Assembly (NCBI GenBank): GCA_011523385.1
Contig: WTGX01000004.1
Coordinates: forward strand, 186,001 to 250,000
Direction of reading: 5' to 3'
DNA from: Nitrospira sp.
GTDB lineage: Bacteria; Nitrospirota; Nitrospiria; Nitrospirales; UBA8639
Length of the DNA: 64,000 nt
Shown here: positions 1-64,000 of the stretch, piece by piece
How positions within the stretch are numbered: position 1 is the stretch's first letter
Layout of the letters: each line of letters begins with the position of its first letter
Notes under the pieces: model-generated
What the model saw: only the letters and a program-made list of their open reading frames with translations
What the model was told of the DNA's origin: nothing
The model's database searches: none
Program-made: the position numbers and the translations under genes

Positions 1-562
1 TGCGCATCACCCCTAACCCAACACCCAGATAGGGAGTGAACTTGGCCGATAGCATATTGTGAAAATCATAGTAGACGTTTGCGAAGAAATTGTCGGTTCG
101 GAAATCGCTGATTTTTTCGCTTCGTTCGACAAACTCTGCTTGTTTGGGATCGCCGGGAACGTTGAGCGCCAGACGTTCACCGCTTTGCTCGCGCCGGAAG
201 TACTCGGCTTCAAGGCGAAAGTCGCGCCACGCATAGCCGAGATTGACCCCGGCCAGAAAACCCGTGCCCAGATCAAAATTGTTCGGACGGCCCGGCAGGT
301 CTCTGGGTGAACATTGCTCCAACGGAAGTGGGACCGTGGTTCCGTCGCTCAGCGTGTCCGCTTTCAACCACTGATCGCAGTTTGTCGGTATACCATTGTT
401 CGTGCGGGTGGACTTGAGATCGTTCGGGAGGGAGATTCCGACGTCCGCGCCGAAATAGAATCCTTGTCGTGCATGCGTCTCGGAAGCTCCGGCGTCTGAG
501 ACCGGGAGCAGGAGAAGCATCATGAAAACCGTTGCAATGAAATGACGTGCCATCATACGCAT
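1..562 (-). CDS. Outer-membrane beta-barrel protein, 3' part cut by window edge
   Basis: Reading the minus strand from 562 gives a protein that starts MRMMARHFIATVFMMLLLLP, a clear signal peptide with cleavage near Ala-Gly-Ala-Ser (residues 23-27). It continues with beta-barrel-like text: FYFGADVGISLP, GFLAGVNLGYAWRDFRLEAEY, NVYYDF and FTPYLGVGLGV at the window edge. The alternating aromatic/glycine strands and the TPYLGVGLG motif are typical of OmpA/P44-type surface barrels. Two cysteines lie in an early loop. The downstream end of the gene lies outside the window. It is 46 bases downstream of the M48 protease gene on the same strand and may be co-transcribed. The exact start (562, 556 or 553) is uncertain because no strong ribosome binding site is visible. 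Confidence 0.8.
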   Translation of the reverse strand, partial: MRMMARHFIATVFMMLLLLPVSDAGASETHARQGFYFGADVGISLPNDLKSTRTNNGIPTNCDQWLKADTLSDGTTVPLPLEQCSPRDLPGRPNNFDLGTGFLAGVNLGYAWRDFRLEAEYFRREQSGERLALNVPGDPKQAEFVERSEKISDFRTDNFFANVYYDFHNMLSAKFTPYLGVGLGVMR

Positions 563-608
563 CGAGAATCTTTCATGCTCTATCGAAATTTGTCGGACCT
601 CACCAGTG

Positions 609-1448
609 TTACTCGATTAAGGGAAGGGTGGAGGCGGGCGCTTTGTCGGCACGTTCGTAACGTGCCATGGCCTCGGGCATCCATTTTTGAAGGTTTTCAA
701 TACGTGTCTTATGGGCAGGGTGAGTTGACAGGAATTCCAGAGAGGAACCTTTGGAAGATTCCGCCATGCGTTCCCACAGAAGTACGGCTTCTCTCGGGTC
801 GTATCCGGCCTCGGCGGCCAGGAGTAACCCGATGTAGTCCGCTTCCGATTCATGGCTTCGACTGAAGGGCAGCAAGACACCGATCCCCAACGCCTGCATG
901 GCCAGTGTCTGAGTGATAGGCTTCAGGTCCAAGGCTGCCGCGGCGATCTGCATCCCCACATTGGCTGCCGAGTGCTGGCTGACCCGTTCGGCACCATGGC
1001 GGGCCAGGGCGTGAACCACTTCATGGCCCATGATCGCCGCCAACCCGTTTTCGTTTTTGGCCTCAGGGAAAATGCCCGTGTAAAATGCGATCTTGCCGCC
1101 TGACAGGGCCCAGGCATTCTTGGTCTTGTCGTCTTTGATCACCGTGACTTCCCATTGGAACGATTTCGCGCGTTCGGCGTACTTGGATTGTTTGGCCGCG
1201 GCAATAATCCGTTCGGCCACGCGTTGCACGGGCTCCACTTCCGCCGGGTTGTTGGAGATGACGACCCTTGGATCATTGAGCGTTTGGGCATAAGCTTGGT
1301 TGCCCATGTGGACTTCCTGGCTTTCCGGGATCAGCAGAAACTGCGACCGGTTCGTGTACGGGTTCGTCGCACATCCCGCCAGGTTGATGATGATAAAAAA
1401 CAGGGTCAGCGTTTGCATCGCACGCTTGACCATGTTTCGAAAGTGCAT
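609..1448 (-). CDS. M48-family metalloprotease lipoprotein
   Basis: A 279-residue zinc metallopeptidase of the LoiP/BepA-like M48 group. The start at 1448 is chosen because AAGGAG lies 7 bases upstream; the longer reading frame to 1481 has no such signal. A signal sequence ends in the lipobox LAGC (Cys26), so it should be a lipoprotein facing the periplasm. The zinc site is visible as HEVVH (142-146) with the third ligand in HESEADYIG (Glu202). Family members degrade misfolded outer-membrane proteins. It lies 51 bases downstream of the M16 peptidase pair and upstream of a beta-barrel gene, which fits an envelope quality-control cluster, although the substrate is not known. Confidence 0.92.
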   Translation of the reverse strand: MHFRNMVKRAMQTLTLFFIIINLAGCATNPYTNRSQFLLIPESQEVHMGNQAYAQTLNDPRVVISNNPAEVEPVQRVAERIIAAAKQSKYAERAKSFQWEVTVIKDDKTKNAWALSGGKIAFYTGIFPEAKNENGLAAIMGHEVVHALARHGAERVSQHSAANVGMQIAAAALDLKPITQTLAMQALGIGVLLPFSRSHESEADYIGLLLAAEAGYDPREAVLLWERMAESSKGSSLEFLSTHPAHKTRIENLQKWMPEAMARYERADKAPASTLPLIE

Positions 1449-1499
1449 CGGAGTCTCCTTGCCCGATGGGTTTTGCCTCATTTGTGCAAAATTCTATTC

Positions 1500-2936
1500 T
1501 TACGATTCCGGGATGGAAATGTCGAGTTCTTCAACCGTTTCATAACGCGCCAGGGCCGGCGCCGTGCCTTGGCGGGGCCCGATGATCAGGAACACGAATT
1601 GGTCCGGTTTGATGTGCGTGCGAGCCGCTTTCCGGACTTGATCCACGGTCGCTTTCTCAATGCCCATCCTGAATCGGACAAGCCAATCGGACGGATACCC
1701 GAAATATTCATAGGTCAGAAATTTTCCGAGGATTTTTCCGGGCGAATCCACGGAAAAGACAAAAGAATTCAGAAGGCTGGCTTTGGCCTTGCGGACTTCC
1801 TCTTCGGTCGGAGGTTCCGCGTTCATGATTTTCCGGGCTTCCTCCAGCAAGGCGTCAATGCCAGCCTGCGTAGTGTCCGTTTTGGTGGACATGGAAAAAC
1901 TGGCGGTGGCCGGATAGTCCCACCCGAATCCGATCCCGCCATGCACGTCATAGGCCAACCCTTTCTGCGAACGAACGTTGGAAAAGAGCCGGGCCCCGAA
2001 AGAACCGGAGACGATTTGATTGATGATGACGACCGGATGGTAATCCGGGTGTTTTCGCGTGAGGCCCAAATGGCCGATGATGATCTTGGCTTGGGTCATG
2101 TCGCTTTTTTCCACGTAATACACGTTTTTCGTTGTGGAGGTCTGGTAAGGGACGATCGGATCGTCGAAGGATTTTCCTTGCGGCCACGCTTCGAACGTGC
2201 GTTTGACCAGGTCCAACGCCTGCTCCGTTTGAAAATCTCCAACCAGGCCAAGAATGATACGGTTCGGGACGAAATATTTCGCATGCCAGTCGATGAGGTC
2301 CCGTCGGGAAATATTATTGACGGTGGCATAAGATTCGACCCGGGCGTACGGTGAATCCTTGCCGTAGACCAACTTCGAAAATTCCCTCGATAGGATGCCG
2401 TCAGGATCGTCGTTTTGTCTGGCAATGCCTGCAATGATCCGGGTTTTGGCGATGGCGAGTTTGCCCGGATCAAATCGCGGATTTCGCAGGACGTCGCCGA
2501 AGACCGTAAACATCTCGGAAAAATCTTCGCTCAGACACGTCATCGAGGCCGAGCCACTGGCCACACCGATGCCGGTTTCTACGGAAGCGGCTTTGCTTTC
2601 CAGGTAGTCATCCAGTTGATCTCCGGTGTGTGTGATGGTGCCTCCGCTTCGCATGACGGTTCCCGTGAGCGAGGCCAAGCCGACCTTGTCGGCCGGTTCC
2701 AGCCGGGAGCCGGTCCGGATGCGCGCCGAAACCTGAACGGTCGGGAGTTCGTGATCTTCCATGAGCAACACCACCATGCCGTTGTCCAGGACGACCCGGG
2801 TCGGTTGGGGAACGTGGATGTCCGGTAGGGGGGGATACGACAGTTGCTCAACCGAGTCCACCTGGCCGGTGACCGGCGTGGCCAGGAAGAAAACGGTCAC
2901 GGCATACGTGAGGATGAATGGCAAACGTTTGCTCAT
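1500..2936 (-). CDS. M16-family peptidase, non-catalytic-type subunit
   Basis: A 478-residue secreted M16 (pitrilysin/insulinase-like) protein with an N-terminal signal peptide (residues 1-24). The position of the HxxEH zinc motif reads LASLTGTVMRSGG, so the zinc ligands are missing, as in the beta subunits of processing peptidases and in the second gene of many bacterial M16 pairs. The C-terminal M16 domain is intact. It starts directly after the stop codon of the catalytic paralogue (stop at 2937-2939, ATG ending at 2936), so the two are very probably co-translated and form a heterodimer in the periplasm. Confidence 0.92.
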   Translation of the reverse strand: MSKRLPFILTYAVTVFFLATPVTGQVDSVEQLSYPPLPDIHVPQPTRVVLDNGMVVLLMEDHELPTVQVSARIRTGSRLEPADKVGLASLTGTVMRSGGTITHTGDQLDDYLESKAASVETGIGVASGSASMTCLSEDFSEMFTVFGDVLRNPRFDPGKLAIAKTRIIAGIARQNDDPDGILSREFSKLVYGKDSPYARVESYATVNNISRRDLIDWHAKYFVPNRIILGLVGDFQTEQALDLVKRTFEAWPQGKSFDDPIVPYQTSTTKNVYYVEKSDMTQAKIIIGHLGLTRKHPDYHPVVIINQIVSGSFGARLFSNVRSQKGLAYDVHGGIGFGWDYPATASFSMSTKTDTTQAGIDALLEEARKIMNAEPPTEEEVRKAKASLLNSFVFSVDSPGKILGKFLTYEYFGYPSDWLVRFRMGIEKATVDQVRKAARTHIKPDQFVFLIIGPRQGTAPALARYETVEELDISIPES

Positions 2937-4490
2937 TCACTCGCCTTTCCGAGCCGCGGTTGGCGTGGGGACGGCGGGTGTCACGGTCTCGATCTGGGCC
3001 ACGACCCGGTTGGAGTCAACGAACGTTTGCTTGGCAATTCGCCTGATGTCTGCTTTCGTGACCCGGTCAAAACGTTGAATGTAGCGAAACAGTTCGCGCC
3101 AATCGCCAAAGAGGGTCTGGTAGTCCGTCAAGCTCATGGCCAACCCGAGATTGCTTTTCAAGGAATAGATCAGCCCGGCTTTGGCCCGTGTTCGAAACTT
3201 GGCTAATTCTTCGTCCGTGACGTCTTCAGTCTTCAGGCGATCCAATTCTTCACGGATAGCATGCTGAACGGTTTCGTTGGCAACCCCGCGCGCGGGTACC
3301 GCATACGCCACCCACAGGTGCGGATATTTTTCTCCCGGGTAGGCTCCATAGGCGCCGGCGCTGACTGCAATCTGTTTGTCTCGAACCAAAGAGCGGTAGA
3401 ACCGGGAGGTCCGTCCGTTCGTCAAAATGTCGTCGATGGCGTCGAATACGGGTTGATCGGGATGCGTGGCTGCGGGTTTATGGTACCCTTCCATGTAAAA
3501 GGGTTGAGCGGAATCCTTGATCGTCACCACTTTCTCCGCGATAGACGGGGGTTCCACGGTTCTCAAGGCTGACGGTTTTGGTCTGCCGGGAATCCGGCCG
3601 AAATAGGTTTCCAGTAAGGGGATCAAGGTCTTCGGGTCAATGTCTCCGACGACCGCTGTGACCATGTTGGATGGCACGTAATAAGTGTCAAAGAATCCTT
3701 TGGCATCGGTCATGGTATAGGATTGAATGTCACTGGCATAGCCGATCACCGGATGATGATAAGGATGAGCCGTGAAGGCCGTGACCACGAATTGTTCAAA
3801 CAGTCGACCGACGGGCCGGCTCTCCGTGCGCATCCGGCGTTCTTCCATAACCACGTCCCGTTCTTCGTAGAACTCGCGAAACACCGGGTACAGGAATCGT
3901 TCCGACTCCAGATAACAGAAGAGTTCGATCTTGTTGGCCGGGAGTGCATAAAAATAGCCGGTGACGTCGGCGCCGGTAAAGGCGTTTAAGGCGACTCCGC
4001 CTTCTCGTTCAACGATGTCCCCGAACGCATTTTTTTTCACAAATTTCGCAGCGGCTGCTTGCTTGCTTTTAAAGACGCTAAAGAGGTCTTCGATGTGTTG
4101 GGCATCGGACTGGGCATTCAACTTGGCCTCCTGATAAGCCAGATACGCCCGTTCCAACTCCTCCAAGGCTTTTTTCTCTTCTTCGTAGTTCTTGGTGCCG
4201 AGTCGCGGCGTGCCTTTAAAGGCCATGTGTTCAAACATGTGCGCGAGTCCGGTCCTCCCCGTGTCTTCCTGCGCGGACCCCACGTTTACGACCGTCATAA
4301 AGGCGAACACCGGGGCTACGGGGCGTTTAACGAGAATAAAGGTCCAGCCGTTCTTGACGGTGTATTCCGTGACGTTCTGTTCGAAGGATGCAAGGTCAAT
4401 TGCTTGAGAAGCGGAAGGAAAACAGAAAATGCAGAATAGAAGCAGGGTAAAAAGGCGTCGTGGCGGTCGCTGTGTGGGAATCGAAAGCAT
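2937..4490 (-). CDS. M16-family zinc metallopeptidase, catalytic subunit
   Basis: A 517-residue secreted M16 peptidase: signal peptide to about residue 30, inverted zinc motif HMFEH at 84-88, and the downstream acidic stretch VVMEERRMRTE which supplies the third ligand. Between them is a charged, coiled-coil-like insertion (around residues 100-170) that many periplasmic M16 enzymes of environmental bacteria carry. It is the first gene of a same-strand run with the inactive M16 partner, the M48 protease and the beta-barrel gene. The role is probably periplasmic proteolysis of peptides or damaged proteins; the substrate cannot be read from sequence. Confidence 0.93.
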   Translation of the reverse strand: MLSIPTQRPPRRLFTLLLFCIFCFPSASQAIDLASFEQNVTEYTVKNGWTFILVKRPVAPVFAFMTVVNVGSAQEDTGRTGLAHMFEHMAFKGTPRLGTKNYEEEKKALEELERAYLAYQEAKLNAQSDAQHIEDLFSVFKSKQAAAAKFVKKNAFGDIVEREGGVALNAFTGADVTGYFYALPANKIELFCYLESERFLYPVFREFYEERDVVMEERRMRTESRPVGRLFEQFVVTAFTAHPYHHPVIGYASDIQSYTMTDAKGFFDTYYVPSNMVTAVVGDIDPKTLIPLLETYFGRIPGRPKPSALRTVEPPSIAEKVVTIKDSAQPFYMEGYHKPAATHPDQPVFDAIDDILTNGRTSRFYRSLVRDKQIAVSAGAYGAYPGEKYPHLWVAYAVPARGVANETVQHAIREELDRLKTEDVTDEELAKFRTRAKAGLIYSLKSNLGLAMSLTDYQTLFGDWRELFRYIQRFDRVTKADIRRIAKQTFVDSNRVVAQIETVTPAVPTPTAARKGE

Positions 4491-4665
4491 AGGCAGGTTT
4501 GCGCAAGAGTGCTTTCTGATATCCTAACCAGTTCACTGACGCCTTGCAAGTTAACGGTAAACCTTCAGGAACAAGTCGAATAATCAGACGGGAGAGGACG
4601 CGATGAGAAGGATGGAGGAAGCACCGTTATCACTACAGAGTCACGTGTGCCCCGCCTTCTTTGGG

Positions 4666-5337
4666 TCACGCTACATGAGCGACTGCGCGAAAAACCTGAC
4701 TGCGAGTCCGACGCCTACGGGATTGCGAGACGGGGTGGGGAATCGCTGTATTTGGCGGCAAAAGGGCTGCTACCTGCGTCTTGAATGAGTTCAGCAAGGC
4801 CTGGTCCGGGCGGTTGCGGGAAAGCACCCGTAAACCGATCAACAGACTTAGCAAGGTGCGAGCGGTTGTATCCGGAATCACCGCCTGGGAAATTTCTCCT
4901 CTGGCTTGGCCTTGTAGGATCATTTTGCGGAAAAAATTTTTTTCTACGTAGGCGAAGATTCGATTGACGATTTTTGACACCTTTTCGTCATGCGGGGACA
5001 TCTCCAAGGCCGTGTTGACAATATAACATCCGTTTTGCTCCTCACCCTTCGATATTCCATCACAAATTTCGTCGAATAAGGCGATTATAGCCTGGCGGGG
5101 TGAATTCGCCTTTCTGATCTTTGTGAAAAAGGGCTTCGCGTAGGTGTCATTATAGTTGTGCAAGGTTTCGATAAAGAGGGCGTACTTATCGCCGAATGTG
5201 TCATACAGGCTGGCGCGGTTGATACCCATGGTTTCCACGAGATCCTGTAGGGACGTCCCCCTGTAACCTTGATCCCAGAAGATCAGCATCGCTTTCTGCT
5301 TGACGTCATCAATGGCAAATTGTTTTTTTCTCGGCAT
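4666..5337 (-). CDS. TetR/AcrR-family transcriptional regulator
   Basis: A 223-residue TetR-type repressor. The N-terminal helix-turn-helix is clear: IDDVKQKAMLIFWDQGYRGT followed by SLQDLVETMGINRASLYDTFGDKYALF. The C-terminal effector domain is helical and unspecific; the last 20 residues are Arg/Ser-rich. The start at 5337 is chosen because AAGGGGG precedes it at normal distance and because the longer frame reads through the presumed operator. An inverted repeat 46 bases upstream (5384-5398) is a good candidate for autoregulation. The regulated partner could be the upstream epimerase gene on the same strand, but that is inference. Confidence 0.88.
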   Translation of the reverse strand: MPRKKQFAIDDVKQKAMLIFWDQGYRGTSLQDLVETMGINRASLYDTFGDKYALFIETLHNYNDTYAKPFFTKIRKANSPRQAIIALFDEICDGISKGEEQNGCYIVNTALEMSPHDEKVSKIVNRIFAYVEKNFFRKMILQGQARGEISQAVIPDTTARTLLSLLIGLRVLSRNRPDQALLNSFKTQVAALLPPNTAIPHPVSQSRRRRTRSQVFRAVAHVA

Positions 5338-5383
5338 GCCTATAGCCCCCTTTTTTTGATCCAGGAACACTAAATGTGGGGAG

Positions 5384-5398
5384 TGTACCAAAAGTACA
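5384..5398. promoter_or_regulatory. Candidate TetR operator
   Basis: TGTACCAAAAGTACA is a perfect 5-bp inverted repeat around a 5-base spacer. It sits between the epimerase stop codon and the TetR start codon, the usual place and size for an autoregulatory TetR-family operator. Binding is inferred from position and symmetry only. Confidence 0.5.
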
Positions 5399-5452
5399 AC
5401 CCAAATTTCAAGTATGCTGGAAATCAAGCCGAGGTGGCCTGACGGTTTTGTT

Positions 5453-6562
5453 TTAGAGGCAGTCGAATATGCCAGTCCGAAACGAAGAAATATCGAGATC
5501 GAGCCCCGGACCGTGCCACGGTTGAAGGAGGGGGCCTTCGTACGAATATCCACCAATAACCGGATCAGTTTCCAACAACAACGGCGTGTCGAGATCCAGG
5601 ACGGAACACCCGCCGATACCCAAGGCGATGCCGTAAGAGCACCCCATGGCGACTCGGGTCTCCACCATCCCGCCCAGCATCACATGAAGACCGGCGGCTT
5701 TCGCCACGTTTGCCATGAGGATTCCGTCCAATAAGCCGCTTTTGGTAATTTTAATATTGACGTAGTCCGCCGCCCGGTGACGGATGACGGCTTGGAGGTC
5801 ACGTAGCGATTGCGCTGATTCATCTGCGGCAATGGGAGCATGGAGATCACGTTTGAGTTCGGCGTGGCCTTCGAGGTCGTCCTTGGCCAGCGGTTGTTCC
5901 AGGAGGAGGAGTGTGCCGCCAAACCGGTTGATGCCTTGTACCAAGGCAACGGCTTCCTCGCGCGTGTATCCCTGATTGGCGTCAATTACGAACGCCACGC
6001 CGGGACAATGACGATGCAGGGTTTCCACTCGACGAATATCCTCGTTCACGTCATGGCCGACCTTCATTTTGAAGAGACGAAAGCCCCGTTCATGCCATTG
6101 TCGGGCGAGTTCCTTGGTTCGCTCCAAAGAGGCGATGGGAATGGTGACGTCCGTTTCGCGCGCACGCACGTCTGCTCCACCCCACAGGGCCCACAGGGGG
6201 ACGTGAAGCGTGCGTGTCAGGGCATCGAGGAGCGCGGTTTCCAATCCACACCGGGCCGCGGGCGCGTCGGGTGCGCGTTCGGACAGTTCGTGGCCGAGTC
6301 GTTGATAATAAAGCGTCGATTGTCCGAGCAGGTGTTCTCCCAATAGCCGGGCGTTCTTCAGGCTGCTCTCGCGATCTTCCCCGGTGATGGCGGGAAATGG
6401 GGCAATCTCGCCGTATCCGATGGTTCCATCACTCAGTGTCAGCCGTACGAAGGCGTTTTTCGCCACCTGGAGTTGGCCCGTGGCCACGACAAAGGGGTCG
6501 GTGATGGGAAGATCCAGCGGGCAGAATTCAATGTTTGCGATGGTGAAGGAGGAGGCGCTCAT
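5453..6562 (-). CDS. Enolase-superfamily dipeptide epimerase (L-Ala-D/L-Glu type)
   Basis: A 369-residue member of the muconate-lactonizing subgroup of the enolase superfamily. Catalytic lysines are in FKMKVG (Lys165/Lys167) and IKITKSG (Lys271); metal ligands are Asp194 in DANQG, Glu222 in LEQPL and Asp247 in ADES. These match dipeptide epimerases of the YcjG/YkfB type, which recycle murein peptides by converting L-Ala-D-Glu to L-Ala-L-Glu. N-succinylamino acid racemase or o-succinylbenzoate synthase activity is the main alternative; there are no menaquinone genes nearby to support the latter. The enzyme is cytosolic. Confidence 0.85.
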   Translation of the reverse strand: MSASSFTIANIEFCPLDLPITDPFVVATGQLQVAKNAFVRLTLSDGTIGYGEIAPFPAITGEDRESSLKNARLLGEHLLGQSTLYYQRLGHELSERAPDAPAARCGLETALLDALTRTLHVPLWALWGGADVRARETDVTIPIASLERTKELARQWHERGFRLFKMKVGHDVNEDIRRVETLHRHCPGVAFVIDANQGYTREEAVALVQGINRFGGTLLLLEQPLAKDDLEGHAELKRDLHAPIAADESAQSLRDLQAVIRHRAADYVNIKITKSGLLDGILMANVAKAAGLHVMLGGMVETRVAMGCSYGIALGIGGCSVLDLDTPLLLETDPVIGGYSYEGPLLQPWHGPGLDLDISSFRTGIFDCL

Positions 6563-6627
6563 TCCGGAACGTGAAGCGTCAGAAGGAAAAAGGCGGGATC
6601 AGGAGAAACGATCACTACTACAATGGA

Positions 6628-7275
6628 TCACCCGTACCGGTCATTCTCCCACGGTAAGGCGGTGTTGGAATACCCACGCACTTCCCAGAACCCTTTTTGA
6701 TCTTTTTCCGCGAAGGTGATGGTTCTGATCCACTTGGCTCCCTTCCAGGCGTACCGTTTGGGGATGATCATGCGAACGGGTCCCCCGTGGTCTTTGGATA
6801 GTGGTCTGTGATTCCAGGAATGGACAAGAAAGACGTCCTCGTCGTCGCAGACTGAAAGAGGCAAGTTGGTCGTATAGTCGTCATACGACTCAAAGAGCAC
6901 GTATCTGGCTTCCGGCTTGGGCTGTACCGTGTTAAGGAGATGCCGAAAACTCACTCCGACCCATTCCATGCCTAGCTGGCTCCAGGAGGTCACGCAATGG
7001 AAGTCGGACACAAACGGCTGGTATGGCTGAGCCTGATAGTCCTCCCAGGTCCACGTGATGGGATGCTCAACCAATCCATCCACCGAGAGCTTCCATTCTT
7101 CAAGTGAAATTTGAGGTTTGTATCCAAGGTCCAGCACGGGCCAATTATTGACAAGATGCTGCCCGGGGGGCAGACGATCATCCTGATACTCCTCGTCGAC
7201 CTCACGCCCGGAGATCTCACGGCGGTGCAAAGCCATTTTCTGTTTGGCTTGAATGGTTTTTTCGTTAAATTCCAT
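6628..7275 (-). CDS. Sulfite-oxidase-like molybdopterin oxidoreductase
   Basis: A 215-residue protein made of the oxidoreductase molybdopterin-binding domain (PF00174 type). The molybdenum-coordinating cysteine is Cys94 in DFHCVTSWSQ, followed by the typical GVSF, YTTNLPL and HGGPVRMIIP segments and KWIRTI near the end. No twin-arginine or Sec signal is present, so unlike MsrP/YedY this copy appears cytosolic. No dedicated haem or membrane partner is adjacent. It lies next to a VKOR-thioredoxin gene and near a periplasmic MsrA, an interesting redox neighbourhood. The physiological substrate is unknown. Confidence 0.88.
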   Translation of the reverse strand: MEFNEKTIQAKQKMALHRREISGREVDEEYQDDRLPPGQHLVNNWPVLDLGYKPQISLEEWKLSVDGLVEHPITWTWEDYQAQPYQPFVSDFHCVTSWSQLGMEWVGVSFRHLLNTVQPKPEARYVLFESYDDYTTNLPLSVCDDEDVFLVHSWNHRPLSKDHGGPVRMIIPKRYAWKGAKWIRTITFAEKDQKGFWEVRGYSNTALPWENDRYG

Positions 7276-7342
7276 GGGTTACTCTTTATTCTCCGTTTAT
7301 CATGACGGCTACATGAAGGTTACACTGGTTTCAGCTTCGCCA

Positions 7343-8221
7343 TTATTCCTTCCACGTGAAACCGGCGGCACCGGCAAGGGTCCTGGGAGTCTGTAAACCG
7401 GTGTGGCGTTTGTCGTCGATGATCCAAGTTGGATAACTGCGAATGTTGTTTGCCGCGCACGGTGCGGTAAGAGGACTGCCACGCCCCCCGGAACTGCATT
7501 CCACGTACGGCAGCCGTTTCGCGGACGCTTTGAACAGGGCTTTCTGCTCCTGGCAACGTGGACACCAATAGGCTCCGTAAAACTTGGCTCCCGTCTCGGT
7601 CAGGTGGACGGCCAGCGCCTGAAGCTGCGGGTCCTCGGGGCCGGCCGCCTCGTCGAATACCCCGCTGTAGTGCAGGTGGAGTCCGCCGACGATGAGCACG
7701 GCGACCACGCTCGCTTCCTTTAACGACGTTGTCCAGTCCGAAGGCCGCTGCACGAGCGTCAGGATCATGATAGCCGTGATGGTGCCGAATGAGGCGAGGC
7801 AGTAGGTACAGGTCGCCTCGATTTCCACGATGGAGATCACGGTCAGGTAGGCACTGACCCCGAACCCGCCGACTGCGACGAAAATCAGGGGAGTCCAACT
7901 CTTGGATTTTGTCCTGGCTCGCCAAGCCAGCGCGGCCAACGCGAGGTAGGTGAACAGGCCCCACGTGGCCATGGGCATTCCGAGAAACGCGGCCCAACGA
8001 CTGCTTTGGACCAAGTCGCATCCCGAGCCCTCGCCACAGAAAGCCGGGTGTGCTTCAAGCAAGGCGGTGTAACTGAGGTACGTCGTCAACACGATGCCAA
8101 GGACGCTCAGCGTGAGCAGGACAAGGGTAAGCGGGGCGTTCGGAGCCGGCGCGCGAGTTGGCGGAGCGTGCTGGAGACTCCCCGCGCTTCCGGCTTTTTG
8201 TCTTTTACGGTGCTTTGCCAT
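7343..8221 (-). CDS. VKOR-thioredoxin fusion (disulfide-bond formation)
   Basis: A 292-residue membrane protein with an N-terminal vitamin K epoxide reductase domain and a C-terminal thioredoxin-like domain. VKOR loop cysteines are Cys62 and Cys68 in FCGEGSGCD; the quinone-proximal pair is Cys138/Cys141 in CTYC. About four to five membrane helices span residues 30-185. The thioredoxin motif is YWCPRC (Cys220/Cys223). Such fusions oxidise periplasmic cysteines and pass electrons to quinones, replacing DsbA/DsbB in several phyla. The first 30 residues are basic and Pro-rich, consistent with a cytosolic N-terminus. Confidence 0.93.
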   Translation of the reverse strand: MAKHRKRQKAGSAGSLQHAPPTRAPAPNAPLTLVLLTLSVLGIVLTTYLSYTALLEAHPAFCGEGSGCDLVQSSRWAAFLGMPMATWGLFTYLALAALAWRARTKSKSWTPLIFVAVGGFGVSAYLTVISIVEIEATCTYCLASFGTITAIMILTLVQRPSDWTTSLKEASVVAVLIVGGLHLHYSGVFDEAAGPEDPQLQALAVHLTETGAKFYGAYWCPRCQEQKALFKASAKRLPYVECSSGGRGSPLTAPCAANNIRSYPTWIIDDKRHTGLQTPRTLAGAAGFTWKE

Positions 8222-8251
8222 GGCAGTCGGTGTTCATTGATTGATTGACAA

Positions 8252-8330
8252 TTCCTCCTCTTTCCTCCATTCCCCTCCTTTGTACTCTTTTGCAAGGAGG
8301 GGCGTAGGGGAGGTAGAGAAAGGGGAGGAA
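8252..8330. repeat. Intergenic palindromic repeat, CCCCTCCTTTG family
   Basis: The core at 8272-8302 pairs CCCCTCCTTTG with CAAGGAGGGG around a short loop; outer arms TTCCTCC and GGAGGAA extend it to about 80 bases. The same motif recurs at 43.89-44.01 kb and 45.74-45.83 kb, always between genes, often followed by GGGGAGGTAGAG. It is probably a mobile REP-like or MITE-like repeat. Confidence 0.7.
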
Positions 8331-8388
8331 CTGAATCGAAGCGTGCTTCATGATACCCGCTGCCGCGCGGAGGACGCAAAGGGTTCTC

Positions 8389-9396
8389 TCACTCCAAAGC
8401 AGAAGGCAGGGCCTTTCCCAGAATCACTCGTAACACTTTTTCTTTGTGTTGCCGCAGGATGCTGATGCTGACCGGCTGCATGGGGCGTGTGTGTTCGATC
8501 ACGTACGTCTTGAGTTGACTGGCCGAGTTAATCGGCTGGTTATCGATCGACAGCAGGACGTCGCCTTTCTTGAATCCCGCCCGTCGCGCCGGTCCCCTTG
8601 CCTGCGCTACGGCCATGTGCCATCGGTTTTCAAATTTGACGGAGGTAAGTTGCAGCCCGAGTTTCGAAAAGTGAAACGGCTGTCCCTGCTTGAGGGCCGT
8701 CACGATTTTGTTGACCAATGGTCCCGGTACGGCAAAGGCGAACCGGCTGCATCGACGTTCCTCTCGAACGGTTTCGGTTTGAATGATCGCGTGGATAAGG
8801 CCGACGATTTCTCCCCGCGCATTGAATAACCCTCCGCCGGAATTGCCGCTGCATGCTGAAAGGTCGACTTGCAGAAGACGGGATTGTACGGTTTGCAAAA
8901 ACGTATTGGGATTGCCGACGTGTCCATAGCTGATTGCAGGGCCCCAACCCAGAGGGTAGCCCACGGTGAAGACCCGTTCTCCCGGCAAGGCTTCGGTTTG
9001 ACTGAACGTTCGTGCTACGAGCCCGTGGGGCACCTTCTCTTGAGAGATGCGATACAGGGCGACGTCCAAAAAGTGATGCACACCGACTAATGCGGCAGGT
9101 GCTTCCTCCAACGTGCTGGCTATAACGGACACGTGTGGAGGACCCGCAGTTGTTCCGGAGCCCCGGCGCTTTGTGGCGTGGCGGGCAGTGAGGATATAGC
9201 CGTCTCCCAGGTAAATTCCCGATCCTCTTACGGAGAAAGCCTTCCCGTCAGGCTGGGCCGATTTCGTGAGAATGCCCACGGTCCCGAGTTTGGCTTGCTC
9301 GACAATTTCGGCAAAGTCGGCTGTATTGGCCCAAAGCAGCGACGGGGTGAGCAGGGACCCGCTCCAGGCCGCGCACATGACGATTGCTTTCAGCAT
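8389..9396 (-). CDS. Trypsin-like serine protease with PDZ domain (DegP/HtrA-like)
   Basis: A secreted S1C protease of 335 residues if it starts at 9396, where a hydrophobic signal segment (MLKAIVMCAAW to LLWA) begins; an upstream frame to 9507 lacks a better start signal. Catalytic triad: His73 in LTARHAT, Asp111 in HFLDVAL, Ser186 in CSGNSGGGLF. One PDZ domain follows (about 245-330: GLQLTSV, GPARRAGFKKGDVLLSIDNQPI). It resembles HtrA proteases that degrade or refold periplasmic proteins, but with one PDZ domain and an atypical linker. It stands alone between repeats and the msrA promoter region. Confidence 0.88.
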   Translation of the reverse strand: MLKAIVMCAAWSGSLLTPSLLWANTADFAEIVEQAKLGTVGILTKSAQPDGKAFSVRGSGIYLGDGYILTARHATKRRGSGTTAGPPHVSVIASTLEEAPAALVGVHHFLDVALYRISQEKVPHGLVARTFSQTEALPGERVFTVGYPLGWGPAISYGHVGNPNTFLQTVQSRLLQVDLSACSGNSGGGLFNARGEIVGLIHAIIQTETVREERRCSRFAFAVPGPLVNKIVTALKQGQPFHFSKLGLQLTSVKFENRWHMAVAQARGPARRAGFKKGDVLLSIDNQPINSASQLKTYVIEHTRPMQPVSISILRQHKEKVLRVILGKALPSALE

Positions 9397-9678
9397 TCCG
9401 TGGCTCTTGCGGATGTTTGACCGATTGACCAATGTCTGAGTCAGGAACATGTCCGCTGTTTCCGCTTCTCTTGCAGTCTTGTGTTGCCCGGGCATGGGAC
9501 AATTCAAGGGTCAGCCCTCACCACGGCATCTTGCGTTTCAATGCTATCCTTGAACCGTCCATTACTCAAGTTCCCACGTGCTTTGAATGGGATTCCAGTG
9601 TACCATAAAGGAAGTCCTCGCAATCGATTGTGTCCTGTGTGTCGAGAAGGAACCCAGTGAAGGAAAGGAGCCGTCGTC

Positions 9679-10317
9679 ATGAAAATGTACAAAGTTGGTT
9701 TTTTGCTCATGTTGGGTGGAGGGCTGCTCCTCGGTATGAACGGCACGTCGATTAGTCAAACGGCCAAAGGAAATTATGCGATCGCCACGTTTGCCGGAGG
9801 ATGTTTCTGGTGTATGGAAGGCCCGTTTGATGAACTCGATGGCGTGGTATCCACGACGTCGGGGTATACCGGCGGGCAGACGGTTGATCCGACCTACGAA
9901 GACGTCTCCGCCGGGGGAACCGGACATGCCGAGGCCGTTCAGGTAACGTATGATCCTCAGAAAATCGGTTATCGCGAGTTATTGGCCGTCTACTGGCCCA
10001 ATACGGACCCCACGACGCCGAATGCCCAGTTCTGTGATCATGGCAACCAGTATCGCCCCGCGATCTTTTATCACAATGATGAACAGCGTGAATTAGCGGA
10101 AGCCTCGAAAGAGGACATCGAACGGACCAAGACGTTCAGTGCTCCGGTCGTGACGGAAATTACTCAAGCCACGGCGTTTTATCCAGCAGAGGAATACCAT
10201 CAGGACTTCTATCAGAAGAACCCCATCCGGTATAAATTTTACCGCTTGACCTGCGGACGCGACTCCCGGTTGGCGACCTTGTGGGGAGACGACGGCAGGC
10301 ATAACGAAAGATCATGA
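9679..10317 (+). CDS. msrA: Peptide-methionine (S)-S-oxide reductase, exported
   Basis: MsrA domain of normal length with the catalytic motif GCFWCMEGPF (Cys42 as the nucleophile), followed by GYTGG, GHAEAV and the YHQDFYQKNP region near the C-terminus. An N-terminal hydrophobic leader (residues 1-24, MKMYKVGFLLMLGGGLLLGM) places the enzyme in the periplasm, where it would repair oxidised methionines. AAAGGAG lies 8 bases before the ATG. Its electron donor could be a thioredoxin-like membrane system; the VKOR-thioredoxin gene is 1.5 kb away but on the other strand. Confidence 0.95.
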   Translation: MKMYKVGFLLMLGGGLLLGMNGTSISQTAKGNYAIATFAGGCFWCMEGPFDELDGVVSTTSGYTGGQTVDPTYEDVSAGGTGHAEAVQVTYDPQKIGYRELLAVYWPNTDPTTPNAQFCDHGNQYRPAIFYHNDEQRELAEASKEDIERTKTFSAPVVTEITQATAFYPAEEYHQDFYQKNPIRYKFYRLTCGRDSRLATLWGDDGRHNERS

Positions 10318-10400
10318 CGGCTTGTCGATCTCGAGAAGTTGCGATAAGGTACGGCGCATCTTCCCGTCGGAGTACACGTGAAATTCACCGAGGAATGACC

Positions 10401-10787
10401 ATGCGGCTCTCAGGTCGTCAAATTGGGCTCTTGAAGGAGTACATGCATGATCTGGTTGAGCAGGCCAAACAGGAAGAGGCCACCACGGCGGCATTCGGGT
10501 ATGCCTCCAAAGCGTATCGGGCCGATCAGGCTATTTCAGACCTGTTAGCCATCCTGGATGACCGTATCGAATCGGAAGGCGTTCAGGTCGGATTATCAGT
10601 CGAGTTTCTGCATCACATGTGGACACTGTGCAACAAGGCCAACGACCAGTTGCAGGACACGGTCTGGCTGAGGCGTAGCCTGGATGGAGAGCCGGCGACA
10701 AAAGCCCGAGTCCGCGAACTGACGTATCGAGCCTTGCTGGAGTATCTGGAAAGTCTGCCCGAGAACCTGCGGTCGTCTTCCGACTGA
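10401..10787 (+). CDS. Hypothetical helical cytosolic protein
   Basis: A 128-residue, mainly alpha-helical, charged protein (MRLSGRQIGLLKEYMHDLVE at the start) that I do not recognise. The start at 10401 is chosen because AGGA precedes it at the right distance; upstream in-frame codons look non-coding. No signal peptide, membrane span or metal motif is visible. It follows msrA on the same strand by 83 bases. Confidence 0.6.
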   Translation: MRLSGRQIGLLKEYMHDLVEQAKQEEATTAAFGYASKAYRADQAISDLLAILDDRIESEGVQVGLSVEFLHHMWTLCNKANDQLQDTVWLRRSLDGEPATKARVRELTYRALLEYLESLPENLRSSSD

Positions 10788-10860
10788 CGCGCTTTTCCCC
10801 CTCTGTTTGAGCGCCGGGGCCCGAAACGATGCCCGGCCCGTGAGAAGTTTTTCAAAAAAA

Positions 10861-11142
10861 TCAGGGAAAGATTAACGTGGGTGCTTGCTGGTTCTGGTCG
10901 AGCTTTTCGCCGGTCGAAGTTCCGCAGTAGGAACACCTGTATTCATATTTGTTGCCTGACGGCAGAACGAGTAAAAGCCGTTCACGCGCCGGTGTCGCCT
11001 CTCGGCAAGCCGGACAGAACAAGAGGGTGGCATTCAGCGAACGAAATTGCGCGTCGGGCTCGGTTTGAGGCGAACCAGGCTGGGGGCGCCTGTCTGGTTG
11101 CCGGGACCTGAAAGTGCGTGGATCAAACGGAATGCGTGCCAT
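10861..11142 (-). CDS. Small zinc-ribbon protein
   Basis: A 93-residue protein with a disordered Pro/Arg-rich N-terminal half and a zinc ribbon formed by Cys43-Cys46 (LFCPAC) and Cys70-Cys73 (YRCSYC). The knuckle spacing and the LLLVLPSGNKYEYRC strand are typical of small zinc-ribbon nucleic-acid or protein-binding modules. It lies 92 bases downstream of the Lhr helicase gene on the same strand, so it may be an accessory of that helicase, but this is only positional inference. Confidence 0.65.
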   Translation of the reverse strand: MARIPFDPRTFRSRQPDRRPQPGSPQTEPDAQFRSLNATLLFCPACREATPARERLLLVLPSGNKYEYRCSYCGTSTGEKLDQNQQAPTLIFP

Positions 11143-11234
11143 GGCCGGATCTTACTCAGGGTAAATCACGTGGTCAAGAGAGGAGCCATGATGAGGCCAA
11201 TCCTCCGGAGCAACCACAGTCAGGATGGTGAGGT

Positions 11235-14200
11235 TCATGCAGAGACGCTGGAGAGAGGTTCCGAGGCTACCGGGACCCCGTTGCGGTAGATGACGCATCG
11301 TGAGGGATGGGCGGGGATCCGGTCGCCGGGAAGGATGATGCCGACGAGGTTCAAAGGATCGGACCCGGAGAGCCGGATTTCCCGGTCTTCGGCCTGCGGG
11401 TCATTGCGCACGGCCCGGAGGGCTTCCACGGCTTCCGGCAATCCGAATTGTTCACCCGTCATGCCTGCGACAAAGTGCCCGCCGCGAATTTCTCCGCGCA
11501 ACTCCATTCGTCGATAGATCATCAGTAAATCGCGCCAGGCAACGGTCAGGGATTCCCGTTTCAGCAAATCGCGGAATACGATTCCATACCGTCGCAACAA
11601 TTGACGGGCCCAGGCTTCGGTGGGGTTGAGATTCGGGATCGTCTCTCCGGCCGGTTCGTCTGCACTGGGCGTGAGTAACGACCATCGCCCGATCGTGTGT
11701 CTTGGCCGTCGCTTCTGGTGACGTCCGATTCCCCGACGGCGTTTGGGGTCGAGCAAGGCGCGGAGATTGTCGAATCCGTCGGCGGTGACCAGCCCGATAC
11801 TCGCCAGTTCCCACAATCCCTGTTCCACTTCTGCCTGGAGTTGGTGCGTGCCTCTGGTGACGTCGGCAAAAAAGCTTGCCCCCCGTTGTGACAGGTGGTG
11901 ATACACGGTTCGGGCAACGGCAGTCAGTTGTTCGGGAAGCCACGCGAACTGCGCCCGGCGTCCCTTGCGAGCCAAGACCAGCAACCATTCCGCATCGTCT
12001 CGAGGAAAGAGACTGATCGGGGCGAGGCTCGTGGGGATCATACGTTTCTTTTGTTTGACGCTGGCGAGTTCATGGTCTTTTGTGGGTGGGGTTAGCCGTC
12101 CCCATGTGATGATTCCGCGAAGACAAAGATAGTCCAATACGTCCGGGTTGTAATTGGCTATCCGGCTGCGGAGTACGTGGGGCTCCCAGGCGGAAGCCGC
12201 GGCTTCAAAGCCCGCCAGTTGCTCAAGGATAGTTTGGATCCCGGGTTCTCCATGCAGCCTGGCGGTGGGAGCGACGTGCTGCCATCGGAACAGAAAGCGC
12301 ATGAAGTCCGACGCGGAGACGGCATGAATCTCTCGACGAAGCGTGTGGACGGTTCGACGATGAATGCGAGCCAGCAAACGCCGGTCGCACCATTCGATTT
12401 CGGAGTCGTTCGCGCGATTGGATTCGCGTAAGGGAAGAGGGTGGGCTGCCTCAAGCGCGTCCACCGGCGCAGGGACGTGACGCTTTCGAGGACGAAACGT
12501 TCCCTGAAGGACTTGGCCTTGGGCTTCGAGTTGTTCGAGTGCCGTCTGTGTGGCTGAAATGGGCCATCGAAGGGTTGTCGCCAATTCTCTCGCCGTGGTG
12601 GGGCCGATGACTTCCATCCAACTTCGTACTATCTCGGTTCGTGCCTCCTGCTCAGTGCCTGAGAAGACGATGGAAGGTTCGCTCTCACGTTGGCGGGCAT
12701 CCGAGGATGGGGTCAGGTCAGGCCGGATCAAGGCAAGAAGGGAAAGATGATCGGGCGTCGTCCAAACGGGGACCGTCGAGTCCCCTGCTGGGTTCATATG
12801 CGAAAAAACGAGGGCCCGTCCTGAATCGAGCAGGTCCGGAAGAAAAGCGCCCCATTCAGCAGCATGGTCCTCCGGGACCCACGTCAGAAGTTGGAGGGCT
12901 TCCTGTAATTCATCGGCATCCCGAACTCGTGGCCAGGCTTCTTGGCAGACCGATGCAATCGCGTCGGCATCCAGCGCGCCCACCGTTTCGGCTTCCTCGG
13001 GCGGCAGCACGTGTCGCATGTTCACGGCTCGTGAGCGTCGTTCTTCGAGTGGGGCGTCGTCCAAAAATCCATAAGGGTTCGCATTCAGGATTTCATGAGA
13101 AAAAGGAGACGGTGTCGGAGATTCGACGGACAGGCATTGCACGTCGCCCTGTTCGATGCGTTGCAGGAGGGTCGTCAGCCCTTCGATGTCCATGGCTTCT
13201 TCAAGGCAATCCCGAAGCGTTTCTTGCACCAAAGGATGCGAGGGCACTTCGATGTTCCCGGGAGGCCGGTTATCCTGACAGGCCAGGGCCATGGGAAACA
13301 CGGCCGTCAGGAGGTCTTCAGCCCGCATGCGCTGCAAATGGAGGGGAACCCGTCTACCGTTTCGAAAACGCAGCACGGCCAACGCGCGTGAGACGTTCCA
13401 GCGCCAGCGGGCCATAAACATGGGGGATTGCAGGACGGCCTGCGTGAGGACCTCCTTGACGGTGGAAGAGCGGAGCAGGGCCCACACAGTTTCCAATGGG
13501 AAGCTGTGCCGTTCGCCCAATGACAACACCAGCCCTTCGTCGGTGGCGGCCGCTTGCAGTTCAAAATCGAAACTGACGCAAAACCGCTTTCGTAAGGCGA
13601 GTCCCCAGGCCCGGTTGATGCGTCCGCCGAATGGCGCATGAATCACCAGTTGCATGCCGCCGGCTTCATCGAAGAAGCGTTCGGCGATGATGGTTCGTTG
13701 CGTGGGGACGGCGCCCAGCATTCGTAACCCGGATTGGTTGTAAGCCAGAATTTGCTCGGCGGCGCGTTGGTCGGCACCGGATTCCGATTCAAGCCAGTGC
13801 GGGACGGGGTGTTGTGGGTCATATTCAGACGCCGCAAGAGCCGCTGTGGGTCGCGTCATGAGTCGCTCCACAACGGCTTGCCGTAACGCCGCCACCTCCT
13901 GGGAAAGCTCGAAAGTTCGTGAAGGGGCTTCTCCACGCCAAAAGGGGATAGTCGGAGGGGCGCCTTGCGCGTCTTCCACCCGCATCACGCCGGTCTCGAC
14001 TCCACGAATCCGCCACGACGTATTGCCTAACAGGATGATGTCACCGGCAAGGCTTTCCACGGCGAAGTCTTCATCCACGGACCCGACCGTGTTACCTTGG
14101 GGCTCGGCAATGACGGCATAAGTCGCGGTGTCCGGGATGGCGCCACCGGACGTAATCGCCGCCAGGCGCGCTCCTCTTCGAGCGCGCAATCGATTCTGTG

Positions 14201-15713
14201 CGCGGTCGTGAAAGAGTAGTGCCTGTTGTTTGCCGCGATTCGTGGCCCAGCCCTGGGTCAACAGGGTGACGATCTCGTTATATGATTTTCTGGTCAGGTG
14301 TCGATACGGATAGGCCTGAGTGTATCGTTGATAAAGCGCATCCACTGGCCATTCCTGAGCCGAGACTTCCGCGATGATTTGTTGGGCCAGAATATCTTTA
14401 GGGTGTTGCGGGATGAGAATCTCATCCAGGTTGCCGCGATGAATCGCGCGAATAAGCGCGGCGCATTCCACAAGCTCGTCACGGGTCGTACAAAACAACC
14501 GGCCTTTTGGAATCGCGCCCACCCAGTGGCCTGCACGGCCGATCCGCTGCAGGCAGGTGGAAATGGCGCGCGGGGAACCTATTTGGCACACGAGATCGAC
14601 AAAGCCGATGTCGATACCCAGTTCCAGGGATGCCGTTGCAATGACAACGCGAGTCTGCCCTTTTTTGAGACGTTCTTCCGCCCACAGCCGCATCTTGCGC
14701 GAAAGACTGCCGTGATGGGCCGCCACGAGATCCTCGCCCAATCGTTCGGTCAGGTGATGGGCGATGCGTTCCGCCAATCGCCTGGTGTTGACGAACACGA
14801 GGGTGGAGCGATGCGTCCGGACCAATTCGGTGAGACGATCATAGACGTCCGCCCAGATGGCATTGGTCGCGATCGCGCCAAGTTCGTCCTTGGGTGTTTC
14901 AATAGCCAGATCCATTTCCCGGCGTTGCCCCACGTCGACAAGGTGAGAGGGGGTCGGCGTCCAGACTGGTTCCCGGTCTTCTGAAGTGTGACTGGTGCCG
15001 CCTGTCAGGAATTGGGCAATGGCTTCCAGAGGTTTTTGCGTGGCCGAAAGTCCGATGCGATTCGGTTTCGTGTGCGTGATGGCATCCAGGCGCTCCAGGG
15101 AAAGCGCCACGTGCGATCCACGTTTGTTGCCGGCCAAGGCATGGATCTCATCGACGATGACCGTCCGGACGGTGCGAAGAATGTCACGGCTCTTGCGAGC
15201 CGTCAGCAACAGGAATAGGGATTCGGGCGTGGTGATAAGAATATGGGGCGGGTGGCGAAGCATGTCTTGGCGTGTTTTTGTAGGCGTGTCACCCGTGCGG
15301 ACTTCGACTCGTATTTCCGGGAGGAGCAGACCGGCTGCCAATGCGTTGCCGGAAATTTCACTCAAGGGCCGCCGGAGGTTCTTTTGCACGTCGTTGCTCA
15401 GAGCTTTGAGCGGCGACACGTAGAGGATTTGGGTTTGGTCGGCCAGATCGTTGGAGAGCGCCTGTTGGAATAGGGAATCAATCGACGCCAAAAAGGCGGC
15501 CAAGGTTTTGCCTGACCCAGTGGGCGCGGCAATGAGCGCGTGTTCACCGGAACACAGGACAGGCCAACTTGCTGTTTGGACGTCGGTGGGTGCGCCGATC
15601 GTATCCTGGAACCAGCGGGCAATGATGGGATGGAAAGACTGTAGGGGACGGCCGGAGCCTGTCCTGAGCGAAGCCGAAGGGTGCCGTCCCGATAGAGTGC
15701 GTCGTGAATCCAT
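11235..15713 (-). CDS. lhr: Lhr-type large superfamily 2 DNA helicase
   Basis: A 1492-residue helicase of the full-length Lhr class. Motif I is APTGSGKT (63-70), motif II DEIH (188-191), motif III LSAT, motif VI QRIGRAGHW; the Lhr-specific winged-helix/beta-barrel and long C-terminal domain follow. Lhr proteins are 3'-5' DNA translocases used in repair. CAGGAG lies 9 bases before the ATG at 15713. Odd point: residues 9-22 are encoded by a dispersed repeat (15657-15681), so the N-terminus before SFHPIIARWFQ is an in-frame repeat insertion. The next gene downstream is a zinc-ribbon protein. Confidence 0.95.
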   Translation of the reverse strand: MDSRRTLSGRHPSASLRTGSGRPLQSFHPIIARWFQDTIGAPTDVQTASWPVLCSGEHALIAAPTGSGKTLAAFLASIDSLFQQALSNDLADQTQILYVSPLKALSNDVQKNLRRPLSEISGNALAAGLLLPEIRVEVRTGDTPTKTRQDMLRHPPHILITTPESLFLLLTARKSRDILRTVRTVIVDEIHALAGNKRGSHVALSLERLDAITHTKPNRIGLSATQKPLEAIAQFLTGGTSHTSEDREPVWTPTPSHLVDVGQRREMDLAIETPKDELGAIATNAIWADVYDRLTELVRTHRSTLVFVNTRRLAERIAHHLTERLGEDLVAAHHGSLSRKMRLWAEERLKKGQTRVVIATASLELGIDIGFVDLVCQIGSPRAISTCLQRIGRAGHWVGAIPKGRLFCTTRDELVECAALIRAIHRGNLDEILIPQHPKDILAQQIIAEVSAQEWPVDALYQRYTQAYPYRHLTRKSYNEIVTLLTQGWATNRGKQQALLFHDRAQNRLRARRGARLAAITSGGAIPDTATYAVIAEPQGNTVGSVDEDFAVESLAGDIILLGNTSWRIRGVETGVMRVEDAQGAPPTIPFWRGEAPSRTFELSQEVAALRQAVVERLMTRPTAALAASEYDPQHPVPHWLESESGADQRAAEQILAYNQSGLRMLGAVPTQRTIIAERFFDEAGGMQLVIHAPFGGRINRAWGLALRKRFCVSFDFELQAAATDEGLVLSLGERHSFPLETVWALLRSSTVKEVLTQAVLQSPMFMARWRWNVSRALAVLRFRNGRRVPLHLQRMRAEDLLTAVFPMALACQDNRPPGNIEVPSHPLVQETLRDCLEEAMDIEGLTTLLQRIEQGDVQCLSVESPTPSPFSHEILNANPYGFLDDAPLEERRSRAVNMRHVLPPEEAETVGALDADAIASVCQEAWPRVRDADELQEALQLLTWVPEDHAAEWGAFLPDLLDSGRALVFSHMNPAGDSTVPVWTTPDHLSLLALIRPDLTPSSDARQRESEPSIVFSGTEQEARTEIVRSWMEVIGPTTARELATTLRWPISATQTALEQLEAQGQVLQGTFRPRKRHVPAPVDALEAAHPLPLRESNRANDSEIEWCDRRLLARIHRRTVHTLRREIHAVSASDFMRFLFRWQHVAPTARLHGEPGIQTILEQLAGFEAAASAWEPHVLRSRIANYNPDVLDYLCLRGIITWGRLTPPTKDHELASVKQKKRMIPTSLAPISLFPRDDAEWLLVLARKGRRAQFAWLPEQLTAVARTVYHHLSQRGASFFADVTRGTHQLQAEVEQGLWELASIGLVTADGFDNLRALLDPKRRRGIGRHQKRRPRHTIGRWSLLTPSADEPAGETIPNLNPTEAWARQLLRRYGIVFRDLLKRESLTVAWRDLLMIYRRMELRGEIRGGHFVAGMTGEQFGLPEAVEALRAVRNDPQAEDREIRLSGSDPLNLVGIILPGDRIPAHPSRCVIYRNGVPVASEPLSSVSA
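15657..15681. repeat. CCTGAGC-family repeat inside the lhr coding region
   Basis: The 25-base unit GCCTG-TCCTGAGCGAAGC-CGAAGGG is flanked by GACGGC and GTGCCGTC. It belongs to the same family as copies at 22878, 24613 and 34425. Here it is translated as part of the Lhr N-terminus (PSASLRTGSG on the minus strand). Confidence 0.8.
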
Positions 15714-15742
15714 CGCGTGGCTCCTGTCAATTTTTCGCTGGT

Positions 15743-16435
15743 CTACTCAGGAGCGGAGCGGTCATTTGTGGTTCGTATGGCCTCAACCCGGCTATCGATA
15801 ACCTGAGCTTCCTCATCGCGATCAGTCTGGCGCAGAAATGACGCATAGCGTTCATAGAGGGGAATCAGGCCGGGATGGTCTGTGCCCAAGGCCCGTTTGC
15901 CGATTTCAATGGCGCGGAGATAATAGGACTCCGCACGATCAAACTCCTTTTGTACCTGTGTGACGAGTCCCAGAGTGAGAAGGGGTTGGATGAGGTGCGG
16001 GTGCGCGTCTCCCAGAAATTTTTCACTGATGGAGAGCCCTCTTTGCCAAAGCGGCTCGGCCTTCTCAAACGCTTGTTGCGAAAAATATAACGAGGCCAGA
16101 TTGTTGAGTCCAACCACGACGTCCGGATGTTCAGCGCCTTGGATCGTTTCGATCATCGTGAGCGCATGGCGATAACGGAGTTCGGCTTGTTCGTACTCAC
16201 CCAGGGCTTCGTGAGTCGCGCCGAGATTGTTCAGGGTGGTGGCGGTTCGTGAATCGAGATCTGTCGATCCTTCCAGGACGTTCAGGGCCCGGTGAAACAT
16301 CTCTTTTGCCAGGACAAAATCCCTTTCTTTGTAGGCCAACATGCCCGCGGTATTGAGTGTCTCCCACGATTCCGTTTCCGCTTGCACGGAAGCGGATGCC
16401 AGAACTATTCCCAGAACCAGTATCAAAGCAGACAT
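15743..16435 (-). CDS. Secreted tetratricopeptide-repeat protein
   Basis: A 230-residue protein with a signal peptide (MSALILVLGIVLASASVQA) and four tandem TPRs of the long TPR_10/TPR_12 kind, visible as repeated units: TTLNNLGATHEALGEYEQAE, GLNNLASLYFSQQAFEKAE, QPLLTLGLVTQVQKEFDRAE and PLYERYASFLRQTDRDEEAQ. TPRs bind protein partners; here probably in the periplasm. A TTG start at 16462 is possible. It lies just upstream of lhr on the same strand (30 bases). Confidence 0.82.
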   Translation of the reverse strand: MSALILVLGIVLASASVQAETESWETLNTAGMLAYKERDFVLAKEMFHRALNVLEGSTDLDSRTATTLNNLGATHEALGEYEQAELRYRHALTMIETIQGAEHPDVVVGLNNLASLYFSQQAFEKAEPLWQRGLSISEKFLGDAHPHLIQPLLTLGLVTQVQKEFDRAESYYLRAIEIGKRALGTDHPGLIPLYERYASFLRQTDRDEEAQVIDSRVEAIRTTNDRSAPE

Positions 16436-16581
16436 TCTTGAATCCCGGGCTATAAGGCGCAAGAGGGTTGAGTGATTTTTACCACATCGCCATGAAGAAG
16501 TTAAGTTGCATGCACGTATGGATCAAGACGTGGTATTCTGGTTTTGACCGCATCGTGAACCGTCAATCATAGGAGGGTACG

Positions 16582-17223
16582 ATGAACGTGCCGAAGCAGT
16601 CTCGAACGATTCATCTGAGTCTTCTGGTGTTGTTTTTCGGATGGTGTCTCACAGGAACCAGTGTGTCGGTTGCGGATGTGGGGGACGGCCCCCGTGCCGT
16701 CCCCCAGCCTCCGTTGGCGCGAGCCAAAGTGTATCTGGCAGCCGGGGATTACCGTCGCGCAGTCGAAGCCTGCCAGATGAACATCGATCAATCGCCATCC
16801 GTCGAAAGTTACGTGTACCTCATTTACGTGTATCATGCGTTGGACGGCTACTTGGAGTCGTTGGCCGAACGCGATGAATGGGTCAAGGTGGGACAATTGT
16901 CGCTTTCCATGGTCAACCGCGGAACCATGGATCTTGTCGATCCTCCCGACATGTTGGCCAGGATGGCCAAGGAAATACTGCATGAGGGGATCAGGCAGCA
17001 ATATGACGTGGTGGCCGGCATGGCCAACCGGCTCGATAAGACTCGCGCCGATGAACTATGGTTGGAAGTACGGGCTTGGGAAAAGGCTCATCCCGACAAT
17101 TGGTGGGCCGGCGTGCCTGAACAGTGGCAATGGGAAAGGAAAGGTATCTTTTATAGCCCTGAGTATTTGAAATTTCTTGAAGAGCTTAAAGAAGAACAAT
17201 CAGAGGGCAACGCGACGCGATGA
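16582..17223 (+). CDS. Secreted hypothetical protein with one TPR-like motif
   Basis: A 213-residue exported protein: signal peptide at residues 1-31, then a single TPR-like hairpin (ARAKVYLAAGDYRRAVEACQ, PSVESYVYLIYVYHAL). The C-terminal part has a conserved-looking WWAGVPEQWQWERKGIFYSP segment. AGGAGG 6 bases before the ATG supports the start. The function is not recognisable. It precedes trxA on the same strand but a separate promoter is likely in between. Confidence 0.72.
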   Translation: MNVPKQSRTIHLSLLVLFFGWCLTGTSVSVADVGDGPRAVPQPPLARAKVYLAAGDYRRAVEACQMNIDQSPSVESYVYLIYVYHALDGYLESLAERDEWVKVGQLSLSMVNRGTMDLVDPPDMLARMAKEILHEGIRQQYDVVAGMANRLDKTRADELWLEVRAWEKAHPDNWWAGVPEQWQWERKGIFYSPEYLKFLEELKEEQSEGNATR

Positions 17224-17236
17224 CGCCACGCCGAAG

Positions 17237-17266
17237 TTGACACCCTTTCGACGGCGTGGTTAGGAT
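17237..17266 (+). promoter_or_regulatory. Candidate trxA promoter
   Basis: TTGACA at 17237-17242 and TAGGAT at 17261-17266 are separated by 18 bases, 53 bases before the trxA GTG. The -35 lies in the loop of a perfect 8-bp inverted repeat (CCACGCCG at 17226-17233, CGGCGTGG at 17252-17259), which may terminate the upstream gene. Confidence 0.4.
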
Positions 17267-17318
17267 TCTTCCCACCGTTTAGAGATCGTGTCGTCACGTT
17301 TCAGAAAAGGAGGATGTC

Positions 17319-17666
17319 GTGTCCGAATTCGTCGCGCAAGCAACGGCTGCCAATTGGGAAGCCGAGGTTGGTCAGGTCGATGGATTGGTCATGGTTGATT
17401 TTTGGGCCGTCTGGTGTGGACCCTGTCAGATGGTCGCCCCGATCGTCGAAGAACTGGCCAAAGAGTATGAAGGCAAATTGAAGGTCATGAAACTCAATAC
17501 CGATGAAGTTCCCGAGATTGCCGGCAAGTTTCAAATCATGAGCATTCCCACGATTCTTTTTTTCAAGAACGGGCAACCGGTTGAAAAAATAGTGGGTGCG
17601 AGACCCAAACCCCAATTCAAACAAGTTATCGATTCGCTGCTCGCACAACACTCTGCTCCGGCCTAG
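17319..17666 (+). CDS. trxA: Thioredoxin
   Basis: A 115-residue thioredoxin with the active site VWCGPCQM, the cis-proline segment SIPTILFF and the usual C-terminal helix. It is a cytosolic thiol-disulfide reductant for enzymes such as ribonucleotide reductase and Msr proteins. The start codon is GTG with AAAAGGAGG upstream. recN follows after 23 bases on the same strand. Confidence 0.95.
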   Translation: MSEFVAQATAANWEAEVGQVDGLVMVDFWAVWCGPCQMVAPIVEELAKEYEGKLKVMKLNTDEVPEIAGKFQIMSIPTILFFKNGQPVEKIVGARPKPQFKQVIDSLLAQHSAPA

Positions 17667-17689
17667 GGTGGTGAGCATGCGCCGTCGTT

Positions 17690-19366
17690 ATGCTCACTGA
17701 ACTGCGGATTTCCCATTTTGCCCTCATCGAAAGCCTCGAACTTGAATTTTCGCCGGGCTTCCAGGTGTTTACCGGAGAGACTGGCGCCGGGAAGTCTCTC
17801 CTGGTTGACGCCCTGATCCTGTTGCTGGGCGGACGCTCGTCCGCTGAGCATATCCGAAGCGGAGCAAAGGAAGCCACTTTGGAAGCGGTGTTTTCCTTAT
17901 CCGGGCACCCGCTGATTCTCGAAAAATTGAAGGAATGGGATCTGCTGCCTGAAGGCACGCAGGATCTCCTGCTCCGGCGGACGCTCTCCCGTGAAGGGCG
18001 GAGCAGGATGTACGTGAATGGGAGGCTGGTCCCCTTACACCAGATGGTGGAATTGGGCGGCTGGTTGGTTGACATTCACGGGCAGCATGAACAGCAATCG
18101 CTGCTTTCGCCAAAAGTGCAACTGAACGTCCTTGATGCCTTTGGGGGCTTGCTGTCGCTATGCGACGAGTACGCGACGCATTATCATCGCTGGCAGGATC
18201 TTGTTCGTGCCGTGGCCGACGCCATGCAACGGGCGAAGGAGCGGCGGGAACGGGAGGAGTTCTTGCATTTTCAATCAGAGGAATTGGGGAAGGCCCAATT
18301 GGTTCCCGGAGAAGATGAAGCCCTCGTGCGGGAACACCGGAAACTGCAGAACAGCGGCCGGGTGTTGGAGATCGTCAATCAGGCCTATGATCTGTTGTAC
18401 GACAATCAGGCATCGGTTCTTTCCCAATTAACGGAGGTCAGGAAACTGGTGCATGAATTGGGCACGATCGACGACAACGTTCGAAATTGGCATGAGTCGA
18501 TCGAGGGCGGCATTGCCCAGATTGAGGAACTGGTTTGGGCTACTCGAAATTATAAAGACGGATTTGAGCACGACCCGGCCCGGCTCGCGCAGATCGACGA
18601 ACGCTTGGCCTTGTTGCAACGGTTGAAAAAGAAATACCGTGAGTCGCTGGAAGATTTGTTGGCCCGTCAAACCCGGATTCAATCCGAATTGGAGGAATTG
18701 GCGAACATCGAAGAACGCACGCAGGATCTTCGGCAACAAGTCTCGCAGGCGTATCAGGACGCGTTGGTGTTGGGCCAGAAGCTGTCTGAAGCTCGTCAAG
18801 CCGTGACCAGAAAACTTGAAGAACGCATCACCGCCGAATTGGCGCATTTGATGATGGGCAAGTCGCGATTCCACGTCGGGCTTACGGCGGTTTCTGAAGT
18901 GGAGCAGGCCGGACCGAATGGCCTCGACCAGATCGAGTTCGCGTTTTGTGCGAATCCCGGGGAGAGCCTGCACCCTTTGGCACGGGTGGCATCAGGAGGG
19001 GAACTCTCCCGGCTGATGTTGGCATTGAAAACGGTGTTGGCGAGCGTGGATCAAGTGCCGGTGTTGATTTTCGATGAAGTGGACGCGGGCATCGGAGGCA
19101 ACGTGGCCTCGACCATGGGAGAACGTCTCAAAGCATTGGGGCAAACGCACCAGGTGATGTGCATCACCCATCTGCCGCAAATTGCCGCCCAGGCCCACCA
19201 TCATTATCTGGTGAAGAAGGAAAGCGTGGATAAGCGAACCGTGGCAATGGTCACACGGCTCTCTGCCGAGGAGCGGGAAGAAGAAATTGCCCGAATGCTG
19301 GGGGGAGCGACAATTACGCAAACGGTCAGAAAGGCAGCAGGGGAAATGCTGAACACGACGAACTGA
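17690..19366 (+). CDS. recN: DNA repair protein RecN
   Basis: A 558-residue SMC-like ATPase of standard RecN length. The N-terminal Walker A is GETGAGKS (29-36), the middle has long coiled-coil arms (about 150-380), and the C-terminal half carries the ABC signature VASGGELSRLMLALK and Walker B LIFDEVDAGIGG. RecN binds DNA ends and joins RecA-dependent double-strand-break repair. It starts 23 bases after trxA and faces the DUF6445 gene convergently. Confidence 0.97.
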   Translation: MLTELRISHFALIESLELEFSPGFQVFTGETGAGKSLLVDALILLLGGRSSAEHIRSGAKEATLEAVFSLSGHPLILEKLKEWDLLPEGTQDLLLRRTLSREGRSRMYVNGRLVPLHQMVELGGWLVDIHGQHEQQSLLSPKVQLNVLDAFGGLLSLCDEYATHYHRWQDLVRAVADAMQRAKERREREEFLHFQSEELGKAQLVPGEDEALVREHRKLQNSGRVLEIVNQAYDLLYDNQASVLSQLTEVRKLVHELGTIDDNVRNWHESIEGGIAQIEELVWATRNYKDGFEHDPARLAQIDERLALLQRLKKKYRESLEDLLARQTRIQSELEELANIEERTQDLRQQVSQAYQDALVLGQKLSEARQAVTRKLEERITAELAHLMMGKSRFHVGLTAVSEVEQAGPNGLDQIEFAFCANPGESLHPLARVASGGELSRLMLALKTVLASVDQVPVLIFDEVDAGIGGNVASTMGERLKALGQTHQVMCITHLPQIAAQAHHHYLVKKESVDKRTVAMVTRLSAEEREEEIARMLGGATITQTVRKAAGEMLNTTN

Positions 19367-19420
19367 CTCCCCACCAAGTGGGAAAGTACGTCATCCAATC
19401 AGCCACCCCCTCAGTCGTTC

Positions 19421-20089
19421 TTATTGCACTTTCCAGAAGAACACTACCGCCATACGTTTTGAAGCGAGTTCGGTGCCCCACCCGAAATATGAAGTGGCAG
19501 AATGAATCAGGTCGGATTTGTAGGCCAACAGGCGATTGAAGACGTAGGGCACTTCCAGAATTTCTTCAAAGAGCGTTGGGTCCATTTCTCCGGGCATCCC
19601 TGGAACGTCGCGTAAACTTTCATATTCCCGTGGACAGACGTTGCCGCCGGGTTCTTCACCAGGGAGGTGAAGCCGGTAAAACGACGTTCCAGCATGAGGC
19701 GTCGGGGGATTCGGGTGGAGGTACAGGACCGCGGCATAATCGCAAATGGCTGCGGAATCCACGTGGGGACGGGCCACGCCTTCGGCCCCGCCACACAGTT
19801 GGATGTGATTGTGTCCGGAAATCCCCATGTCCGAATCGCTTTGCGGTTGCAGGGCCGTGATACCGAGTCGTTGTGTCACGCATTCTTCCACGCAACGCAA
19901 TTCCTCGGGCAGCAGGGCATGGGGGGCCCTCATGCCGGGCCAGGGTTCAGGACGCCACGGTGAGCCCAACGTCCAGGTGCCGTTGGCAATGCACCGTTGG
20001 GCCACTTCAAGGGCATTGGGAAGTACGTTGTCTTCGATCCAATAATCCTGTCCCAATCGTGGTTCTCGAAAGGGAAGGGCAACAGTCAT
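19421..20089 (-). CDS. DUF6445-type 2OG-Fe(II) oxygenase-like protein
   Basis: A 222-residue cytosolic protein that looks like a double-stranded beta-helix dioxygenase: His109 and Asp111 in RPHVDSA and His196 in SDLIHSATSYFGWG form a plausible iron facial triad, with Arg in the following ASKRMAVVFFW strand for 2-oxoglutarate. The layout matches the DUF6445 family. The substrate is unknown. It is monocistronic and convergent with recN. Confidence 0.78.
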   Translation of the reverse strand: MTVALPFREPRLGQDYWIEDNVLPNALEVAQRCIANGTWTLGSPWRPEPWPGMRAPHALLPEELRCVEECVTQRLGITALQPQSDSDMGISGHNHIQLCGGAEGVARPHVDSAAICDYAAVLYLHPNPPTPHAGTSFYRLHLPGEEPGGNVCPREYESLRDVPGMPGEMDPTLFEEILEVPYVFNRLLAYKSDLIHSATSYFGWGTELASKRMAVVFFWKVQ

Positions 20090-20273
20090 GAGATGCTCCG
20101 TGCGGTACGGTCTCGCCCGCGTCGTTATTGAAAAAGTTGAAAATAGAGCACGGCAGCATAGTGACAGAATTGCCCGGCGGTCAAGAGAGAATTATGAGGA
20201 CGGCGAAACGTCTCCATGCCGTGTTTCAATAAAATTGCGCTTCGATTTGACGGAGGCCATGATTGAATCACAA

Positions 20274-20315
20274 TTGACATTTCCAGTTCGTTGTGCTATT
20301 TGCAATTTAATTGCA
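20274..20315 (+). promoter_or_regulatory. Candidate fur promoter with overlapping metalloregulator box
   Basis: TTGACA (20274-20279) and TATTTG (20297-20302) are 17 bases apart. A 15-base palindrome TGCAATTTAATTGCA (20301-20315) overlaps the -10, in an AT-rich stretch that contrasts with the surroundings. Its placement in front of a Fur-family gene suggests autoregulation. Confidence 0.5.
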
Positions 20316-20348
20316 TTAAATGATTTGAGCGGGTTATTTCCTGTATGA

Positions 20349-20777
20349 GTGTGGTTGGTGAAGACGAGCGTGACAGATGAGATTCGAGCGTCGGGAAAAC
20401 GGATGACGCGGACTCGACAGGCAGTATTGGGCCTGCTCGAGTCAACGAAATATCCGTTGAGTCCTTCGGAGTTGTATGCCCGTCTGAAGAAACAGAACGT
20501 CGCCATCGATCTGGTCACCGTTTATCGCAATTTACATGCATTAAAGGCCATCGGAGTGGTCAGACAGATTAAGCTGCACCAGGAAGAGCAGTTTCGTTAT
20601 GAGATGGAAGAAGGTCGTGAACATCACCACCATATCCGTTGCAAGAGCTGCGGAAAAATCGAAGATTTGCTGTTGTGTCCGCTTAAGAAGCTTACAGCAT
20701 TGATTGAGCAGGAAACGCGGTTTTTGGTGGGTGATCATTCATTGGAATTCAGTGGCTGGTGTCCCAAATGCCAATAG
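20349..20777 (+). CDS. Fur-family metal-dependent repressor
   Basis: A 142-residue Fur superfamily regulator with winged helix (TRTRQAVLGLLESTKYPLSP to LVTVYRNLHALKAIGVV), the histidine-rich metal site EHHHHIRCKSCGKIEDL, and structural zinc cysteines Cys98/Cys101 and Cys138/Cys141. The PLSPSELYARL and YRNL features fit both Fur and Zur. The neighbouring MerC-like and His-rich genes make zinc (Zur) more likely than iron, but this is inference. GTG starts at 20349, 20358 or 20370 are all possible. Confidence 0.92.
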   Translation: MWLVKTSVTDEIRASGKRMTRTRQAVLGLLESTKYPLSPSELYARLKKQNVAIDLVTVYRNLHALKAIGVVRQIKLHQEEQFRYEMEEGREHHHHIRCKSCGKIEDLLLCPLKKLTALIEQETRFLVGDHSLEFSGWCPKCQ

Positions 20778-21265
20778 CTTCGGCACATGGATTCGGCATG
20801 TCCTCGTTAGGCGTAAGACTCTCCACAGTCGGTTCAATCATCTCGTTGGTGTGTGCAGTGCATTGCGCCTTAACGCCATTGGCGTTGTTGGTGCTTCCCT
20901 TGCTCGCTGCGCAATACGGTGGAGCGTTTGAGGCCGTGGCAGGTTTAGTATTTTCTTCTTCGGCTGAATGGGTTTTTTGGAGCGTCATCGTGGTGTTTGC
21001 GGGTGGCGGCGTACTCGTGACCTATCCCCTGCATCGGGATAGCCGCCCGGTAACGTTCACGATGGCCGGCTTCTTGACGTTGCTGTCGGTGCGTTTGGTT
21101 GTGGGAGAGGGGTCGAGCTTGGAACTTGCCGGAGACTTGATCGGGGCCTCTTTAATTGCCTGGGGTGGTTTTGTGAACAGGTCTTTGTGCCGGTGTCACG
21201 TTTGCCATGAACGTGACGATAAGACCGAAGACTCCCGGCCGCTTCCTGCTTCGACGGCTTCTTGA
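20768..21265 (+). CDS. MerC-domain membrane protein
   Basis: A membrane protein of about 165 residues with four hydrophobic helices. The first carries the MerC-type cysteine motif SLVCAVHCALTPL. Two more cysteines follow near the C-terminus in RCHVCHERD. MerC proteins move or bind soft metal ions; chromosomal copies next to Fur-family genes are common and may handle zinc or copper. The start is ambiguous (20768 overlaps the fur end; 20798 is also good). It is co-transcribed with the upstream regulator. Confidence 0.82.
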   Translation: MPIASAHGFGMSSLGVRLSTVGSIISLVCAVHCALTPLALLVLPLLAAQYGGAFEAVAGLVFSSSAEWVFWSVIVVFAGGGVLVTYPLHRDSRPVTFTMAGFLTLLSVRLVVGEGSSLELAGDLIGASLIAWGGFVNRSLCRCHVCHERDDKTEDSRPLPASTAS

Positions 21266-21272
21266 TCTTCCC

Positions 21273-21617
21273 TTATCCTACCGTCACCAAACCGTGATCA
21301 TCGCAGTGAGTCTCATGGGCAAAATGCAGATGCCCGTTCACGAGAAAATCCGTATGGTCGCCATGGGGCACGGCTTCGTGACCGCAATCCGGACCATGGG
21401 TGTGTGACGCCTTGTGACCTTCACAGGCATGCGCAGGCGTGCAGGCCTCGGGGTTTTGCGCGGAAACCGGAAGGACATGCTCGTCGATATGGTCATCATG
21501 AGGATGGTGCATGTGTCCGTCGTGCAGAAAGTCGGTGTGGCCGTCATGTTGGATTTTGGTATGGCCGCAGGTGTCATTGTGCACATGGACGTGTGGGGTA
21601 TGCATGGAGTGATTCAT
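21273..21617 (-). CDS. Histidine-rich metal-binding protein
   Basis: A 114-residue protein with 27 histidines (about 24 percent) and five cysteines, no signal peptide. It has an internal duplication: DGHTDFLHDGHMHHPHDDH near residue 25 and GDHTDFLVNGHLHFAHETHC near residue 86, plus CGHTKIQH and CGHEAVPH. This composition indicates a cytosolic zinc (or nickel/copper) store or chaperone. AAAGGAGGT precedes the ATG. The gene starts 11 bases downstream of the DAHP synthase stop and faces the Fur-MerC pair. Family names in databases vary. Confidence 0.85.
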   Translation of the reverse strand: MNHSMHTPHVHVHNDTCGHTKIQHDGHTDFLHDGHMHHPHDDHIDEHVLPVSAQNPEACTPAHACEGHKASHTHGPDCGHEAVPHGDHTDFLVNGHLHFAHETHCDDHGLVTVG

Positions 21618-21628
21618 GGAGACCTCCT

Positions 21629-22705
21629 TTAAGGGGCGCCTACGGGCATGGGCGATTGTTTTGCCAATGTATCCGCCAGTTCATACAGCAGGGTTTCCGT
21701 ATCCTCCCAACCGATACAGGCATCGGTGATCGAGATCCCGTATTCCAATGTTTTGCCGGTTCCCCAGGATTGCTTGCCCGGTTTCAAATTGCTTTCCAAC
21801 AAAAGCCCCAGGATGTATCGTTGTCCTTCGCAATATTGTTTCACCACGGAGTGGGCGACCGGAATCTGGCGCGTGTGATCTTTGTCTGAATTCCCATGAG
21901 AGCAATCAACCATAATGGGTCTCGCGATGTCTTCATCCACCAACCCGTCCCGGGCTTGAAGGATATGTTCCCGGCTGTAGTTTGTCTTTCCGCCGCCGCC
22001 GCGTAAGACGACGTGCCGGTCGGGGTTCCCGTTGGTTTTGATAATGGATGTGACCCCGTCGAGATTGATCCCGACGAAACTGTGCGGTTGCCGCGCGGCC
22101 ACCATGGCGTTGAGCGCGACTTGCAGACTGCCGTCCGTTCCGTTTTTGAAGCCGACCGGCATGGACAATCCACTCGCCATTTCCCGGTGGGTCTGGCTTT
22201 CGGTGGTGCGTGCCCCGATGGCGGCCCAACTGATGAGGTCGGAAAGATACTGGGGAGTCACCGGGTCGAGCAATTCAGTGGCGCAAGGCACACCCTGATC
22301 ATTCAGGTTCAGGAGAATGGTTCGGGCTTGTTGCAGTCCTTCGGCAATGTCACAACTCCCGTCCAGATGAGGATCATTGATAAGCCCTTTCCATCCGACC
22401 GTCGTCCGTGGTTTTTCAAAGTAAGTCCGCATCACGATCAGCAGATGGTCTTTTGTGGCATCGCTGACTTTTTTGAGCGCGGACCCGTAGGCATAGGCCG
22501 CTTCAGGGTCATGAATGGAGCATGGTCCGATGACGACGAGGAGTCGATGCTGGTCTCGTCCATAGAGGATGTCCCGGATGGCCTGACGCGTTTGAAGGAC
22601 CGTTTCTCCTGCAGCCGGGGTGACCGGCTGTTGTTCCTTGATCTGCCGAGGGGTCACCAGTTCCTTGATTTCAATGACGTATCGATTATTGAGAAGTTCG
22701 TTCAT
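21629..22705 (-). CDS. aroG: 3-deoxy-7-phosphoheptulonate (DAHP) synthase, class I
   Basis: A 358-residue class I DAHP synthase, the first enzyme of aromatic amino-acid synthesis (PEP plus erythrose-4-phosphate). Recognisable segments: RLLVVIGPCSIHD, MRTYFEKPRTTVGWKGLINDP, GARTTESQTHREMASG, KNGTDG, HVVLRGGGG and VDCSHGNSDKDH. These match the AroG/AroF/AroH type. The start MNELLNNRY at 22705 is chosen because CAGGAAG precedes it; the 43 upstream residues look non-coding. The next gene on the strand is the His-rich protein, curious because the enzyme needs a divalent metal. Confidence 0.97.
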   Translation of the reverse strand: MNELLNNRYVIEIKELVTPRQIKEQQPVTPAAGETVLQTRQAIRDILYGRDQHRLLVVIGPCSIHDPEAAYAYGSALKKVSDATKDHLLIVMRTYFEKPRTTVGWKGLINDPHLDGSCDIAEGLQQARTILLNLNDQGVPCATELLDPVTPQYLSDLISWAAIGARTTESQTHREMASGLSMPVGFKNGTDGSLQVALNAMVAARQPHSFVGINLDGVTSIIKTNGNPDRHVVLRGGGGKTNYSREHILQARDGLVDEDIARPIMVDCSHGNSDKDHTRQIPVAHSVVKQYCEGQRYILGLLLESNLKPGKQSWGTGKTLEYGISITDACIGWEDTETLLYELADTLAKQSPMPVGAP

Positions 22706-23056
22706 GAAAACAATCTTCCTGAGAAATGCGAAGACTCCCCTGAAAAATGAATAACACTCGTACAAATGCCCACTTAGCTTAGCGAAAATGAAAATTCCTC
22801 GCAAGAGACGGTAGGGGGCCACCAGCTTTGGCACACGAGTTGATGTATGAGGGGTTCCCTCCCCTCGCCCTTCCTTACCCTTTGGCTTCGCTCAGGGCAG
22901 GCAAAAGAGGGGAATCAGAAGGGGATGTTGTCTTGGTTGATCGCAGTTGGCGAGTTCCTTGCGTTGCTGTTATATGATATTAGAGGTGTTTAGGAACCTC
23001 TGATTTAAGATGAGGGCACCCAAGCAACCCGGACAAGCCAAGAGAAAGGAGTGCGT
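22706..23056. other. Intergenic region with CCTGAGC-family repeat
   Basis: This 350-base gap between divergent genes holds no convincing ORF. It contains an inverted-orientation copy of the CCTGAGC repeat at 22878-22902 and presumably the promoters of aroG and the reductase gene. Confidence 0.6.
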
Positions 23057-23971
23057 TTGATAAATCGACCTCGCGAACTCTTTGTGCCTGCCACGATAAC
23101 CGACGTGTATACCTACGATCCGGGCGAGGTGCGAAGGGTCGCATTGACGTTGCCGGAGACCTTCGAGGTCGATGGACGGTCCCTTCCGGTTCGTGATCGC
23201 ATGCTTCCCGGCGCGGCGTTTTTGGCGAAGCCGTTTGGCGTTCGGAGGCAAAAGTATCGCCGTAGAATGTACACGCGCTCCAATTGCGCTGACGAAAGCC
23301 CACGCGTATTGGAAACGATCATCAATGACACGCATAAGGAAAAATCCGATACCTCTCCCTGGTGGCAAACCGATGATCTTGTGCAGCGTTACTGCACGGG
23401 TGGCTCAATCGACGTGTGCGTGAATTATGATGAAACCGGTTCAGAACTGGTGGTGTATCAAAACACGCAAACTGTTGACCCGACGACCCTGATTTTGGAA
23501 GCCGATCATGAATGGCGCACCATGCGGATTGTGGCAGTCGCGCTTTCGACGGGCATTACGCCGTTCCTGTCGTATCTTCGATATATGAAAGCCGGCGCGT
23601 TCGGCGCCGTGGACGGAACAGGGGGAGTGCATGTCACCCTTGTCGTCAGTGTCAAAAATCCTCGTCAGTTGATGGAACACCAGGCTTTGCTGGATTTGGC
23701 CCGGGAGTCGCCGCAACATTTTTCGTATTATCCCGTATTGACCCGGGAATGGCCGGAAGATTGGCCTCATGGGAAAGGGCGGATCATACAAGTCCAGACG
23801 AACGGGGACCAGAACCCACGCGTCAACCTGGAGCCGCTCATGGAGTTGGAGCCAAACTTGCGGCAGTGTCACGTTCGGTTTTGCGGAAACGAACGGGCAA
23901 AGGATCAGCTCATCCTGGGGCTGCAACAAGCGCAACAGGTTCCGCTCAGTTTTCGATCTGAAACCTGGTAA
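23057..23971 (+). CDS. Ferredoxin-NADP reductase-like FAD/NAD(P)-binding protein
   Basis: A 304-residue protein resembling the FNR fold: an N-terminal beta domain and a C-terminal NAD(P)-binding domain with ALSTGITPFLSYLRYM (about 160-175) and RFCGNERAKDQLI near the end. The usual FAD-binding RxYS motif is not obvious, though RRRMYTRSN may play that role. I place the start at TTG 23057 because AAAGGA lies 6 bases before it; the in-frame GTG at 23051 directly abuts the Shine-Dalgarno. Electron partner unknown; monocistronic. Confidence 0.65.
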   Translation: MINRPRELFVPATITDVYTYDPGEVRRVALTLPETFEVDGRSLPVRDRMLPGAAFLAKPFGVRRQKYRRRMYTRSNCADESPRVLETIINDTHKEKSDTSPWWQTDDLVQRYCTGGSIDVCVNYDETGSELVVYQNTQTVDPTTLILEADHEWRTMRIVAVALSTGITPFLSYLRYMKAGAFGAVDGTGGVHVTLVVSVKNPRQLMEHQALLDLARESPQHFSYYPVLTREWPEDWPHGKGRIIQVQTNGDQNPRVNLEPLMELEPNLRQCHVRFCGNERAKDQLILGLQQAQQVPLSFRSETW

Positions 23972-23988
23972 TGGTGTTTGTTCTCGCG

Positions 23989-24465
23989 TCAAGAGCTCGT
24001 TGCCAGGGGAGACGTGAGGGCGGCTTGATCCGGAGTCAGCGGGGGATGGAACGTAACCCGAGTGGCTTCGATATTGTTCGATAACCTGAAGCCATTGGCC
24101 TCTCGCTCCTGCCAGAAAATACCCTCAACTTCAACGGTGTGACCGGTGGTCATCTGGATGTCTCCCGCGGTGCGGTCGTGTCGCCCGAATACGAGCACGC
24201 GACCGGGTTCTTTTTTCAGGTAGAACACGAAATCGATGAAATGTTTCGAGTCGTCGAGGTGAAGTTCCAGGCGTGTGACGGTTCCGCGGACTCTAATCTG
24301 TTTTTGATGGTATCGGCTGGGGGTCTGTAGGAGTTGCTGGATAGTGACAATTTCAATAAACCTTTTATTGTCAAGAAGTTGAAAGAATCGAGGAGATGAT
24401 GGGCAGCTTTCGGTCGCCTGTCCTGACAGACCTGATACGATGAGTCCCAACAAGAGGATACACAT
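23989..24465 (-). CDS. Exported hypothetical protein, probable OB-fold
   Basis: A 158-residue protein with signal peptide (MCILLLGLIVSGLSG) and a core of IRVRGTVTRLELH, FYLKKEPGRVLVFGR and GHTVEVEGIFWQER. That pattern of five short strands is what small secreted OB-fold proteins (tRNA_anti-like/BOF) look like. No catalytic residues can be named. It is convergent with the upstream reductase gene. Confidence 0.6.
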   Translation of the reverse strand: MCILLLGLIVSGLSGQATESCPSSPRFFQLLDNKRFIEIVTIQQLLQTPSRYHQKQIRVRGTVTRLELHLDDSKHFIDFVFYLKKEPGRVLVFGRHDRTAGDIQMTTGHTVEVEGIFWQEREANGFRLSNNIEATRVTFHPPLTPDQAALTSPLATSS

Positions 24466-24559
24466 ATTTTACTTTACCTTCACGGCTTTGACGCACTGTC
24501 TCATGTATTCTTTTCCAAGGCAAGGAAAGGGAAATCTTGAAGGGAAGAAACGGCGGACA

Positions 24560-24640
24560 TTGGTCAGGGGGGAGAAAGGGTCCCTGTAGTCCCCCTGATA
24601 AGGGGGGATTGAGCCTGCCCTGAGCCTGTCGAAGGGGGGG
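24560..24640. repeat. Nested intergenic repeats
   Basis: A CCCCCTGATAAGGGGGG hairpin (around 24590) is directly followed by a CCTGAGC-family copy at 24613-24636 and a run of G. The two repeat types share borders, so one seems to have inserted next to or into the other. Confidence 0.65.
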
Positions 24641-24720
24641 TGTCTGACAAAGGCTGGGCACAGGCTCTGCTTGTTCTGCAACCCCGCCCCCCGCTATGAT
24701 CGAAGCAGTCGGTGAGACTG

Positions 24721-25389
24721 ATGGCACGATACCATCTCGATTACTATGCCACCCTGGAAGTGACGCCGCAGGCCTCGGACGAAGAAATAAAACGGGCCTA
24801 TCGGAAACTTGCGCTCAAATATCATCCCGACCGCAATCAGGACAACAAGAACGCCGAAGAAAAAATTCGGGAAATCAATGCTGCGTATGAGGTGCTCGGT
24901 GATCCGGAAACCCGGAAATCCTACGAACGGCTGCGGTTCGGGGGCCATGGCCGGAAATCGGATTTTGCCGAAGAACCGGCCGAAACGGTCAACCCGGGGG
25001 TCGTCCTTGAGGCGATGGAGAAAAAGTTGTGGGAGGAAGGGCGAGTGGAAATATTCCGGAAGTTGATGAATGACCTTCCTCGGGTGAAGCACGAATTGGC
25101 AACCATTCGCAAAGCCACGGTGGCCAAATTGGGTTATGACAAATTTCATGAAGAGACCGTGAAGAGCCATGCCCGACACGCGATCGGCAACATCGTGATT
25201 CCTGAGATGGACGAACGAAAGGAACGGTTGTTGGACGTGGCCTTACACATGATGCTGTCTCAAGGGGTTGACGGTCGCGGGGGCCAGGAAGGCGCGGAAT
25301 GGGTCAAACGGCAATTGGCTTCGGCATTCCAGCGGGGCCGGGTGGATGGCTATTGCGAAGCCTGCGAGTTGCTCTACGTGCGGAGGTAG
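24721..25389 (+). CDS. J-domain protein (DnaJ-like, J domain only)
   Basis: A 222-residue protein: N-terminal J domain (1-70) with HPD at 35-37 in YHPDRNQ, then a helical C-terminal part that has no zinc-finger or DnaJ substrate domain. It would stimulate an Hsp70 (DnaK) ATPase and target it to an unknown client. Two cysteines (YCEACEL) lie near the C-terminus. An upstream GTG (24712) is possible. Confidence 0.88.
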
Positions 25390-25462
25390 GTCGAACCCCG
25401 CGTTCGCCCTAAAATTGACATGTCCCCATCCTCCCGTAGGGGCGGTGTCCGCCCTCTTTTCC

Positions 25463-28054
25463 CTAAAACCGGTATTCAAAGGCGGCGTAGTAGAACCCGC
25501 CGTTGAAGCCGAAAGGCGCGGAACGACGCGAGTACTGGAACACGTCCGGGGAATCCACGATGAGATTGCCCTGGCTGTCGATGATTGTACCACCTCTAGC
25601 TTCATCAATCGTGTCTTCATCCGGCGTCACGTCAAACACGTTGTTGGCTCCCAGCTTGAGGATCCCGAATGGTCCGAAGTTGTAGCTGAACTGAACGTCG
25701 GTCACGTATTGGGGGTCGAATTTCTGTTTTGGGGGATTATTCCCGTCGCCACTCACCGTGTACGAGCCGTAGCGGTGTACCATGACCGAGGCCGACAATT
25801 GATCCAATTGATACAAACCGGACAACGTAAAGCGGCTTCTGGGCTGCCATTCTTCTATGATGGAGCGCTCCCGGTCATCGAACAGCGAAGAGGGAAGACC
25901 GGCGGGAAGTTTCACGTCCCTGATTTGGGTTTGCATGAGGGCTCCCAGGAAATTCAGATCCAGGTTTCCGCGGTCGATGAACGGTACGTTCCATGAGGCA
26001 ACGATTTCTCCGCCTCGGGTCTCGGTGTCCGCCGCGTTCATGAAGAACTGAGCGCTGCCGGCTCCCGCATTATTCAACGCCGCAATGACGCTGTCTGACA
26101 GCGCCGGGTCCGTTGGCTTAAGGAATCCGCTCAGGATGATCCTGTCCTTCACTTCGATACGGTAGACATCCGCGGTGAGAGTGAACGAGGACGTCGGTTG
26201 ATACACCAAGCCGACGCTCAGGTTGGTTGCGATTTCCTGCTTGAGTTCGGGGATGCCGATCGCCCTGGCGACGGCGCTGTCGTTTCTGAATGTCCCGACT
26301 TGTATCGAGTCTGCCTGCCCGGTGACAAATTGTGTGCTGATGTTGTTGAAGTAGAGTTGCTGCATGGACGGCGCACGAAATCCGCTGCTCATGGAGCCTC
26401 TGACGGCCAGCGCTCTGGAGAAATCCAGTTTCGTGGCGAGTTTGCCGTTGATGGTATGGCCGAAGTCGCTGTAATGCTCGTAACGCACCGCGGGGCTGAC
26501 CATGACCTGATCGAAGACCCCGAGATTGTCCACGAACATCTCCGCGTCCGTGTAGAAGGAAAAGGCGTGCCGTGACTCGTTGACTTCGTTTTCGGGCTTG
26601 AATCCCGTGAAAACCTCAATGCCTGCGTCGCCCCCTCCCGACCCATCATAGTCTGCGTACGAGTATTCTTCTCCGGCTTGGATCTGGTAGTTGTCCCTCC
26701 TGTATGCCGCTCCCCACGCCAGGTTCATGTTCTTGTCGGGTATCGGCAAGGAGAAATCCAGGTTCACGGTAGTGAGGTAGAGTTCCAGGGTTCCGGCATC
26801 CGCGGACGTTGCCCCGGGCTTTTGATTGGCCGCAACCCATGAAGCATTATGGGAGTTGGAAATGTTGAAATTGAACGTGTTTCCTCCGTGCACCACTCCC
26901 AGGTCAGCCCTGAGGCCGTTGTTGAACTCTTTGACGACGCCCGCGCCGAAGGAATAGTCCCAGATCGTCGAATTAATCAGCGGGAGAAATCCGTCGGGAT
27001 AGACACGGACAGGCGGGTTTCCAAAAGGAGGGTTGTCTTTGTCGGAATTTCCCTGTCTCCAAAAACCGCCGCTTTCGTTCGCGCGCCTCGACGCGTCGGC
27101 AAAGGAGTAGAATTCGAGTCCTTTCCCGAGTGATTTGTCGAAGTTCAGGGCACCGCTGAATTGTTCCGACGCGGAATCCCCGACGCGGAAGTTGCGACGG
27201 TTGAAATTCCTCTCTCTCTCATCGAGATCGCTGTTGGGATTATCCAGGATGACGTACGGGTTATTTGGGTTGCTTGCGATCAATGCGGCCTTGTTGGGGA
27301 GTTGAGTGTCAGTGCACTCGTTAAGCCTGCATGTTGTTCCGGGGTAATTGGGAATTCCGAACAGCCCCGCCCGGTTGGTCCGTTGCCGGTTCCGATATTC
27401 GAACGTCGTGTGCAACGTGCCGTCCTGCCCGACTTTGAAGCCCTTGTCCAGGCTTGCGACGAATTGATCGCCGTCTCCCTTGTAGGTTGTTCCATAGTTT
27501 GTCCGAAATCCGCCCTCGTAATCATCCTTGAGCACGACGTTGATGACACCGGCTATGGCGTCCGATCCGTATTGCGCGGATGCCCCGTCGCGCAGGACTT
27601 CGATACGTTTGATCGCGCCCATGGGTATCGCGTTCATGTCGGTGCCCGCGGTACCGCGCCCCACAGACCGGTTGACGTGGATGAGCGCGCTGCCGTGACG
27701 CCGTTTTCCGTTCAAGAGCACGAGCACCTGGTCCGGCCCCATTCCTCGTAGCGTCGCGGGGCGCAAGGCGTCCGTCCCGTCACTGATCGACGAACTCGAG
27801 AAATTGAACGAGGGGATCAACCGCTGGATGGCCCGGCCCACTTCCAGTTGTCCCGTGTTTAGCATGTCTTCCCCTTTGATGAGATCCACGGGTACCGGGG
27901 AGTCCGTGATGCTTCGGCCCTCGATCCTGCTGCCGATCACGACGATTTCTTCCAGTCTGGGCACCGCTTCAGTTGGATCGCTTTCCTGGCCTGACACCCC
28001 GGGAGCTAACACACAGATTATCAAGCCGGTGAGCAACAGGTTTCTGTATGGCAT
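25463..28054 (-). CDS. TonB-dependent outer-membrane receptor
   Basis: An 863-residue receptor with signal peptide (1-22), a TonB-box-like EEIVVIGSRI, a plug domain (about 40-170; RGMGPDQVLVLLNGKRRHGS, IKRIEVLRDGASAQYGSDAIAGVINVVLK) and a long 22-strand barrel ending in the typical terminal phenylalanine (AAFEYRF). Such receptors import siderophores, cobalamin, sugars or peptides; the text resembles the iron-complex/oligopeptide type common in Proteobacteria, but no ligand can be inferred and no periplasmic or ABC partner is adjacent. AAGGAGG precedes the ATG. Confidence 0.95.
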   Translation of the reverse strand: MPYRNLLLTGLIICVLAPGVSGQESDPTEAVPRLEEIVVIGSRIEGRSITDSPVPVDLIKGEDMLNTGQLEVGRAIQRLIPSFNFSSSSISDGTDALRPATLRGMGPDQVLVLLNGKRRHGSALIHVNRSVGRGTAGTDMNAIPMGAIKRIEVLRDGASAQYGSDAIAGVINVVLKDDYEGGFRTNYGTTYKGDGDQFVASLDKGFKVGQDGTLHTTFEYRNRQRTNRAGLFGIPNYPGTTCRLNECTDTQLPNKAALIASNPNNPYVILDNPNSDLDERERNFNRRNFRVGDSASEQFSGALNFDKSLGKGLEFYSFADASRRANESGGFWRQGNSDKDNPPFGNPPVRVYPDGFLPLINSTIWDYSFGAGVVKEFNNGLRADLGVVHGGNTFNFNISNSHNASWVAANQKPGATSADAGTLELYLTTVNLDFSLPIPDKNMNLAWGAAYRRDNYQIQAGEEYSYADYDGSGGGDAGIEVFTGFKPENEVNESRHAFSFYTDAEMFVDNLGVFDQVMVSPAVRYEHYSDFGHTINGKLATKLDFSRALAVRGSMSSGFRAPSMQQLYFNNISTQFVTGQADSIQVGTFRNDSAVARAIGIPELKQEIATNLSVGLVYQPTSSFTLTADVYRIEVKDRIILSGFLKPTDPALSDSVIAALNNAGAGSAQFFMNAADTETRGGEIVASWNVPFIDRGNLDLNFLGALMQTQIRDVKLPAGLPSSLFDDRERSIIEEWQPRSRFTLSGLYQLDQLSASVMVHRYGSYTVSGDGNNPPKQKFDPQYVTDVQFSYNFGPFGILKLGANNVFDVTPDEDTIDEARGGTIIDSQGNLIVDSPDVFQYSRRSAPFGFNGGFYYAAFEYRF

Positions 28055-28250
28055 CCTCGCCCTCCTTAGCTCTTCTTGGATAGGAAAATTGGATATGCAA
28101 AGACGGCAAAAGTAGCCTAAGATAGCAGAAATGCAGGGAGATGCAAAGCCGGAGGTTTAGACTGGAAAGATCTTTCAGCATCAGGAACACAAAAAGCCGA
28201 GGGACGTTCTCGCAGGTTCGGCAGGAAAGGCAAACTCCCTCGAAAGTCAT

Positions 28251-28589
28251 TTATCGGCCTATTCTGGACGCTAGCGCATAATGGTAGAAATAGCGATCGA
28301 GATCAGTCAGGTCGCTCCCGTAAGCATTTCCTCCCAACATCGCATCGCAGAGGAGCTCTCGAGCACGGGTCAGTTCCTTCCGGCGACCCTTCCAGCGTAG
28401 ATCTTGTATGGTCAAGTCAAGCAATTCCAGCGCCCGGTTGAAAGCCTTTTCACAGTCCTGCGGGTTTTTCTCTTTCCAACGGAGCATGCGTCCGACCTCA
28501 CTGCCAACATGAGCCAATTGCTCTACCAATGGCATGGTGAACCATCTCCCGCCCGCCAGGTTCGCATGCTGATGGGACATGTCAATCAA
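28251..28589 (-). CDS. Small helical protein paired with DUF5674
   Basis: A 112-residue, helix-rich, soluble protein. The segment CEKAFNRALELLDLTIQDLRWKGRRKELTRARELLCD suggests a helical bundle. It overlaps the upstream DUF5674 gene by 4 bases (ATGA type), a sign of translational coupling. I recall this pairing from other environmental genomes; the function is unknown. A toxin-antitoxin-like role is only a guess from size and coupling. Confidence 0.65.
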   Translation of the reverse strand: MIDMSHQHANLAGGRWFTMPLVEQLAHVGSEVGRMLRWKEKNPQDCEKAFNRALELLDLTIQDLRWKGRRKELTRARELLCDAMLGGNAYGSDLTDLDRYFYHYALASRIGR

Positions 28590-29029
28590 TCCTCCACTAA
28601 CCGCTGAACAATCTGAATGACAGTTTTGCGAATCTCCACACTTTCTATACGGCGAGAGCGGTTTCCTTCGGAAGGACGCACGTTAATCATCGAATCAAAT
28701 TCGATCCACTCATCGGACAGCTTTTCCGGATACAAGTTGATTCCCCAGAGATTTGATTGCCGGGAACCTTCATCAAGAAGAATGGCCTCTTCATCGGAAT
28801 GGAGTTCGCCACCAATCGCCATAATACCCGCTTCGGTATCCACCACCGCCTTGACCATGTCCCCGAACTGTCGACTGGCCACGTCTCGCAGCGTTGCCCT
28901 GCTGATGGTATCTCGAACAATGATGATTTCCAAAGTAGGCACCAACTCGCACAACAGAGTCCTGAAAACACGATTGCGAATTCCTGGAATCGTTGTCAAC
29001 TGCGCAGATTCGCCGGACGTTTCGTGCAC
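28586..29029 (-). CDS. DUF5674 family protein
   Basis: The C-terminal 110 residues match what I know of DUF5674: FGDMVKAVVDTEAGIMAIGG, ELHSDEEAILL, LWGINLYPEK, EWIEFDSMINVRPSEGNRSR. The first about 35 residues lack a family match, so the true start may be a GTG or TTG near 28927-28935 before LEIIIVRDTIS. No function is established. Coupled to the 112-residue gene downstream. Confidence 0.75.
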   Translation of the reverse strand: MHETSGESAQLTTIPGIRNRVFRTLLCELVPTLEIIIVRDTISRATLRDVASRQFGDMVKAVVDTEAGIMAIGGELHSDEEAILLDEGSRQSNLWGINLYPEKLSDEWIEFDSMINVRPSEGNRSRRIESVEIRKTVIQIVQRLVED

Positions 29030-29282
29030 CGAAAGACTGACATCAGATTCCTGCCCGGACCATTGAATAGTGAAGTCATGGACAGTGAAAGATGTGCGTA
29101 TGGAAGAAATTATCAGTTGTCGTCAATGCTTCTTGGGGGCAGGAGCGCAGCATTTGTAAAGTGTAGAGCATCTACGAAATCAGTATTCTGTCATTTGTCA
29201 CAAGACTACTCTTGTCCAACGCTTGAAGTGGTCACTGCAACTGTTTCGAGAATTGAGAAAGATTCAGCGGGGAATCTTGTGG

Positions 29283-29630
29283 CTACAGATTAAACACGAT
29301 GGATAGCGCGGCTTTTACAGGCTCTAAATACCGCTTTTCAAGCATACCCTGTTTGTTCCTGACCCGCGATACATCAACCGCTCGCAACTGTTTCAGATTG
29401 ATATGGCGATCCATACCTAACCCATTCGTCTTTGAGGATTTGAGATTAACGGCAAACGGCCAATCTTTATGACCGGGAAGAACCGGGGCGACAATGACCG
29501 TACGAGAACCTTGGTTCACGACATCATCTTGAAGAATCACACAGGGACGCTTTTTCTTCGTTTCAGCGCCACGTGTCGGATCAAGTTCCACCCAGCGGAT
29601 TTCTAGTTGCCGATATGCCGATCCGCTCAT
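29283..29630 (-). CDS. MazF/PemK-type toxin
   Basis: A 115-residue PemK/MazF-fold protein: IRWVELDPTRGAETKKKRPCVILQ at the start, TVIVAPVLPGH and the terminal helix after LRAVDVSRV. Members are ribosome-independent mRNA endonucleases; Arg/Lys-rich loop and RPCVIL strand are the conserved core. It overlaps the antitoxin stop by 4 bases. Antitoxin first, toxin second is the classic order. Confidence 0.88.
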   Translation of the reverse strand: MSGSAYRQLEIRWVELDPTRGAETKKKRPCVILQDDVVNQGSRTVIVAPVLPGHKDWPFAVNLKSSKTNGLGMDRHINLKQLRAVDVSRVRNKQGMLEKRYLEPVKAALSIVFNL

Positions 29631-29860
29631 GAATCCAGCCCATCAGCAAGCGTATCGTCCCATTCTGCGAGTTCTTCTTGATAGGCTTGGTCCTCGGCTT
29701 CTTCGCGGTTTGCCCGCAAGATGGCTTGCTTCAGATGCCGTCGTTTTTCCTCAAGTAATAAGTGATTGACGTAGGCACTTTTATTTTCGCTGCCTGCCTG
29801 CTTCAGATAATCAAAAGCTTCGTCTGCTAAGGTAAATGTTGCTCGATGGCTCATGCTCAT
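29627..29860 (-). CDS. Antitoxin of MazEF-like pair
   Basis: A 77-residue protein with a ribbon-helix-helix-like N-terminus (HRATFTLADEAFDYLKQAG, SAYVNHLLLEEK) and an acidic C-terminal tail (DQAYQEELAEWDDTLADGLDS) expected to wrap the toxin. The AT-rich region upstream probably carries an autoregulated promoter. Confidence 0.82.
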   Translation of the reverse strand: MSMSHRATFTLADEAFDYLKQAGSENKSAYVNHLLLEEKRRHLKQAILRANREEAEDQAYQEELAEWDDTLADGLDS

Positions 29861-29866
29861 ACTCTA

Positions 29867-30060
29867 TTATCCTACTCCAATATCATACTTTATTGTATGA
29901 CACAAGGCTTTCGTTATTTGCAAAAAGTTTGGGGCTGTCCTGGATATCCAACCCAGTTCTCTTTTAACCCACTGTAGCCACCCAGCCGTCTCACTCTGGG
30001 TCTCAATCAACTGGCGCAACCGATGAAAATAGTAGCTCGCTATCGTTTTCAAGTCGGCGC
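29867..30060 (-). pseudogene. Remnant resembling DUF3102 (phage/plasmid-type) protein
   Basis: Minus-strand translation contains YYFHRLRQLIETQSETAGWL and QWVKRELGWISRTAPNFLQI, which follows the pattern of DUF3102 proteins (LIEAK..LGHG.WLPWL..EFGWSERTAQNFM). It has no good start and ends without the rest of the domain, so it looks like a decayed fragment left by a mobile element close to the tRNA-Ser gene. Confidence 0.35.
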
Positions 30061-30127
30061 GGCATACGTCGGTTGTTGCGTCGCGCCGGTCACCCCCTGA
30101 AGGGGGCACACCCCCTTCAGAACCCCC

Positions 30128-30147
30128 GTTCGAATCCCACCCCCTTC
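30128..30147 (+). repeat. tRNA T-arm-like fragment, inverted copy of tRNA-Ser 3' end
   Basis: GTTCGAATCCCACCCCCTTC matches the T-arm and acceptor end of the nearby tRNA-Ser (30207-30226 on the minus strand) with one mismatch in 20, but on the opposite strand. It follows a perfect 10-bp hairpin (CTGAAGGGGG / CCCCCTTCAG, about 30098-30121). Confidence 0.5.
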
Positions 30148-30202
30148 TTCAACCCTTGATGGGAGTGTGGCTCCACTTTCTGTCTGGTGGCTTTTGGTGC
30201 TA

Positions 30203-30290
30203 TGGCGGAGGGGGTGGGATTCGAACCCACGGTCCCGTGAAGGACTCCGGTTTTCAAGACCGGCCTGTTCGTCCACTCCAGCACCCCTCC
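30203..30290 (-). tRNA. tRNA-Ser (anticodon UGA)
   Basis: The minus strand folds as a class II tRNA: acceptor GGAGGGG, anticodon loop CTTGAAA with TGA, a long variable arm (GTCCTTCACGGGAC), T-arm GGTTCGAATCC and encoded CCA. It decodes UCA and other UCN codons. It sits 0.4 kb downstream of serS on the same strand. Confidence 0.95.
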
Positions 30291-30302
30291 GGGATGCACC
30301 TC

Positions 30303-30539
30303 TTATTGCGCGGTTTCTTCAACGAGATACCAGCCATGCTTTTTCATGCAGACCTGGTAACTCGCGTAACCTTTGAGGCCGGTCATGCCCGGGTCGTTTT
30401 CACACTCGGCGCTTACGCGTTCAAATTCACCCGGAGCCGCGCCCGGTTTGGACCATGACCTCTTAACTTTGGGCATCGTACACGCCGTGATTACAAGTAT
30501 GGCGAGACTGCAGGCCAATAGTTTGATCAGATTGTTCAC
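30303..30539 (-). CDS. Small lipoprotein
   Basis: A 78-residue lipoprotein with signal sequence and lipobox LVITAC. The GTG at 30539 is chosen because AAGGAGGT lies 5 bases before it; the longer ATG reading (30563) translates through that Shine-Dalgarno. The mature part has two cysteines (SAECENDP, YQVCMKKHGW) that could form a disulfide. The function is unknown. It is located between serS and tRNA-Ser. Confidence 0.75.
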   Translation of the reverse strand: MNNLIKLLACSLAILVITACTMPKVKRSWSKPGAAPGEFERVSAECENDPGMTGLKGYASYQVCMKKHGWYLVEETAQ

Positions 30540-30610
30540 AGAGGACCTCCTTGTTGGCTTCATATGGGTCTACGCAAGCCCCAGGGCCAGCCGAAACAGA
30601 CATGGCGACA

Positions 30611-31909
<1,299 letters not shown>

Positions 31910-32016
31910 CTATTGAAAATGCGAGTAAAAGTTATCATGTGTCTCCGAGGCAGTCAACGGAGTCGAGACGAGCCGTGACACTTGCAGTGGCATGTGGTTT
32001 TTCCTACTCTGTGGCG

Positions 32017-32145
32017 ATGCCGTATGTGTTTCCGTACGAAGACTTTTTTGTCGGGGGTGTGGCGTGCGTGATTCTCGGGTTGTTATTCTTGCGAGTGATC
32101 GTTGCCAAAAAACAGAAAGGAAAAGGAAGAGAAGCCGATGAATGA
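32017..32145 (+). CDS. Small single-span membrane protein
   Basis: A 42-residue reading from ATG 32017 (a longer frame reaches 31939) with one hydrophobic helix ([21 protein letters not shown]) followed by a basic/acidic tail. Its stop codon overlaps the rph start region by 8 bases, so it could be a translationally coupled leader gene. No strong Shine-Dalgarno is visible; it may be spurious. Confidence 0.4.
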
Positions 32146-32881
32146 AACGTCTGGATTGCGACGAGCTGATGGACGGCGGACAGATGAAATTCGTTCGGTC
32201 AAAGTGACGCGCCCGTTTATCAAGTATGCGGATGGCTCCGTCCTCATGGAAATGGGTGAAACCAAGGTCATCTGTACGGCGTCGATCGAGGAAAAAGTTC
32301 CGCCGTTTTTGCGGGATAAGGGACAAGGTTGGGTGACGGCCGAATATGCCATGTTGCCGCGGGCTACGCATGATCGTATGCCCCGCGAAGCGGCGCGAGG
32401 GAAGCAAAGCGGCCGGACCCTGGAGATTCAACGGCTCGTGGGCCGGGCGCTCCGTGCGGTGACGGATTTGTCGGCGATGGGGGAGCGGACGGTGTGGATC
32501 GATTGCGACGTGATTCAAGCGGACGGTGGCACGCGGACGGCCTCGATCACCGGAGCATTTATCGCGTTGGCCGATGCGTTTGCCGCGTTGAAAGAGAAAA
32601 AGATGCTGAAGAAGACGCCGCTGGTGGATTTTTTGGCTGCCGTCAGTGTCGGCCGGGTCGGCGGCGTGGTCTTGGCGGATCTGTGCTACGAGGAGGATTC
32701 CTGTGCCGAGGTGGACATGAATCTCGTGATGACCGGCAGGGGGCGCTTGGTCGAGGTACAGGGAACAGCCGAACGCGGTTCGTTCGGAAAAGAGGAGTTG
32801 GACCGGTTTCTGGCTCTGGGGTGGGACGGAATCCAGCAATTGATCAAGCTGCAAAGAGACTGTATCGGCCATCTTGGGTAG
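32138..32881 (+). CDS. rph: Ribonuclease PH
   Basis: A 247-residue phosphorolytic 3' exonuclease that trims tRNA precursors. Family segments: [78 protein letters not shown] and [19 protein letters not shown]. The start at 32138 follows GGAAGAG. rdgB follows after 6 bases, a widespread gene pair. Confidence 0.97.
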
Positions 32882-32887
32882 AACCTC

Positions 32888-33486
32888 ATGGAGCTTGTGT
32901 TGGCAACGGGGAATCGGGATAAGCAGCGGGAGATGAAAGCCTTTCTGCGAGACTTGGGGGTAACCATTCGGACGCTGGATGAGTTTCCCGGCGCTCCGGT
33001 CGTGCTTGAAGACGGTGAGACGTGCCGGGCGAATGCCGGCAAAAAGGCCGTGGAGATTGCCAGGTTCACGGGTACGTTGGCCCTCGCCGATGATACCGGC
33101 TTGGAAGTCGATGCCTTGGGAGGACAGCCGGGCGTGTTTGCCGCTCGATATGCCGGACCCCAGGCTACGTATGCAGACAATTGTCGAAAATTGTTGGATG
33201 AACTGGAGGGCGTTCCTTCGGATCAGCGAGGGGCTCGCTTTCTCACGGTGGTGGCTATTTCCGATCCGTCTTCATCTGTTGAATTTGTGGAGGGAGTGTT
33301 GCGGGGACGAATCGCGGACCACTGCTCCGGGGGCCATGGGTTTGGGTATGATCCGGTCTTTATGCTCCCGGAACTTGGAAAAACCCTGGCGGAATTGACG
33401 CTTGACCAGAAAAACCAAATCAGTCATCGTGGACGAGCCTTGGCCAAGGCCAAAGACGTATTGAAACGTATACTTGGGAGAAATAT

Positions 33487-33496
<10 letters not shown>
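32888..33496 (+). CDS. rdgB: XTP/dITP diphosphatase
   Basis: A 202-residue Ham1/RdgB pyrophosphatase that removes deaminated purine nucleotides. Typical elements: [47 protein letters not shown] and [10 protein letters not shown]. Its last 10 bases, including the TAG stop, are also the first 10 bases of the tRNA-Pro gene. Confidence 0.97.
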
Positions 33497-33563
<67 letters not shown>

Positions 33564-33608
33564 GCCCTGATACATCATCTTGCCTCACTGATCGAAGATT
33601 AAGGCCGG

Positions 33609-33684
33609 GCGCCCGTAGCTCAGTGGACAGAGCATCGGCCTTCTAAGCCGAGGGTCGCAGGTTCGACCCCTGCCGGGCGCGCCA
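33609..33684 (+). tRNA. tRNA-Arg (anticodon UCU)
   Basis: Acceptor GCGCCCG pairs with CGGGCGC, anticodon loop CTTCTAA contains TCT, T-arm GGTTCGACCCC, encoded CCA. It decodes AGA/AGG and lies 45 bases after tRNA-Pro on the same strand. Confidence 0.96.
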
Positions 33685-33744
33685 TTTTATCCTGGATGAA
33701 CCACAAATCGCTCAAGTTCTTGTTTTTCTAAGATTCCTCTTCCC

Positions 33745-33773
33745 TTGACATTCTGTAGCTAATTGGCTACAAA
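33745..33773 (+). promoter_or_regulatory. Toxin-antitoxin promoter and operator
   Basis: TTGACA (33745-33750) and TACAAA (33768-33773) are 17 bases apart. Between and into the -10 lies TGTAGCTAATTGGCTACA (33754-33771), a perfect 6-bp inverted repeat of the kind bound by HTH antitoxins of the HigA type. The toxin ATG is at 33781, so the transcript would be nearly leaderless. Confidence 0.6.
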
Positions 33774-33780
33774 TAAATCA

Positions 33781-34119
33781 ATGGTTAGAGTAGTCCACTA
33801 CGTCACGGAAGGTGGGACAGACTACTTTGACGAGTGGTTCCAGTGTCAGGATGTCGAGACCAAAGCCCGGGTCCAGACTCGCCTTGACCGGATCGAACTT
33901 GGCAATTTTGGCGATCACAAAGGGGTGGGCGAAGGCGTTTTTGAGCTTCGGATCGATTGTGGCCCTGGATACCGTATTTACTATGGTCTTGACAGTGAGA
34001 CGCTTGTGATCCTTCTGGTCGGGGGAACGAAAAAACGGCAGGCCCGTGACGTTAAAGTGGCTCAGACCTACTGGAAAACCTATAAAGAGGAGAAGCGCAA
34101 TGCCCGTAAAAGTCCATAA
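33781..34119 (+). CDS. RelE/HigB-type toxin
   Basis: A 112-residue protein of the addiction-module killer family (PF05973-like): FDEWFQCQDVETKARVQTRL, GVFELRIDCGPGYRIYY, LVILLVGGTKKRQARDVKVA. These are probably ribosome-dependent or RelE-fold mRNA interferases. The toxin is encoded before its HTH antitoxin, overlapping it by 20 bases. ATG 33781 is preferred over the TTG at 33763, which lies in the operator. Confidence 0.88.
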   Translation: MVRVVHYVTEGGTDYFDEWFQCQDVETKARVQTRLDRIELGNFGDHKGVGEGVFELRIDCGPGYRIYYGLDSETLVILLVGGTKKRQARDVKVAQTYWKTYKEEKRNARKSP

Positions 34120-34384
34120 AGCCAGCGATTACCTCAAGACTCCGGAAGATATCGCGGCCTATCTGAACGCGGCGATTGAAGAATTCGACGGCGATCCTCG
34201 ATTGTTGATGAAAGCGTTTCGTAACGTGGCAGCGGCGCAGGGCGGCGTTTCTGAACTCGCACGTCGGGCCGACGTCAATCGCGTGGGCCTCTCCCGCGGC
34301 TTATCGGGCAACCGGGATCCTCGGCTTGGGACGGTTGCCAAAATCGCTGCCGCATGTGGCGTGAGACTTCAATTTGTGGCGTGA
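34100..34384 (+). CDS. HTH antitoxin of the HigBA-type module
   Basis: A 94-residue protein with a C-terminal helix-turn-helix: VAAAQGGVSELARRADVNRVGLSRGLSG, matching addiction-module antidote proteins that pair with PF05973-type toxins. It probably binds the palindrome upstream of the toxin. It overlaps the toxin gene by 20 bases. Confidence 0.88.
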   Translation: MPVKVHKASDYLKTPEDIAAYLNAAIEEFDGDPRLLMKAFRNVAAAQGGVSELARRADVNRVGLSRGLSGNRDPRLGTVAKIAAACGVRLQFVA

Positions 34385-34414
34385 AGACTAGACTTGCCGG
34401 AGGCAACGTTAGCT

Positions 34415-34464
34415 GTCGGGTTTCGCCTGTCCTGAGCAAAGTCGAAGGGCTACGCTAACCCGAC
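34415..34464. repeat. Composite palindrome: CCTGAGC unit inside GTCGGGTT arms
   Basis: Outer arms GTCGGGTT (34415) and GCTAACCCGAC (to 34464) pair with each other and match the palindrome at 61710-61735. The centre is a CCTGAGC-family copy (34425-34449). It lies in the gap between antitoxin and rhodanese genes. Confidence 0.7.
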
Positions 34465-34526
34465 TTACGGGCTACCGGCGTTTCAGTGTCTTCAAGTCTG
34501 CGTTTTTACAAAAAGGTAGGGCTGTA

Positions 34527-34907
34527 ATGGGGCACAATCCCGGATTCGAACGCCTGGTTGAGCAAAGAAAAAGCCAAGTTCGTGAGTGCGTGCCGAGCGA
34601 GGTCATGGACCGCTTCGAACGCGGTGAAGTCTTCCATTTCATCGATGTTCGGGAGGATCATGAGGTGGCGCAGGGGTATGCCCGTGGGGCCATTCACAAA
34701 GGCCGGGGGATTCTGGAGCGTGACATTGAGGAGATGATTCCTGACAAAAGCGCGGAAATTATTCTCTATTGCGGTGGAGGCTATCGGTCGGCCTTGTCGG
34801 CCGCCAACTTACAAGAGATGGGTTACACGCAGGTTTTGTCCATGGCAGGAGGAATCAAGGCGTGGAGGCAGGCAGGATATCCTCTGGAGCCAGACCCCGC
34901 GACTTGA
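34527..34907 (+). CDS. Rhodanese-domain sulfurtransferase
   Basis: A 126-residue single-domain rhodanese with active loop YCGGGYRSAL (catalytic cysteine present), FIDVRED and MAGGIKAW. It is cytosolic and would transfer sulfane sulfur to an unknown acceptor. It stands alone, downstream of a repeat-filled gap. Confidence 0.92.
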   Translation: MGHNPGFERLVEQRKSQVRECVPSEVMDRFERGEVFHFIDVREDHEVAQGYARGAIHKGRGILERDIEEMIPDKSAEIILYCGGGYRSALSAANLQEMGYTQVLSMAGGIKAWRQAGYPLEPDPAT

Positions 34908-34960
34908 TCCTGGAACGCGATCATCCCGCCAGGTATTCTTCGTAGAGAAAGTTGGGCTTC

Positions 34961-35536
34961 TTATTTGTATGTCTTATTAAACTCCTCGACGACTTCGTTG
35001 GTGATATCCATCCCTTTGGCCGAGTAAATCACGATTTGCATGATGGCTTCATTGCCCTTATCGATGACCAAAGAAAATCCACGTCGTTCCGCGACGGTTT
35101 TGGTTGCCCCTTCGATTTTCTTCATGTAATCCACCATCAAATTTTTCTGTTTTTCCTGCACTTCCTGCTGAAACGTTTGTCGCCGCCTTTGATATTCTTG
35201 AATCTTGCCTTGCACTGTTTCCCGTAAGACTTGCGTCTCGGTCTCGCTCCGGGCCGTGCCGCCCTGGAGTTGCTGTTCGAGTTTCTGTATTTCCGCTTCG
35301 TCGGTTTCCAACAGTTTCTGACGAACCATCACGTGTTCCTTTAAGGTCGCCAGCGCCTTTTGCCCGGCGTTGGAATTTTCCAAAACCGCTTGGGGATCGA
35401 TGACGCCTATCTGAATTGATTCCTCTGCAAAGGCGGAGGGGAGGCCACAAAACAGGATTTGGATCATGAACCATCCCAGCAGGGAGATGATCACCGTGCT
35501 GCGTTTATGTAAAGTAAGCTGATGACGTTCTTGCAT
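34961..35536 (-). CDS. Skp/OmpH-family periplasmic chaperone
   Basis: A 191-residue exported protein: signal peptide, then SIQIGVIDPQAVLENSNAG, a long coiled coil (about 60-140, rich in Glu/Gln/Arg) and a C-terminal IDKGNEAIMQIVIYSAKGMDIT strand region. This is the OmpH/Skp layout; such trimers hold unfolded outer-membrane proteins. The start at 35536 has AAGGAG upstream. Unlike in many bacteria it is not next to bamA or lpxD here. Confidence 0.9.
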   Translation of the reverse strand: MQERHQLTLHKRSTVIISLLGWFMIQILFCGLPSAFAEESIQIGVIDPQAVLENSNAGQKALATLKEHVMVRQKLLETDEAEIQKLEQQLQGGTARSETETQVLRETVQGKIQEYQRRRQTFQQEVQEKQKNLMVDYMKKIEGATKTVAERRGFSLVIDKGNEAIMQIVIYSAKGMDITNEVVEEFNKTYK

Positions 35537-35677
35537 AAGACGGAACTCCTTCCTCAAAACAGGTAATGGTCGGTAAGGGAAAACGAGAGACGTTCTGGAA
35601 GCGAACGGTCTTATGAATAAGGCTATTCATTGAGACTGGGTGCTGTCAAGAGGAGGGTCTCCGGGAATGCTTGAAAA

Positions 35678-36061
35678 TCAGGTGGCGGAACCCGAAGAGG
35701 AACTTGAAGATGAACTCGAAGATGCCGGATTCGATGGAGAAGATGCGGGGGCGGGTGCCGTTGTTTCAGAGCTGGCCCCGGATTCGCTTTTGGCTGTGAC
35801 GTTTTCCGGCTCGCCGCCTGGTTTGTCCGTGGCTTCCTTGGCCGGGCTCTCAGGTTGTTTTGCTTGGCTGGGATCTTTCAGTTTGTTTGAGTAATCCGTC
35901 ACGTACCAGCCGCTTCCCTTGAACATAATGCCGGGAGCCGATATGAGTTTTCGAACCCCTTTGCCACACCGTATGCATTTGTCGATCAACGGATCGGAAA
36001 ATTTTTGCCGGACTTCGAATTGATGGTGACAGGCTTCACATTTATATTCGTAAAGGGGCAT
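35678..36061 (-). CDS. FmdB-family zinc-ribbon protein with serine-rich tail
   Basis: A 127-residue protein whose N-terminus (MPLYEYKCEACHHQFEV, DKCIRCG) is the FmdB/CxxC zinc-ribbon regulator domain. After about residue 65 it becomes low-complexity, with Pro/Ala/Ser and an 11-serine run near the C-terminus. The tail is unusual in length for the family. It lies 74 bases after the aminotransferase gene on the same strand. Confidence 0.88.
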   Translation of the reverse strand: MPLYEYKCEACHHQFEVRQKFSDPLIDKCIRCGKGVRKLISAPGIMFKGSGWYVTDYSNKLKDPSQAKQPESPAKEATDKPGGEPENVTAKSESGASSETTAPAPASSPSNPASSSSSSSSSSGSAT

Positions 36062-36134
36062 TGCGATCCTCTCGTGTCACAACTTTTCTCCGTTCAATAA
36101 TGTTTTTATCGGCAAAGTCAAGGCGCTTTGGAAC

Positions 36135-37328
36135 TTACGTCAGGGCCCGAATAGCCATTTCGACCCTTTTGAGTCCTCGCTCGATTGCCTCCAGCGTGGG
36201 AGTATAGGTCAACCGCAGATGGTGCGGGCTTCCGAACGGATTGCCGGGCACACAGGCCACGTGCGCTTCGTGTAATAAGTAGGTGGCCAGGTCCGCTGAG
36301 GTCGTGATGGTCCCATTGGCATGTTGTTTGCCCAAGATTCCCGAAACGTTGGGAAAGACGTAAAAGGCTCCGGCAGGGGTCGGACAGGTGACGCCGGGCA
36401 TTGCGTTCAACGTGTCAACCATGAGGCGACGTTTGGGTGTGAGATCCGCCAGCAACTCTTTGAAAAATGGAGTCCCGTCCCGGAGGGCGGCCACCGCGGC
36501 CTTTTGGGAAATCGACGTGGGATTCGACGTGCTTTGGCTTTGAATGACCGACATCGCGGCGATTAACGCTTTCGGTCCGCCCGCGTAGCCGATTCGCCAT
36601 CCCGTCATGGAAAACGCCTTGGACACGCCGTTGACCACAAGCGTCTGATCGGCGATTTCGGGTGCGGCGGACACGATGCTCATGAACGGGGGTTCTCCAT
36701 AGACGAGTTGTTCGTAGATTTCATCGGAAATCACGAGAAAGCCGTGACGTTTGGCCACGTCGGCCACGGCTTCAAGGGTCTTCCGGGTATGCAGCGCCCC
36801 GGTTGGGTTGGACGGGCTGTTCAGGATTAGCGCCTTGGTGCGGGGGGTGACTTTGGCCTCCAATTGTTTCGGATCAAGGGCATATCCATCGCCTTCCCTG
36901 GTCTCCAGGATCACGGGTTGCCCATCGGCCAGACTGACAATATCGGGATAGGATACCCAATAGGGAGCGGGGATGATGACTTCGTCCCCGGGATCCAAGA
37001 GGGCTTGCGCAGCGTTGTACAGGGTATGCTTGGCCCCGCAGGACACCAGGATTTGCGATTTGTCGTAGTGGGTGCCTTGGTCCCGGGAAAATTTGTCAAT
37101 GATGGCCTGCTTGAGTTCGTCGATGCCCGAGGCGGGTGTGTATTTGGTAAACCCGTCCGTGATGGCTGCCTTGGCCGCTGCTTTCACGACTTCCGGCGTG
37201 TCGACGGCCGGTTCTCCGGCGGAAAAATTCACAACGTCCACGCCGTGGGCCGCCATGGATTTAGCCGTTGCTGAAACGTTCAAGGTTGCCGACGGGACAA
37301 TGCGGGTGGTACGGGCGGCCAGTTTCAT
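36135..37328 (-). CDS. aspC: Aspartate/aromatic aminotransferase, class I
   Basis: A 397-residue PLP enzyme of the aspartate aminotransferase Ib type. The Schiff-base lysine is Lys237 in NGVSKAFSMTGWRIG; NSPSNPTG and the terminal NPFGSPHHLRLTY arginine region bind substrate carboxylates. It makes aspartate or glutamate by transamination, possibly prephenate too. It overlaps coaD by 4 bases and is the last of rsmD-coaD-aspC. Confidence 0.93.
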   Translation of the reverse strand: MKLAARTTRIVPSATLNVSATAKSMAAHGVDVVNFSAGEPAVDTPEVVKAAAKAAITDGFTKYTPASGIDELKQAIIDKFSRDQGTHYDKSQILVSCGAKHTLYNAAQALLDPGDEVIIPAPYWVSYPDIVSLADGQPVILETREGDGYALDPKQLEAKVTPRTKALILNSPSNPTGALHTRKTLEAVADVAKRHGFLVISDEIYEQLVYGEPPFMSIVSAAPEIADQTLVVNGVSKAFSMTGWRIGYAGGPKALIAAMSVIQSQSTSNPTSISQKAAVAALRDGTPFFKELLADLTPKRRLMVDTLNAMPGVTCPTPAGAFYVFPNVSGILGKQHANGTITTSADLATYLLHEAHVACVPGNPFGSPHHLRLTYTPTLEAIERGLKRVEMAIRALT

Positions 37329-37813
37329 GGTGATGGATGTCCGTACTTTTCGCGAAGGTGTTTGGCCACCTCGGGGATGAGAAACGCCTCCAACTCGCCG
37401 CCGAACAAGGCCAGTTCTTTGACGATGCTTGACGTCAAATACGAATATTCTTCGCTTGGCATCAGGAAGACCGTTTCCAGGCGTTCATCGAGCTTACGAT
37501 TGAGCAAGGCCATTTGAAACTCGTGCTCAAAGTCCGATACCGCGCGTAATCCTCGAATAATGGCATGGGCGCCTCGCTGCCGTACGTATTCCACCAACAG
37601 GCCGTTGAATGATTCCACCTCTACGTTGGGAAATTCCTTCGTGGCGATTTTCGCCAGTTCGACTCGTTCTTCGAGAGAGAGGAGCGCTCCTTTACGCGGG
37701 TTGGGAGCCACAGCCACGACCAGCCGGTCGAAGATGCTCAGACTGCGACTGACAATGTCCGTGTGTCCACGGGTAATGGGATCGAAGGTGCCCGGATAGA
37801 CGGCTAGTCGCAT
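37325..37813 (-). CDS. coaD: Phosphopantetheine adenylyltransferase
   Basis: A 162-residue nucleotidyltransferase, fourth step of coenzyme A synthesis. TFDPITRGHTDIV carries the HxGH-type ATP site, RGLRAVSDFEHEFQMALLNR and YSYLTSSIVKELA are family hallmarks. It overlaps rsmD by 10 bases and aspC by 4. Confidence 0.97.
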   Translation of the reverse strand: MRLAVYPGTFDPITRGHTDIVSRSLSIFDRLVVAVAPNPRKGALLSLEERVELAKIATKEFPNVEVESFNGLLVEYVRQRGAHAIIRGLRAVSDFEHEFQMALLNRKLDERLETVFLMPSEEYSYLTSSIVKELALFGGELEAFLIPEVAKHLREKYGHPSP

Positions 37814-38379
37814 GTCGCCTCCGCGGCAGGTTGATAGAAGGTGAGCATGGTGTCGCCGTATCGGGACTGACGAGTCTGTACGAGATCTCCGGTTCCGTCC
37901 GGGACTGCGTGTTTGAAGAAATGTTCAAGAACCAGCGTCCCTTGAGGAGCGATTTTTCCGCTCACGCTCAGTTGTTCGAGCAATCGGGGCAGGTCGGTGC
38001 CGTGGTACGGCGGATCCACAAAGATAAGATCGAACGTCGGCGGTTCGCCGAACGATGGTGGTGACGTGAGAAACGTCTCAACGTCTTGGGAGATGATCAG
38101 GCATTGGTTGTGATAGCCGCACCGGGCGATGTTTTCGCAAAGGATTCGTGATGAGGCGACGTCGTTGTCCACAAAGACGGCCTGGTGGGCTCCACGACTC
38201 AAGGACTCGAGTCCCAAGGCCCCGGTGCCGGCATAGAGATCCAACACGCGCGCACCTTCTATGTGATGGGCCAGGATCGACAATAAGGCTTCGCGGACCC
38301 GGGCCGAAGTCGGTCGAAGATCCTGTCCGTCGGGTTCCTTGAGACGACGCCCTTTTTGTATGCCGGCAACGATGCGCAT
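37804..38379 (-). CDS. rsmD: 16S rRNA (guanine966-N2)-methyltransferase
   Basis: A 191-residue SAM-dependent methyltransferase. RPTSARVREALLSIL, VLDLYAGTGALGLESLSRGA (SAM loop) and the catalytic FVDPPYHG identify RsmD. The start at 38379 is chosen because AAGGAA precedes it. The rsmD-coaD order with overlap is widespread. Confidence 0.96.
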   Translation of the reverse strand: MRIVAGIQKGRRLKEPDGQDLRPTSARVREALLSILAHHIEGARVLDLYAGTGALGLESLSRGAHQAVFVDNDVASSRILCENIARCGYHNQCLIISQDVETFLTSPPSFGEPPTFDLIFVDPPYHGTDLPRLLEQLSVSGKIAPQGTLVLEHFFKHAVPDGTGDLVQTRQSRYGDTMLTFYQPAAEATCD

Positions 38380-38517
38380 GGATGTTCCTTCTGAACAAAA
38401 AAGTAGCATACTGCTTTTTCGAGCGGCAAGATACGCTCAGGCGCCGCCGCTTTGATAATATGTGAAGGTTCGGTCTAATATGCATATGCGTGCGACGAAC
38501 GCCGTCGAAGGCTTCCG

Positions 38518-39270
38518 GTGAGAGACGGTCAGGAAGAGATGGACGAGAAACCCGTACAAGGTATTCTGCATTGGCCGAAAGGCGAACGGCCCCGCGAGCG
38601 ATTGTTGGAAGAAGGTCCGGAATCGCTGACGGAGGCGCAACTGCTGGCTGTCTTGCTTCGCGTGGGCAGGCACAAGACGTCGGCCGTCGGAGTCGGTAGA
38701 GATCTGCTGAAACACGTGGGTGGGTTGCAGGGGTTGGCCAATCGGAGCGTCCGGGAGCTTTGTGCCGTCCCGGGCATCGGTCCGGCCAAGGTGGCCCAGA
38801 TCATGGCGGCCATCGAGCTGGGGAAACGCGTACTGGCGACTCCGCTGACAAAGGGGACAGTGATTATCAACAGTCGAACGGTCTTCGAACATTACTATCC
38901 CTTGTTGCGGGATTTACGCCGCGAGATTTTTAAGGTGATTCTTCTTGATGCCAAACACGCGGTCATTCGCGAAAAGACCGTGTCCGAAGGGAGTTTGACG
39001 AGCAGCCTGGTGCATCCGCGCGAGGTGTTCAATGAAGCCGTGCGCGAGTCGGCGGCGGCCGTGATCTTTTTACATAATCATCCGAGTGGGGATCCCAAGC
39101 CCAGCAAAGAAGACCGGGCGTTAACCGCACGCTTGCAGGATGCCGGAGACATTCTCGGTGTGCAGGTGCTGGACCATGTCATCATTGGTGACGGACGCTA
39201 CGTCTCTTTCGCCGATGAAGGATGGATGTCGACGCCCGGGGCTGCACTTTCGAGCAGACACTGGCGTTGA
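38518..39270 (+). CDS. radC: RadC-family JAMM-domain protein
   Basis: A 250-residue protein (243 if ATG 38539 is used). N-terminal helix-hairpin-helix (LCAVPGIGPAKVAQIMAA) and C-terminal MPN/JAB domain with HNHPSGDPKPSKED, the zinc motif. Its historic assignment to DNA repair is doubtful; the biochemical role is unknown. It diverges from rsmD. Confidence 0.93.
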   Translation: MRDGQEEMDEKPVQGILHWPKGERPRERLLEEGPESLTEAQLLAVLLRVGRHKTSAVGVGRDLLKHVGGLQGLANRSVRELCAVPGIGPAKVAQIMAAIELGKRVLATPLTKGTVIINSRTVFEHYYPLLRDLRREIFKVILLDAKHAVIREKTVSEGSLTSSLVHPREVFNEAVRESAAAVIFLHNHPSGDPKPSKEDRALTARLQDAGDILGVQVLDHVIIGDGRYVSFADEGWMSTPGAALSSRHWR

Positions 39271-39430
39271 CGAAACCCCATGCCTGCGAGAAGTTGGCGG
39301 TTGCCTGGTGGCGTTCTTCCGTAGCGTTCCGGCGCCCATCAAACTCTTTGTAGTATTTCGGCCTTAAATGGTATAATCCTTTCCCTGTTGTGAGAAGAAT
39401 GCCAACCTGGAAAGAAGAAGAGCCTCGTTG

Positions 39431-39727
39431 ATGAGTATCGAGATGAGTCAAGTGGAGCACGTGGCGGAACTTGCGCGGCTTCAACTGAGCCGTGAGGAAC
39501 TGGAGCGGTTGAGCACCCAACTGAGTCGCATTTTGACCTATATGGAGGAGTTGAACGCCGCTGATACGGGTGGGGTTCCCGGGACGACGTCGGTGGTGGC
39601 GGATGACGCCAACGTGTTGCGTGAAGATGAGGTTCAACCGTCGCTGTCACGAGATCAGGCGTTGAGCAACGCGCCGGAAGCGGTCGATGGCCTTTTTCAG
39701 GTGCCGCAGATTATCAGTGATCGGTAA
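39431..39727 (+). CDS. gatC: Asp/Glu-tRNA amidotransferase subunit C
   Basis: A 98-residue GatC: VEHVAELARLQLSREELERL, LSRILTYMEELNAADT, LREDEVQPSLSRDQALSNAP. It stabilises the GatA-GatB complex that makes Gln-tRNA and Asn-tRNA. ATG 39443 is an alternative start. panD lies between it and gatA, an unusual break in the operon. Confidence 0.95.
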   Translation: MSIEMSQVEHVAELARLQLSREELERLSTQLSRILTYMEELNAADTGGVPGTTSVVADDANVLREDEVQPSLSRDQALSNAPEAVDGLFQVPQIISDR

Positions 39728-39748
39728 TCGGAGAAAGTCGAGGATATC

Positions 39749-40105
39749 ATGTTACGACAGATGTTACGGGCGAAAATCCATCGGGCGGTGGTCACGGATG
39801 CCTGTTTGGAATATGAGGGCAGTCTGACGGTCGATGAGGATCTATTGGACGCGGCCGGCATTTTGCCCTATGAACTCGTGATGGTCTCGAATTTGAACAA
39901 TGGGGAGCGGTTCACGACCTATGCGATTAATGGAAAAAGGGGATCGGGCGAAGTCGTGCTCAATGGTCCCACGGCCAGAAAAGGCGTGACTGGAGATCGT
40001 GTCATCATTTTTTGTTATGAATATTACAATGATGACGAAGCCAAGCATCATAGCCCGCGAATCATTCAAGTCGACGACGGCAATCGAATCGCCAATTGTT
40101 CCTGA
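39749..40105 (+). CDS. panD: Aspartate 1-decarboxylase proenzyme
   Basis: A 118-residue pyruvoyl enzyme precursor making beta-alanine for pantothenate. MLRQMLRAKIHRAVVTDACL, then the self-cleavage site Gly24-Ser25 in EYEGSLTVDEDLL; NNGERFTTYAI and NGPTARKGVTGDRVIIF are conserved. It is inserted between gatC and gatA, 21 bases after gatC. Confidence 0.97.
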   Translation: MLRQMLRAKIHRAVVTDACLEYEGSLTVDEDLLDAAGILPYELVMVSNLNNGERFTTYAINGKRGSGEVVLNGPTARKGVTGDRVIIFCYEYYNDDEAKHHSPRIIQVDDGNRIANCS

Positions 40106-40164
40106 TACCGAACGCGGCGGCCGGTCGTCGCTTCTTCCCGCACTTGTAACCCCGTTTTATAGCC

Positions 40165-41634
40165 ATGTCACTTGTTAAATGTACCCTGAAAGAGCTTCAG
40201 GATCGCTTTACGCGCGGGGACGCCAGCGCCGTGGAGATCGTCCGTGCGTACTTCCTGCGGATCAGCGTCGTGGAGTCGAAGGTCAAAGCCTATATCACGC
40301 TGAACGACAAAGAGACCATGTTGTCTCAGGCCGAAGCGCTGGATCACGCGTTGAGCACGTGGAGAAAAACCGAGCCAATGATGGCGATGCCGATTGCCGT
40401 CAAGGATAACATTTGCACGGAAGGCCTGCCGACGACGTGCGGGTCGCGCATCCTGGGAGGCTTCGTTCCGCCATACTCCGCGACCGCGGTGGACGCGTTA
40501 CGGGCGCAACAATACTTTCTGATCGGCAAAACCAATTTGGATGAATTCGGGATGGGTTCCTCCACGGAATATTCGGCTTTTGGCGCGAGTCGAAATCCTT
40601 GGAATCTTTCCCATGTGCCTGGCGGCTCGAGTGGCGGCTCGGCTGCGGCCGTGGCTGCCGATGAATGCGTGGCCGCCCTGGGAACGGATACCGGTGGGTC
40701 GATCCGCCAGCCGGCCGCTTGTTGCGGGGTGGTTGGGCTGAAACCGACGTATGGACGCGTGTCCCGGTACGGGCTCATTGCGTTTGCCTCTTCCCTGGAT
40801 CAAATCGGGCCCATTACCAAGGACGTCATGGATGCCGCGTTGATGTTGAACGTGCTTGCCGGCCACGATACCCGGGATTCGACCTCCGCGGACAAAGCCG
40901 TTCCCGATTTTACGCGAGTGTTCAAAAAGAAGGACGTCAAAAAACTGAAAATCGGCGTCCCCTTGGAATTTTTTGCGGAAGGCTTGGACGAAGAAGTTTA
41001 CGACGCCGTGGGCGAAGCGCTCGCCGTGCTGGAAGATTTGGGCGGGACGATGGAAGAGGTCTCGCTCCCGCATACGGGAGTGGCGGTGGCGACCTACTAT
41101 ATTGTGGCGACGGCGGAGGCGAGTTCCAACCTGGCTCGTTATGACGGCGTCAAGTATGGATTCCGGGCTAAGGAAAGTTCCGACCTTCTGGAGATGTACC
41201 GGGCCACGAGACAGGAAGGCTTCGGACCGGAAGTAAAACGCCGGATCATGTTGGGCACCTATGCGTTGAGTAGCGGGTATTATGATGCGTATTATGCCAA
41301 GGCCCAAGCGGTGCGGACCCTGATTCGAGAGGATTTCGATCGGGTCTTTCAGGACGTGGATTTGCTCGTGACCCCCGTGATGCCGACCCCGGCGTTTCAA
41401 CTCGGTGAAAAAATCGAAGATCCTTTGCAAATGTATTTGTCGGATCTGTATACCATCTCCGCGAGTTTGGCCGGGATTCCGGCGATTTCCTTGCCTTGCG
41501 GGTTCAGCCGGAAAGGGTTGCCGATCGGCATGCAAATTTTGGGTCGCCCCTTTGAAGAAGACGTCGTGCTTCGGGCTGCACGGGCGTATGAATTGGCAAC
41601 GGACTGGCGTAAAAAACGACCACGTATTCGATAA
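40165..41634 (+). CDS. gatA: Asp/Glu-tRNA amidotransferase subunit A
   Basis: A 489-residue amidase-signature enzyme. The Ser-cisSer-Lys triad is visible: Lys80 in IAVKDN, Ser155/156 in GGSSGGSAAAV, Ser179 in TGGSIRQPA. It releases ammonia from glutamine for transfer to Glu-tRNA(Gln)/Asp-tRNA(Asn). Followed after 28 bases by the DUF948 gene. Confidence 0.98.
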   Translation: MSLVKCTLKELQDRFTRGDASAVEIVRAYFLRISVVESKVKAYITLNDKETMLSQAEALDHALSTWRKTEPMMAMPIAVKDNICTEGLPTTCGSRILGGFVPPYSATAVDALRAQQYFLIGKTNLDEFGMGSSTEYSAFGASRNPWNLSHVPGGSSGGSAAAVAADECVAALGTDTGGSIRQPAACCGVVGLKPTYGRVSRYGLIAFASSLDQIGPITKDVMDAALMLNVLAGHDTRDSTSADKAVPDFTRVFKKKDVKKLKIGVPLEFFAEGLDEEVYDAVGEALAVLEDLGGTMEEVSLPHTGVAVATYYIVATAEASSNLARYDGVKYGFRAKESSDLLEMYRATRQEGFGPEVKRRIMLGTYALSSGYYDAYYAKAQAVRTLIREDFDRVFQDVDLLVTPVMPTPAFQLGEKIEDPLQMYLSDLYTISASLAGIPAISLPCGFSRKGLPIGMQILGRPFEEDVVLRAARAYELATDWRKKRPRIR

Positions 41635-41662
41635 GGGAACCCCTGATTCAGGAAGGTGACTT

Positions 41663-42052
41663 ATGCTTGAGGTAGCTGCCGTGATCATTGCTCTGGCTTT
41701 TGTGGTCCTTGTGGGAGTGCTCATTCCGACTGTGCTTCAATTGCGAAAGGCCGCCCTGCAAGCCGAGCGATTACTGTTGCAGGTGAGTGCCGAGTTGCCG
41801 GAGATTCTGAAGGATCTGAGGCAGACGAACGAGAACGTCCGGGTCATGTCCACGCAAGCCCGGGAAGGCGTGGACCGGGCATCGGTTCTGATGAATGCCA
41901 TTGGTCACGTGGGTGAGACGGTCAACCGGGTCCACGGAGTATTTCGTGGAAAAGGTCTGACGTTCATCAAAAGTCTGGCCGAGGCGGTCGTGGGCCTGAA
42001 AGCCGTGGCCCTCACTTTAAAAAATCGTGCGCAAAAAAAGGAGGAAAGGTAA
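41663..42052 (+). CDS. DUF948 membrane-anchored protein
   Basis: A 129-residue protein with an N-terminal membrane helix (VAAVIIALAFVVLVGVLIPTV) and an amphipathic helical remainder (ILKDLRQTNENVRVMSTQA). DUF948 proteins resemble general-stress proteins of Firmicutes and often pair with YtxH, as here: the next start follows the stop at once. Confidence 0.88.
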   Translation: MLEVAAVIIALAFVVLVGVLIPTVLQLRKAALQAERLLLQVSAELPEILKDLRQTNENVRVMSTQAREGVDRASVLMNAIGHVGETVNRVHGVFRGKGLTFIKSLAEAVVGLKAVALTLKNRAQKKEER

Positions 42053-42418
42053 ATGGGAAACAATCATGATTCATCCGGCAACGTGGCGCTGGCTTTTTTG
42101 AGCGGCATCGCGTCAATCGGCACGGTGATGATGGCGTTTTTAGGCGGGATGACGTGTGGCGCCGTGGCGGCCTTGTTGTTGGCTCCGCAAACCGGCAGGG
42201 ACTCGCGAGAAACCGTACGTCGTCTTGCGCGTCGCGTGGGCGACGACGTCCGGGATTTTTCGGAAAAAGCCACGGAAACCTGGGGTGACGTGATGATCAA
42301 GGGCCGAGAGTTGTTGAATGAGGCCGAGACGGTCGTCAAGGACGCCGTGGACGCCGGCCGGGAGTCGGTGCAGCACATGCGGAACTCCTCTTCGGAAGAA
42401 TCCGATACGTCACGGTGA
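42053..42418 (+). CDS. YtxH-domain protein
   Basis: A 121-residue protein with one membrane segment (residues 20-45, ending [14 protein letters not shown], the YtxH signature) and a long amphipathic helix. Function unknown, stress-linked in other bacteria. Its stop overlaps the gatB GTG (GTGA). Confidence 0.88.
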
Positions 42419-43839
42419 CGTTCGAGACGGTCATTGGGCTGGAGGTTCACGCGCAACTCCGAACGCAGTCGAAGATGTTCTGCGGCTGTGCGACGGAGTT
42501 CGGGTTGCCTGCCAACACCCGAACGTGTCCCGTGTGTCTGGGATTGCCCGGTGCGTTGCCGGTCGTGAACAAACGTGCCGTGGAAATGGCGGTTCGGACG
42601 GGATTGGCGTTGAATTGTACCGTTCGGACGACGAACCAATTTGCCCGAAAGAATTATTTTTACCCGGACCTGCCGAAGGGCTACCAAATCTCCCAGTATG
42701 ACCGGCCCATTTGCGAGAATGGCTGGCTGGAGTTGCAGGTCAACGGGACGTCCAGGAAGGTCAGAATCCGTCGAGCGCACTTGGAAGAAGACGCGGGGAA
42801 AAACATTCACGCGGATGCCGGCAGTCTCGTCGATCTGAATCGAGCGGGGACGCCGTTGATTGAAATTGTGACCGAACCCGATATGCGCTCGGCAGACGAA
42901 GTCGTCTCGTATTTGAAGTCCCTGCGGGACGTGTTGATGTATATCGACGTCTGCGACGGCAACATGGAACAGGGCAGTCTGCGCTGTGAACCCAACCTTT
43001 CATTGAGGCCCGCGGGATCCGATGAATTGGGGACCAAGGTGGAACTCAAAAATATCAACTCGTTCAAGTTCGTCAAAGACGCCGTTGAATATGAAATCAA
43101 ACGGCAGACCAACGTTCTCAGCGAGGGAGGAACGATCGGCCAGGAAACCCGGTTGTGGGATATCGATCGCGGCCAAACCGCGGTCATGAGAAGTAAGGAA
43201 GAAGCTCATGATTATCGGTATTTCCCCGATCCCGATCTCGTTCCGCTTGTCATTTCCGGGGAGTGGATCGAGGAACTGCGAGCCACGATTCAGGAATTAC
43301 CCAAGGATCGTCACCGGCGGTTTCTCCGGGATTACGGGTTGCCGGATTATGATGCCGGCGTGCTCACGAGTTCACGGGCCTTAGCCGACTATTTTGAGGC
43401 TTGTGTCACGTTGTTTGCAGAACCCAAACTCATCAGCAACTTTCTCATGAGTGAATTTCTGCGTGAACTGCATCAAGCCGGGACGACCGTGGAATCTTCC
43501 CCCGTGTCTCCGGAACGGTTGGTGGGGTTGTTGCAATTGGTGCACGATGACACCATCAGTTTGAAAGTCGCCAAGGAGATTTTTCCCGAACTCTACGCCG
43601 GCGGCAAATCGGCGGCGCAACTTGTCGAAGAAAAGGGGCTCCGGCAACTGTCTGACGAAGGGGAATTGCTGTCCTTGATCGATGCGGTTATCGAGCAGCA
43701 TCCCGCTCAAGTGGCCCAATATCGAGGAGGCAAAGAAACGGTGATCGGGTTCCTGGTCGGCCAGGCAATGAAACGTTCCGGGGGCAAAGCCAATCCCCAA
43801 AAAGTGAATGCGTTGTTCAAGACGCGGCTTTCGCAATAG
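42415..43839 (+). CDS. gatB: Asp/Glu-tRNA amidotransferase subunit B
   Basis: A 474-residue GatB with GTG start overlapping ytxH by 4 bases. [48 protein letters not shown] and EEDAGKNIH are signature segments; a zinc site is formed by the cysteines (CGCATEF, CPVC). It activates and amidates the mischarged tRNA with GatA and GatC. Confidence 0.98.
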
Positions 43840-43888
43840 CATCGGGTGCCGTCGCTGACAATTTCTGCTGGTGCCTGCTGTGCCCCGG

Positions 43889-44016
43889 TTCCCCTCCTTT
43901 GTAAGGAGGGGTGAGGGGAGGTAGAGGTTATGCTCAGGGAGGCGAACCCACATGCCCTATGGACGTCCAACTCTACCCCACCTGACCTCCCCTTACAAAG
44001 GAGAGGAAAAGGGCTG
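43889..44016. repeat. Paired inverted copies of the CCCCTCCTTTG repeat
   Basis: One copy (43891-43926, hairpin CCCCTCCTTTG...AAGGAGGGG then GGGGAGGTAGAG) faces a second, inverted copy (43971-44006, ending CTTACAAAGGAGAGG). Together they form a stem of about 35 bases around 45 bases, between gatB and eno; eno therefore has little unrepeated upstream DNA. Confidence 0.75.
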
Positions 44017-44052
44017 GATACGTATTTACAGGTGGCAAATCTGCGTGAGTGA

Positions 44053-45342
<1,290 letters not shown>

Positions 45343-45343
45343 C

Positions 45344-45670
45344 GTGGTTCGCCGGAACCGACAACTGAAGAAGCCGGGTCGCTGGTCCGTTCTACGATCG
45401 CTGGGTTATCCTTTGGGTCTCAGCATTGGGATCGTGCTGTGCGTGGTGTGGACGTTGCAGGGAACGGGGTTGCCACAGTATTGGATGATGACCCAGGAAC
45501 TTGATAGAACGCAGGAGGAAATTATCTCGCTGGAGCACGCGAACGCCGCGCTTCGCGAGGAAATCCATCATCTGGAATCCGATCTCTTTACCTTGGAAAC
45601 GTTGGCGCGGGAGCGGTTGGGGTACGTGAAGGAAGGAGAAATGGTCTATCAATTCGTCGAATCGCCGTAG
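45344..45670 (+). CDS. ftsB: FtsB/DivIC-family cell-division protein
   Basis: A 108-residue bitopic membrane protein: basic N-terminus, one membrane helix (GYPLGLSIGIVLCVVWTLQG) and a periplasmic coiled coil (ELDRTQEEIISLEHANAALREEI) ending RERLGYVKEGEMVY, the septum-formation-initiator signature. It starts one base after eno, the same arrangement as in many Proteobacteria. GTG start. Confidence 0.9.
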   Translation: MVRRNRQLKKPGRWSVLRSLGYPLGLSIGIVLCVVWTLQGTGLPQYWMMTQELDRTQEEIISLEHANAALREEIHHLESDLFTLETLARERLGYVKEGEMVYQFVESP

Positions 45671-45739
45671 ACGCCAATGAGTGAACCATGCATCGATAGA
45701 ATGATAGAGAAGCGACCTTGCGTGGTCCTGCATGCCGGT

Positions 45740-45830
45740 TCCTCCCCTTTGTAACCAACTCTCTACCTCCCCCAACCCCTCTCCCCGATTAAAAACGTCG
45801 AGGACAGGCTTGCAAAGGAGGGGAGGAAAG
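45740..45830. repeat. CCCCTCCTTTG repeat with a second repeat nested inside
   Basis: Outer arms CCTCCCCTTTG (45741) and CAAAGGAGGGGAGG (to 45826). Within it, CCCGATTAAAAACGTCGAGG (45784-45803) is a copy of the family also seen at 59634 and 63209. It occupies most of the ftsB-era gap. Confidence 0.7.
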
Positions 45831-45892
45831 AAAGGCCTCGTCTCCTTTGGGAGAGCGGGAGGCATAAAATCTTTTGGTTGATTGGTTGCGTC

Positions 45893-46792
45893 ATGAAATT
45901 CGGTACGATGGCTGTTCTGGGTTGTTCCAACGTGGGGAAATCCACCCTCGTGAACACGTTGGTGAATCAAAAAATTGCCATCGTGTCCGACAAACCCCAG
46001 ACCACGCGTTCGCGGATTTTAGGCGTGGCGCATTTCCCGCAAGGGCAATTAGCGTTGTTGGATACGCCGGGGCTGCACCGGCCTTGGCATCGACTGAATA
46101 AACTCATGGTGCGAACGGCGCTCGATGCCATGCATGATGCCGACGTGCTGGCGGTCATGGTGGACGGACGAGATTTGCCCGGCCCCGTCGATCGATTTGT
46201 GGTAGAGCAAATATTCTCGAGACATGGCCAATCGTCGGCGTTACCGGTTTTTTTGTTGGTGAATAAAATCGACTTGATTCGTAAACGTCACGTGTTGCCG
46301 GTGATCGAGGCCTATCGTCAGTTGGGAGAATGGACGGAGATCGTTCCCATATCGGCCAAGACCGGTCTGAACGTTGACCGGTTGGCATCGCTGGTGTTTG
46401 ACCGGGTGGTTGACCGGGACGACGCCTTTGATGAAGATTTTGTCACGGACCAGTCATGGCGTCATCTGGCCGCGGAGACCATACGGGAAAAGGTCATTGA
46501 AGCGACCAAGGCGGAACTGCCCTATGCCGTTGCCGTGAAGGTGGACGAGTTTCTGGAAGAAGGGTGCGTCACCACGATCGCGGCCACCATTGTTGTCGAG
46601 AAACCCGGCCAGAAGGCGATTGTGATCGGAAAATCGGGAGAACGGTTAAAGGCGATCGGTACCGCCGCCCGGTTGGAGTTGGCGAAGGCGTTGGCCAACA
46701 AGGTTTTTTTGAAACTCCACGTGAAAGTAAAAAGCGCGTGGCGCGACGATGATCGTTGGTTGGTAGAATTGGGATACGCGACACAGCCATGA
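45893..46792 (+). CDS. era: GTPase Era
   Basis: A 299-residue Era GTPase. G1 GCSNVGKST, switch II DTPGLH, NKID and SAKTGLNVDRL mark the G domain; the C-terminal KH domain contains VIGKSGERLKAIGTAAR. It binds the 3' end of 16S rRNA during 30S assembly. It overlaps mgtE (ATGA). Confidence 0.97.
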   Translation: MKFGTMAVLGCSNVGKSTLVNTLVNQKIAIVSDKPQTTRSRILGVAHFPQGQLALLDTPGLHRPWHRLNKLMVRTALDAMHDADVLAVMVDGRDLPGPVDRFVVEQIFSRHGQSSALPVFLLVNKIDLIRKRHVLPVIEAYRQLGEWTEIVPISAKTGLNVDRLASLVFDRVVDRDDAFDEDFVTDQSWRHLAAETIREKVIEATKAELPYAVAVKVDEFLEEGCVTTIAATIVVEKPGQKAIVIGKSGERLKAIGTAARLELAKALANKVFLKLHVKVKSAWRDDDRWLVELGYATQP

Positions 46793-48225
46793 CGGACCCG
46801 GCCAAAACAATGACTCCCAGTGCCCCTCCGGCCGCCAAGGATCAGGCTGCGTCGGAGTCCGCCAATAGTCAAAGCAAATTCGACGTGGTGAGGCTCTCGA
46901 CGCGCCGTCTTTTGAAGCGTGGCGCCATTTCAAACCTGACCAATCTGATTGCCCGGTTGCATCCCGCGGACGTCGCCCGGGTGATTATGAATTTGGATAC
47001 CCCTCAAGAACGACGGACGGTTTTTGAATTGGTCGAAGGCGTGGCTGAGCAAGGCAAGGTCGTGAGCGAGTTGAGCGACGAGATGATCCTTGAACTGCTT
47101 GAAGATCGAAACGCCGCGGATATCGCGTGGATGTTACGAACCGTACCGACCGACGACGCAGCGGATATTTTAGGCGTGTTGCCTGATGAGGTGGCAAAAA
47201 ATATCTTGCCGCTGATGAAAGCCGAGGAATCTCAGGAAGTCGCCAACCTGATGGCGTATCCCAAGGGAACGGCCGGCAGCATCATGACCACGGAGTTCTT
47301 CTCGTTGCCCGAGGAAACCACGGCCCGTGAAGCCATCCAACGTCTTCAACAGGCCACCAAGGCCGAAACCGTGTTTTATATTTACGCGACGGACCGTAAA
47401 GGACGGCTCAGCGGCGTGGTGTCGTTGCGGGAATTGCTGGTCGTGGCACCGACGGCTCCCCTGAAAAGCATGCTCTTCCGCGACGTCATCAGTGTGAGCG
47501 TGGAGACTGCACAGAAAGAAGTCGCTCGTCAGGTGGCGAATTACAACCTGCTGGCGATTCCGGTTGTCGATGCCGAGCATCGGCTCGTGGGAATTATTAC
47601 GGTCGACGACGTGGTGGACGTCATTCGGGATGAAGACACCAAGGACATGTTGAAGATGGCCGGAGCCGCCGAAGAAGACGCACAGATGCGCATTCCCAGT
47701 CTCGTGGCCGCGGGCTTGCGGTTTCCCTGGTTGTTTACGAATTTGGCCGGAAGTCTCTTGTCGGGTCTCATCTTGTGGTGGTTCCGGTTCACGATTCAGG
47801 AGGTCGTGGCCGTGGTGGCCTTTATTCCCGTGATTGCGGCGATGGGTGGCAACCTGGGGCTCCAATCCTCGACGCTGATCATTCGGGGGCTTGCCACGGG
47901 TCACGTGGAGCATAGCGATATCTGGAAAGTCGTATTTCGGGAATTGCGTATCGGGGTCCTTCTCGGCGTGATCTGTGGCACGTTACTCTTTCTGACCGGA
48001 TGGATCTGGCAGGAAAACGGTTATTTGGGATTGGTGGTTGGCGGGGCCTTGCTGCTTACGTTTATTATCTCCTCGAGTATGGCCACGGTCACCCCCTTGC
48101 TCTTACGAAAGTTTCACGTTGATCCGGCCGTGGCGGCGGGGCCGTTCATCACCACGGCCATGGACATCACGGGAGTCAGCATTTACCTGGGTCTCGCGAC
48201 GATGATGCTTGAGTATTTGAGATAA
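46789..48225 (+). CDS. mgtE: MgtE-family magnesium transporter
   Basis: A 478-residue Mg2+ channel: N domain with superhelical repeats (LIARLHPADVARVI), tandem CBS domains (about 165-285) and five membrane helices at the C-terminus (GGNLGLQSSTLIIRGLATG pore helix region). The cytosolic CBS domains sense magnesium. The ATG overlaps the era stop. The first 30 residues are Ala/Pro-rich and disordered. Confidence 0.95.
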   Translation: MTDPAKTMTPSAPPAAKDQAASESANSQSKFDVVRLSTRRLLKRGAISNLTNLIARLHPADVARVIMNLDTPQERRTVFELVEGVAEQGKVVSELSDEMILELLEDRNAADIAWMLRTVPTDDAADILGVLPDEVAKNILPLMKAEESQEVANLMAYPKGTAGSIMTTEFFSLPEETTAREAIQRLQQATKAETVFYIYATDRKGRLSGVVSLRELLVVAPTAPLKSMLFRDVISVSVETAQKEVARQVANYNLLAIPVVDAEHRLVGIITVDDVVDVIRDEDTKDMLKMAGAAEEDAQMRIPSLVAAGLRFPWLFTNLAGSLLSGLILWWFRFTIQEVVAVVAFIPVIAAMGGNLGLQSSTLIIRGLATGHVEHSDIWKVVFRELRIGVLLGVICGTLLFLTGWIWQENGYLGLVVGGALLLTFIISSSMATVTPLLLRKFHVDPAVAAGPFITTAMDITGVSIYLGLATMMLEYLR

Positions 48226-48281
48226 TCCTGCCGTCTCCCTCTGAATTTTCTGAATTTGACGAAGTTCCGGCGCGTCTTGCC

Positions 48282-49037
48282 ATGGCCTTAGTCACCACAA
48301 AAGCGATCGTGCTGAAAAGCATGCGCTGGGGAGAAGCCGATCGCATCCTCACGTTTTATTCGCTTCAAATGGGCAAGGTTCGAGGGATTGCGCGTGGCGC
48401 GCGACGGATGAAAAGCCGATTCGGCGGCATGCTCGAACCGTTCTCGTTCATCAATCTCACGTTTTTCGACAAACGCAACGACAGCCTTGGGTCCATCAGC
48501 CACGTCGATAGTCTCGAGTCCTTCAGCCCGTTGCGAGAGAGTTTGGATTTGATCTGGGCGGCTTCTCGTATGGTGGCCTTGGTCGACGGCGTGACCGCGG
48601 ATCGTGATTCCAACCCCACGATTTATCACACGTTACTGGAAGGGTTACGATCGCTGGTCCGAACGGACGATCCGGGATTGCTGACGCTGATTTTTCAGAT
48701 TCACGTCCTGAGTCATTCCGGGTTCCAACCACAGGTCGATCAATGTGCATCCTGTGGCCGGGATTTGAAAGAGCAACATTCCCGGTTTTCACCATCGGCT
48801 GGGGGGCGTTTGTGTGGATCCTGCGACCGGGGGAGTTGGGATTATTGTTTGCCCATGTCTCAGGGGAGCATGGCGTTTCTCCGTCAAGCACCTCAGATAC
48901 CCTTTACACGGGCGACGCGCCTGAAGGCGACGGGTCAGGTGCGGAGAGAAGTAGAAACCATCGTCGAAACGTATGCGAGATCCGTGGTCGGAAAACGGTT
49001 GCCGGAGAAGGAACTGTTGGCGATGGCGGGAAAGTAA
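48282..49037 (+). CDS. recO: DNA repair protein RecO
   Basis: A 251-residue RecO: N-terminal OB fold (TTKAIVLKSMRWGEADRILTFYS, GMLEPFSFINLTFF), central helical part and four-cysteine zinc motif (CASCGRDL, RLCGSCDRG). It loads RecA on SSB-coated ssDNA with RecR. Position after era is common. Confidence 0.95.
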   Translation: MALVTTKAIVLKSMRWGEADRILTFYSLQMGKVRGIARGARRMKSRFGGMLEPFSFINLTFFDKRNDSLGSISHVDSLESFSPLRESLDLIWAASRMVALVDGVTADRDSNPTIYHTLLEGLRSLVRTDDPGLLTLIFQIHVLSHSGFQPQVDQCASCGRDLKEQHSRFSPSAGGRLCGSCDRGSWDYCLPMSQGSMAFLRQAPQIPFTRATRLKATGQVRREVETIVETYARSVVGKRLPEKELLAMAGK

Positions 49038-49044
49038 ACGATCC

Positions 49045-49410
49045 ATGAGCACGGAAACCATTCAGCCTGAAGACATGAAGTGGCTCGAAAAGGGCGTATT
49101 CGGTATCACGTGGAGCGATGGGCATCAGGGCGTCTATCCGATCCGGTACCTGCGGTTGCACTGCCCCTGTGCGGCCTGTACGGATGAATGGACCGGCGAG
49201 TTGAAGCTGAAACCCGATGACGTCCCGATGTTCATCATGCTGAAGGATATCCAGCCCGTGGGGCATTATGCCTTACGCCTGATTTGGAGTGACGGGCACG
49301 ATACCGGGTTGTATGCATTCGGGCAGCTTCGTCGGATGTGTCAATGCGACGTCTGCCAGCCAAATAAAGATCCCGCCGCGGACAAGAAAGCTTCCCGCCG
49401 TCTTCTCTAA
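49045..49410 (+). CDS. DUF971 domain protein
   Basis: A 121-residue protein of the DUF971/GBBH-like N-terminal family: FGITWSDGHQGVYPIRYLRLHCPCAAC, then HYALRLIWSDGHDTGLYAFGQLRRMCQCDVC. Four to five cysteines may bind zinc or an iron-sulfur centre. Members associate with Fe-S carrier proteins. It begins 8 bases after recO. Confidence 0.9.
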   Translation: MSTETIQPEDMKWLEKGVFGITWSDGHQGVYPIRYLRLHCPCAACTDEWTGELKLKPDDVPMFIMLKDIQPVGHYALRLIWSDGHDTGLYAFGQLRRMCQCDVCQPNKDPAADKKASRRLL

Positions 49411-49443
49411 TCTGACCCGTTTTCTTTCTCGTATCTCCGGGCT

Positions 49444-50499
49444 TCAACGTCGGTAGCGCGGCCCAAGGGTCCGGTCTTCGTAGTTGGCAAACAGGCGTTT
49501 GGTTTCGGGATGGAGGACAAAACCTTTACCGTGCGCAATGTCCCGCGCGCGAAAGAACGGGGCGAGTTTTCCGGAAGGATCGAGGTAGGCCGCGCGAAGC
49601 GGGACCGAGCGGTTTCGATGATGGATCAGGTGACAGGACGTGGAACGGATCGAGTTGATCCAGGCGGCGATTTCGTCAGGGTTTCCGATGGAGGCCGACA
49701 GCAGCAGGAGCCGTGATTGCGCCGGAGCGAAAATAATCGTTTCTTCCCACACCACGCCCCGTTCCGCGTCGGCCAGAAATTGCGATTCATCCAGAATAAT
49801 CAAGCCCAAGGTATCCAGCCGCATGTCGATCTCGCCGCTTGCGGCATCGTACAGTAAATTCCGCAGGATTTCCGTGGTCATGATCAGGATGGGAGCCTGC
49901 GGATTGTCACGGCGGTCGCCCGTGAGAATACCGACTTGATCCGCACCGAAGAGCTGCGAAAACTCCGTCAGCTTTGTGTTTGAGAGTGCCTTCAAGGGAG
50001 ACGTGTAAATCACCGTTCGTTCGGCTTCGATGGCCCGTCGCATGGCCTCGATCGCCACGTAGGTCTTGCCGCTGCCCGTGGGGACGCTCAAGATCACGTC
50101 AGTAGTTGTCAGGCGGTCGATGGCGTCCCGTTGCCAGTCGTCAGGCTTGAAAGGCCGTGGCGGAGGCACGCCGAGCCCTTCAAGCAGCGCCTTCGTGCCG
50201 ATGGCCGGTTCGGTCGGGACGTGGTGATGCCGGGAAGGCGGGGCGGGGCGGGGCGGCGCATCGGGCTGAGGGTTCGGCTTGGCCGGTCTGTCCGGCTTGG
50301 AAGAGCGTGGAGGCTCCTGCAGGAAGGACGTGAGCGTCGTTTCGATTTCCGCCCGTTGCCCGGGTGACAGGGCCAGGAGTGATTGAATCAGCCGGGTTTT
50401 CCCCATGCGGAAGTGCCGGTGCACCCGGTTCTTCGCCAGCCGGTGAAGCAGACTGACGGGCAAGCCGGCCAAGTGTTGTGTTAATTCGTCGTTCGTCAT
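49444..50499 (-). CDS. Ski2-like helicase, RecA1 lobe as a separate protein
   Basis: A 351-residue protein that is only the first motor lobe of a superfamily 2 helicase. Motif I SVPTGSGKT (138-146), Ia TSPLKALSNTK, motif II DESQ (237-240) and motif III SAS (268-270) are present; motifs V and VI are absent. The N-terminal 110 residues are a SAP/wHTH-like helical stretch and a Pro-rich linker. The missing half is encoded 117 bases upstream (next feature), i.e. in reversed order relative to a normal helicase. The protein ends soon after motif III with no sign of a frameshift. Confidence 0.85.
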   Translation of the reverse strand: MTNDELTQHLAGLPVSLLHRLAKNRVHRHFRMGKTRLIQSLLALSPGQRAEIETTLTSFLQEPPRSSKPDRPAKPNPQPDAPPRPAPPSRHHHVPTEPAIGTKALLEGLGVPPPRPFKPDDWQRDAIDRLTTTDVILSVPTGSGKTYVAIEAMRRAIEAERTVIYTSPLKALSNTKLTEFSQLFGADQVGILTGDRRDNPQAPILIMTTEILRNLLYDAASGEIDMRLDTLGLIILDESQFLADAERGVVWEETIIFAPAQSRLLLLSASIGNPDEIAAWINSIRSTSCHLIHHRNRSVPLRAAYLDPSGKLAPFFRARDIAHGKGFVLHPETKRLFANYEDRTLGPRYRR

Positions 50500-50615
50500 G
50501 CGGCTGTTCGTTTGTTGCCTATGTGTCCAGTCTATACACCCTCCAAGGGAGAGGGTGTTGTGGAGCAGAAATTGTCAATGCCTAAGCGAACATTTACCGT
50601 TCTTCTCTGCGTCGT

Positions 50616-52601
50616 TCATGGCAATTCTTGCAGCACGTCCCGGCGCATGAGGTCCATGGCGTCTCTCGCAACGCCGGCCAGACCGGGATGGGTCGCTTTG
50701 AGTCCATGGACTTGCGAGAGATATTCCAGCGTCCTGGCCAGGAGCCGGTAGACGTCCCCTTCGGCCATGGTGGTCGGGCGAATCAGTTCGTTCCAGGGCA
50801 GGGCGGGCTCGGCGATCCACCGGTCGGCTATCGCTGCGACGTCCCACCTCAGGAGAGGCGGCTCTTCATACGCGGATAACGAGTGGGCGACCTTTCGCAC
50901 TTGTCCGAGGGTCGAGGTCAGGGCCGGATGGCGTCCGGGAAAGGAGGCCGGCCGGTCGTCGTCATGCGCAATGCTCGCCAGCACCCCGGCCAGTAAAGAG
51001 GCGGTGATGCCTTCAAATGCTCCCATCCTGATCAGTTCCGTGATGAGTAACGAATGGTTGATGCGAATCAGGCGCGCCCAGTCGCCCTCGGATGTCAGTT
51101 GGCACGCGGGCGTCAGGTAGCCGAATTTTTGCAATACCTCCACGTGTTGCTGGAAGCGGTGCCAGAGTTCGGTGCGCATGGCGTGAATGGTTTTCGTCAG
51201 TCGATGTTCTTCCTGGCGCAGCTTCAGGGCCTGCGGGTGGTCCTTTTGGCACGCCGGACGGGACGGACAGGTTGGACAGGGGAATTCGTCCTTGAGCGTT
51301 TCGGTCAGGACCGGGTTATCGGCACCGTCCTGATTGACGCGAATCGGAAGACGTCGTAAACGAGCGGGAAACTGTTCCAATGTTTCGATGGCGTGATTCA
51401 GGCTCTGGGGCGTGCACCAGGGAAACCGGTGGGACTCGGTGACGTCGATGACTTCGTCGATCACCGCGGTCACCGCGCTTGCGGGATATTCTATGATGCG
51501 TCCGCCGTTTCGCATGACGGTCAACATGGGAGCCCCTTGTCCACGGCTTCGATATTGCCGCAGGACGATAGCGTGATCCTTGGAAAGTTCGACTGCGCGA
51601 CCCGGCGTCAGGAACGCCAATTGCGCTGAGATTTCCGGTGGGTCGTGCTGCGTTTTCCGACGATGGTGCGAGCGGCGTTTCTTGGCCAGACTGAATGATT
51701 GCCACTGCGCAATCCAATCGGCGCATTCCCGTTGGCCATAGGTCTCCAGTTGCGTTTCCACGTCATCCAGCTTCGTTTCATACGCATCGGCTCGTTGGTT
51801 GAGCTGGAATTGCGCAAAACTCTTTTCCAGGATGGGTTGGATATGGTCGATGGAATGAGCTTTCAGGAGATTCAGCACCATGGGATAGGAAACGACAAAT
51901 TGACTGTCGATCGGCTCCGGGTGGTTCGTGAGCCCATTCGCAATGGGGCCGAGGTCGATGTACGGCGACGGCGTGACCACGACGAACCCCACGTAATCTT
52001 TCCCGCGTCTTCCGCCGCGGCCGGCGAGTTGTTGAATTTCATTGACGGTCAGTTCCGTGATGTCCCGGTCCTTGCGGACGCTCGATTGAGTTATCACGAC
52101 GGTGCGGGCGGGAAAATCCACCCCGGCGGCCAGGGTCGTGGTGGCGAAGACCGCATCCAGACACCCTTGACGCATGAGTTCTTCAACGGCGATTTTCCAG
52201 GACGGCAGGTGCCCGGCGTGATGGGCCGCCACACCATAGTGCTGAACCGTGGGGATCAGGGGATGGTTGGCAATACTGGGATATTCGGCAGTCATCTTGT
52301 CCAGCACGTCCGTGATGGCCGCCGACCGCGTGGGGGGAATGGGGTTCTGGCGGTGCTCGAAACACGCAATGGCTTCATCGCAGGCGCGCCGGGACGTCAA
52401 AAAGACGATGGCCGGGGTCAGACGCTGGTGTCGAAGGACGTGGAGCAGATCGACTGGGTGAATGGCCGGTGGCATGAACGGAGGAAAGTGTAACAGGAAC
52501 TTGTCGGGAGCACAAAGGAGACCGCCAATCGACGGAGACTTGGATTCGTGCAGGAGTTGCGTGGGGATGACGCTGCGATGACCCGTGAGCAGGTAACTCA
52601 T
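50616..52601 (-). CDS. Ski2-like helicase, RecA2 lobe plus DSHCT domain
   Basis: A protein of about 661 residues (start 52601; a frame to 52676 also exists) with the second motor lobe but no Walker A. VFLTSRRACDEAI (motif IV region), AAHHAGHLPSWK, ATTTLAAGVDFPAR (motif V) and QLAGRGGRRG (motif VI) are clear. The C-terminus matches the Ski2/Mtr4 DSHCT helical region (WHRFQQHVEVLQKFGYL, LTSEGDWARLIRINHSLLIT) and has a cysteine cluster CPTCPSRPAC. Together with the next gene it would rebuild one Ski2-type RNA/DNA helicase. It diverges from the DUF2791 operon. Confidence 0.85.
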   Translation of the reverse strand: MSYLLTGHRSVIPTQLLHESKSPSIGGLLCAPDKFLLHFPPFMPPAIHPVDLLHVLRHQRLTPAIVFLTSRRACDEAIACFEHRQNPIPPTRSAAITDVLDKMTAEYPSIANHPLIPTVQHYGVAAHHAGHLPSWKIAVEELMRQGCLDAVFATTTLAAGVDFPARTVVITQSSVRKDRDITELTVNEIQQLAGRGGRRGKDYVGFVVVTPSPYIDLGPIANGLTNHPEPIDSQFVVSYPMVLNLLKAHSIDHIQPILEKSFAQFQLNQRADAYETKLDDVETQLETYGQRECADWIAQWQSFSLAKKRRSHHRRKTQHDPPEISAQLAFLTPGRAVELSKDHAIVLRQYRSRGQGAPMLTVMRNGGRIIEYPASAVTAVIDEVIDVTESHRFPWCTPQSLNHAIETLEQFPARLRRLPIRVNQDGADNPVLTETLKDEFPCPTCPSRPACQKDHPQALKLRQEEHRLTKTIHAMRTELWHRFQQHVEVLQKFGYLTPACQLTSEGDWARLIRINHSLLITELIRMGAFEGITASLLAGVLASIAHDDDRPASFPGRHPALTSTLGQVRKVAHSLSAYEEPPLLRWDVAAIADRWIAEPALPWNELIRPTTMAEGDVYRLLARTLEYLSQVHGLKATHPGLAGVARDAMDLMRRDVLQELP

Positions 52602-52661
52602 GGCGCAACTCGTTGAGAATGAAAACGACAGAAGGCTGGAAAGCGTGTTGCGTTTCTCATT

Positions 52662-52710
52662 TTGGTTCTGACACACTGGGTAACTATAATAATGGGAACC
52701 TGAAGTTCCC
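52662..52710 (+). promoter_or_regulatory. Promoter and operator-like repeat of the DUF2791 operon
   Basis: A perfect -10 TATAAT (52685-52690) with a weak -35 TTGGTT (52662-52667) 17 bases upstream. Directly after it, GGGAACCTGAAGTTCCC (52694-52710) is a perfect 6-bp inverted repeat that would span the transcription start, as an operator or a 5' hairpin. Confidence 0.55.
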
Positions 52711-52754
52711 TTCCTTGTGGATCGCCTTTTGAGGCGCGTGGAAAGGAGTGATTG

Positions 52755-53525
52755 GTGGAGACCTTCGAACGGGCGTTCGGCAATACGGAAAGAGCCGCGG
52801 TTTCGACGCTACGGGCGATCAAAGACGTGGAAAAGCTGGCCAAGGCGCTACAAAAGGCAGCGAGGGAAGGGAACATCGGCGCCATCAAGCGAGAATGTTC
52901 AAGGCTGGATCCTACGCTGGATTCTCTAAAAGAAGAGGTGTCGAACGCAGTGGCCGTTTGGCCTTTCAAGGATGAAGAGGAAGAAGCATACCTCAGGGAT
53001 CACTATGCCGATGAACTTCGTAAGACCGCCGCGGAAAAGGGATTGGATCTCCGGGAACGGGACGGCATGCTGATTTCTCATCCGTCCATCGTTCGGATTC
53101 TGCCCGGTGACCGGGCCGTGAGAATCGATAAGAGTAAGAAGGCGACGCTACGACCGTCTCGCCTCACGGAAATCCTGGTCGAGCAGCAGAAAAAACCGCC
53201 GCGGTTCAGGTCGGATGCTTTCCTGAAGTCGTTATACGAGATGTACGTGCTCCTGGCGAAAGCCAAGCAAGGGACCGTTATCCCGTTAGCCATGATCTAT
53301 GAGGCGTTTACTTCCTGTCCCGGCAGCAAACGTGACTACAGCAAGATCGACTTTGCCAGGGACATCTATTTCCTGGAACAGAGTGATACGCTCTCCACCA
53401 GGTCGGGATACCGGGTCTCGTTCCCGTCTTCAACCGGCTCGAAAAAGGCCAAGGACACGTTCTCGTTCGTCGGTCCCGACAAACAGGTCGTCACGTATTA
53501 CGGAATCCAATTTTCCGGGGGCTGA
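52755..53525 (+). CDS. Unknown coiled-coil protein, first gene of DUF2791 operon
   Basis: A 256-residue soluble protein that I do not recognise. Residues 1-75 are helical with heptad character (LRAIKDVEKLAKALQKAARE), then a compact middle (HPSIVRILPGDRAVRIDKSKK) and a C-terminal part that might be a winged helix (DFARDIYFLEQSDTLSTRSG). The GTG at 52755 is preferred over the TTG at 52752 because GGAG lies 6 bases before it. The stop is 2 bases before the next ATG, so the three genes form one operon. A DNA-binding or adaptor role is possible but unproven. Confidence 0.8.
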   Translation: METFERAFGNTERAAVSTLRAIKDVEKLAKALQKAAREGNIGAIKRECSRLDPTLDSLKEEVSNAVAVWPFKDEEEEAYLRDHYADELRKTAAEKGLDLRERDGMLISHPSIVRILPGDRAVRIDKSKKATLRPSRLTEILVEQQKKPPRFRSDAFLKSLYEMYVLLAKAKQGTVIPLAMIYEAFTSCPGSKRDYSKIDFARDIYFLEQSDTLSTRSGYRVSFPSSTGSKKAKDTFSFVGPDKQVVTYYGIQFSGG

Positions 53526-53527
53526 TA

Positions 53528-54487
53528 ATGGCGCACACCATACCATTGCACGATTGGCTGCGGCACCTCGATGCCGAATACGTATCGACGTTCATCAAGG
53601 AGGGCGGTGCGTCCATCAAGTTTGCCGTGATGGAAGACGGCCGCAAGCCGCAGTTCTCCGAAGCCGTGGAGACCCGGGGCAGGGAATTGAATTACGCCGT
53701 TGTCAAACTTGACGCAGTGGAAACTAAGGTTCATATGCCCCAGGACGTGTTTTTCGGACTGGCGAAGCAGGTGGATTGGCGATTTCTGGCTCGCCTCATG
53801 ATCGTGCGGCTGGCTCGGGGGATCGGCTATGACGTCGACGCGATCAACCCCGGTGAGACGACGAACGTGTTTGAGGCCGTCGGAAAAAGAAACGGTCTTG
53901 ATTCACAATCCGTACTTCGTGAGTTGAGACGCGAATTGGAAACCAGGGTGAGCAAGGAATATCGCATGGACAAAGATTTCAGGGTGGCGATGACTTCCCT
54001 TTGCCTGTGTGAGAACGTTCGTCAGGATCAGGAATACGGCGGTCAGCCGCTGATCGATTGGTTGACGGGAACGAATACGAGGGTGAGCAGCGTGAAGTCA
54101 TTCTTCATCAATACCGGCATCAACCGGACGACGGCCAGACATTTCATTGAATCAGCCCTGTTCTGGTTCCGGCACGTGGGACACGCGGGGACGGTGATCG
54201 TCCTCGACAACTCCCGTATCATGCTGTCCCCCAACCCGAAGGACGGGGGCAGGTATTATACGAAAGCTATGGTCATGGACCACTACGAGCTTTTGCGGGA
54301 GTTCATCGACGGAACAGATCAATTGGCCGGAACGTTGATGGTGATCGTGACAAACGGCGCCTTCCTCGATGAAGACGCTCGTTCCAGGGGATTCGGCATC
54401 TACCAGGCCCTCAGGACAAGGATCATGGATGACGTCCGGGATAAAAACCTGGTGAATCCCATCGCGTCCATGGTACGACTCTCCTGA
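53528..54487 (+). CDS. BrxC/BrxD-like P-loop paralogue with degenerate ATP site
   Basis: A 319-residue protein that aligns by eye with DUF2791 ATPases but is altered at the catalytic positions. Where Walker A belongs it reads KEGGASIKFAV (24-34) with no GKS/T. The Walker B strand is TVIVLDNSR (222-230): the aspartate is kept but the catalytic glutamate is asparagine. The C-terminal stretch HYELLREFIDGT, LMVIVTNGAFLDEDARSRGFGIYQALRTRI resembles the conserved DUF2791 end. It probably partners the intact ATPase encoded next, as a pseudo-ATPase subunit. Confidence 0.75.
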   Translation: MAHTIPLHDWLRHLDAEYVSTFIKEGGASIKFAVMEDGRKPQFSEAVETRGRELNYAVVKLDAVETKVHMPQDVFFGLAKQVDWRFLARLMIVRLARGIGYDVDAINPGETTNVFEAVGKRNGLDSQSVLRELRRELETRVSKEYRMDKDFRVAMTSLCLCENVRQDQEYGGQPLIDWLTGTNTRVSSVKSFFINTGINRTTARHFIESALFWFRHVGHAGTVIVLDNSRIMLSPNPKDGGRYYTKAMVMDHYELLREFIDGTDQLAGTLMVIVTNGAFLDEDARSRGFGIYQALRTRIMDDVRDKNLVNPIASMVRLS

Positions 54488-54503
54488 AGCAAAGACGGAC
54501 CTC

Positions 54504-55787
54504 ATGAACGTTGAGACAGACAAGAAAGATTTGTTGACCTGCAGGCGGGCGCTGGAAGGGTTGCGGAACGGTGTCCCGAACGAGGCAGCCGTCAAGATCC
54601 TGGGTTGTCACCAACCGCAGGCAGAAAACCGGTTTCGGGAACTCCTGTCCCGGGCCATGAAACTGGACCGTCCGCCTTCCGGTGCTTTGGGCATGCTGGT
54701 TGCCGGTGATTTCGGTACGGGAAAATCGCACCTGCTCTCCTACCTGGAACATCAGGCGTTGTCACAAGGTTTCGTGTGCAGCAAATTGACCATCAGTAAA
54801 GAGACCCCTTTCTATAACCTGGAGAAGGTATTCAAGTCCGCTGTGGACCATGGACGGATACCGGACCGAACCGGGCAGCTCATGGGAGAACTCGGACTCC
54901 GGCTGAAAAGTTCTTCAGGGGCGTATGCCCGTTTTTTCCGGTGGGCCCATTCCGAACAGAACGGACTGCATCGTATCTTTCCTGCCAGCCTGATGGTTCA
55001 CGAACGGGCAAATGATTTTGAACTGATCAGCAACGTCATCTCGTTCTGGTCGGGCGAGCGGGTCAGGGTGTCCACGCTCAAAGACGGTCTCAGACAAATA
55101 GGGAAGTTGCCCGACTATCCCTTCAAGGCGCCGAAAGCGAAGGAACTACCCCCGCAACGGTTACGTTTTGCCACGGAGTTGATAAAAGGGGCCGGGTATA
55201 ACGGCTGGGTCGTCCTGTTGGATGAACTCGAATTAGTGGGTTCGTATACGCTGCCCCAAAGGGCCAGGTCCTACGCGGAGCTTGCCCGCTGGTTGGGAAA
55301 GGTCGAAGATGAAGCGTGTCCGGGGCTCGTCGTCGTCGGCACGGTGACGAGCGATTTCACCGCGGCCGTTTTGGATGATTCGGGCAAACAGGACCGCCAC
55401 AAGGCAGCCCAATGGTTGCGTTCACGTGGAGATGACGTCGTGGCAGCCGGGGCTGAAATGGGCATGACGATTCTTGAACGGGAAACGACTTCCTTAACCT
55501 CTCCGACTGACGAAGACGTGAACGCCACCATCGAGAAACTGAGAGAGATCTATAGCGTTGCTTACAATTGGGACGCTCCGCGAAAAGAAGGAAAGGCGGG
55601 CGGGGCGGGTTTTCAAGGCAGGATGAGGTACAAGGTGCGAGCGGCCATCAATGAATGGGACCTGTTGCGCCTGTACCCGAATGCGAGCCCTGAAACAGAA
55701 GGCACGGAGTTCAGTTCCAGATATGAAGAAGTTCCTGAACTGGAGCAGGAGACCAACGACCAGGCCGATGAGGGCGAAAGCCGGTAG
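54504..55787 (+). CDS. DUF2791 (BrxC/BrxD-like) ATPase
   Basis: A 427-residue P-loop ATPase of the BREX ATP-binding type. ALEGLRNGVPNEAAVKILGC at the N-terminus, Walker A GDFGTGKSHLLSYLE (68-82) and Walker B WVVLLDELELVG (235-246) are hallmarks of BrxD and its relatives. The C-terminal 30 residues are acidic. It is third in the operon, 16 bases after the degenerate paralogue. BrxD works with helicase BrxHI in type 2 BREX; here the nearest helicase is the divergent split Ski2-like pair. No BrxA, BrxB, BrxL, PglX or PglZ is present. Confidence 0.88.
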   Translation: MNVETDKKDLLTCRRALEGLRNGVPNEAAVKILGCHQPQAENRFRELLSRAMKLDRPPSGALGMLVAGDFGTGKSHLLSYLEHQALSQGFVCSKLTISKETPFYNLEKVFKSAVDHGRIPDRTGQLMGELGLRLKSSSGAYARFFRWAHSEQNGLHRIFPASLMVHERANDFELISNVISFWSGERVRVSTLKDGLRQIGKLPDYPFKAPKAKELPPQRLRFATELIKGAGYNGWVVLLDELELVGSYTLPQRARSYAELARWLGKVEDEACPGLVVVGTVTSDFTAAVLDDSGKQDRHKAAQWLRSRGDDVVAAGAEMGMTILERETTSLTSPTDEDVNATIEKLREIYSVAYNWDAPRKEGKAGGAGFQGRMRYKVRAAINEWDLLRLYPNASPETEGTEFSSRYEEVPELEQETNDQADEGESR

Positions 55788-55896
55788 GTGAGGGCAGCAG
55801 CGAGCGATTCCCGAATAATTCTCTTCTCAATAACTCCTCCCGCAAAGTATCTTCTGAAATTCGATTTCCCTGCCTCCTTTTTTGCAAGACTATTTG

Positions 55897-55933
55897 TATT
55901 GTAAATTATCCATGATATGGATAAAATGCAATA
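55897..55933. promoter_or_regulatory. 37-bp palindromic operator-like site
   Basis: TTATCCATGATATGGATAA (55906-55924) is a perfect 8-bp inverted repeat with a 3-base centre; outer arms TATTG and CAATA (55897-55901, 55929-55933) share the same axis. It abuts the ATG of the AAA/DUF4143 gene, in a very AT-rich stretch. Confidence 0.5.
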
Positions 55934-55935
55934 AT

Positions 55936-57117
55936 ATGATTGATAGGCTTATTACACGTGACATCGAAGAGGCTCTTCACCGTCAGGCTGCCGTCGCCCT
56001 GATTGGACCACGGCAGGTCGGCAAGACCACGTTGGCACTGGCGATCGGTCGCCCGCGTAATGCGCTTTATCTTGATCTCGAAGACCGGGACGACCGCAAC
56101 CGGCTCGCTGAACCCGTGTTGTTCTTCGACAATGCGGAAGATCGGCTCGTCATCCTCGATGAAATCCACCGGATGCCGGAATTGTTTCAGATCCTGCGTG
56201 GCGTTATCGACAGGGGCAGACGTAAAGGAAAGGGCAAGGGTCGGTTTCTGATCCTGGGGTCCGCCTCGATCGACTTGTTGCGCCAATCGGGCGAAACTCT
56301 GGCCGGGCGCATCGCGTACATCGACATGGCACCCTTTTCCGCACTTGAGATCGAAGACGCGCGCCTGTCGCGTGAGCGGCTGTGGTTGCGTGGCGGGTTT
56401 CCTGACAGCTATTTGGCCGACAGCGACCGGGACAGCCTGGCCTTGCGCAAGGACTTCATTCGCACCTACCTGGAGCGTGACGTTGCGTCGTTCGGTTCTC
56501 GTGTCCCGGCCACGTTCCTCGATCGGATGTGGACGATGCTTGCACACCGTCAGGGAGCGATCCTGAATGCCTCGGATCTTGCCAGGGCGCTGGAGGTGAG
56601 CGCGCAATCGGTTACCCGTTACGTTGATCTGTTGGCTGACTTGCTGCTGGTACGCCGGTTACCGCCATTCCGGATCAATATCGGCAAACGTCTCGTCAAG
56701 TCGCCGAAAGTGTACGTGCGAGACAGCGGTCTGGTCCATGCCCTGTTGAGCATTGCGTCGCTGGAGCAGCTCGCGGGACATCCTGTGGTTGGCAGGAGTT
56801 GGGAAGGATTCATTATCGAGACGCTGCTTGCCGTCCTGCCTCGACCGGTGAAACCGTTCTTCTACCGAACGAGTGCCGGTGCCGAAATTGACCTCGTGAT
56901 CGAGCATGACGATGGCGCGCTGTGGGCAATCGAGGTCAAACGTTCGCTGTCCGCCAGCGTCGAGCGGGGATTCCACCTTGCCTGTGCGGACGTTGAGCCA
57001 TCTCGTGCCTTTGTCGTCCATGCCGGTGACGATCGCTACCCGATATCGAGAACCCTGGAGGCAGTCGGTCTTCGGGAATTCACCGCAAAACTGCGTGCCA
57101 TGTATTCCAGGAACTGA
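55936..57117 (+). CDS. AAA-14/DUF4143 ATPase
   Basis: A 393-residue protein: AAA domain with Walker A GPRQVGKT (24-31), Walker B LVILDEIHRM, sensor FLILGSASI, then the C-terminal DUF4143 nuclease-like domain with the EIDLVIEHDDGALWAIEVKRS segment (D-x-E-x-K pattern of PD-(D/E)XK folds). ATG 55936 is preferred; the longer frame to 55882 reads through the palindrome. Such genes are frequent in accessory DNA; their role is unknown, perhaps toxin- or phage-related. Confidence 0.9.
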   Translation: MIDRLITRDIEEALHRQAAVALIGPRQVGKTTLALAIGRPRNALYLDLEDRDDRNRLAEPVLFFDNAEDRLVILDEIHRMPELFQILRGVIDRGRRKGKGKGRFLILGSASIDLLRQSGETLAGRIAYIDMAPFSALEIEDARLSRERLWLRGGFPDSYLADSDRDSLALRKDFIRTYLERDVASFGSRVPATFLDRMWTMLAHRQGAILNASDLARALEVSAQSVTRYVDLLADLLLVRRLPPFRINIGKRLVKSPKVYVRDSGLVHALLSIASLEQLAGHPVVGRSWEGFIIETLLAVLPRPVKPFFYRTSAGAEIDLVIEHDDGALWAIEVKRSLSASVERGFHLACADVEPSRAFVVHAGDDRYPISRTLEAVGLREFTAKLRAMYSRN

Positions 57118-57167
57118 CTCTCTTCATCGGAGAGGGAACTATCAAGAATAGTTGACGGCTTCTTCTG

Positions 57168-57239
57168 TGTAGCCGCGCCATCTTATGGTGCTTCTTTGTC
57201 TTGACGGCCTCTCCAGCCGCATAAGATGCGGCAGCTACA
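57168..57239. repeat. Imperfect inverted repeat (hairpin, about 72 bases)
   Basis: TGTAGCCGCGCCATCTTATG (57168-57187) and CATAAGATGCGGCAGCTACA (57220-57239) are complementary in 17 of 20 positions around a 32-base loop. It lies between the DUF4143 and MFS genes and looks like a small non-autonomous element. Confidence 0.6.
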
Positions 57240-57311
57240 ACTGAAAGAGGCTACTGGAGCACAAAAGGCAGCGGGAGAAACTTGTCAACGAATGAGTGAT
57301 CACGTACGCGA

Positions 57312-58487
57312 ATGACCGTTAGCCCGATATTCGTGCTGCTGTGCGGCGTGGGGTTTTGCTCCTTTGTCAGCTACAACCTGGTCCGCATGCCGGCATTGGC
57401 GCCGTTCGCCGAATCGTTCGGGGCCGGACCGGTCATGGTGGGATTCATCGTCGCGGCTTCGACCATGACGGGAGTCCTTCTCAAGCTGCCGGTCGGAACG
57501 CTGTCCGACCTGGTGAACCGCTCACGCTTGATGCTGGTTGGCGTCCTGGCCTTTGCGCTACCCCCCTTTGTGTATCCGTTGGTGCCTAACCTGGAAGTTC
57601 TGACGGTGTTGCGGGTGGTCCATGGATTGGCTACGGCCGTCTTTACGCCGTTGGTTCTCGCCATGGTTGCGGAATTGTATCCCGCCGCGAGAGGCGCGGC
57701 CTTGGGCTGGTATACCTCGGCCGCGCAGGGTGGAGGACTGTTGGGCCCGGTGCTGGGAGGATGGATCATCGATCGGGCCGGCTATACGGAAACGTTTTTG
57801 ACCGGTGGCGGGTTTGGGCTGGTCGGGCTCGCGTTGTATCTGGCGCTTTGGTGGCGCTATCCGGTCCCGTCGCGTGCCGTGAAGCTGGATGCGAAGACTC
57901 TTCTCTTGAACGTGCTGCATGGTTTACGCGCCGTGTTGCGACATTTCCAGATGGTGGCGGTAAGCGTGACGGAGGCCTCGAAGATGGTGGCCAACGGCAC
58001 CCTGATGGCGTTCCTGCCGTTATACGGGCTTTCCATCGGACTGAGTTTGGCGGAGAGCGGCTTGCTGTTCGGAATACAGGGGTTCACGTCGTTTCTCTCC
58101 AAACCGATTATGGGGCGCGTGTCCGATCGCGTCGGGCGACGACCGCTGATCACGCTGGGTTTGCTGATTTGCGGCATAGCCATCATGGCCGTTCCTCAGA
58201 CGACTCACTTGGGCTGGCTGTCCCTGTGCGCGGCAGGTTTCGGATTCGGAGAAGCGATCATTACGTCGTCGTCGGCCGCGATGATTGCGGATCTGGGAAA
58301 CGCCGAGAACGTCGGAGCCGGCATGGGGTTGCGCGGAACCATCATGGATATCGGGCATGCCAGCGGGCCGATCGTGGCAGGTGTGCTTGTCGCCGCAATC
58401 AGTTATACTGGGGCGTTCACCATGATCGGATGCCTGCAAGTGATCACGGCAGCAGGGTTTTGGGTGTCGACCAGCCGGCGGTTTTGA
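57312..58487 (+). CDS. MFS transporter
   Basis: A 391-residue membrane protein with about 12 hydrophobic helices in two halves. The loop 2-3 motif GTLSDLVNRSRLMLVG and its repeat in the second half, GRVSDRVGRRPLITLGL, mark the major facilitator superfamily (drug/proton-antiporter-like). The substrate cannot be inferred. A gene for a 42-residue membrane protein follows. Confidence 0.92.
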   Translation: MTVSPIFVLLCGVGFCSFVSYNLVRMPALAPFAESFGAGPVMVGFIVAASTMTGVLLKLPVGTLSDLVNRSRLMLVGVLAFALPPFVYPLVPNLEVLTVLRVVHGLATAVFTPLVLAMVAELYPAARGAALGWYTSAAQGGGLLGPVLGGWIIDRAGYTETFLTGGGFGLVGLALYLALWWRYPVPSRAVKLDAKTLLLNVLHGLRAVLRHFQMVAVSVTEASKMVANGTLMAFLPLYGLSIGLSLAESGLLFGIQGFTSFLSKPIMGRVSDRVGRRPLITLGLLICGIAIMAVPQTTHLGWLSLCAAGFGFGEAIITSSSAAMIADLGNAENVGAGMGLRGTIMDIGHASGPIVAGVLVAAISYTGAFTMIGCLQVITAAGFWVSTSRRF

Positions 58488-58533
58488 CATCTGTCACAAG
58501 CCCGCCGCGCATTCCCGGAAAGGATTCACGCAC

Positions 58534-58662
58534 ATGGAAGAAGCGATGACAACGGGAGACGTCGTCATTGGTTTGTTAGCCGCGGCGGGAGTTGTCGTCT
58601 TGGTCGTGGTGTTTATCATCGTGTTTCGCATGGTTTTTCTGAGCGACGACAAGGACAAATAG
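58534..58662 (+). CDS. Tiny single-span membrane protein
   Basis: Translation from ATG 58534 gives 42 residues: acidic start MEEAMTTGDVV, one strong membrane helix (IGLLAAAGVVVLVVVFIIVF) and a charged end DDKDK. AAAGGA lies 8 bases upstream. The stop is one base before the ribE GTG. Function unknown; too short for most gene callers. Confidence 0.65.
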   Translation: MEEAMTTGDVVIGLLAAAGVVVLVVVFIIVFRMVFLSDDKDK

Positions 58663-58663
58663 C

Positions 58664-59320
58664 GTGTTCAGCGGGATTGTCGAAGAAATGGGCGTCGTCA
58701 AGTCCCTGGTGCGGGACCTTGCCGGCGTACGCCTGTCGATTCTGGCGTCTACCGTTCTGAAAGATCTTCAGCTTGGGGAAAGCGTGAGCGTTTCCGGGGC
58801 CTGCCTGACGGCTGCCGGGGTTGGCGATGCAGATTTTTCCGTTGACGTTTCCGTCGAGACCCTGGATGTGACCACGTTGGGTACGCTCACGGCCGGCGCG
58901 GCCGTGAACCTCGAACGGGCGCTGAAACTGAACGACCGTCTGGGCGGGCATCTCGTGACGGGTCACGTGGATGGAACCGGCATCCTTCGAGAGCGAACTC
59001 AAGAGGGCAACACGTTGTTGCTGACGTTTGAAGTGCCGGAACCCGTTCTCCGGTATTGCATTTCCAAAGGATCGATTACTGTGGATGGCGTCAGCTTGAC
59101 GATCAACAGCGTGTTGGAAAACGGGATATCCGTGGCGATTATTCCCCACACGGCCCAGGTCACCACCTTGGGAATCAAACAGCCCGGGGACGCCGTCAAC
59201 CTGGAGTCGGACCTGATCGGCAAATACGTGGAGCGGTTGCTTCAAAACAGCGGCAGGCTGCCGGGAAAAGCGGCTCCGGTCATCGACCGCGACTACCTGG
59301 AGAGACGCGGGCTGACGTAG
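58664..59320 (+). CDS. ribE: Riboflavin synthase, alpha chain
   Basis: A 218-residue enzyme with two tandem lumazine-binding barrels: MFSGIVEEMGVVKSL, VSGACLTAAG, GGHLVTGHVDGTG; then SKGSITVDGVSLTIN and IPHTAQVTTLG. It dismutates 6,7-dimethyl-8-ribityllumazine to riboflavin. GTG start. Other rib genes are not in the window. Confidence 0.97.
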   Translation: MFSGIVEEMGVVKSLVRDLAGVRLSILASTVLKDLQLGESVSVSGACLTAAGVGDADFSVDVSVETLDVTTLGTLTAGAAVNLERALKLNDRLGGHLVTGHVDGTGILRERTQEGNTLLLTFEVPEPVLRYCISKGSITVDGVSLTINSVLENGISVAIIPHTAQVTTLGIKQPGDAVNLESDLIGKYVERLLQNSGRLPGKAAPVIDRDYLERRGLT

Positions 59321-59334
59321 GGTCACGACAATCG

Positions 59335-59499
59335 ATGGTTGCCTCGCTGATCAAGAAACTTCCGGTGCCCGTTCGCGTCCTGTTGTTTGCGATGCTCGTG
59401 GCGATTACGATCCCACTATTGTTATGGTTGATCGTGCAATTCTATGTATGGAGTTGCGCGACCTGGATCACGTGCGAGCCCTTGGGCGGGCAATATTGA
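59335..59499 (+). CDS. Small membrane protein after ribE
   Basis: A 54-residue reading from ATG 59335: MVASLIKKLPVPVRVLLFAM, then a long hydrophobic helix (LVAITIPLLLWLIVQFYVW) and a C-terminal CATWITCEPLGGQY with two cysteines. No strong ribosome binding site. It lies 14 bases after ribE on the same strand. Confidence 0.5.
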   Translation: MVASLIKKLPVPVRVLLFAMLVAITIPLLLWLIVQFYVWSCATWITCEPLGGQY

Positions 59500-59561
59500 C
59501 TTTCTTCCGTAAGCTGCAGAACATCCTTCGTCCGTCATTGATACAAAAAAAGCAAGAATGG

Positions 59562-59659
59562 GTCATTCCTGCGGAAGCAGGAATCCAGGGTCTTTCTCCT
59601 TCACAAGGGCAGGAAAAAGCAAAGATGCTGGATCCTCGATTAAAAATGTCGAGGATGAC
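59562..59659. repeat. Two nested palindromic repeats (CATTCCTGC and CTGGAT families)
   Basis: GTCATTCCTGCGGAAGCAGG (59562-59581, continuing to GAATCCAG) is followed at 59628-59659 by CTGGATCC...GGATGAC with the CCTCGATTAAAAATGTCGAGG unit (59634-59654) at its centre. Related copies are at 45784 and 63188-63246. Confidence 0.7.
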
Positions 59660-59674
59660 AGAAGGAGAAGACGG

Positions 59675-60442
59675 TCACCACGATCTGGCGATCAGGACCA
59701 CAGTCGTATTGTCCCAGCCTCCCCTGACGTTGGCCTGATCGATGAGTGCCCGGCACCTTTGTTCCAGCGATTGCGTCCCCGCCGTTCGCACACCGTCCAA
59801 AATCTCTTTATCATTCAGCATCTTGGTCAAGCCGTCGCTGCACATAAGAACCTCATCCATTGGCTGAAGGTTTATCATCGAGACGTCTGCATCCACCGTC
59901 GTGCTGACTCCGACCCCTCGAGTGAGTACGTGCCCATCCGGGTGACTGGCCGGCGTTGATTGGGGTAGTAATCCTTCCTGAATGCGTTCTTCGAGCACGG
60001 TGTGATCCCTGGTTAATGCGGAAAGCTGTTGATCCCGAATGAGATACGCGCGGCTGTCACCTGCATGGGCAACCCAGGCAAGAGGGGAGGAGGGTGCGGG
60101 CAGATAGACGAGAACGACGGTCGTTCCCATCCCGGTGAATTCGGGGTGGGCTGCGGCATAGGCCCGCACGGTTTTGTTGGCGTGCCCGATCGCCGACTGT
60201 AATAATGCGGGAACCTCTTCCGTCCCGGCCGGTCGTTCCTGGCTCGCACGTTCCGCGATATAGTCGTGAATCGCGTTGACGGTTTGTTGGCTGGCAACGT
60301 CGCCTCCCGCGTGTCCGCCCATGCCATCTGCCACAATCCACAACCCCAATTCGTCTGAGACCAGGAAGGCGTCCTGATTTGTGGGACGTACGAGGCCGGC
60401 GTGCGTGACGCCAACTCCATGCCATTGCGGGGTTCGGGCCAT
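59675..60442 (-). CDS. PP2C-type serine/threonine phosphatase
   Basis: A 255-residue bacterial PP2C (Stp1/PrpC-like): THAGLVRPTNQDAFLV, LWIVADGMGGHAGGDVAS, MGTTVVLVYL, VAHAGDSRAYLIRD, LTRDHTVLEERI, LMCSDGLTKML and GGWDNTTVVL supply the metal-binding aspartates. It reverses protein Ser/Thr phosphorylation; no kinase gene is adjacent. The upstream exonuclease gene ends 3 bases before it. Confidence 0.95.
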   Translation of the reverse strand: MARTPQWHGVGVTHAGLVRPTNQDAFLVSDELGLWIVADGMGGHAGGDVASQQTVNAIHDYIAERASQERPAGTEEVPALLQSAIGHANKTVRAYAAAHPEFTGMGTTVVLVYLPAPSSPLAWVAHAGDSRAYLIRDQQLSALTRDHTVLEERIQEGLLPQSTPASHPDGHVLTRGVGVSTTVDADVSMINLQPMDEVLMCSDGLTKMLNDKEILDGVRTAGTQSLEQRCRALIDQANVRGGWDNTTVVLIARSW

Positions 60443-60444
60443 GG

Positions 60445-61206
60445 TCAATCGCCGCCGGGTCCGTGCCGTTCCCGAAGGGCCTGATACAGGTATTCGGCAA
60501 GCGGCTCGAGATTGCGGACGTCCGCCTCATTGTACGCACGCAATGTCTCACCGGCCCGCTCATCTCCGGCTTGCCATGCATGCCATAAATTGACGGCGTC
60601 CCAGCCGTCCAAGCCTTGCAGATCGGTGGACCGGGCCAGCCCGAGCGCCGCTTCGATGCGTTTTAACCCGCCACGCAAGCCCAGTTGTCTGGCGGCAAAG
60701 CACAGGTCGAAGTGCGCGTGGGAAAGATCGAGTTGGGGGTAACTCGTCCGCAAATAGGGCAGGTCGAACCCCGATCCGAAAAATGTCACGATCAGGTCGT
60801 ACTTGGACAGTTCTTCCTGCAGGCGGTCCAGGGTCAAGTTCTCGTGATGAACCAACGTGGTCATCGTGTGATGACCGTACAAGCCGACCATGGTGATTTC
60901 GCCTTGTCCGGCCGGGTAGCCGTTGGTTTCGATGTCCAGGAACACCGTTCGCTCGCGAAAGGCTTCGAATAATCGCCAATGATGGGCTGCCTTGAACCGC
61001 CTGCCGACCCTGCGCCATCGCGCACGTTGGAAATCGTCCAAGGCTCGTTCCACTTCCCGGTCATAGAGCGCTTTTCGTGCCGGACCGATGCCGAAGGCGG
61101 TAGAGGACTCAAGGAATTGCCGCCAGTGGGTCATGCCGTCGGCCCACAGCCGCTGTTCCGTGGTCTCTCCGATGCCATTTAAGAAAATGAACGACGATTC
61201 AAGCAT
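60445..61206 (-). CDS. RNase H-like (DEDD) exonuclease, YprB family
   Basis: A 253-residue protein with the RNase_H_2 fold: Asp91/Glu93 in FLDIETNG, YDLIVTFFGSGFDLPYL (DEDD Asp), and the last acidic residue in RAYNEADVRNL. N-terminal 70 residues form a helix-hairpin-like region (FLNGIGETTEQRLW). Probably a 3'-5' DNA or RNA exonuclease. Confidence 0.88.
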   Translation of the reverse strand: MLESSFIFLNGIGETTEQRLWADGMTHWRQFLESSTAFGIGPARKALYDREVERALDDFQRARWRRVGRRFKAAHHWRLFEAFRERTVFLDIETNGYPAGQGEITMVGLYGHHTMTTLVHHENLTLDRLQEELSKYDLIVTFFGSGFDLPYLRTSYPQLDLSHAHFDLCFAARQLGLRGGLKRIEAALGLARSTDLQGLDGWDAVNLWHAWQAGDERAGETLRAYNEADVRNLEPLAEYLYQALRERHGPGGD

Positions 61207-61285
61207 GACTGCGTCGTGTTTTTCCTGAGTCTTGCGATCGCATTTGAGAACACGCTACAGTCGGATGCTGGGAAATTCAAGAAAG

Positions 61286-61729
61286 ATGAACCGTAACCCA
61301 CAAATCACAGGAAATATGGGCATGTATTATACATGCTATAAGTTGTCGTGCATGGGGTGGAATGTTATGCCTACGGCACGGAATGCTCGCGGCATAGATA
61401 TTGTTGCCTATAACCAAAGCAATACCAGATTTATTGGTGTCCAAGTTAAAGCGTTATCGAGAAGAAATCCTGTTCCTCTTGGCAACAGTCTCGAAAAGGT
61501 AATGGGTGATTTTTGGATTATTGTAAACAATGTGGCTAAGCAGCCAAATGTTTTTGCGCTGATCCCTAAAGAAGTCAGGTCTCTAGCACATCGAGGCGAG
61601 AAAAATGGAAAGGTTTCGTATTGGCTTCAACCAACCTCTTATGATGCACCGCAATTTAGAGAAGCATGGCATAGAATAGGTCGTGGAGATGAACAAATGA
61701 GTGGTGTAGGTCGGGTTAGCAAAGCGTAA
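61286..61729 (+). CDS. PD-(D/E)XK-like nuclease, C-terminus from a repeat
   Basis: A 147-residue protein with ITGNMGMYYTCYKLSCMGWN, GIDIVAY (Asp38) and FIGVQVKAL (Gln53, Lys55), a D-x(n)-Q-x-K core as in restriction-enzyme and Holliday-resolvase folds. It is AT-richer than neighbours, suggesting transfer. The last residues VGRVSKA and the stop codon are read from a palindromic repeat (61710-61735). ATG 61286 follows AAAGA. Confidence 0.7.
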   Translation: MNRNPQITGNMGMYYTCYKLSCMGWNVMPTARNARGIDIVAYNQSNTRFIGVQVKALSRRNPVPLGNSLEKVMGDFWIIVNNVAKQPNVFALIPKEVRSLAHRGEKNGKVSYWLQPTSYDAPQFREAWHRIGRGDEQMSGVGRVSKA

Positions 61730-61799
61730 CCCGACACCCCCACTTCGTTCAAGATGACCACAGTCATAGAATTGTTGGATTACGCTATGCTAATCCAAC
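61710..61799. repeat. Two related palindromes (GTCGGGTTA and GTTGGATTA)
   Basis: 61710-61735 pairs GTCGGGTTAGC with GCGTAACCCGAC; 61774-61799 pairs GTTGGATTACGC with GCTAATCCAAC. They share stem design but sit in opposite orientation. The first matches the outer arms at 34415-34464. Confidence 0.75.
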
Positions 61800-61847
61800 C
61801 TACAACGCTACCAGTTAGTTAAACAGGCCATTAGAAAGAAGTAGTCT

Positions 61848-62396
61848 GTGTCCATACCAGGATCTTGGAAAGGGATTGTTAATCGGCTTAACGACTCGCC
61901 AAAGCACGTGAGAGAATACTTTCCGTACTTGCCAGGACTCCTCAAAGACTATCCATTGGATGTTAGCATTAGTTACCTGTTTGGGATGGTAGAGCTTGCT
62001 CAGAACAAAAGCCTTTACTGTGGTATGGTTAAGTTGCACAGTGTCGATAAGGATCTAGCCAGAAAGGCTGTCGATTTGCATCCAATCTTTAGATCTGATT
62101 TCCGTCAATTCTATGAGACTATTTTTGGGAAAAAGCCGAATGAGACAACTTTCGGGAAGTTGAAGGATGCAGAAGCCGTTCGTGACTTAATTGTGCATGG
62201 GAAGCACGCCTCAGAGAGCAACAAACGGAGGGCGATCGTTTGTATCATAGAGTTTGCCGAGGGATTTAACGAAGATGTAAACAAGATCGCAGGGTTTCAA
62301 CCGTTCGGAGATCTCCGTGGTTTCAAGGGGAGAGGTCAACCTTTGGATAAGTCGACAAGTAGATGGATTCTAAAAGGCATGGGGTTTAAGTTGTAA
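61848..62396 (+). CDS. Putative HEPN-domain protein
   Basis: A 182-residue helical protein from a GTG start. The segment AEAVRDLIVHGKHAS contains Arg112-x4-His117, the R-x4-6-H signature of HEPN RNases, in the expected helix context. The region is AT-rich compared with the core genome. An attC-like element follows the stop codon, so it may be an integron cassette gene. No cognate MNT antitoxin is adjacent. Family assignment rests on the motif and helical pattern only. Confidence 0.6.
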   Translation: MSIPGSWKGIVNRLNDSPKHVREYFPYLPGLLKDYPLDVSISYLFGMVELAQNKSLYCGMVKLHSVDKDLARKAVDLHPIFRSDFRQFYETIFGKKPNETTFGKLKDAEAVRDLIVHGKHASESNKRRAIVCIIEFAEGFNEDVNKIAGFQPFGDLRGFKGRGQPLDKSTSRWILKGMGFKL

Positions 62397-62406
62397 CACA
62401 AGTACC

Positions 62407-62497
62407 TTCTAACCAACTCATGGAACCGACGCGGGAAATCTCGGCGGCGCTCCGTAGTCAAATCAGTGGCCTGCGCCGCTTATGAGTAACGTTAGGT
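62407..62497 (+). other. Integron attC-like recombination site
   Basis: A 91-base imperfect palindrome with CTAAC (62409-62413) paired to GTTAG (62491-62495) and ACTCAT (62416-62421) paired to ATGAGT (62482-62487), then GC-rich inner arms. The right end GTTAGGT fits the attC core GTTRRRY; the left TTCTAAC deviates in its first base from RYYYAAC. It follows the HEPN-like gene by 10 bases, as in gene cassettes. Confidence 0.55.
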
Positions 62498-62523
62498 GAT
62501 GATGGTCATGTGTAGAAAACAAT

Positions 62524-62781
62524 ATGCCGGTTATCAGTAGATTTCTGGGAATTGTCATCGCCATGTTTTGGGATGATCATGTTCCCGCGCATTTTCACGC
62601 GAAGTATGGGGAATATGAGATAGTTGTTCACATCCATACGGGTGTTGTGGAGGGTCAATTTCCGAAACGAGCACTTCGACATGTGATAGAGTGGTACGAA
62701 CTACATAAGGATGAACTCTTGGATAACTGGGAAAGGTGTCGTAGAAAAGAGGCTCCGAATCCCATCGAACCCTTGGAATGA
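62524..62781 (+). CDS. DUF4160 protein
   Basis: An 85-residue protein matching DUF4160: MPVISRFLGIVIAMFWDDHV, PAHFHAKYGEYEIVVHI, GQFPKRALRHVIEWYELHKDELLDNWERC. It is almost always paired with DUF2442, as here (4 bases downstream). The pair has a toxin-antitoxin-like organisation and is common in mobile DNA and integron cassettes; no biochemical function is known. Confidence 0.9.
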   Translation: MPVISRFLGIVIAMFWDDHVPAHFHAKYGEYEIVVHIHTGVVEGQFPKRALRHVIEWYELHKDELLDNWERCRRKEAPNPIEPLE

Positions 62782-62785
62782 CCCG

Positions 62786-63073
62786 ATGTTTCTTCACGTG
62801 ACGCATGCAAAACCACTCGACGGCTATAAGGTGGAAGTAGGCTTCGACGACGGACGCGAAGGAATCGCGGATCTCACGGAGGCACTCGAAGGACCGATGT
62901 TCGAGTTGCTGAAGGATCCTGACGTGTTCAGGAAGTTTCGGGTTGACGAAGAACTTCAGACTATCGTGTGGCCAAACGGAACGGACTTGGCACCGGAATA
63001 TATCTACTATCAGGCGTTTCGAGACGATCCGGGACTTCAAGCTACTTTCCGCAAATGGGGCTATATCGTCTGA
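62786..63073 (+). CDS. DUF2442 protein
   Basis: A 95-residue protein of the DUF2442/NE0471 N-terminal fold: HVTHAKPLDGYKVEVGFDDG, GIADLTEALEGPMFELLKDP, FRKFRVDEELQTIVWPNGTDLAPEYIY. The start at 62786 is 4 bases after the DUF4160 stop. Probably the partner (antitoxin-like) of DUF4160. Confidence 0.9.
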   Translation: MFLHVTHAKPLDGYKVEVGFDDGREGIADLTEALEGPMFELLKDPDVFRKFRVDEELQTIVWPNGTDLAPEYIYYQAFRDDPGLQATFRKWGYIV

Positions 63074-63187
63074 CCCGACTCTACATTCTGACATCCCAAA
63101 GCTATATGGTTGAGTGAGAACGGCGGTCGCGCTTGATCTTAGATTGGAGTCGGTGGGCATTGAGAGCGAAGAAGGAAGAGAAAGACA

Positions 63188-63246
63188 CTGGATTCCCGAT
63201 TACTAATAGCCTGCCCTCGACATTTTTAATCGGGGGTCGGGAATGA
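63188..63246. repeat. CTGGATTCCCG palindrome with nested CGATTAAAAA unit
   Basis: Outer arms CTGGATTCCCGA (63188) and TCGGGAATGAC (to 63246); in between, 63209-63236 is the inverse of the unit at 45784 (GCCTGCCCTCGACATTTTTA...). It lies just upstream of the cyclophilin-like gene. Confidence 0.7.
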
Positions 63247-63341
63247 CAGACTTGGAGTGTATTGACTATTTTCATGCCAGGAGTCCCTACTTTTTACCTG
63301 AATCCCGGGTCTTGTGGTTGAAGTACGGGGAGAGCTTGCTG

Positions 63342-63731
63342 ATGGACGACAAACCGAAACAGATTAAAATTACGGTCGGCGGCGTGACCGTGGAAGCGGC
63401 GTTGAAACCGACGCGGACGGCGCAGGCCATCTATGACGCTTTGCCGGTGGAGGCCAAAGTGAATCAATGGGGTGAGGAATTTTATTGCCAACTTCCCGGA
63501 GTCAAGGACTACCGTGAAACCGCGACGACGAACGTGAAAGTGGGCGACGTCGCGTATTGGGGACTTGGTGGGGCGTTGGCCGTGTTTTTCGGACGAACGC
63601 CGATGAGTATCGGGGAAGATCCTGTTCCGGCTGACCGGGTGAACGTCATAGGACGATTGATCGGAGATCCGAAGGTGCTTCATGAAGCCGTCGGCGCCAC
63701 GATGATGAAAGTCGAAAAAGTTGCTTCATAG
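63342..63731 (+). CDS. Cyclophilin-like fold protein (TM1367 family)
   Basis: A 129-residue protein with the cyclophilin-like beta-barrel pattern: IKITVGGVTVEAALKPTRTAQAIYDALPVEAKVNQWG, EEFYCQLPG, VKVGDVAYWGLGGALAVFFG. PPIase residues of true cyclophilins are not recognisable. ATG 63342 follows GGAGAG; the upstream frame runs through the repeat. It is 4 bases before the DUF507 gene. Confidence 0.82.
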   Translation: MDDKPKQIKITVGGVTVEAALKPTRTAQAIYDALPVEAKVNQWGEEFYCQLPGVKDYRETATTNVKVGDVAYWGLGGALAVFFGRTPMSIGEDPVPADRVNVIGRLIGDPKVLHEAVGATMMKVEKVAS

Positions 63732-63735
63732 CGGG

Positions 63736-64000
63736 ATGCGAGTCACCGAAGAACGCATTCAATTGTTGGCAACGGAGGTCGTGGACCGTTTGCAGGAGCA
63801 AGGGCTCCTGGAAGTCTCCGGGTCGAAAGAGCGGTTGATCCGTGGCGTCGGGAAAGCTATCACCGACGAACTTTCCGTGGAGGACCGGCTTCATGCCGAA
63901 ATCCGGACTCTGCTGAAACAGTACGACGCGGAGTTTCAAAGCGGCCGGGCCGATTATCAAAAGATGTTTGCGATGGTGAAAACCAAATTGGTCAAGGAGC
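63736..64000 (+). CDS. DUF507 protein, cut by window edge
   Basis: The first 88 residues read MRVTEERIQLLATEVVDRLQ to FAMVKTKLVKE. The RIQLLA, DELSVEDRLHAEIR and YQKMFAMVKTKL segments match DUF507, a small protein of delta-Proteobacteria and Nitrospirota with unknown function. Starts 4 bases after the cyclophilin-like stop; the 3' end is outside the window. Confidence 0.88.
   Translation, partial: MRVTEERIQLLATEVVDRLQEQGLLEVSGSKERLIRGVGKAITDELSVEDRLHAEIRTLLKQYDAEFQSGRADYQKMFAMVKTKLVKE

What the first reader, a model, noticed from the sequence alone, without database searches (positions are those of the whole stretch)
49444..55787. Candidate BREX-related system: split Ski2-like helicase back to back with a DUF2791 ATPase, its inactive paralogue and an unknown protein
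Seen: a divergent locus of five genes. Plus strand: unknown coiled-coil protein, DUF2791-like protein, DUF2791 ATPase, with 2- and 16-base gaps. Minus strand: two halves of a helicase. Known: BrxC/BrxD ATPases and helicases act together in BREX phage defence. Inferred: this is a compact relative that has no methylase, PglZ, BrxA/B or Lon protease. I know no described system with exactly this set, and a shared intergenic region suggests co-regulation.
Basis: partly seen in the sequence, partly recalled or inferred. Interest (0 to 1): 0.85.

Follow-up and report, generated by a model that had tools for sequence, protein, structure and literature searches.

The report
Undescribed ATPase module beside unrelated helicase
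A three-gene module (an unknown DNA-binding-like protein, a dead ATPase and its live partner) sits by chance next to an ordinary housekeeping helicase; in other bacterial phyla the same three genes usually form a larger operon with a DNA-motor/nuclease, sometimes among known antivirus genes, so this looks like part of a virus-defence system not found in the papers searched.

Summary
The genes are real, but this is not one five-gene system. The Ski2-like helicase pair is a core gene of the whole order (189/197 genomes) and independent of the operon (A in 29/197). Operon A-B-C (52752-55787) is a separate, horizontally acquired module: in the genus only 3/14 genomes carry it, its synonymous divergence exceeds most flank genes, and its tree places it with Chloroflexota/Acidobacteriota copies. 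It lies where several genus members carry a ClC channel gene, whose 3' tail remains. B (0/109 with Walker A) and C (105/106) are a conserved dead/live BrxD-superfamily ATPase pair. Outside the Nitrospirales the operon is usually A-B-C-D-E, E being an SNF2 helicase, often with an intact Mrr nuclease domain (23 of 32 loci with enough sequence). At least four such loci adjoin known defence genes (DUF499/MTase/PLD-helicase, Zac, HsdR, DpdF-like). The window lacks D and E; one congener has A-B-C-D. It is not BREX (no PglZ in the genus; BrxD model 56 bits against a cut-off of 350), Shango or Zorya, and I found no description of this set. Best reading: the ATPase core of an undescribed, probably anti-phage, loader plus translocase-nuclease system, here stripped. 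No function was tested.

The parts
52752..53525 (+). A: unknown 257-aa protein (start TTG 52752 or GTG 52755); N-terminal helical hairpin/coiled coil, C-terminal alpha/beta part
   Evidence: ORF; no Pfam/NCBIfam/PADLOC family; AlphaFold2 model pLDDT 92.9 from 35 sequences; present in 16/16 genomes from other phyla that have BC; dN/dS 0.18-0.26
53528..54487 (+). B: inactive BrxD-superfamily ATPase, no P-loop
   Evidence: PF10923 E=1.3e-11; Walker A in 0 of 109 B domains; profile-profile homology to C E=1.1e-5, prob 82%
54504..55787 (+). C: active BrxD-superfamily (ORC/Cdc6-like AAA+) ATPase; Walker A GDFGTGKS, Walker B VVLLDELEL
   Evidence: PF10923 E=8.8e-18; Walker A in 105 of 106 C domains; fused to B in the Nitrospira relatives
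52479..52676 (-). Scar: 5' extension of the helC ORF that contains a 27-aa remnant of the C-terminus of a ClC chloride-channel gene present at this place in congeners
50616..52478 (-). helC: RecA2 + stalk + DSHCT half of the Ski2-like helicase; NOT part of the module
   Evidence: PF08148, PF00271; core in the order; full-length 619-620 aa in congeners
49444..50499 (-). helN: RecA1 (DEAD) half of the Ski2-like helicase; NOT part of the module
   Evidence: PF00270 E=9.8e-21; in 14/14 genus genomes
55882..57117 (+). AAA_14/DUF4143 gene downstream; NOT part of the module (absent next to ABC in G030, present without ABC in G003, G025, G050)

Best explanation
A-B-C is the ATPase core of an undescribed system whose fuller form is the operon A-B-C-D-E. 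Shown: A, B and C almost always occur together and in that order; B is a dead and C a live ATPase of the BrxD superfamily; outside the Nitrospirales an SNF2 helicase E, often with an intact Mrr nuclease domain, and a small protein D usually follow; the module is patchy, horizontally moved and sometimes sits among known defence genes. Inferred: B and C form a mixed AAA+ ring or heterodimer around DNA, as ORC/Cdc6-type helicase loaders do; A is the DNA-contacting adaptor that tells it where to load; ATP hydrolysis by C, with B as regulatory partner, loads or licenses E, which moves along invading DNA and cuts it. In the window D and E are gone, so the module must act with another effector, act only as a DNA-binding sensor or blocker, or be on its way out. 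Purifying selection (dN/dS 0.15-0.26) argues that it was still under selection until recently. The neighbouring Ski2-like helicase is an unrelated core gene.
For: ABC order conserved in all intact loci; 23 of 32 non-Nitrospirales loci with enough sequence carry E next to C or D. E = SNF2 + Helicase_C, with Mrr_cat in the longer form; Mrr D...QxK motif intact in all 9 Mrr-bearing copies of the 17 aligned, SNF2 motifs in 17/17. Walker A: B 0/109, C 105/106. A in 16/16 genomes with BC. D directly after ABC in congener G035, cut by the contig end. Patchy: Chloroflexota 17/400, Desulfobacterota 9/395 with a decayed copy; 3/14 in the genus. HGT: own ABC groups with a Chloroflexota draft genome inside the genus clade at 100% SH-aLRT, next to Chloroflexota/Acidobacteriota copies; dS 1.18 (A) and 1.24 (B) against 0.15-0.28 in most flank genes. 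Defence neighbours: L187, L202, L206/L188, L194.
Against: No function tested here or found published. In the sister genera a fused form (A-BC-BC'-histidine kinase-response regulator) is near-core (A in 26/35, C in 33/35), which fits a housekeeping or signalling role better than defence. Eight loci in other phyla and the window have ABC alone, those checked mostly in ordinary surroundings. Most sampled loci had no PADLOC neighbour and no random-locus control was run. C not on phages; A not in viral contigs or plasmids; C only one weak viral hit and two weak plasmid hits. A's fold gave no informative match, so DNA binding by A is inference.
Confidence: 0.55

Rival explanations
1. ABC is a domesticated chromosomal machine (DNA maintenance or stress signalling) rather than defence; the ABCDE form is one specialised use of it.
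For: Near-core in sister genera with a fused BC duplicated and followed by a Tll0287-type sensor kinase and response regulator; a third BC paralogue with its own conserved ~444-aa neighbour; ABC-only loci in ordinary contexts in Acidobacteriota and Actinomycetota.
Against: Patchy elsewhere; strain-variable, horizontally moved and 3/14 in the window's own genus; at least four ABCDE loci adjoin defence genes.
Confidence: 0.25
2. The window's copy is a non-functional leftover of an ABCDE system that lost its effector genes D and E.
For: No D or E ortholog in the own genome; congener G035 keeps D; decayed A copies exist elsewhere (G1104).
Against: Three intact ORFs with dN/dS 0.15-0.26 against two congeners; the same DE-less form is kept in G030 and in Chloroflexota genome G244.
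Confidence: 0.15
3. One reading: one divergent five-gene BREX-related system that includes the split Ski2 helicase.
For: Adjacency in the window and in G030.
Against: Helicase core in 189/197 genomes of the order, ABC in few; in G035 the helicase adjoins a ClC gene and ABC lies on another contig; no other ABC locus seen has this helicase beside it.
Confidence: 0.03

Closest known systems
BREX type 2 BrxD-BrxHI dyad
   Same: BrxD-superfamily ORC/Cdc6-like ATPase paired with a helicase; proposed helicase-loading role (PMC12839542)
   Different: Two ATPases (dead + live), unknown protein A, helicase is SNF2(-Mrr) instead of Lhr/Ski2-like BrxHI; no PglZ, PglX, PglW or BrxC; BrxD equivalog score 56 of the required 350 bits
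Shango (SngA TerB, SngB ATPase, SngC helicase)
   Same: Small partner + ATPase + helicase logic (PMC10250203); C of L184 hits the SngB model at E=3e-9
   Different: No TerB protein found by Pfam, extra inactive ATPase, different helicase family, weak SngB score (24-35 bits)
DUF499-centred BREX-Related (BR) systems
   Same: AAA+ ATPase with SNF2 helicase, often with a nuclease domain (PMC12839542)
   Different: No DUF499 ATPase, no methyltransferase within ABCDE; in L187 a DUF499 system is a separate neighbour
Zorya (ZorD)
   Same: E's best PADLOC model is ZorD, an SNF2 helicase with Mrr-like nuclease
   Different: No ZorA, ZorB or ZorC match among A-D; ATPase pair instead of a membrane motor

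Membership tests
BREX | PglZ phosphatase-like protein encoded in the genome | tested here: not met
   PF08665: 0 of 14 genus genomes, with controls ringing
BREX | ATPase passes the BrxD equivalog cut-off (NF033438, 350 bits) | tested here: not met
   C 56.0 bits, B 36.8 bits
BREX | PglX/BrxX methyltransferase and BrxC in the locus | tested here: not met
   No such match among the locus genes; C hits BrxC only at E=0.0026
BrxC/BrxD ATPase superfamily (PF10923) | Pfam gathering score | tested here: met
   B 44.6 and C 64.8 bits against a cut-off of 22.2
Shango | TerB-domain SngA | tested here: not met
   A has no Pfam, NCBIfam or Shango match
Shango | SngB ATPase | tested here: inconclusive
   C hits SngB weakly: 23.9 bits in the window, 34.5 bits in L184
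Zorya | ZorA/ZorB motor and ZorC | tested here: not met
   No match for A-D in PADLOC
DUF499 BR / HMA-type systems | DUF499 ATPase and methyltransferase in the operon | tested here: not met
   No DUF499 match for B or C
Anti-phage defence system | Protects cells from phage | not testable with these tools
   Only indirect evidence: context, patchiness, HGT
Ski2-like (Mtr4/Ski2) helicases (neighbour genes) | RecA1, RecA2 and DSHCT aligned to Mtr4/Ski2 chains | tested here: met
   helN and helC match RecA1 and the RecA2 region of the same DOB1 and SKI2 chains; DSHCT E=6.6e-22

The most novel reading that the evidence does not exclude
A-B-C-D-E is a previously undescribed prokaryotic defence system in which an obligate dead/live pair of ORC/Cdc6-type ATPases, guided by protein A, loads an SNF2 translocase-nuclease onto invading DNA; A-B-C alone (as in the window) and the fused, two-component-linked form of Nitrospira relatives are effector-less or re-purposed derivatives.
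Probability: 0.5. Interest if true: 0.75.

Novelty: new variant of a known kind. Interest (0 to 1): 0.6.

Why it matters
It would add a multi-phylum candidate defence system built around a helicase-loader-like ATPase pair with a strictly conserved inactive member, which makes the proposed 'loader' role of BrxD-type ATPases testable in a small operon without methylation. It also shows how an ATPase core can move and persist without its nuclease, and corrects a false link to a core helicase.

Tried and rejected
Helicase as a partner: rejected by distribution. Co-regulation by the shared intergenic region: a perfect 6+5+6 inverted repeat (52694-52710) upstream of A is not conserved in relatives and a repeat of that size arises in about 25% of shuffles; promoter-like hits are not above chance. 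AAA_14/DUF4143 gene as a partner: variable independently of ABC. Fold of A: single-sequence model poor; the 35-sequence model is good, but Foldseek found nothing at E<=0.001 and VIA-align matched mainly the helical hairpin (residues 1-82) to generic coiled coils, so the C-terminal part is untested and no fold claim is made. A against D profile comparison: nothing. PDB relatives of BC: only a helicase loader at E=0.075. Search for an E ortholog in the genus: only generic SNF2 proteins below 64 bits, none in the own genome. Literature: DUF2791 and BrxD-like gave no paper; Nitrospira + defence + BREX and SNF2/Mrr searches gave no description of this set among the titles and abstracts seen.

Full report
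What is there. The five ORFs exist with the gaps described. On the plus strand: A (52752-53525), B (53528-54487), C (54504-55787). B and C both belong to Pfam PF10923 BrxC_BrxD (44.6 and 64.8 bits, cut-off 22.2); A matches nothing. On the minus strand are two halves of a Mtr4/Ski2-type helicase: helN (RecA1) and helC (RecA2, stalk, DSHCT).

The helicase is a bystander. helC was found in 189 of 197 genomes of the order and helN in 14 of 14 of the genus; A in 29 of 197 and C in 36 of 197. Across the order helC and helN keep the same reversed gene order (29 of 30 loci read). In congeners the gene next to helC varies: a ClC channel, a DUF4143 ATPase, a huge Calx-beta ORF, a GDSL autotransporter, or nothing. 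In the window a 27-residue remnant of the ClC protein precedes helC, so the ORF's first 66 residues are not helicase; helC starts at about 52478. In G035 the ClC gene is intact beside the helicase and ABC lies on another contig.

ABC is a module of its own. In sister genera B and C are fused into a protein of about 760-900 aa, usually in an operon A-BC-BC'-histidine kinase-response regulator, with a further BC paralogue elsewhere. A was present in all 16 such genomes searched whole. Outside the Nitrospirales, 23 of 32 loci with at least 2.4 kb beyond C have E directly after C or after a small D. E is an SNF2 helicase, in the longer form with a C-terminal Mrr nuclease domain whose D...QxK motif is intact in 9 of 9. 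Its best PADLOC models are ZorD and DpdE. The window's genome has neither D nor an E ortholog; congener G035 has A-B-C-D up to its contig end.

The ATPase pair. Walker A is present in 105 of 106 C and 0 of 109 B domains. B and C are homologous (hhalign E=1.1e-5, probability 82%) with the P-loop region of B replaced. That the dead partner is always kept is the clearest mechanistic clue: as in ORC/Cdc6-type loaders it may be a structural or regulatory subunit. This is inference from the family, for which PMC12839542 proposes helicase loading by BrxD.

Mobility. In the genus 3 of 14 genomes carry A. Between the window and G030, dS is 1.18 (A), 1.24 (B) and 0.62 (C) against 0.15-0.28 for era, recO, helN and helC and 0.54 for the MFS gene; dN/dS is 0.15-0.26. 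In the B+C tree the window, G030, G035 and a Chloroflexota genome (G244) form one clade, next to Chloroflexota and Acidobacteriota copies and far from the sister genera of its own family (quick method, SH-aLRT only; G244 is a draft genome, so misbinning is not excluded). A agrees: 40-44% identity to L199, L202 and L205 against 31-36% to the family. In other phyla it is patchy: 17/400 Chloroflexota, 9/395 Desulfobacterota including decayed copies. C was not found on phages, A not on plasmids or viral contigs; C gave two weak plasmid hits and one weak viral-contig hit.

Defence context. L187: ABCDE starts a few bases after a DUF499 / DUF1156 methyltransferase / PLD-helicase set. L202: ABCDE lies between a type I R subunit plus an Orf5/HEC-06 protein and ZacB/ZacC. 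L206 (and by shared cluster L188): a type I R subunit is just upstream. L194: a DpdF/UvrD-like protein in the locus. Other loci had no PADLOC neighbour or, for ABC-only loci, mostly ordinary neighbours. There was no random control.

Verdict. The most likely reading (0.55) is that ABC is the loader-like ATPase core of an undescribed SNF2/Mrr-based, probably anti-phage system, present here without its effector. The main rival (0.25) is a domesticated chromosomal role, suggested by the near-core fused form in sister genera. Membership in BREX, Shango, Zorya or the DUF499 systems was tested and at least one defining feature failed in each. Literature searches found no description, but most subscription papers and recent preprints are not in the library.

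Noticed in passing
49444-52478: A split Ski2/Mtr4-like helicase in reversed gene order (RecA2-DSHCT gene upstream of the RecA1 gene) is core and order-wide (29 of 30 loci; 36 of 37 order genomes, 0 of 111 other genomes of the phylum at E<=1e-60). A presumably heterodimeric helicase that marks a whole order; it deserves its own study.
   Followed up: partly
52479-52676: 27-residue remnant of a ClC chloride channel (448 aa, PF00654) that is intact at this place in several congeners: the scar of a replacement or deletion.
   Followed up: yes
49444-57312 and L126-L135: The helC-MFS interval, and in one genome the helC-helN gap, is a variable spot in the genus: ClC, DUF4143 ATPase, a 3181-aa Calx-beta ORF, a GDSL autotransporter, a 1862-aa ORF, or empty.
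   Followed up: partly
L063, L067, L072, L069-L071: Nitrospira-family operon A-BC(-BC')-histidine kinase (Tll0287-like sensor in some)-response regulator, plus a separate BC paralogue followed by a conserved ~444-aa protein without Pfam family.
   Followed up: partly
L199:7773-14047: An Acidobacteriota ABC-only copy lies in ordinary surroundings (DUF1501 protein upstream, ankyrin-repeat protein downstream), unlike the ABCDE copies near defence genes.
   Followed up: no
L280, L282 (G1104:C6): Pseudogene fragments of A with several stops in a Desulfobacterota genome: the module also decays.
   Followed up: no
52694-52710: Perfect inverted repeat GGGAAC-N5-GTTCCC about 45 bases upstream of A; not conserved in relatives and not beyond chance.
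   Followed up: yes

Follow-up and report, generated by a model that had tools for sequence, protein, structure and literature searches.

Results

The locus lies in a 64,000-nt stretch of Nitrospira sp. DNA (GCA_011523385.1, contig WTGX01000004.1, positions 186,001-250,000, forward strand), referred to here as the window, in whose own numbering all positions are given. Two separate reading frames follow one another on the minus strand. The upstream gene (50616..52475, 619 aa, start MPPAIHP, stop at 50616) encodes motor lobe 2 of a helicase together with the C-terminal domains, and the downstream gene (49444..50499, 351 aa) encodes an N-terminal helical domain, a proline-rich linker, motor lobe 1 and a conserved C-terminal tail; a gap of 116 nt (50500..50615) separates them, and their frames differ. 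A preliminary description had assigned lobe 2 and a DSHCT domain to the first gene and lobe 1, with Walker A and DESQ, to the second, and Pfam matches bear this out: the lobe-2 ORF matches Helicase_C (PF00271, E 2.3e-05) and DSHCT (PF08148, E 6.6e-22), and the lobe-1 ORF, in which PTGSGKT and DESQ are present, matches DEAD (PF00270, E 9.8e-21). The window genome has only one DSHCT gene. Its named relatives, at 89-96% identity, are five MAGs assigned to Nitrospira or Nitrospirales.

Where does the lobe-2 gene begin? Its open frame reaches back to 52676 (52676..50616), and the start at 52601 given in the preliminary description is too far upstream: all 78 of the 78 distinct lobe-2 homologues share a start of the form M-P/A-P-x-I-H-P, which corresponds to 52475 in the window. 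Some of the extra residues upstream of 52475 belong to the end of a neighbouring, truncated gene for a chloride channel. What is left of its C-terminal part lies at 52527-52616 (-), before the lobe-2 gene, and the frame is open into this remnant. Comparison of the upstream sequences of the 78 homologues brings out a conserved, promoter-like stretch directly before the ATG (TTTGTGC...TGTTACACT, 52487..52515, minus strand), which a generic scan did not pick up. A similar element is found shortly 5' of the lobe-2 ATG in many members of families f1 and f2, about 11 nt away in the window, and because it sits so close to the ATG, it suggests that the lobe-2 mRNA of these two families may be almost leaderless.

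Beyond the remnant, a BREX-like cassette at 52752-55787 (+) occupies the site that holds a voltage-gated chloride-channel gene in relatives of the same genus. It begins with an ORF of no assigned family (52752-53525, +) and continues with BrxC/BrxD-like ORFs at 53528-54487 and 54504-55787 (+). The first BrxD-like ORF (53528-54487, +) matches its profile only from about position 133 and, read by eye, has GGASIKF where the ATPase P-loop is expected; possibly it is inactive and partners the second ORF. In other genomes giant ORFs lie between or next to the helicase genes (L092:5226-10811 in G012, 1862 aa, with a weak Calx-beta match; L108:3056-12601 in G010, 3181 aa), and the region around the halves seems to be a repeated site of insertion. 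In family f3 the lobe-2 gene shares 26 nt with the end of a gene for a glgC-like ADP-glucose pyrophosphorylase (L116:1239-2504, L165:626-2098 and other loci).

The motifs of the motor are divided between the two proteins. Lobe 1 carries motif I, the Walker A sequence PTGSGKT (50062..50082, minus strand, as for all features of the two proteins), motif Ia (SPxKALSN), motif II (DESQ, 49780..49791) and motif III (SAS, 49690..49698); Walker A and SAS are invariant in the alignment, SPxKALSN is conserved, and motif II is DExQ (DEAQ in family f4), not the DExH of single-chain relatives. Motifs IV to VI, the arginines of motif VI included, are on the lobe-2 protein, as is expected of a DSHCT helicase. 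Motif V (TTTLAAGVDFPART, 52101..52142) is invariant or nearly so, the arginines of motif VI (QLAGRGGRRG, 52002..52031) are invariant, and by analogy with other SF2 helicases these arginines should reach ATP held by lobe 1. Further along the lobe-2 protein, a CPTC...C cluster (51249..51278), whose three cysteines are invariant, is a possible metal site, and the DSHCT domain (PF08148) follows at 50631..51098. The N-terminal helical domain of the lobe-1 protein (50317..50499, about 60 aa) resembles SAP/Rho_N domains by eye only, and a Pfam search with the first 60 residues gave no match at E<5; family f4 has a lobe 1 without this domain. At the other end of the protein the tail LHPETKRLF..YE..TLGPR (49447..49510) is conserved.

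Alignment with single-chain helicases locates the cut. In a profile match to Mtr4 (4u4c numbering), lobe 1 corresponds to residues 46-258 and the lobe-2 protein to residues 322-608 and 777-991, and the stretch left uncovered between the lobes is the linker region. The two halves match residues 76-255 and 313-946 of a HelY-like 952-aa ORF from Nonomuraea, in which the lobes are in canonical order. The Nonomuraea linker reads ...INPTLMRV...GRRGYGRPQRSRPPDRVQVIEKL, lobe 1 of the window ends ...LHPETKRLF...TLGPRYRR, and lobe 2 begins MPPAIHPVDLLHVL. Read by eye, this comparison puts the cut within the inter-lobe linker, and the conserved C-terminal tail of lobe 1 is likely to be the linker stump. 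A split at this linker with permuted order was the central proposal of the preliminary description, and it is upheld by both alignments and by the order-wide layout described below.

The split pair is found throughout the order Nitrospirales. Of all 235 Nitrospirales genomes searched, 209 gave a lobe 1 (35/37 genera) and 222 a lobe 2 (36/37 genera). In a set of 41 relatives, lobe 2 was present in 41 and lobe 1 in 40, nearly always adjacent and with lobe 2 first. Among 153 high-quality genomes (completeness 90% or more, contamination 5% or less), the halves are kept or lost together across species: 147 have both, two have neither (G137 and G254), three have lobe 2 only and one has lobe 1 only. 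Contig ends can account for a missing half, as in G299, where lobe 1 starts at the end of a contig, and in G035 (99% complete), where lobe 1 was undetected and the lobe-2 contig ends some 160 nt past the gene. The lobe-2 match in G270 is weak only. The last of the four genomes with one half, G230, is a genuine instance of lobe 2 without lobe 1. No intact single-chain gene in normal order was seen in the Nitrospirales relatives searched. DSHCT was not found in sampled genomes of Nitrospirota outside the order, where the lobe-1 profile detects only distant helicases, the best being a single-chain Ski2-like protein in G369, and the viral contigs searched held no relatives of either half.

Lobe 1 lies directly after lobe 2, on the same strand, at 68 of the 78 distinct loci read, and this layout is seen in single-contig genomes such as G009, G010, G142, G170, G174 and G176. 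An assembly artefact or a decaying gene, for which the unusual gene order is the sole argument, is already refuted by these data and by the strong purifying selection described below: conservation over some 200 genomes excludes chance or artefact, and an assembly inversion is excluded because independent assemblies agree, some of them as one contig. We give this explanation practically no weight.

The ten non-adjacent loci are those of G012, four f4 genomes, G230 and G223, and three at contig ends. In family f4 the halves either fall on separate contigs or have over 13 kb between them, 7.2 kb that include the 1862-aa ORF lie between them in G012, they are 25 kb apart in G224, and they are on two contigs in G223. 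Because one family keeps the halves apart and insertions part them elsewhere, linkage is not required. In G224, G230 and G223 a sugar-epimerase gene lies directly 3' of lobe 2 (L162:4369-5334 in G224, L118:4426-5403 in G230, L121:4251-5225 in G223), likely the start of a polysaccharide block; past it, lobe 1 is found farther along or on another contig in G224 and G223 and is missing in G230.

Where the halves are adjacent, up to 195 nt lie between the stop of lobe 2 and the start of lobe 1. At the other extreme the two genes overlap by 4 nt in different frames (GTGA/ATGA), as they do in each of the six f2 genomes and in some members of f1 and f3 (G013, G040, G147, G170). Might a frameshift or read-through during translation make a single, circularly permuted chain of the two ORFs? 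The overlaps in some lineages would allow it, and the frame of one relative (L111) continues through two TAG codons. However, the frame varies, the spacing runs from -4 to 195 nt and on to kilobases, and the f4 genes are on different contigs; because the spacing varies and some halves are far apart, such a product cannot be general. The sole apparent fused ORF, a 981-aa frame in G182, was rejected as a natural fusion since the assembly has a run of N at the junction. We therefore regard a joined chain as very unlikely.

Both halves are under strong purifying selection. Across four families, little or no variation is seen at the residues of motifs I, Ia, II and III in lobe 1 and of motifs V and VI in lobe 2. 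Within the genus, lobe 2 has a dN/dS of 0.07-0.13 and the core of lobe 1 one of 0.07-0.14, with looser selection on the N-terminal region of the lobe-1 protein. The earlier claim that the halves are intact and not decaying thus holds, with motifs invariant and dN/dS at about 0.1. The distance matrices of lobe 1 and lobe 2 are correlated (73 genomes, r = 0.87), which fits common inheritance; shared species history would produce such a correlation as well.

Do the halves work together or apart? If apart, lobe 2/DSHCT could be an ATP-independent nucleic-acid binder or scaffold, and lobe 1 could bind nucleotide as the partner of another molecule. In G230 (99% complete) the lobe-2 gene is intact and lies within a 320-kb contig, whereas lobe 1 was undetected anywhere in this genome, G035 possibly presents the same case, and the halves are unlinked in several lineages. 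Because the lobe 2 of G230 and G035 looks intact, without clear decay, lobe 2 may serve some purpose by itself, or these two assemblies may lack lobe 1. Against separate roles, both chains conserve motifs that have a function only where two lobes form an ATP site (GSGKT, DExQ, motif V and GRxGRR), and both halves are present in 147 of the 153 high-quality genomes. We consider separate roles unlikely.

Discussion

The two genes probably encode a two-subunit DSHCT helicase of superfamily 2 (SF2), Ski2/Mtr4/HelY-like, with permuted gene order and an ATP site formed across two chains, a reading to which we assign a probability of about 0.8. Since the lobes sit on two ORFs, lobe 2 first, throughout the order, it is a variant and not a standard member of the SF2 DSHCT helicases.

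The ancestral protein would have been a single chain of lobe 1, linker, lobe 2, winged-helix/ratchet and DSHCT. A break within the inter-lobe linker would have divided it in two, and the pieces would have come to lie in reverse order on the chromosome. The most economical route would be a tandem duplication followed by complementary loss. In the enzyme that we envisage, the lobe-1 protein would provide Walker A, DExQ, motif III and the small N-terminal domain, binding ATP through Walker A and DExQ, and the lobe-2/DSHCT protein would provide motifs IV to VI and most of the nucleic-acid path, its DSHCT/ratchet part guiding the nucleic acid. The arginines of motif VI would be offered from the lobe-2 chain to the ATP on lobe 1, so placing the ATP site between the chains. 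One enzyme on two separate proteins would need its working form to be assembled from two chains. The chains are presumably translated one after the other, and in several lineages the 4-nt stop/start overlap may couple their translation, which would favour assembly as the chains emerge. The product would be an RNA or DNA translocase.

SF2 helicases work by closing two RecA-like lobes, joined in a single polypeptide, around ATP and nucleic acid. We think it likely that Nitrospirales have a natural, conserved SF2 helicase whose RecA lobes of one ATP site are on two independently encoded proteins, kept order-wide even where the genes are unlinked, and whose association could regulate the motor. 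If so, the covalent tether between RecA lobes would be dispensable in an enzyme used by a whole order, a motor could readily be switched on by mixing two proteins, and the locus would clearly exemplify gene fission combined with permutation. A search of the open-access literature, a scope that excludes most subscription journals, found no paper describing the split helicase.

How does the split enzyme compare with known helicases? The match to the exosome-associated Mtr4/DOB1 and Ski2/SKI2W covers nearly the whole core: lobe 1, lobe 2, the C-terminal helical region and DSHCT. Those proteins are single chains with lobe 1 first and DExH, whereas the Nitrospirales have two chains, the lobe-2 gene first and DExQ, and no similarity to the Mtr4 arch was detected in the segment that takes its place. 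The HelY-like Nonomuraea protein gives a near end-to-end match, including a cysteine cluster before DSHCT (HPCHGC there), but it is one polypeptide with a basic linker where the Nitrospirales proteins are cut, and it is without the N-terminal helical domain. The 718-aa protein of G369, from the same class and another order, shares Ski2-like lobes 1 and 2 and the C-terminal region; however, it is one ORF in canonical order with DECH and KALSNQK, and is a more remote relative, matching the lobe-1 profile at E 1.9e-49. Throughout, the split family has DExQ and, in motif V, GVDFP (GVDFPA against GINMPA), where single-chain relatives have DExH and GINMP or GIHMP, one change per chain, and the N-terminal helical domain is extra in the split family. 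Multi-domain helicase proteins encoded by two genes are known from the reverse gyrase of Nanoarchaeum equitans and from Cas3'/Cas3''. Those splits part the motor from another domain, whereas the Nitrospirales cut falls between the two RecA lobes of one ATP site.
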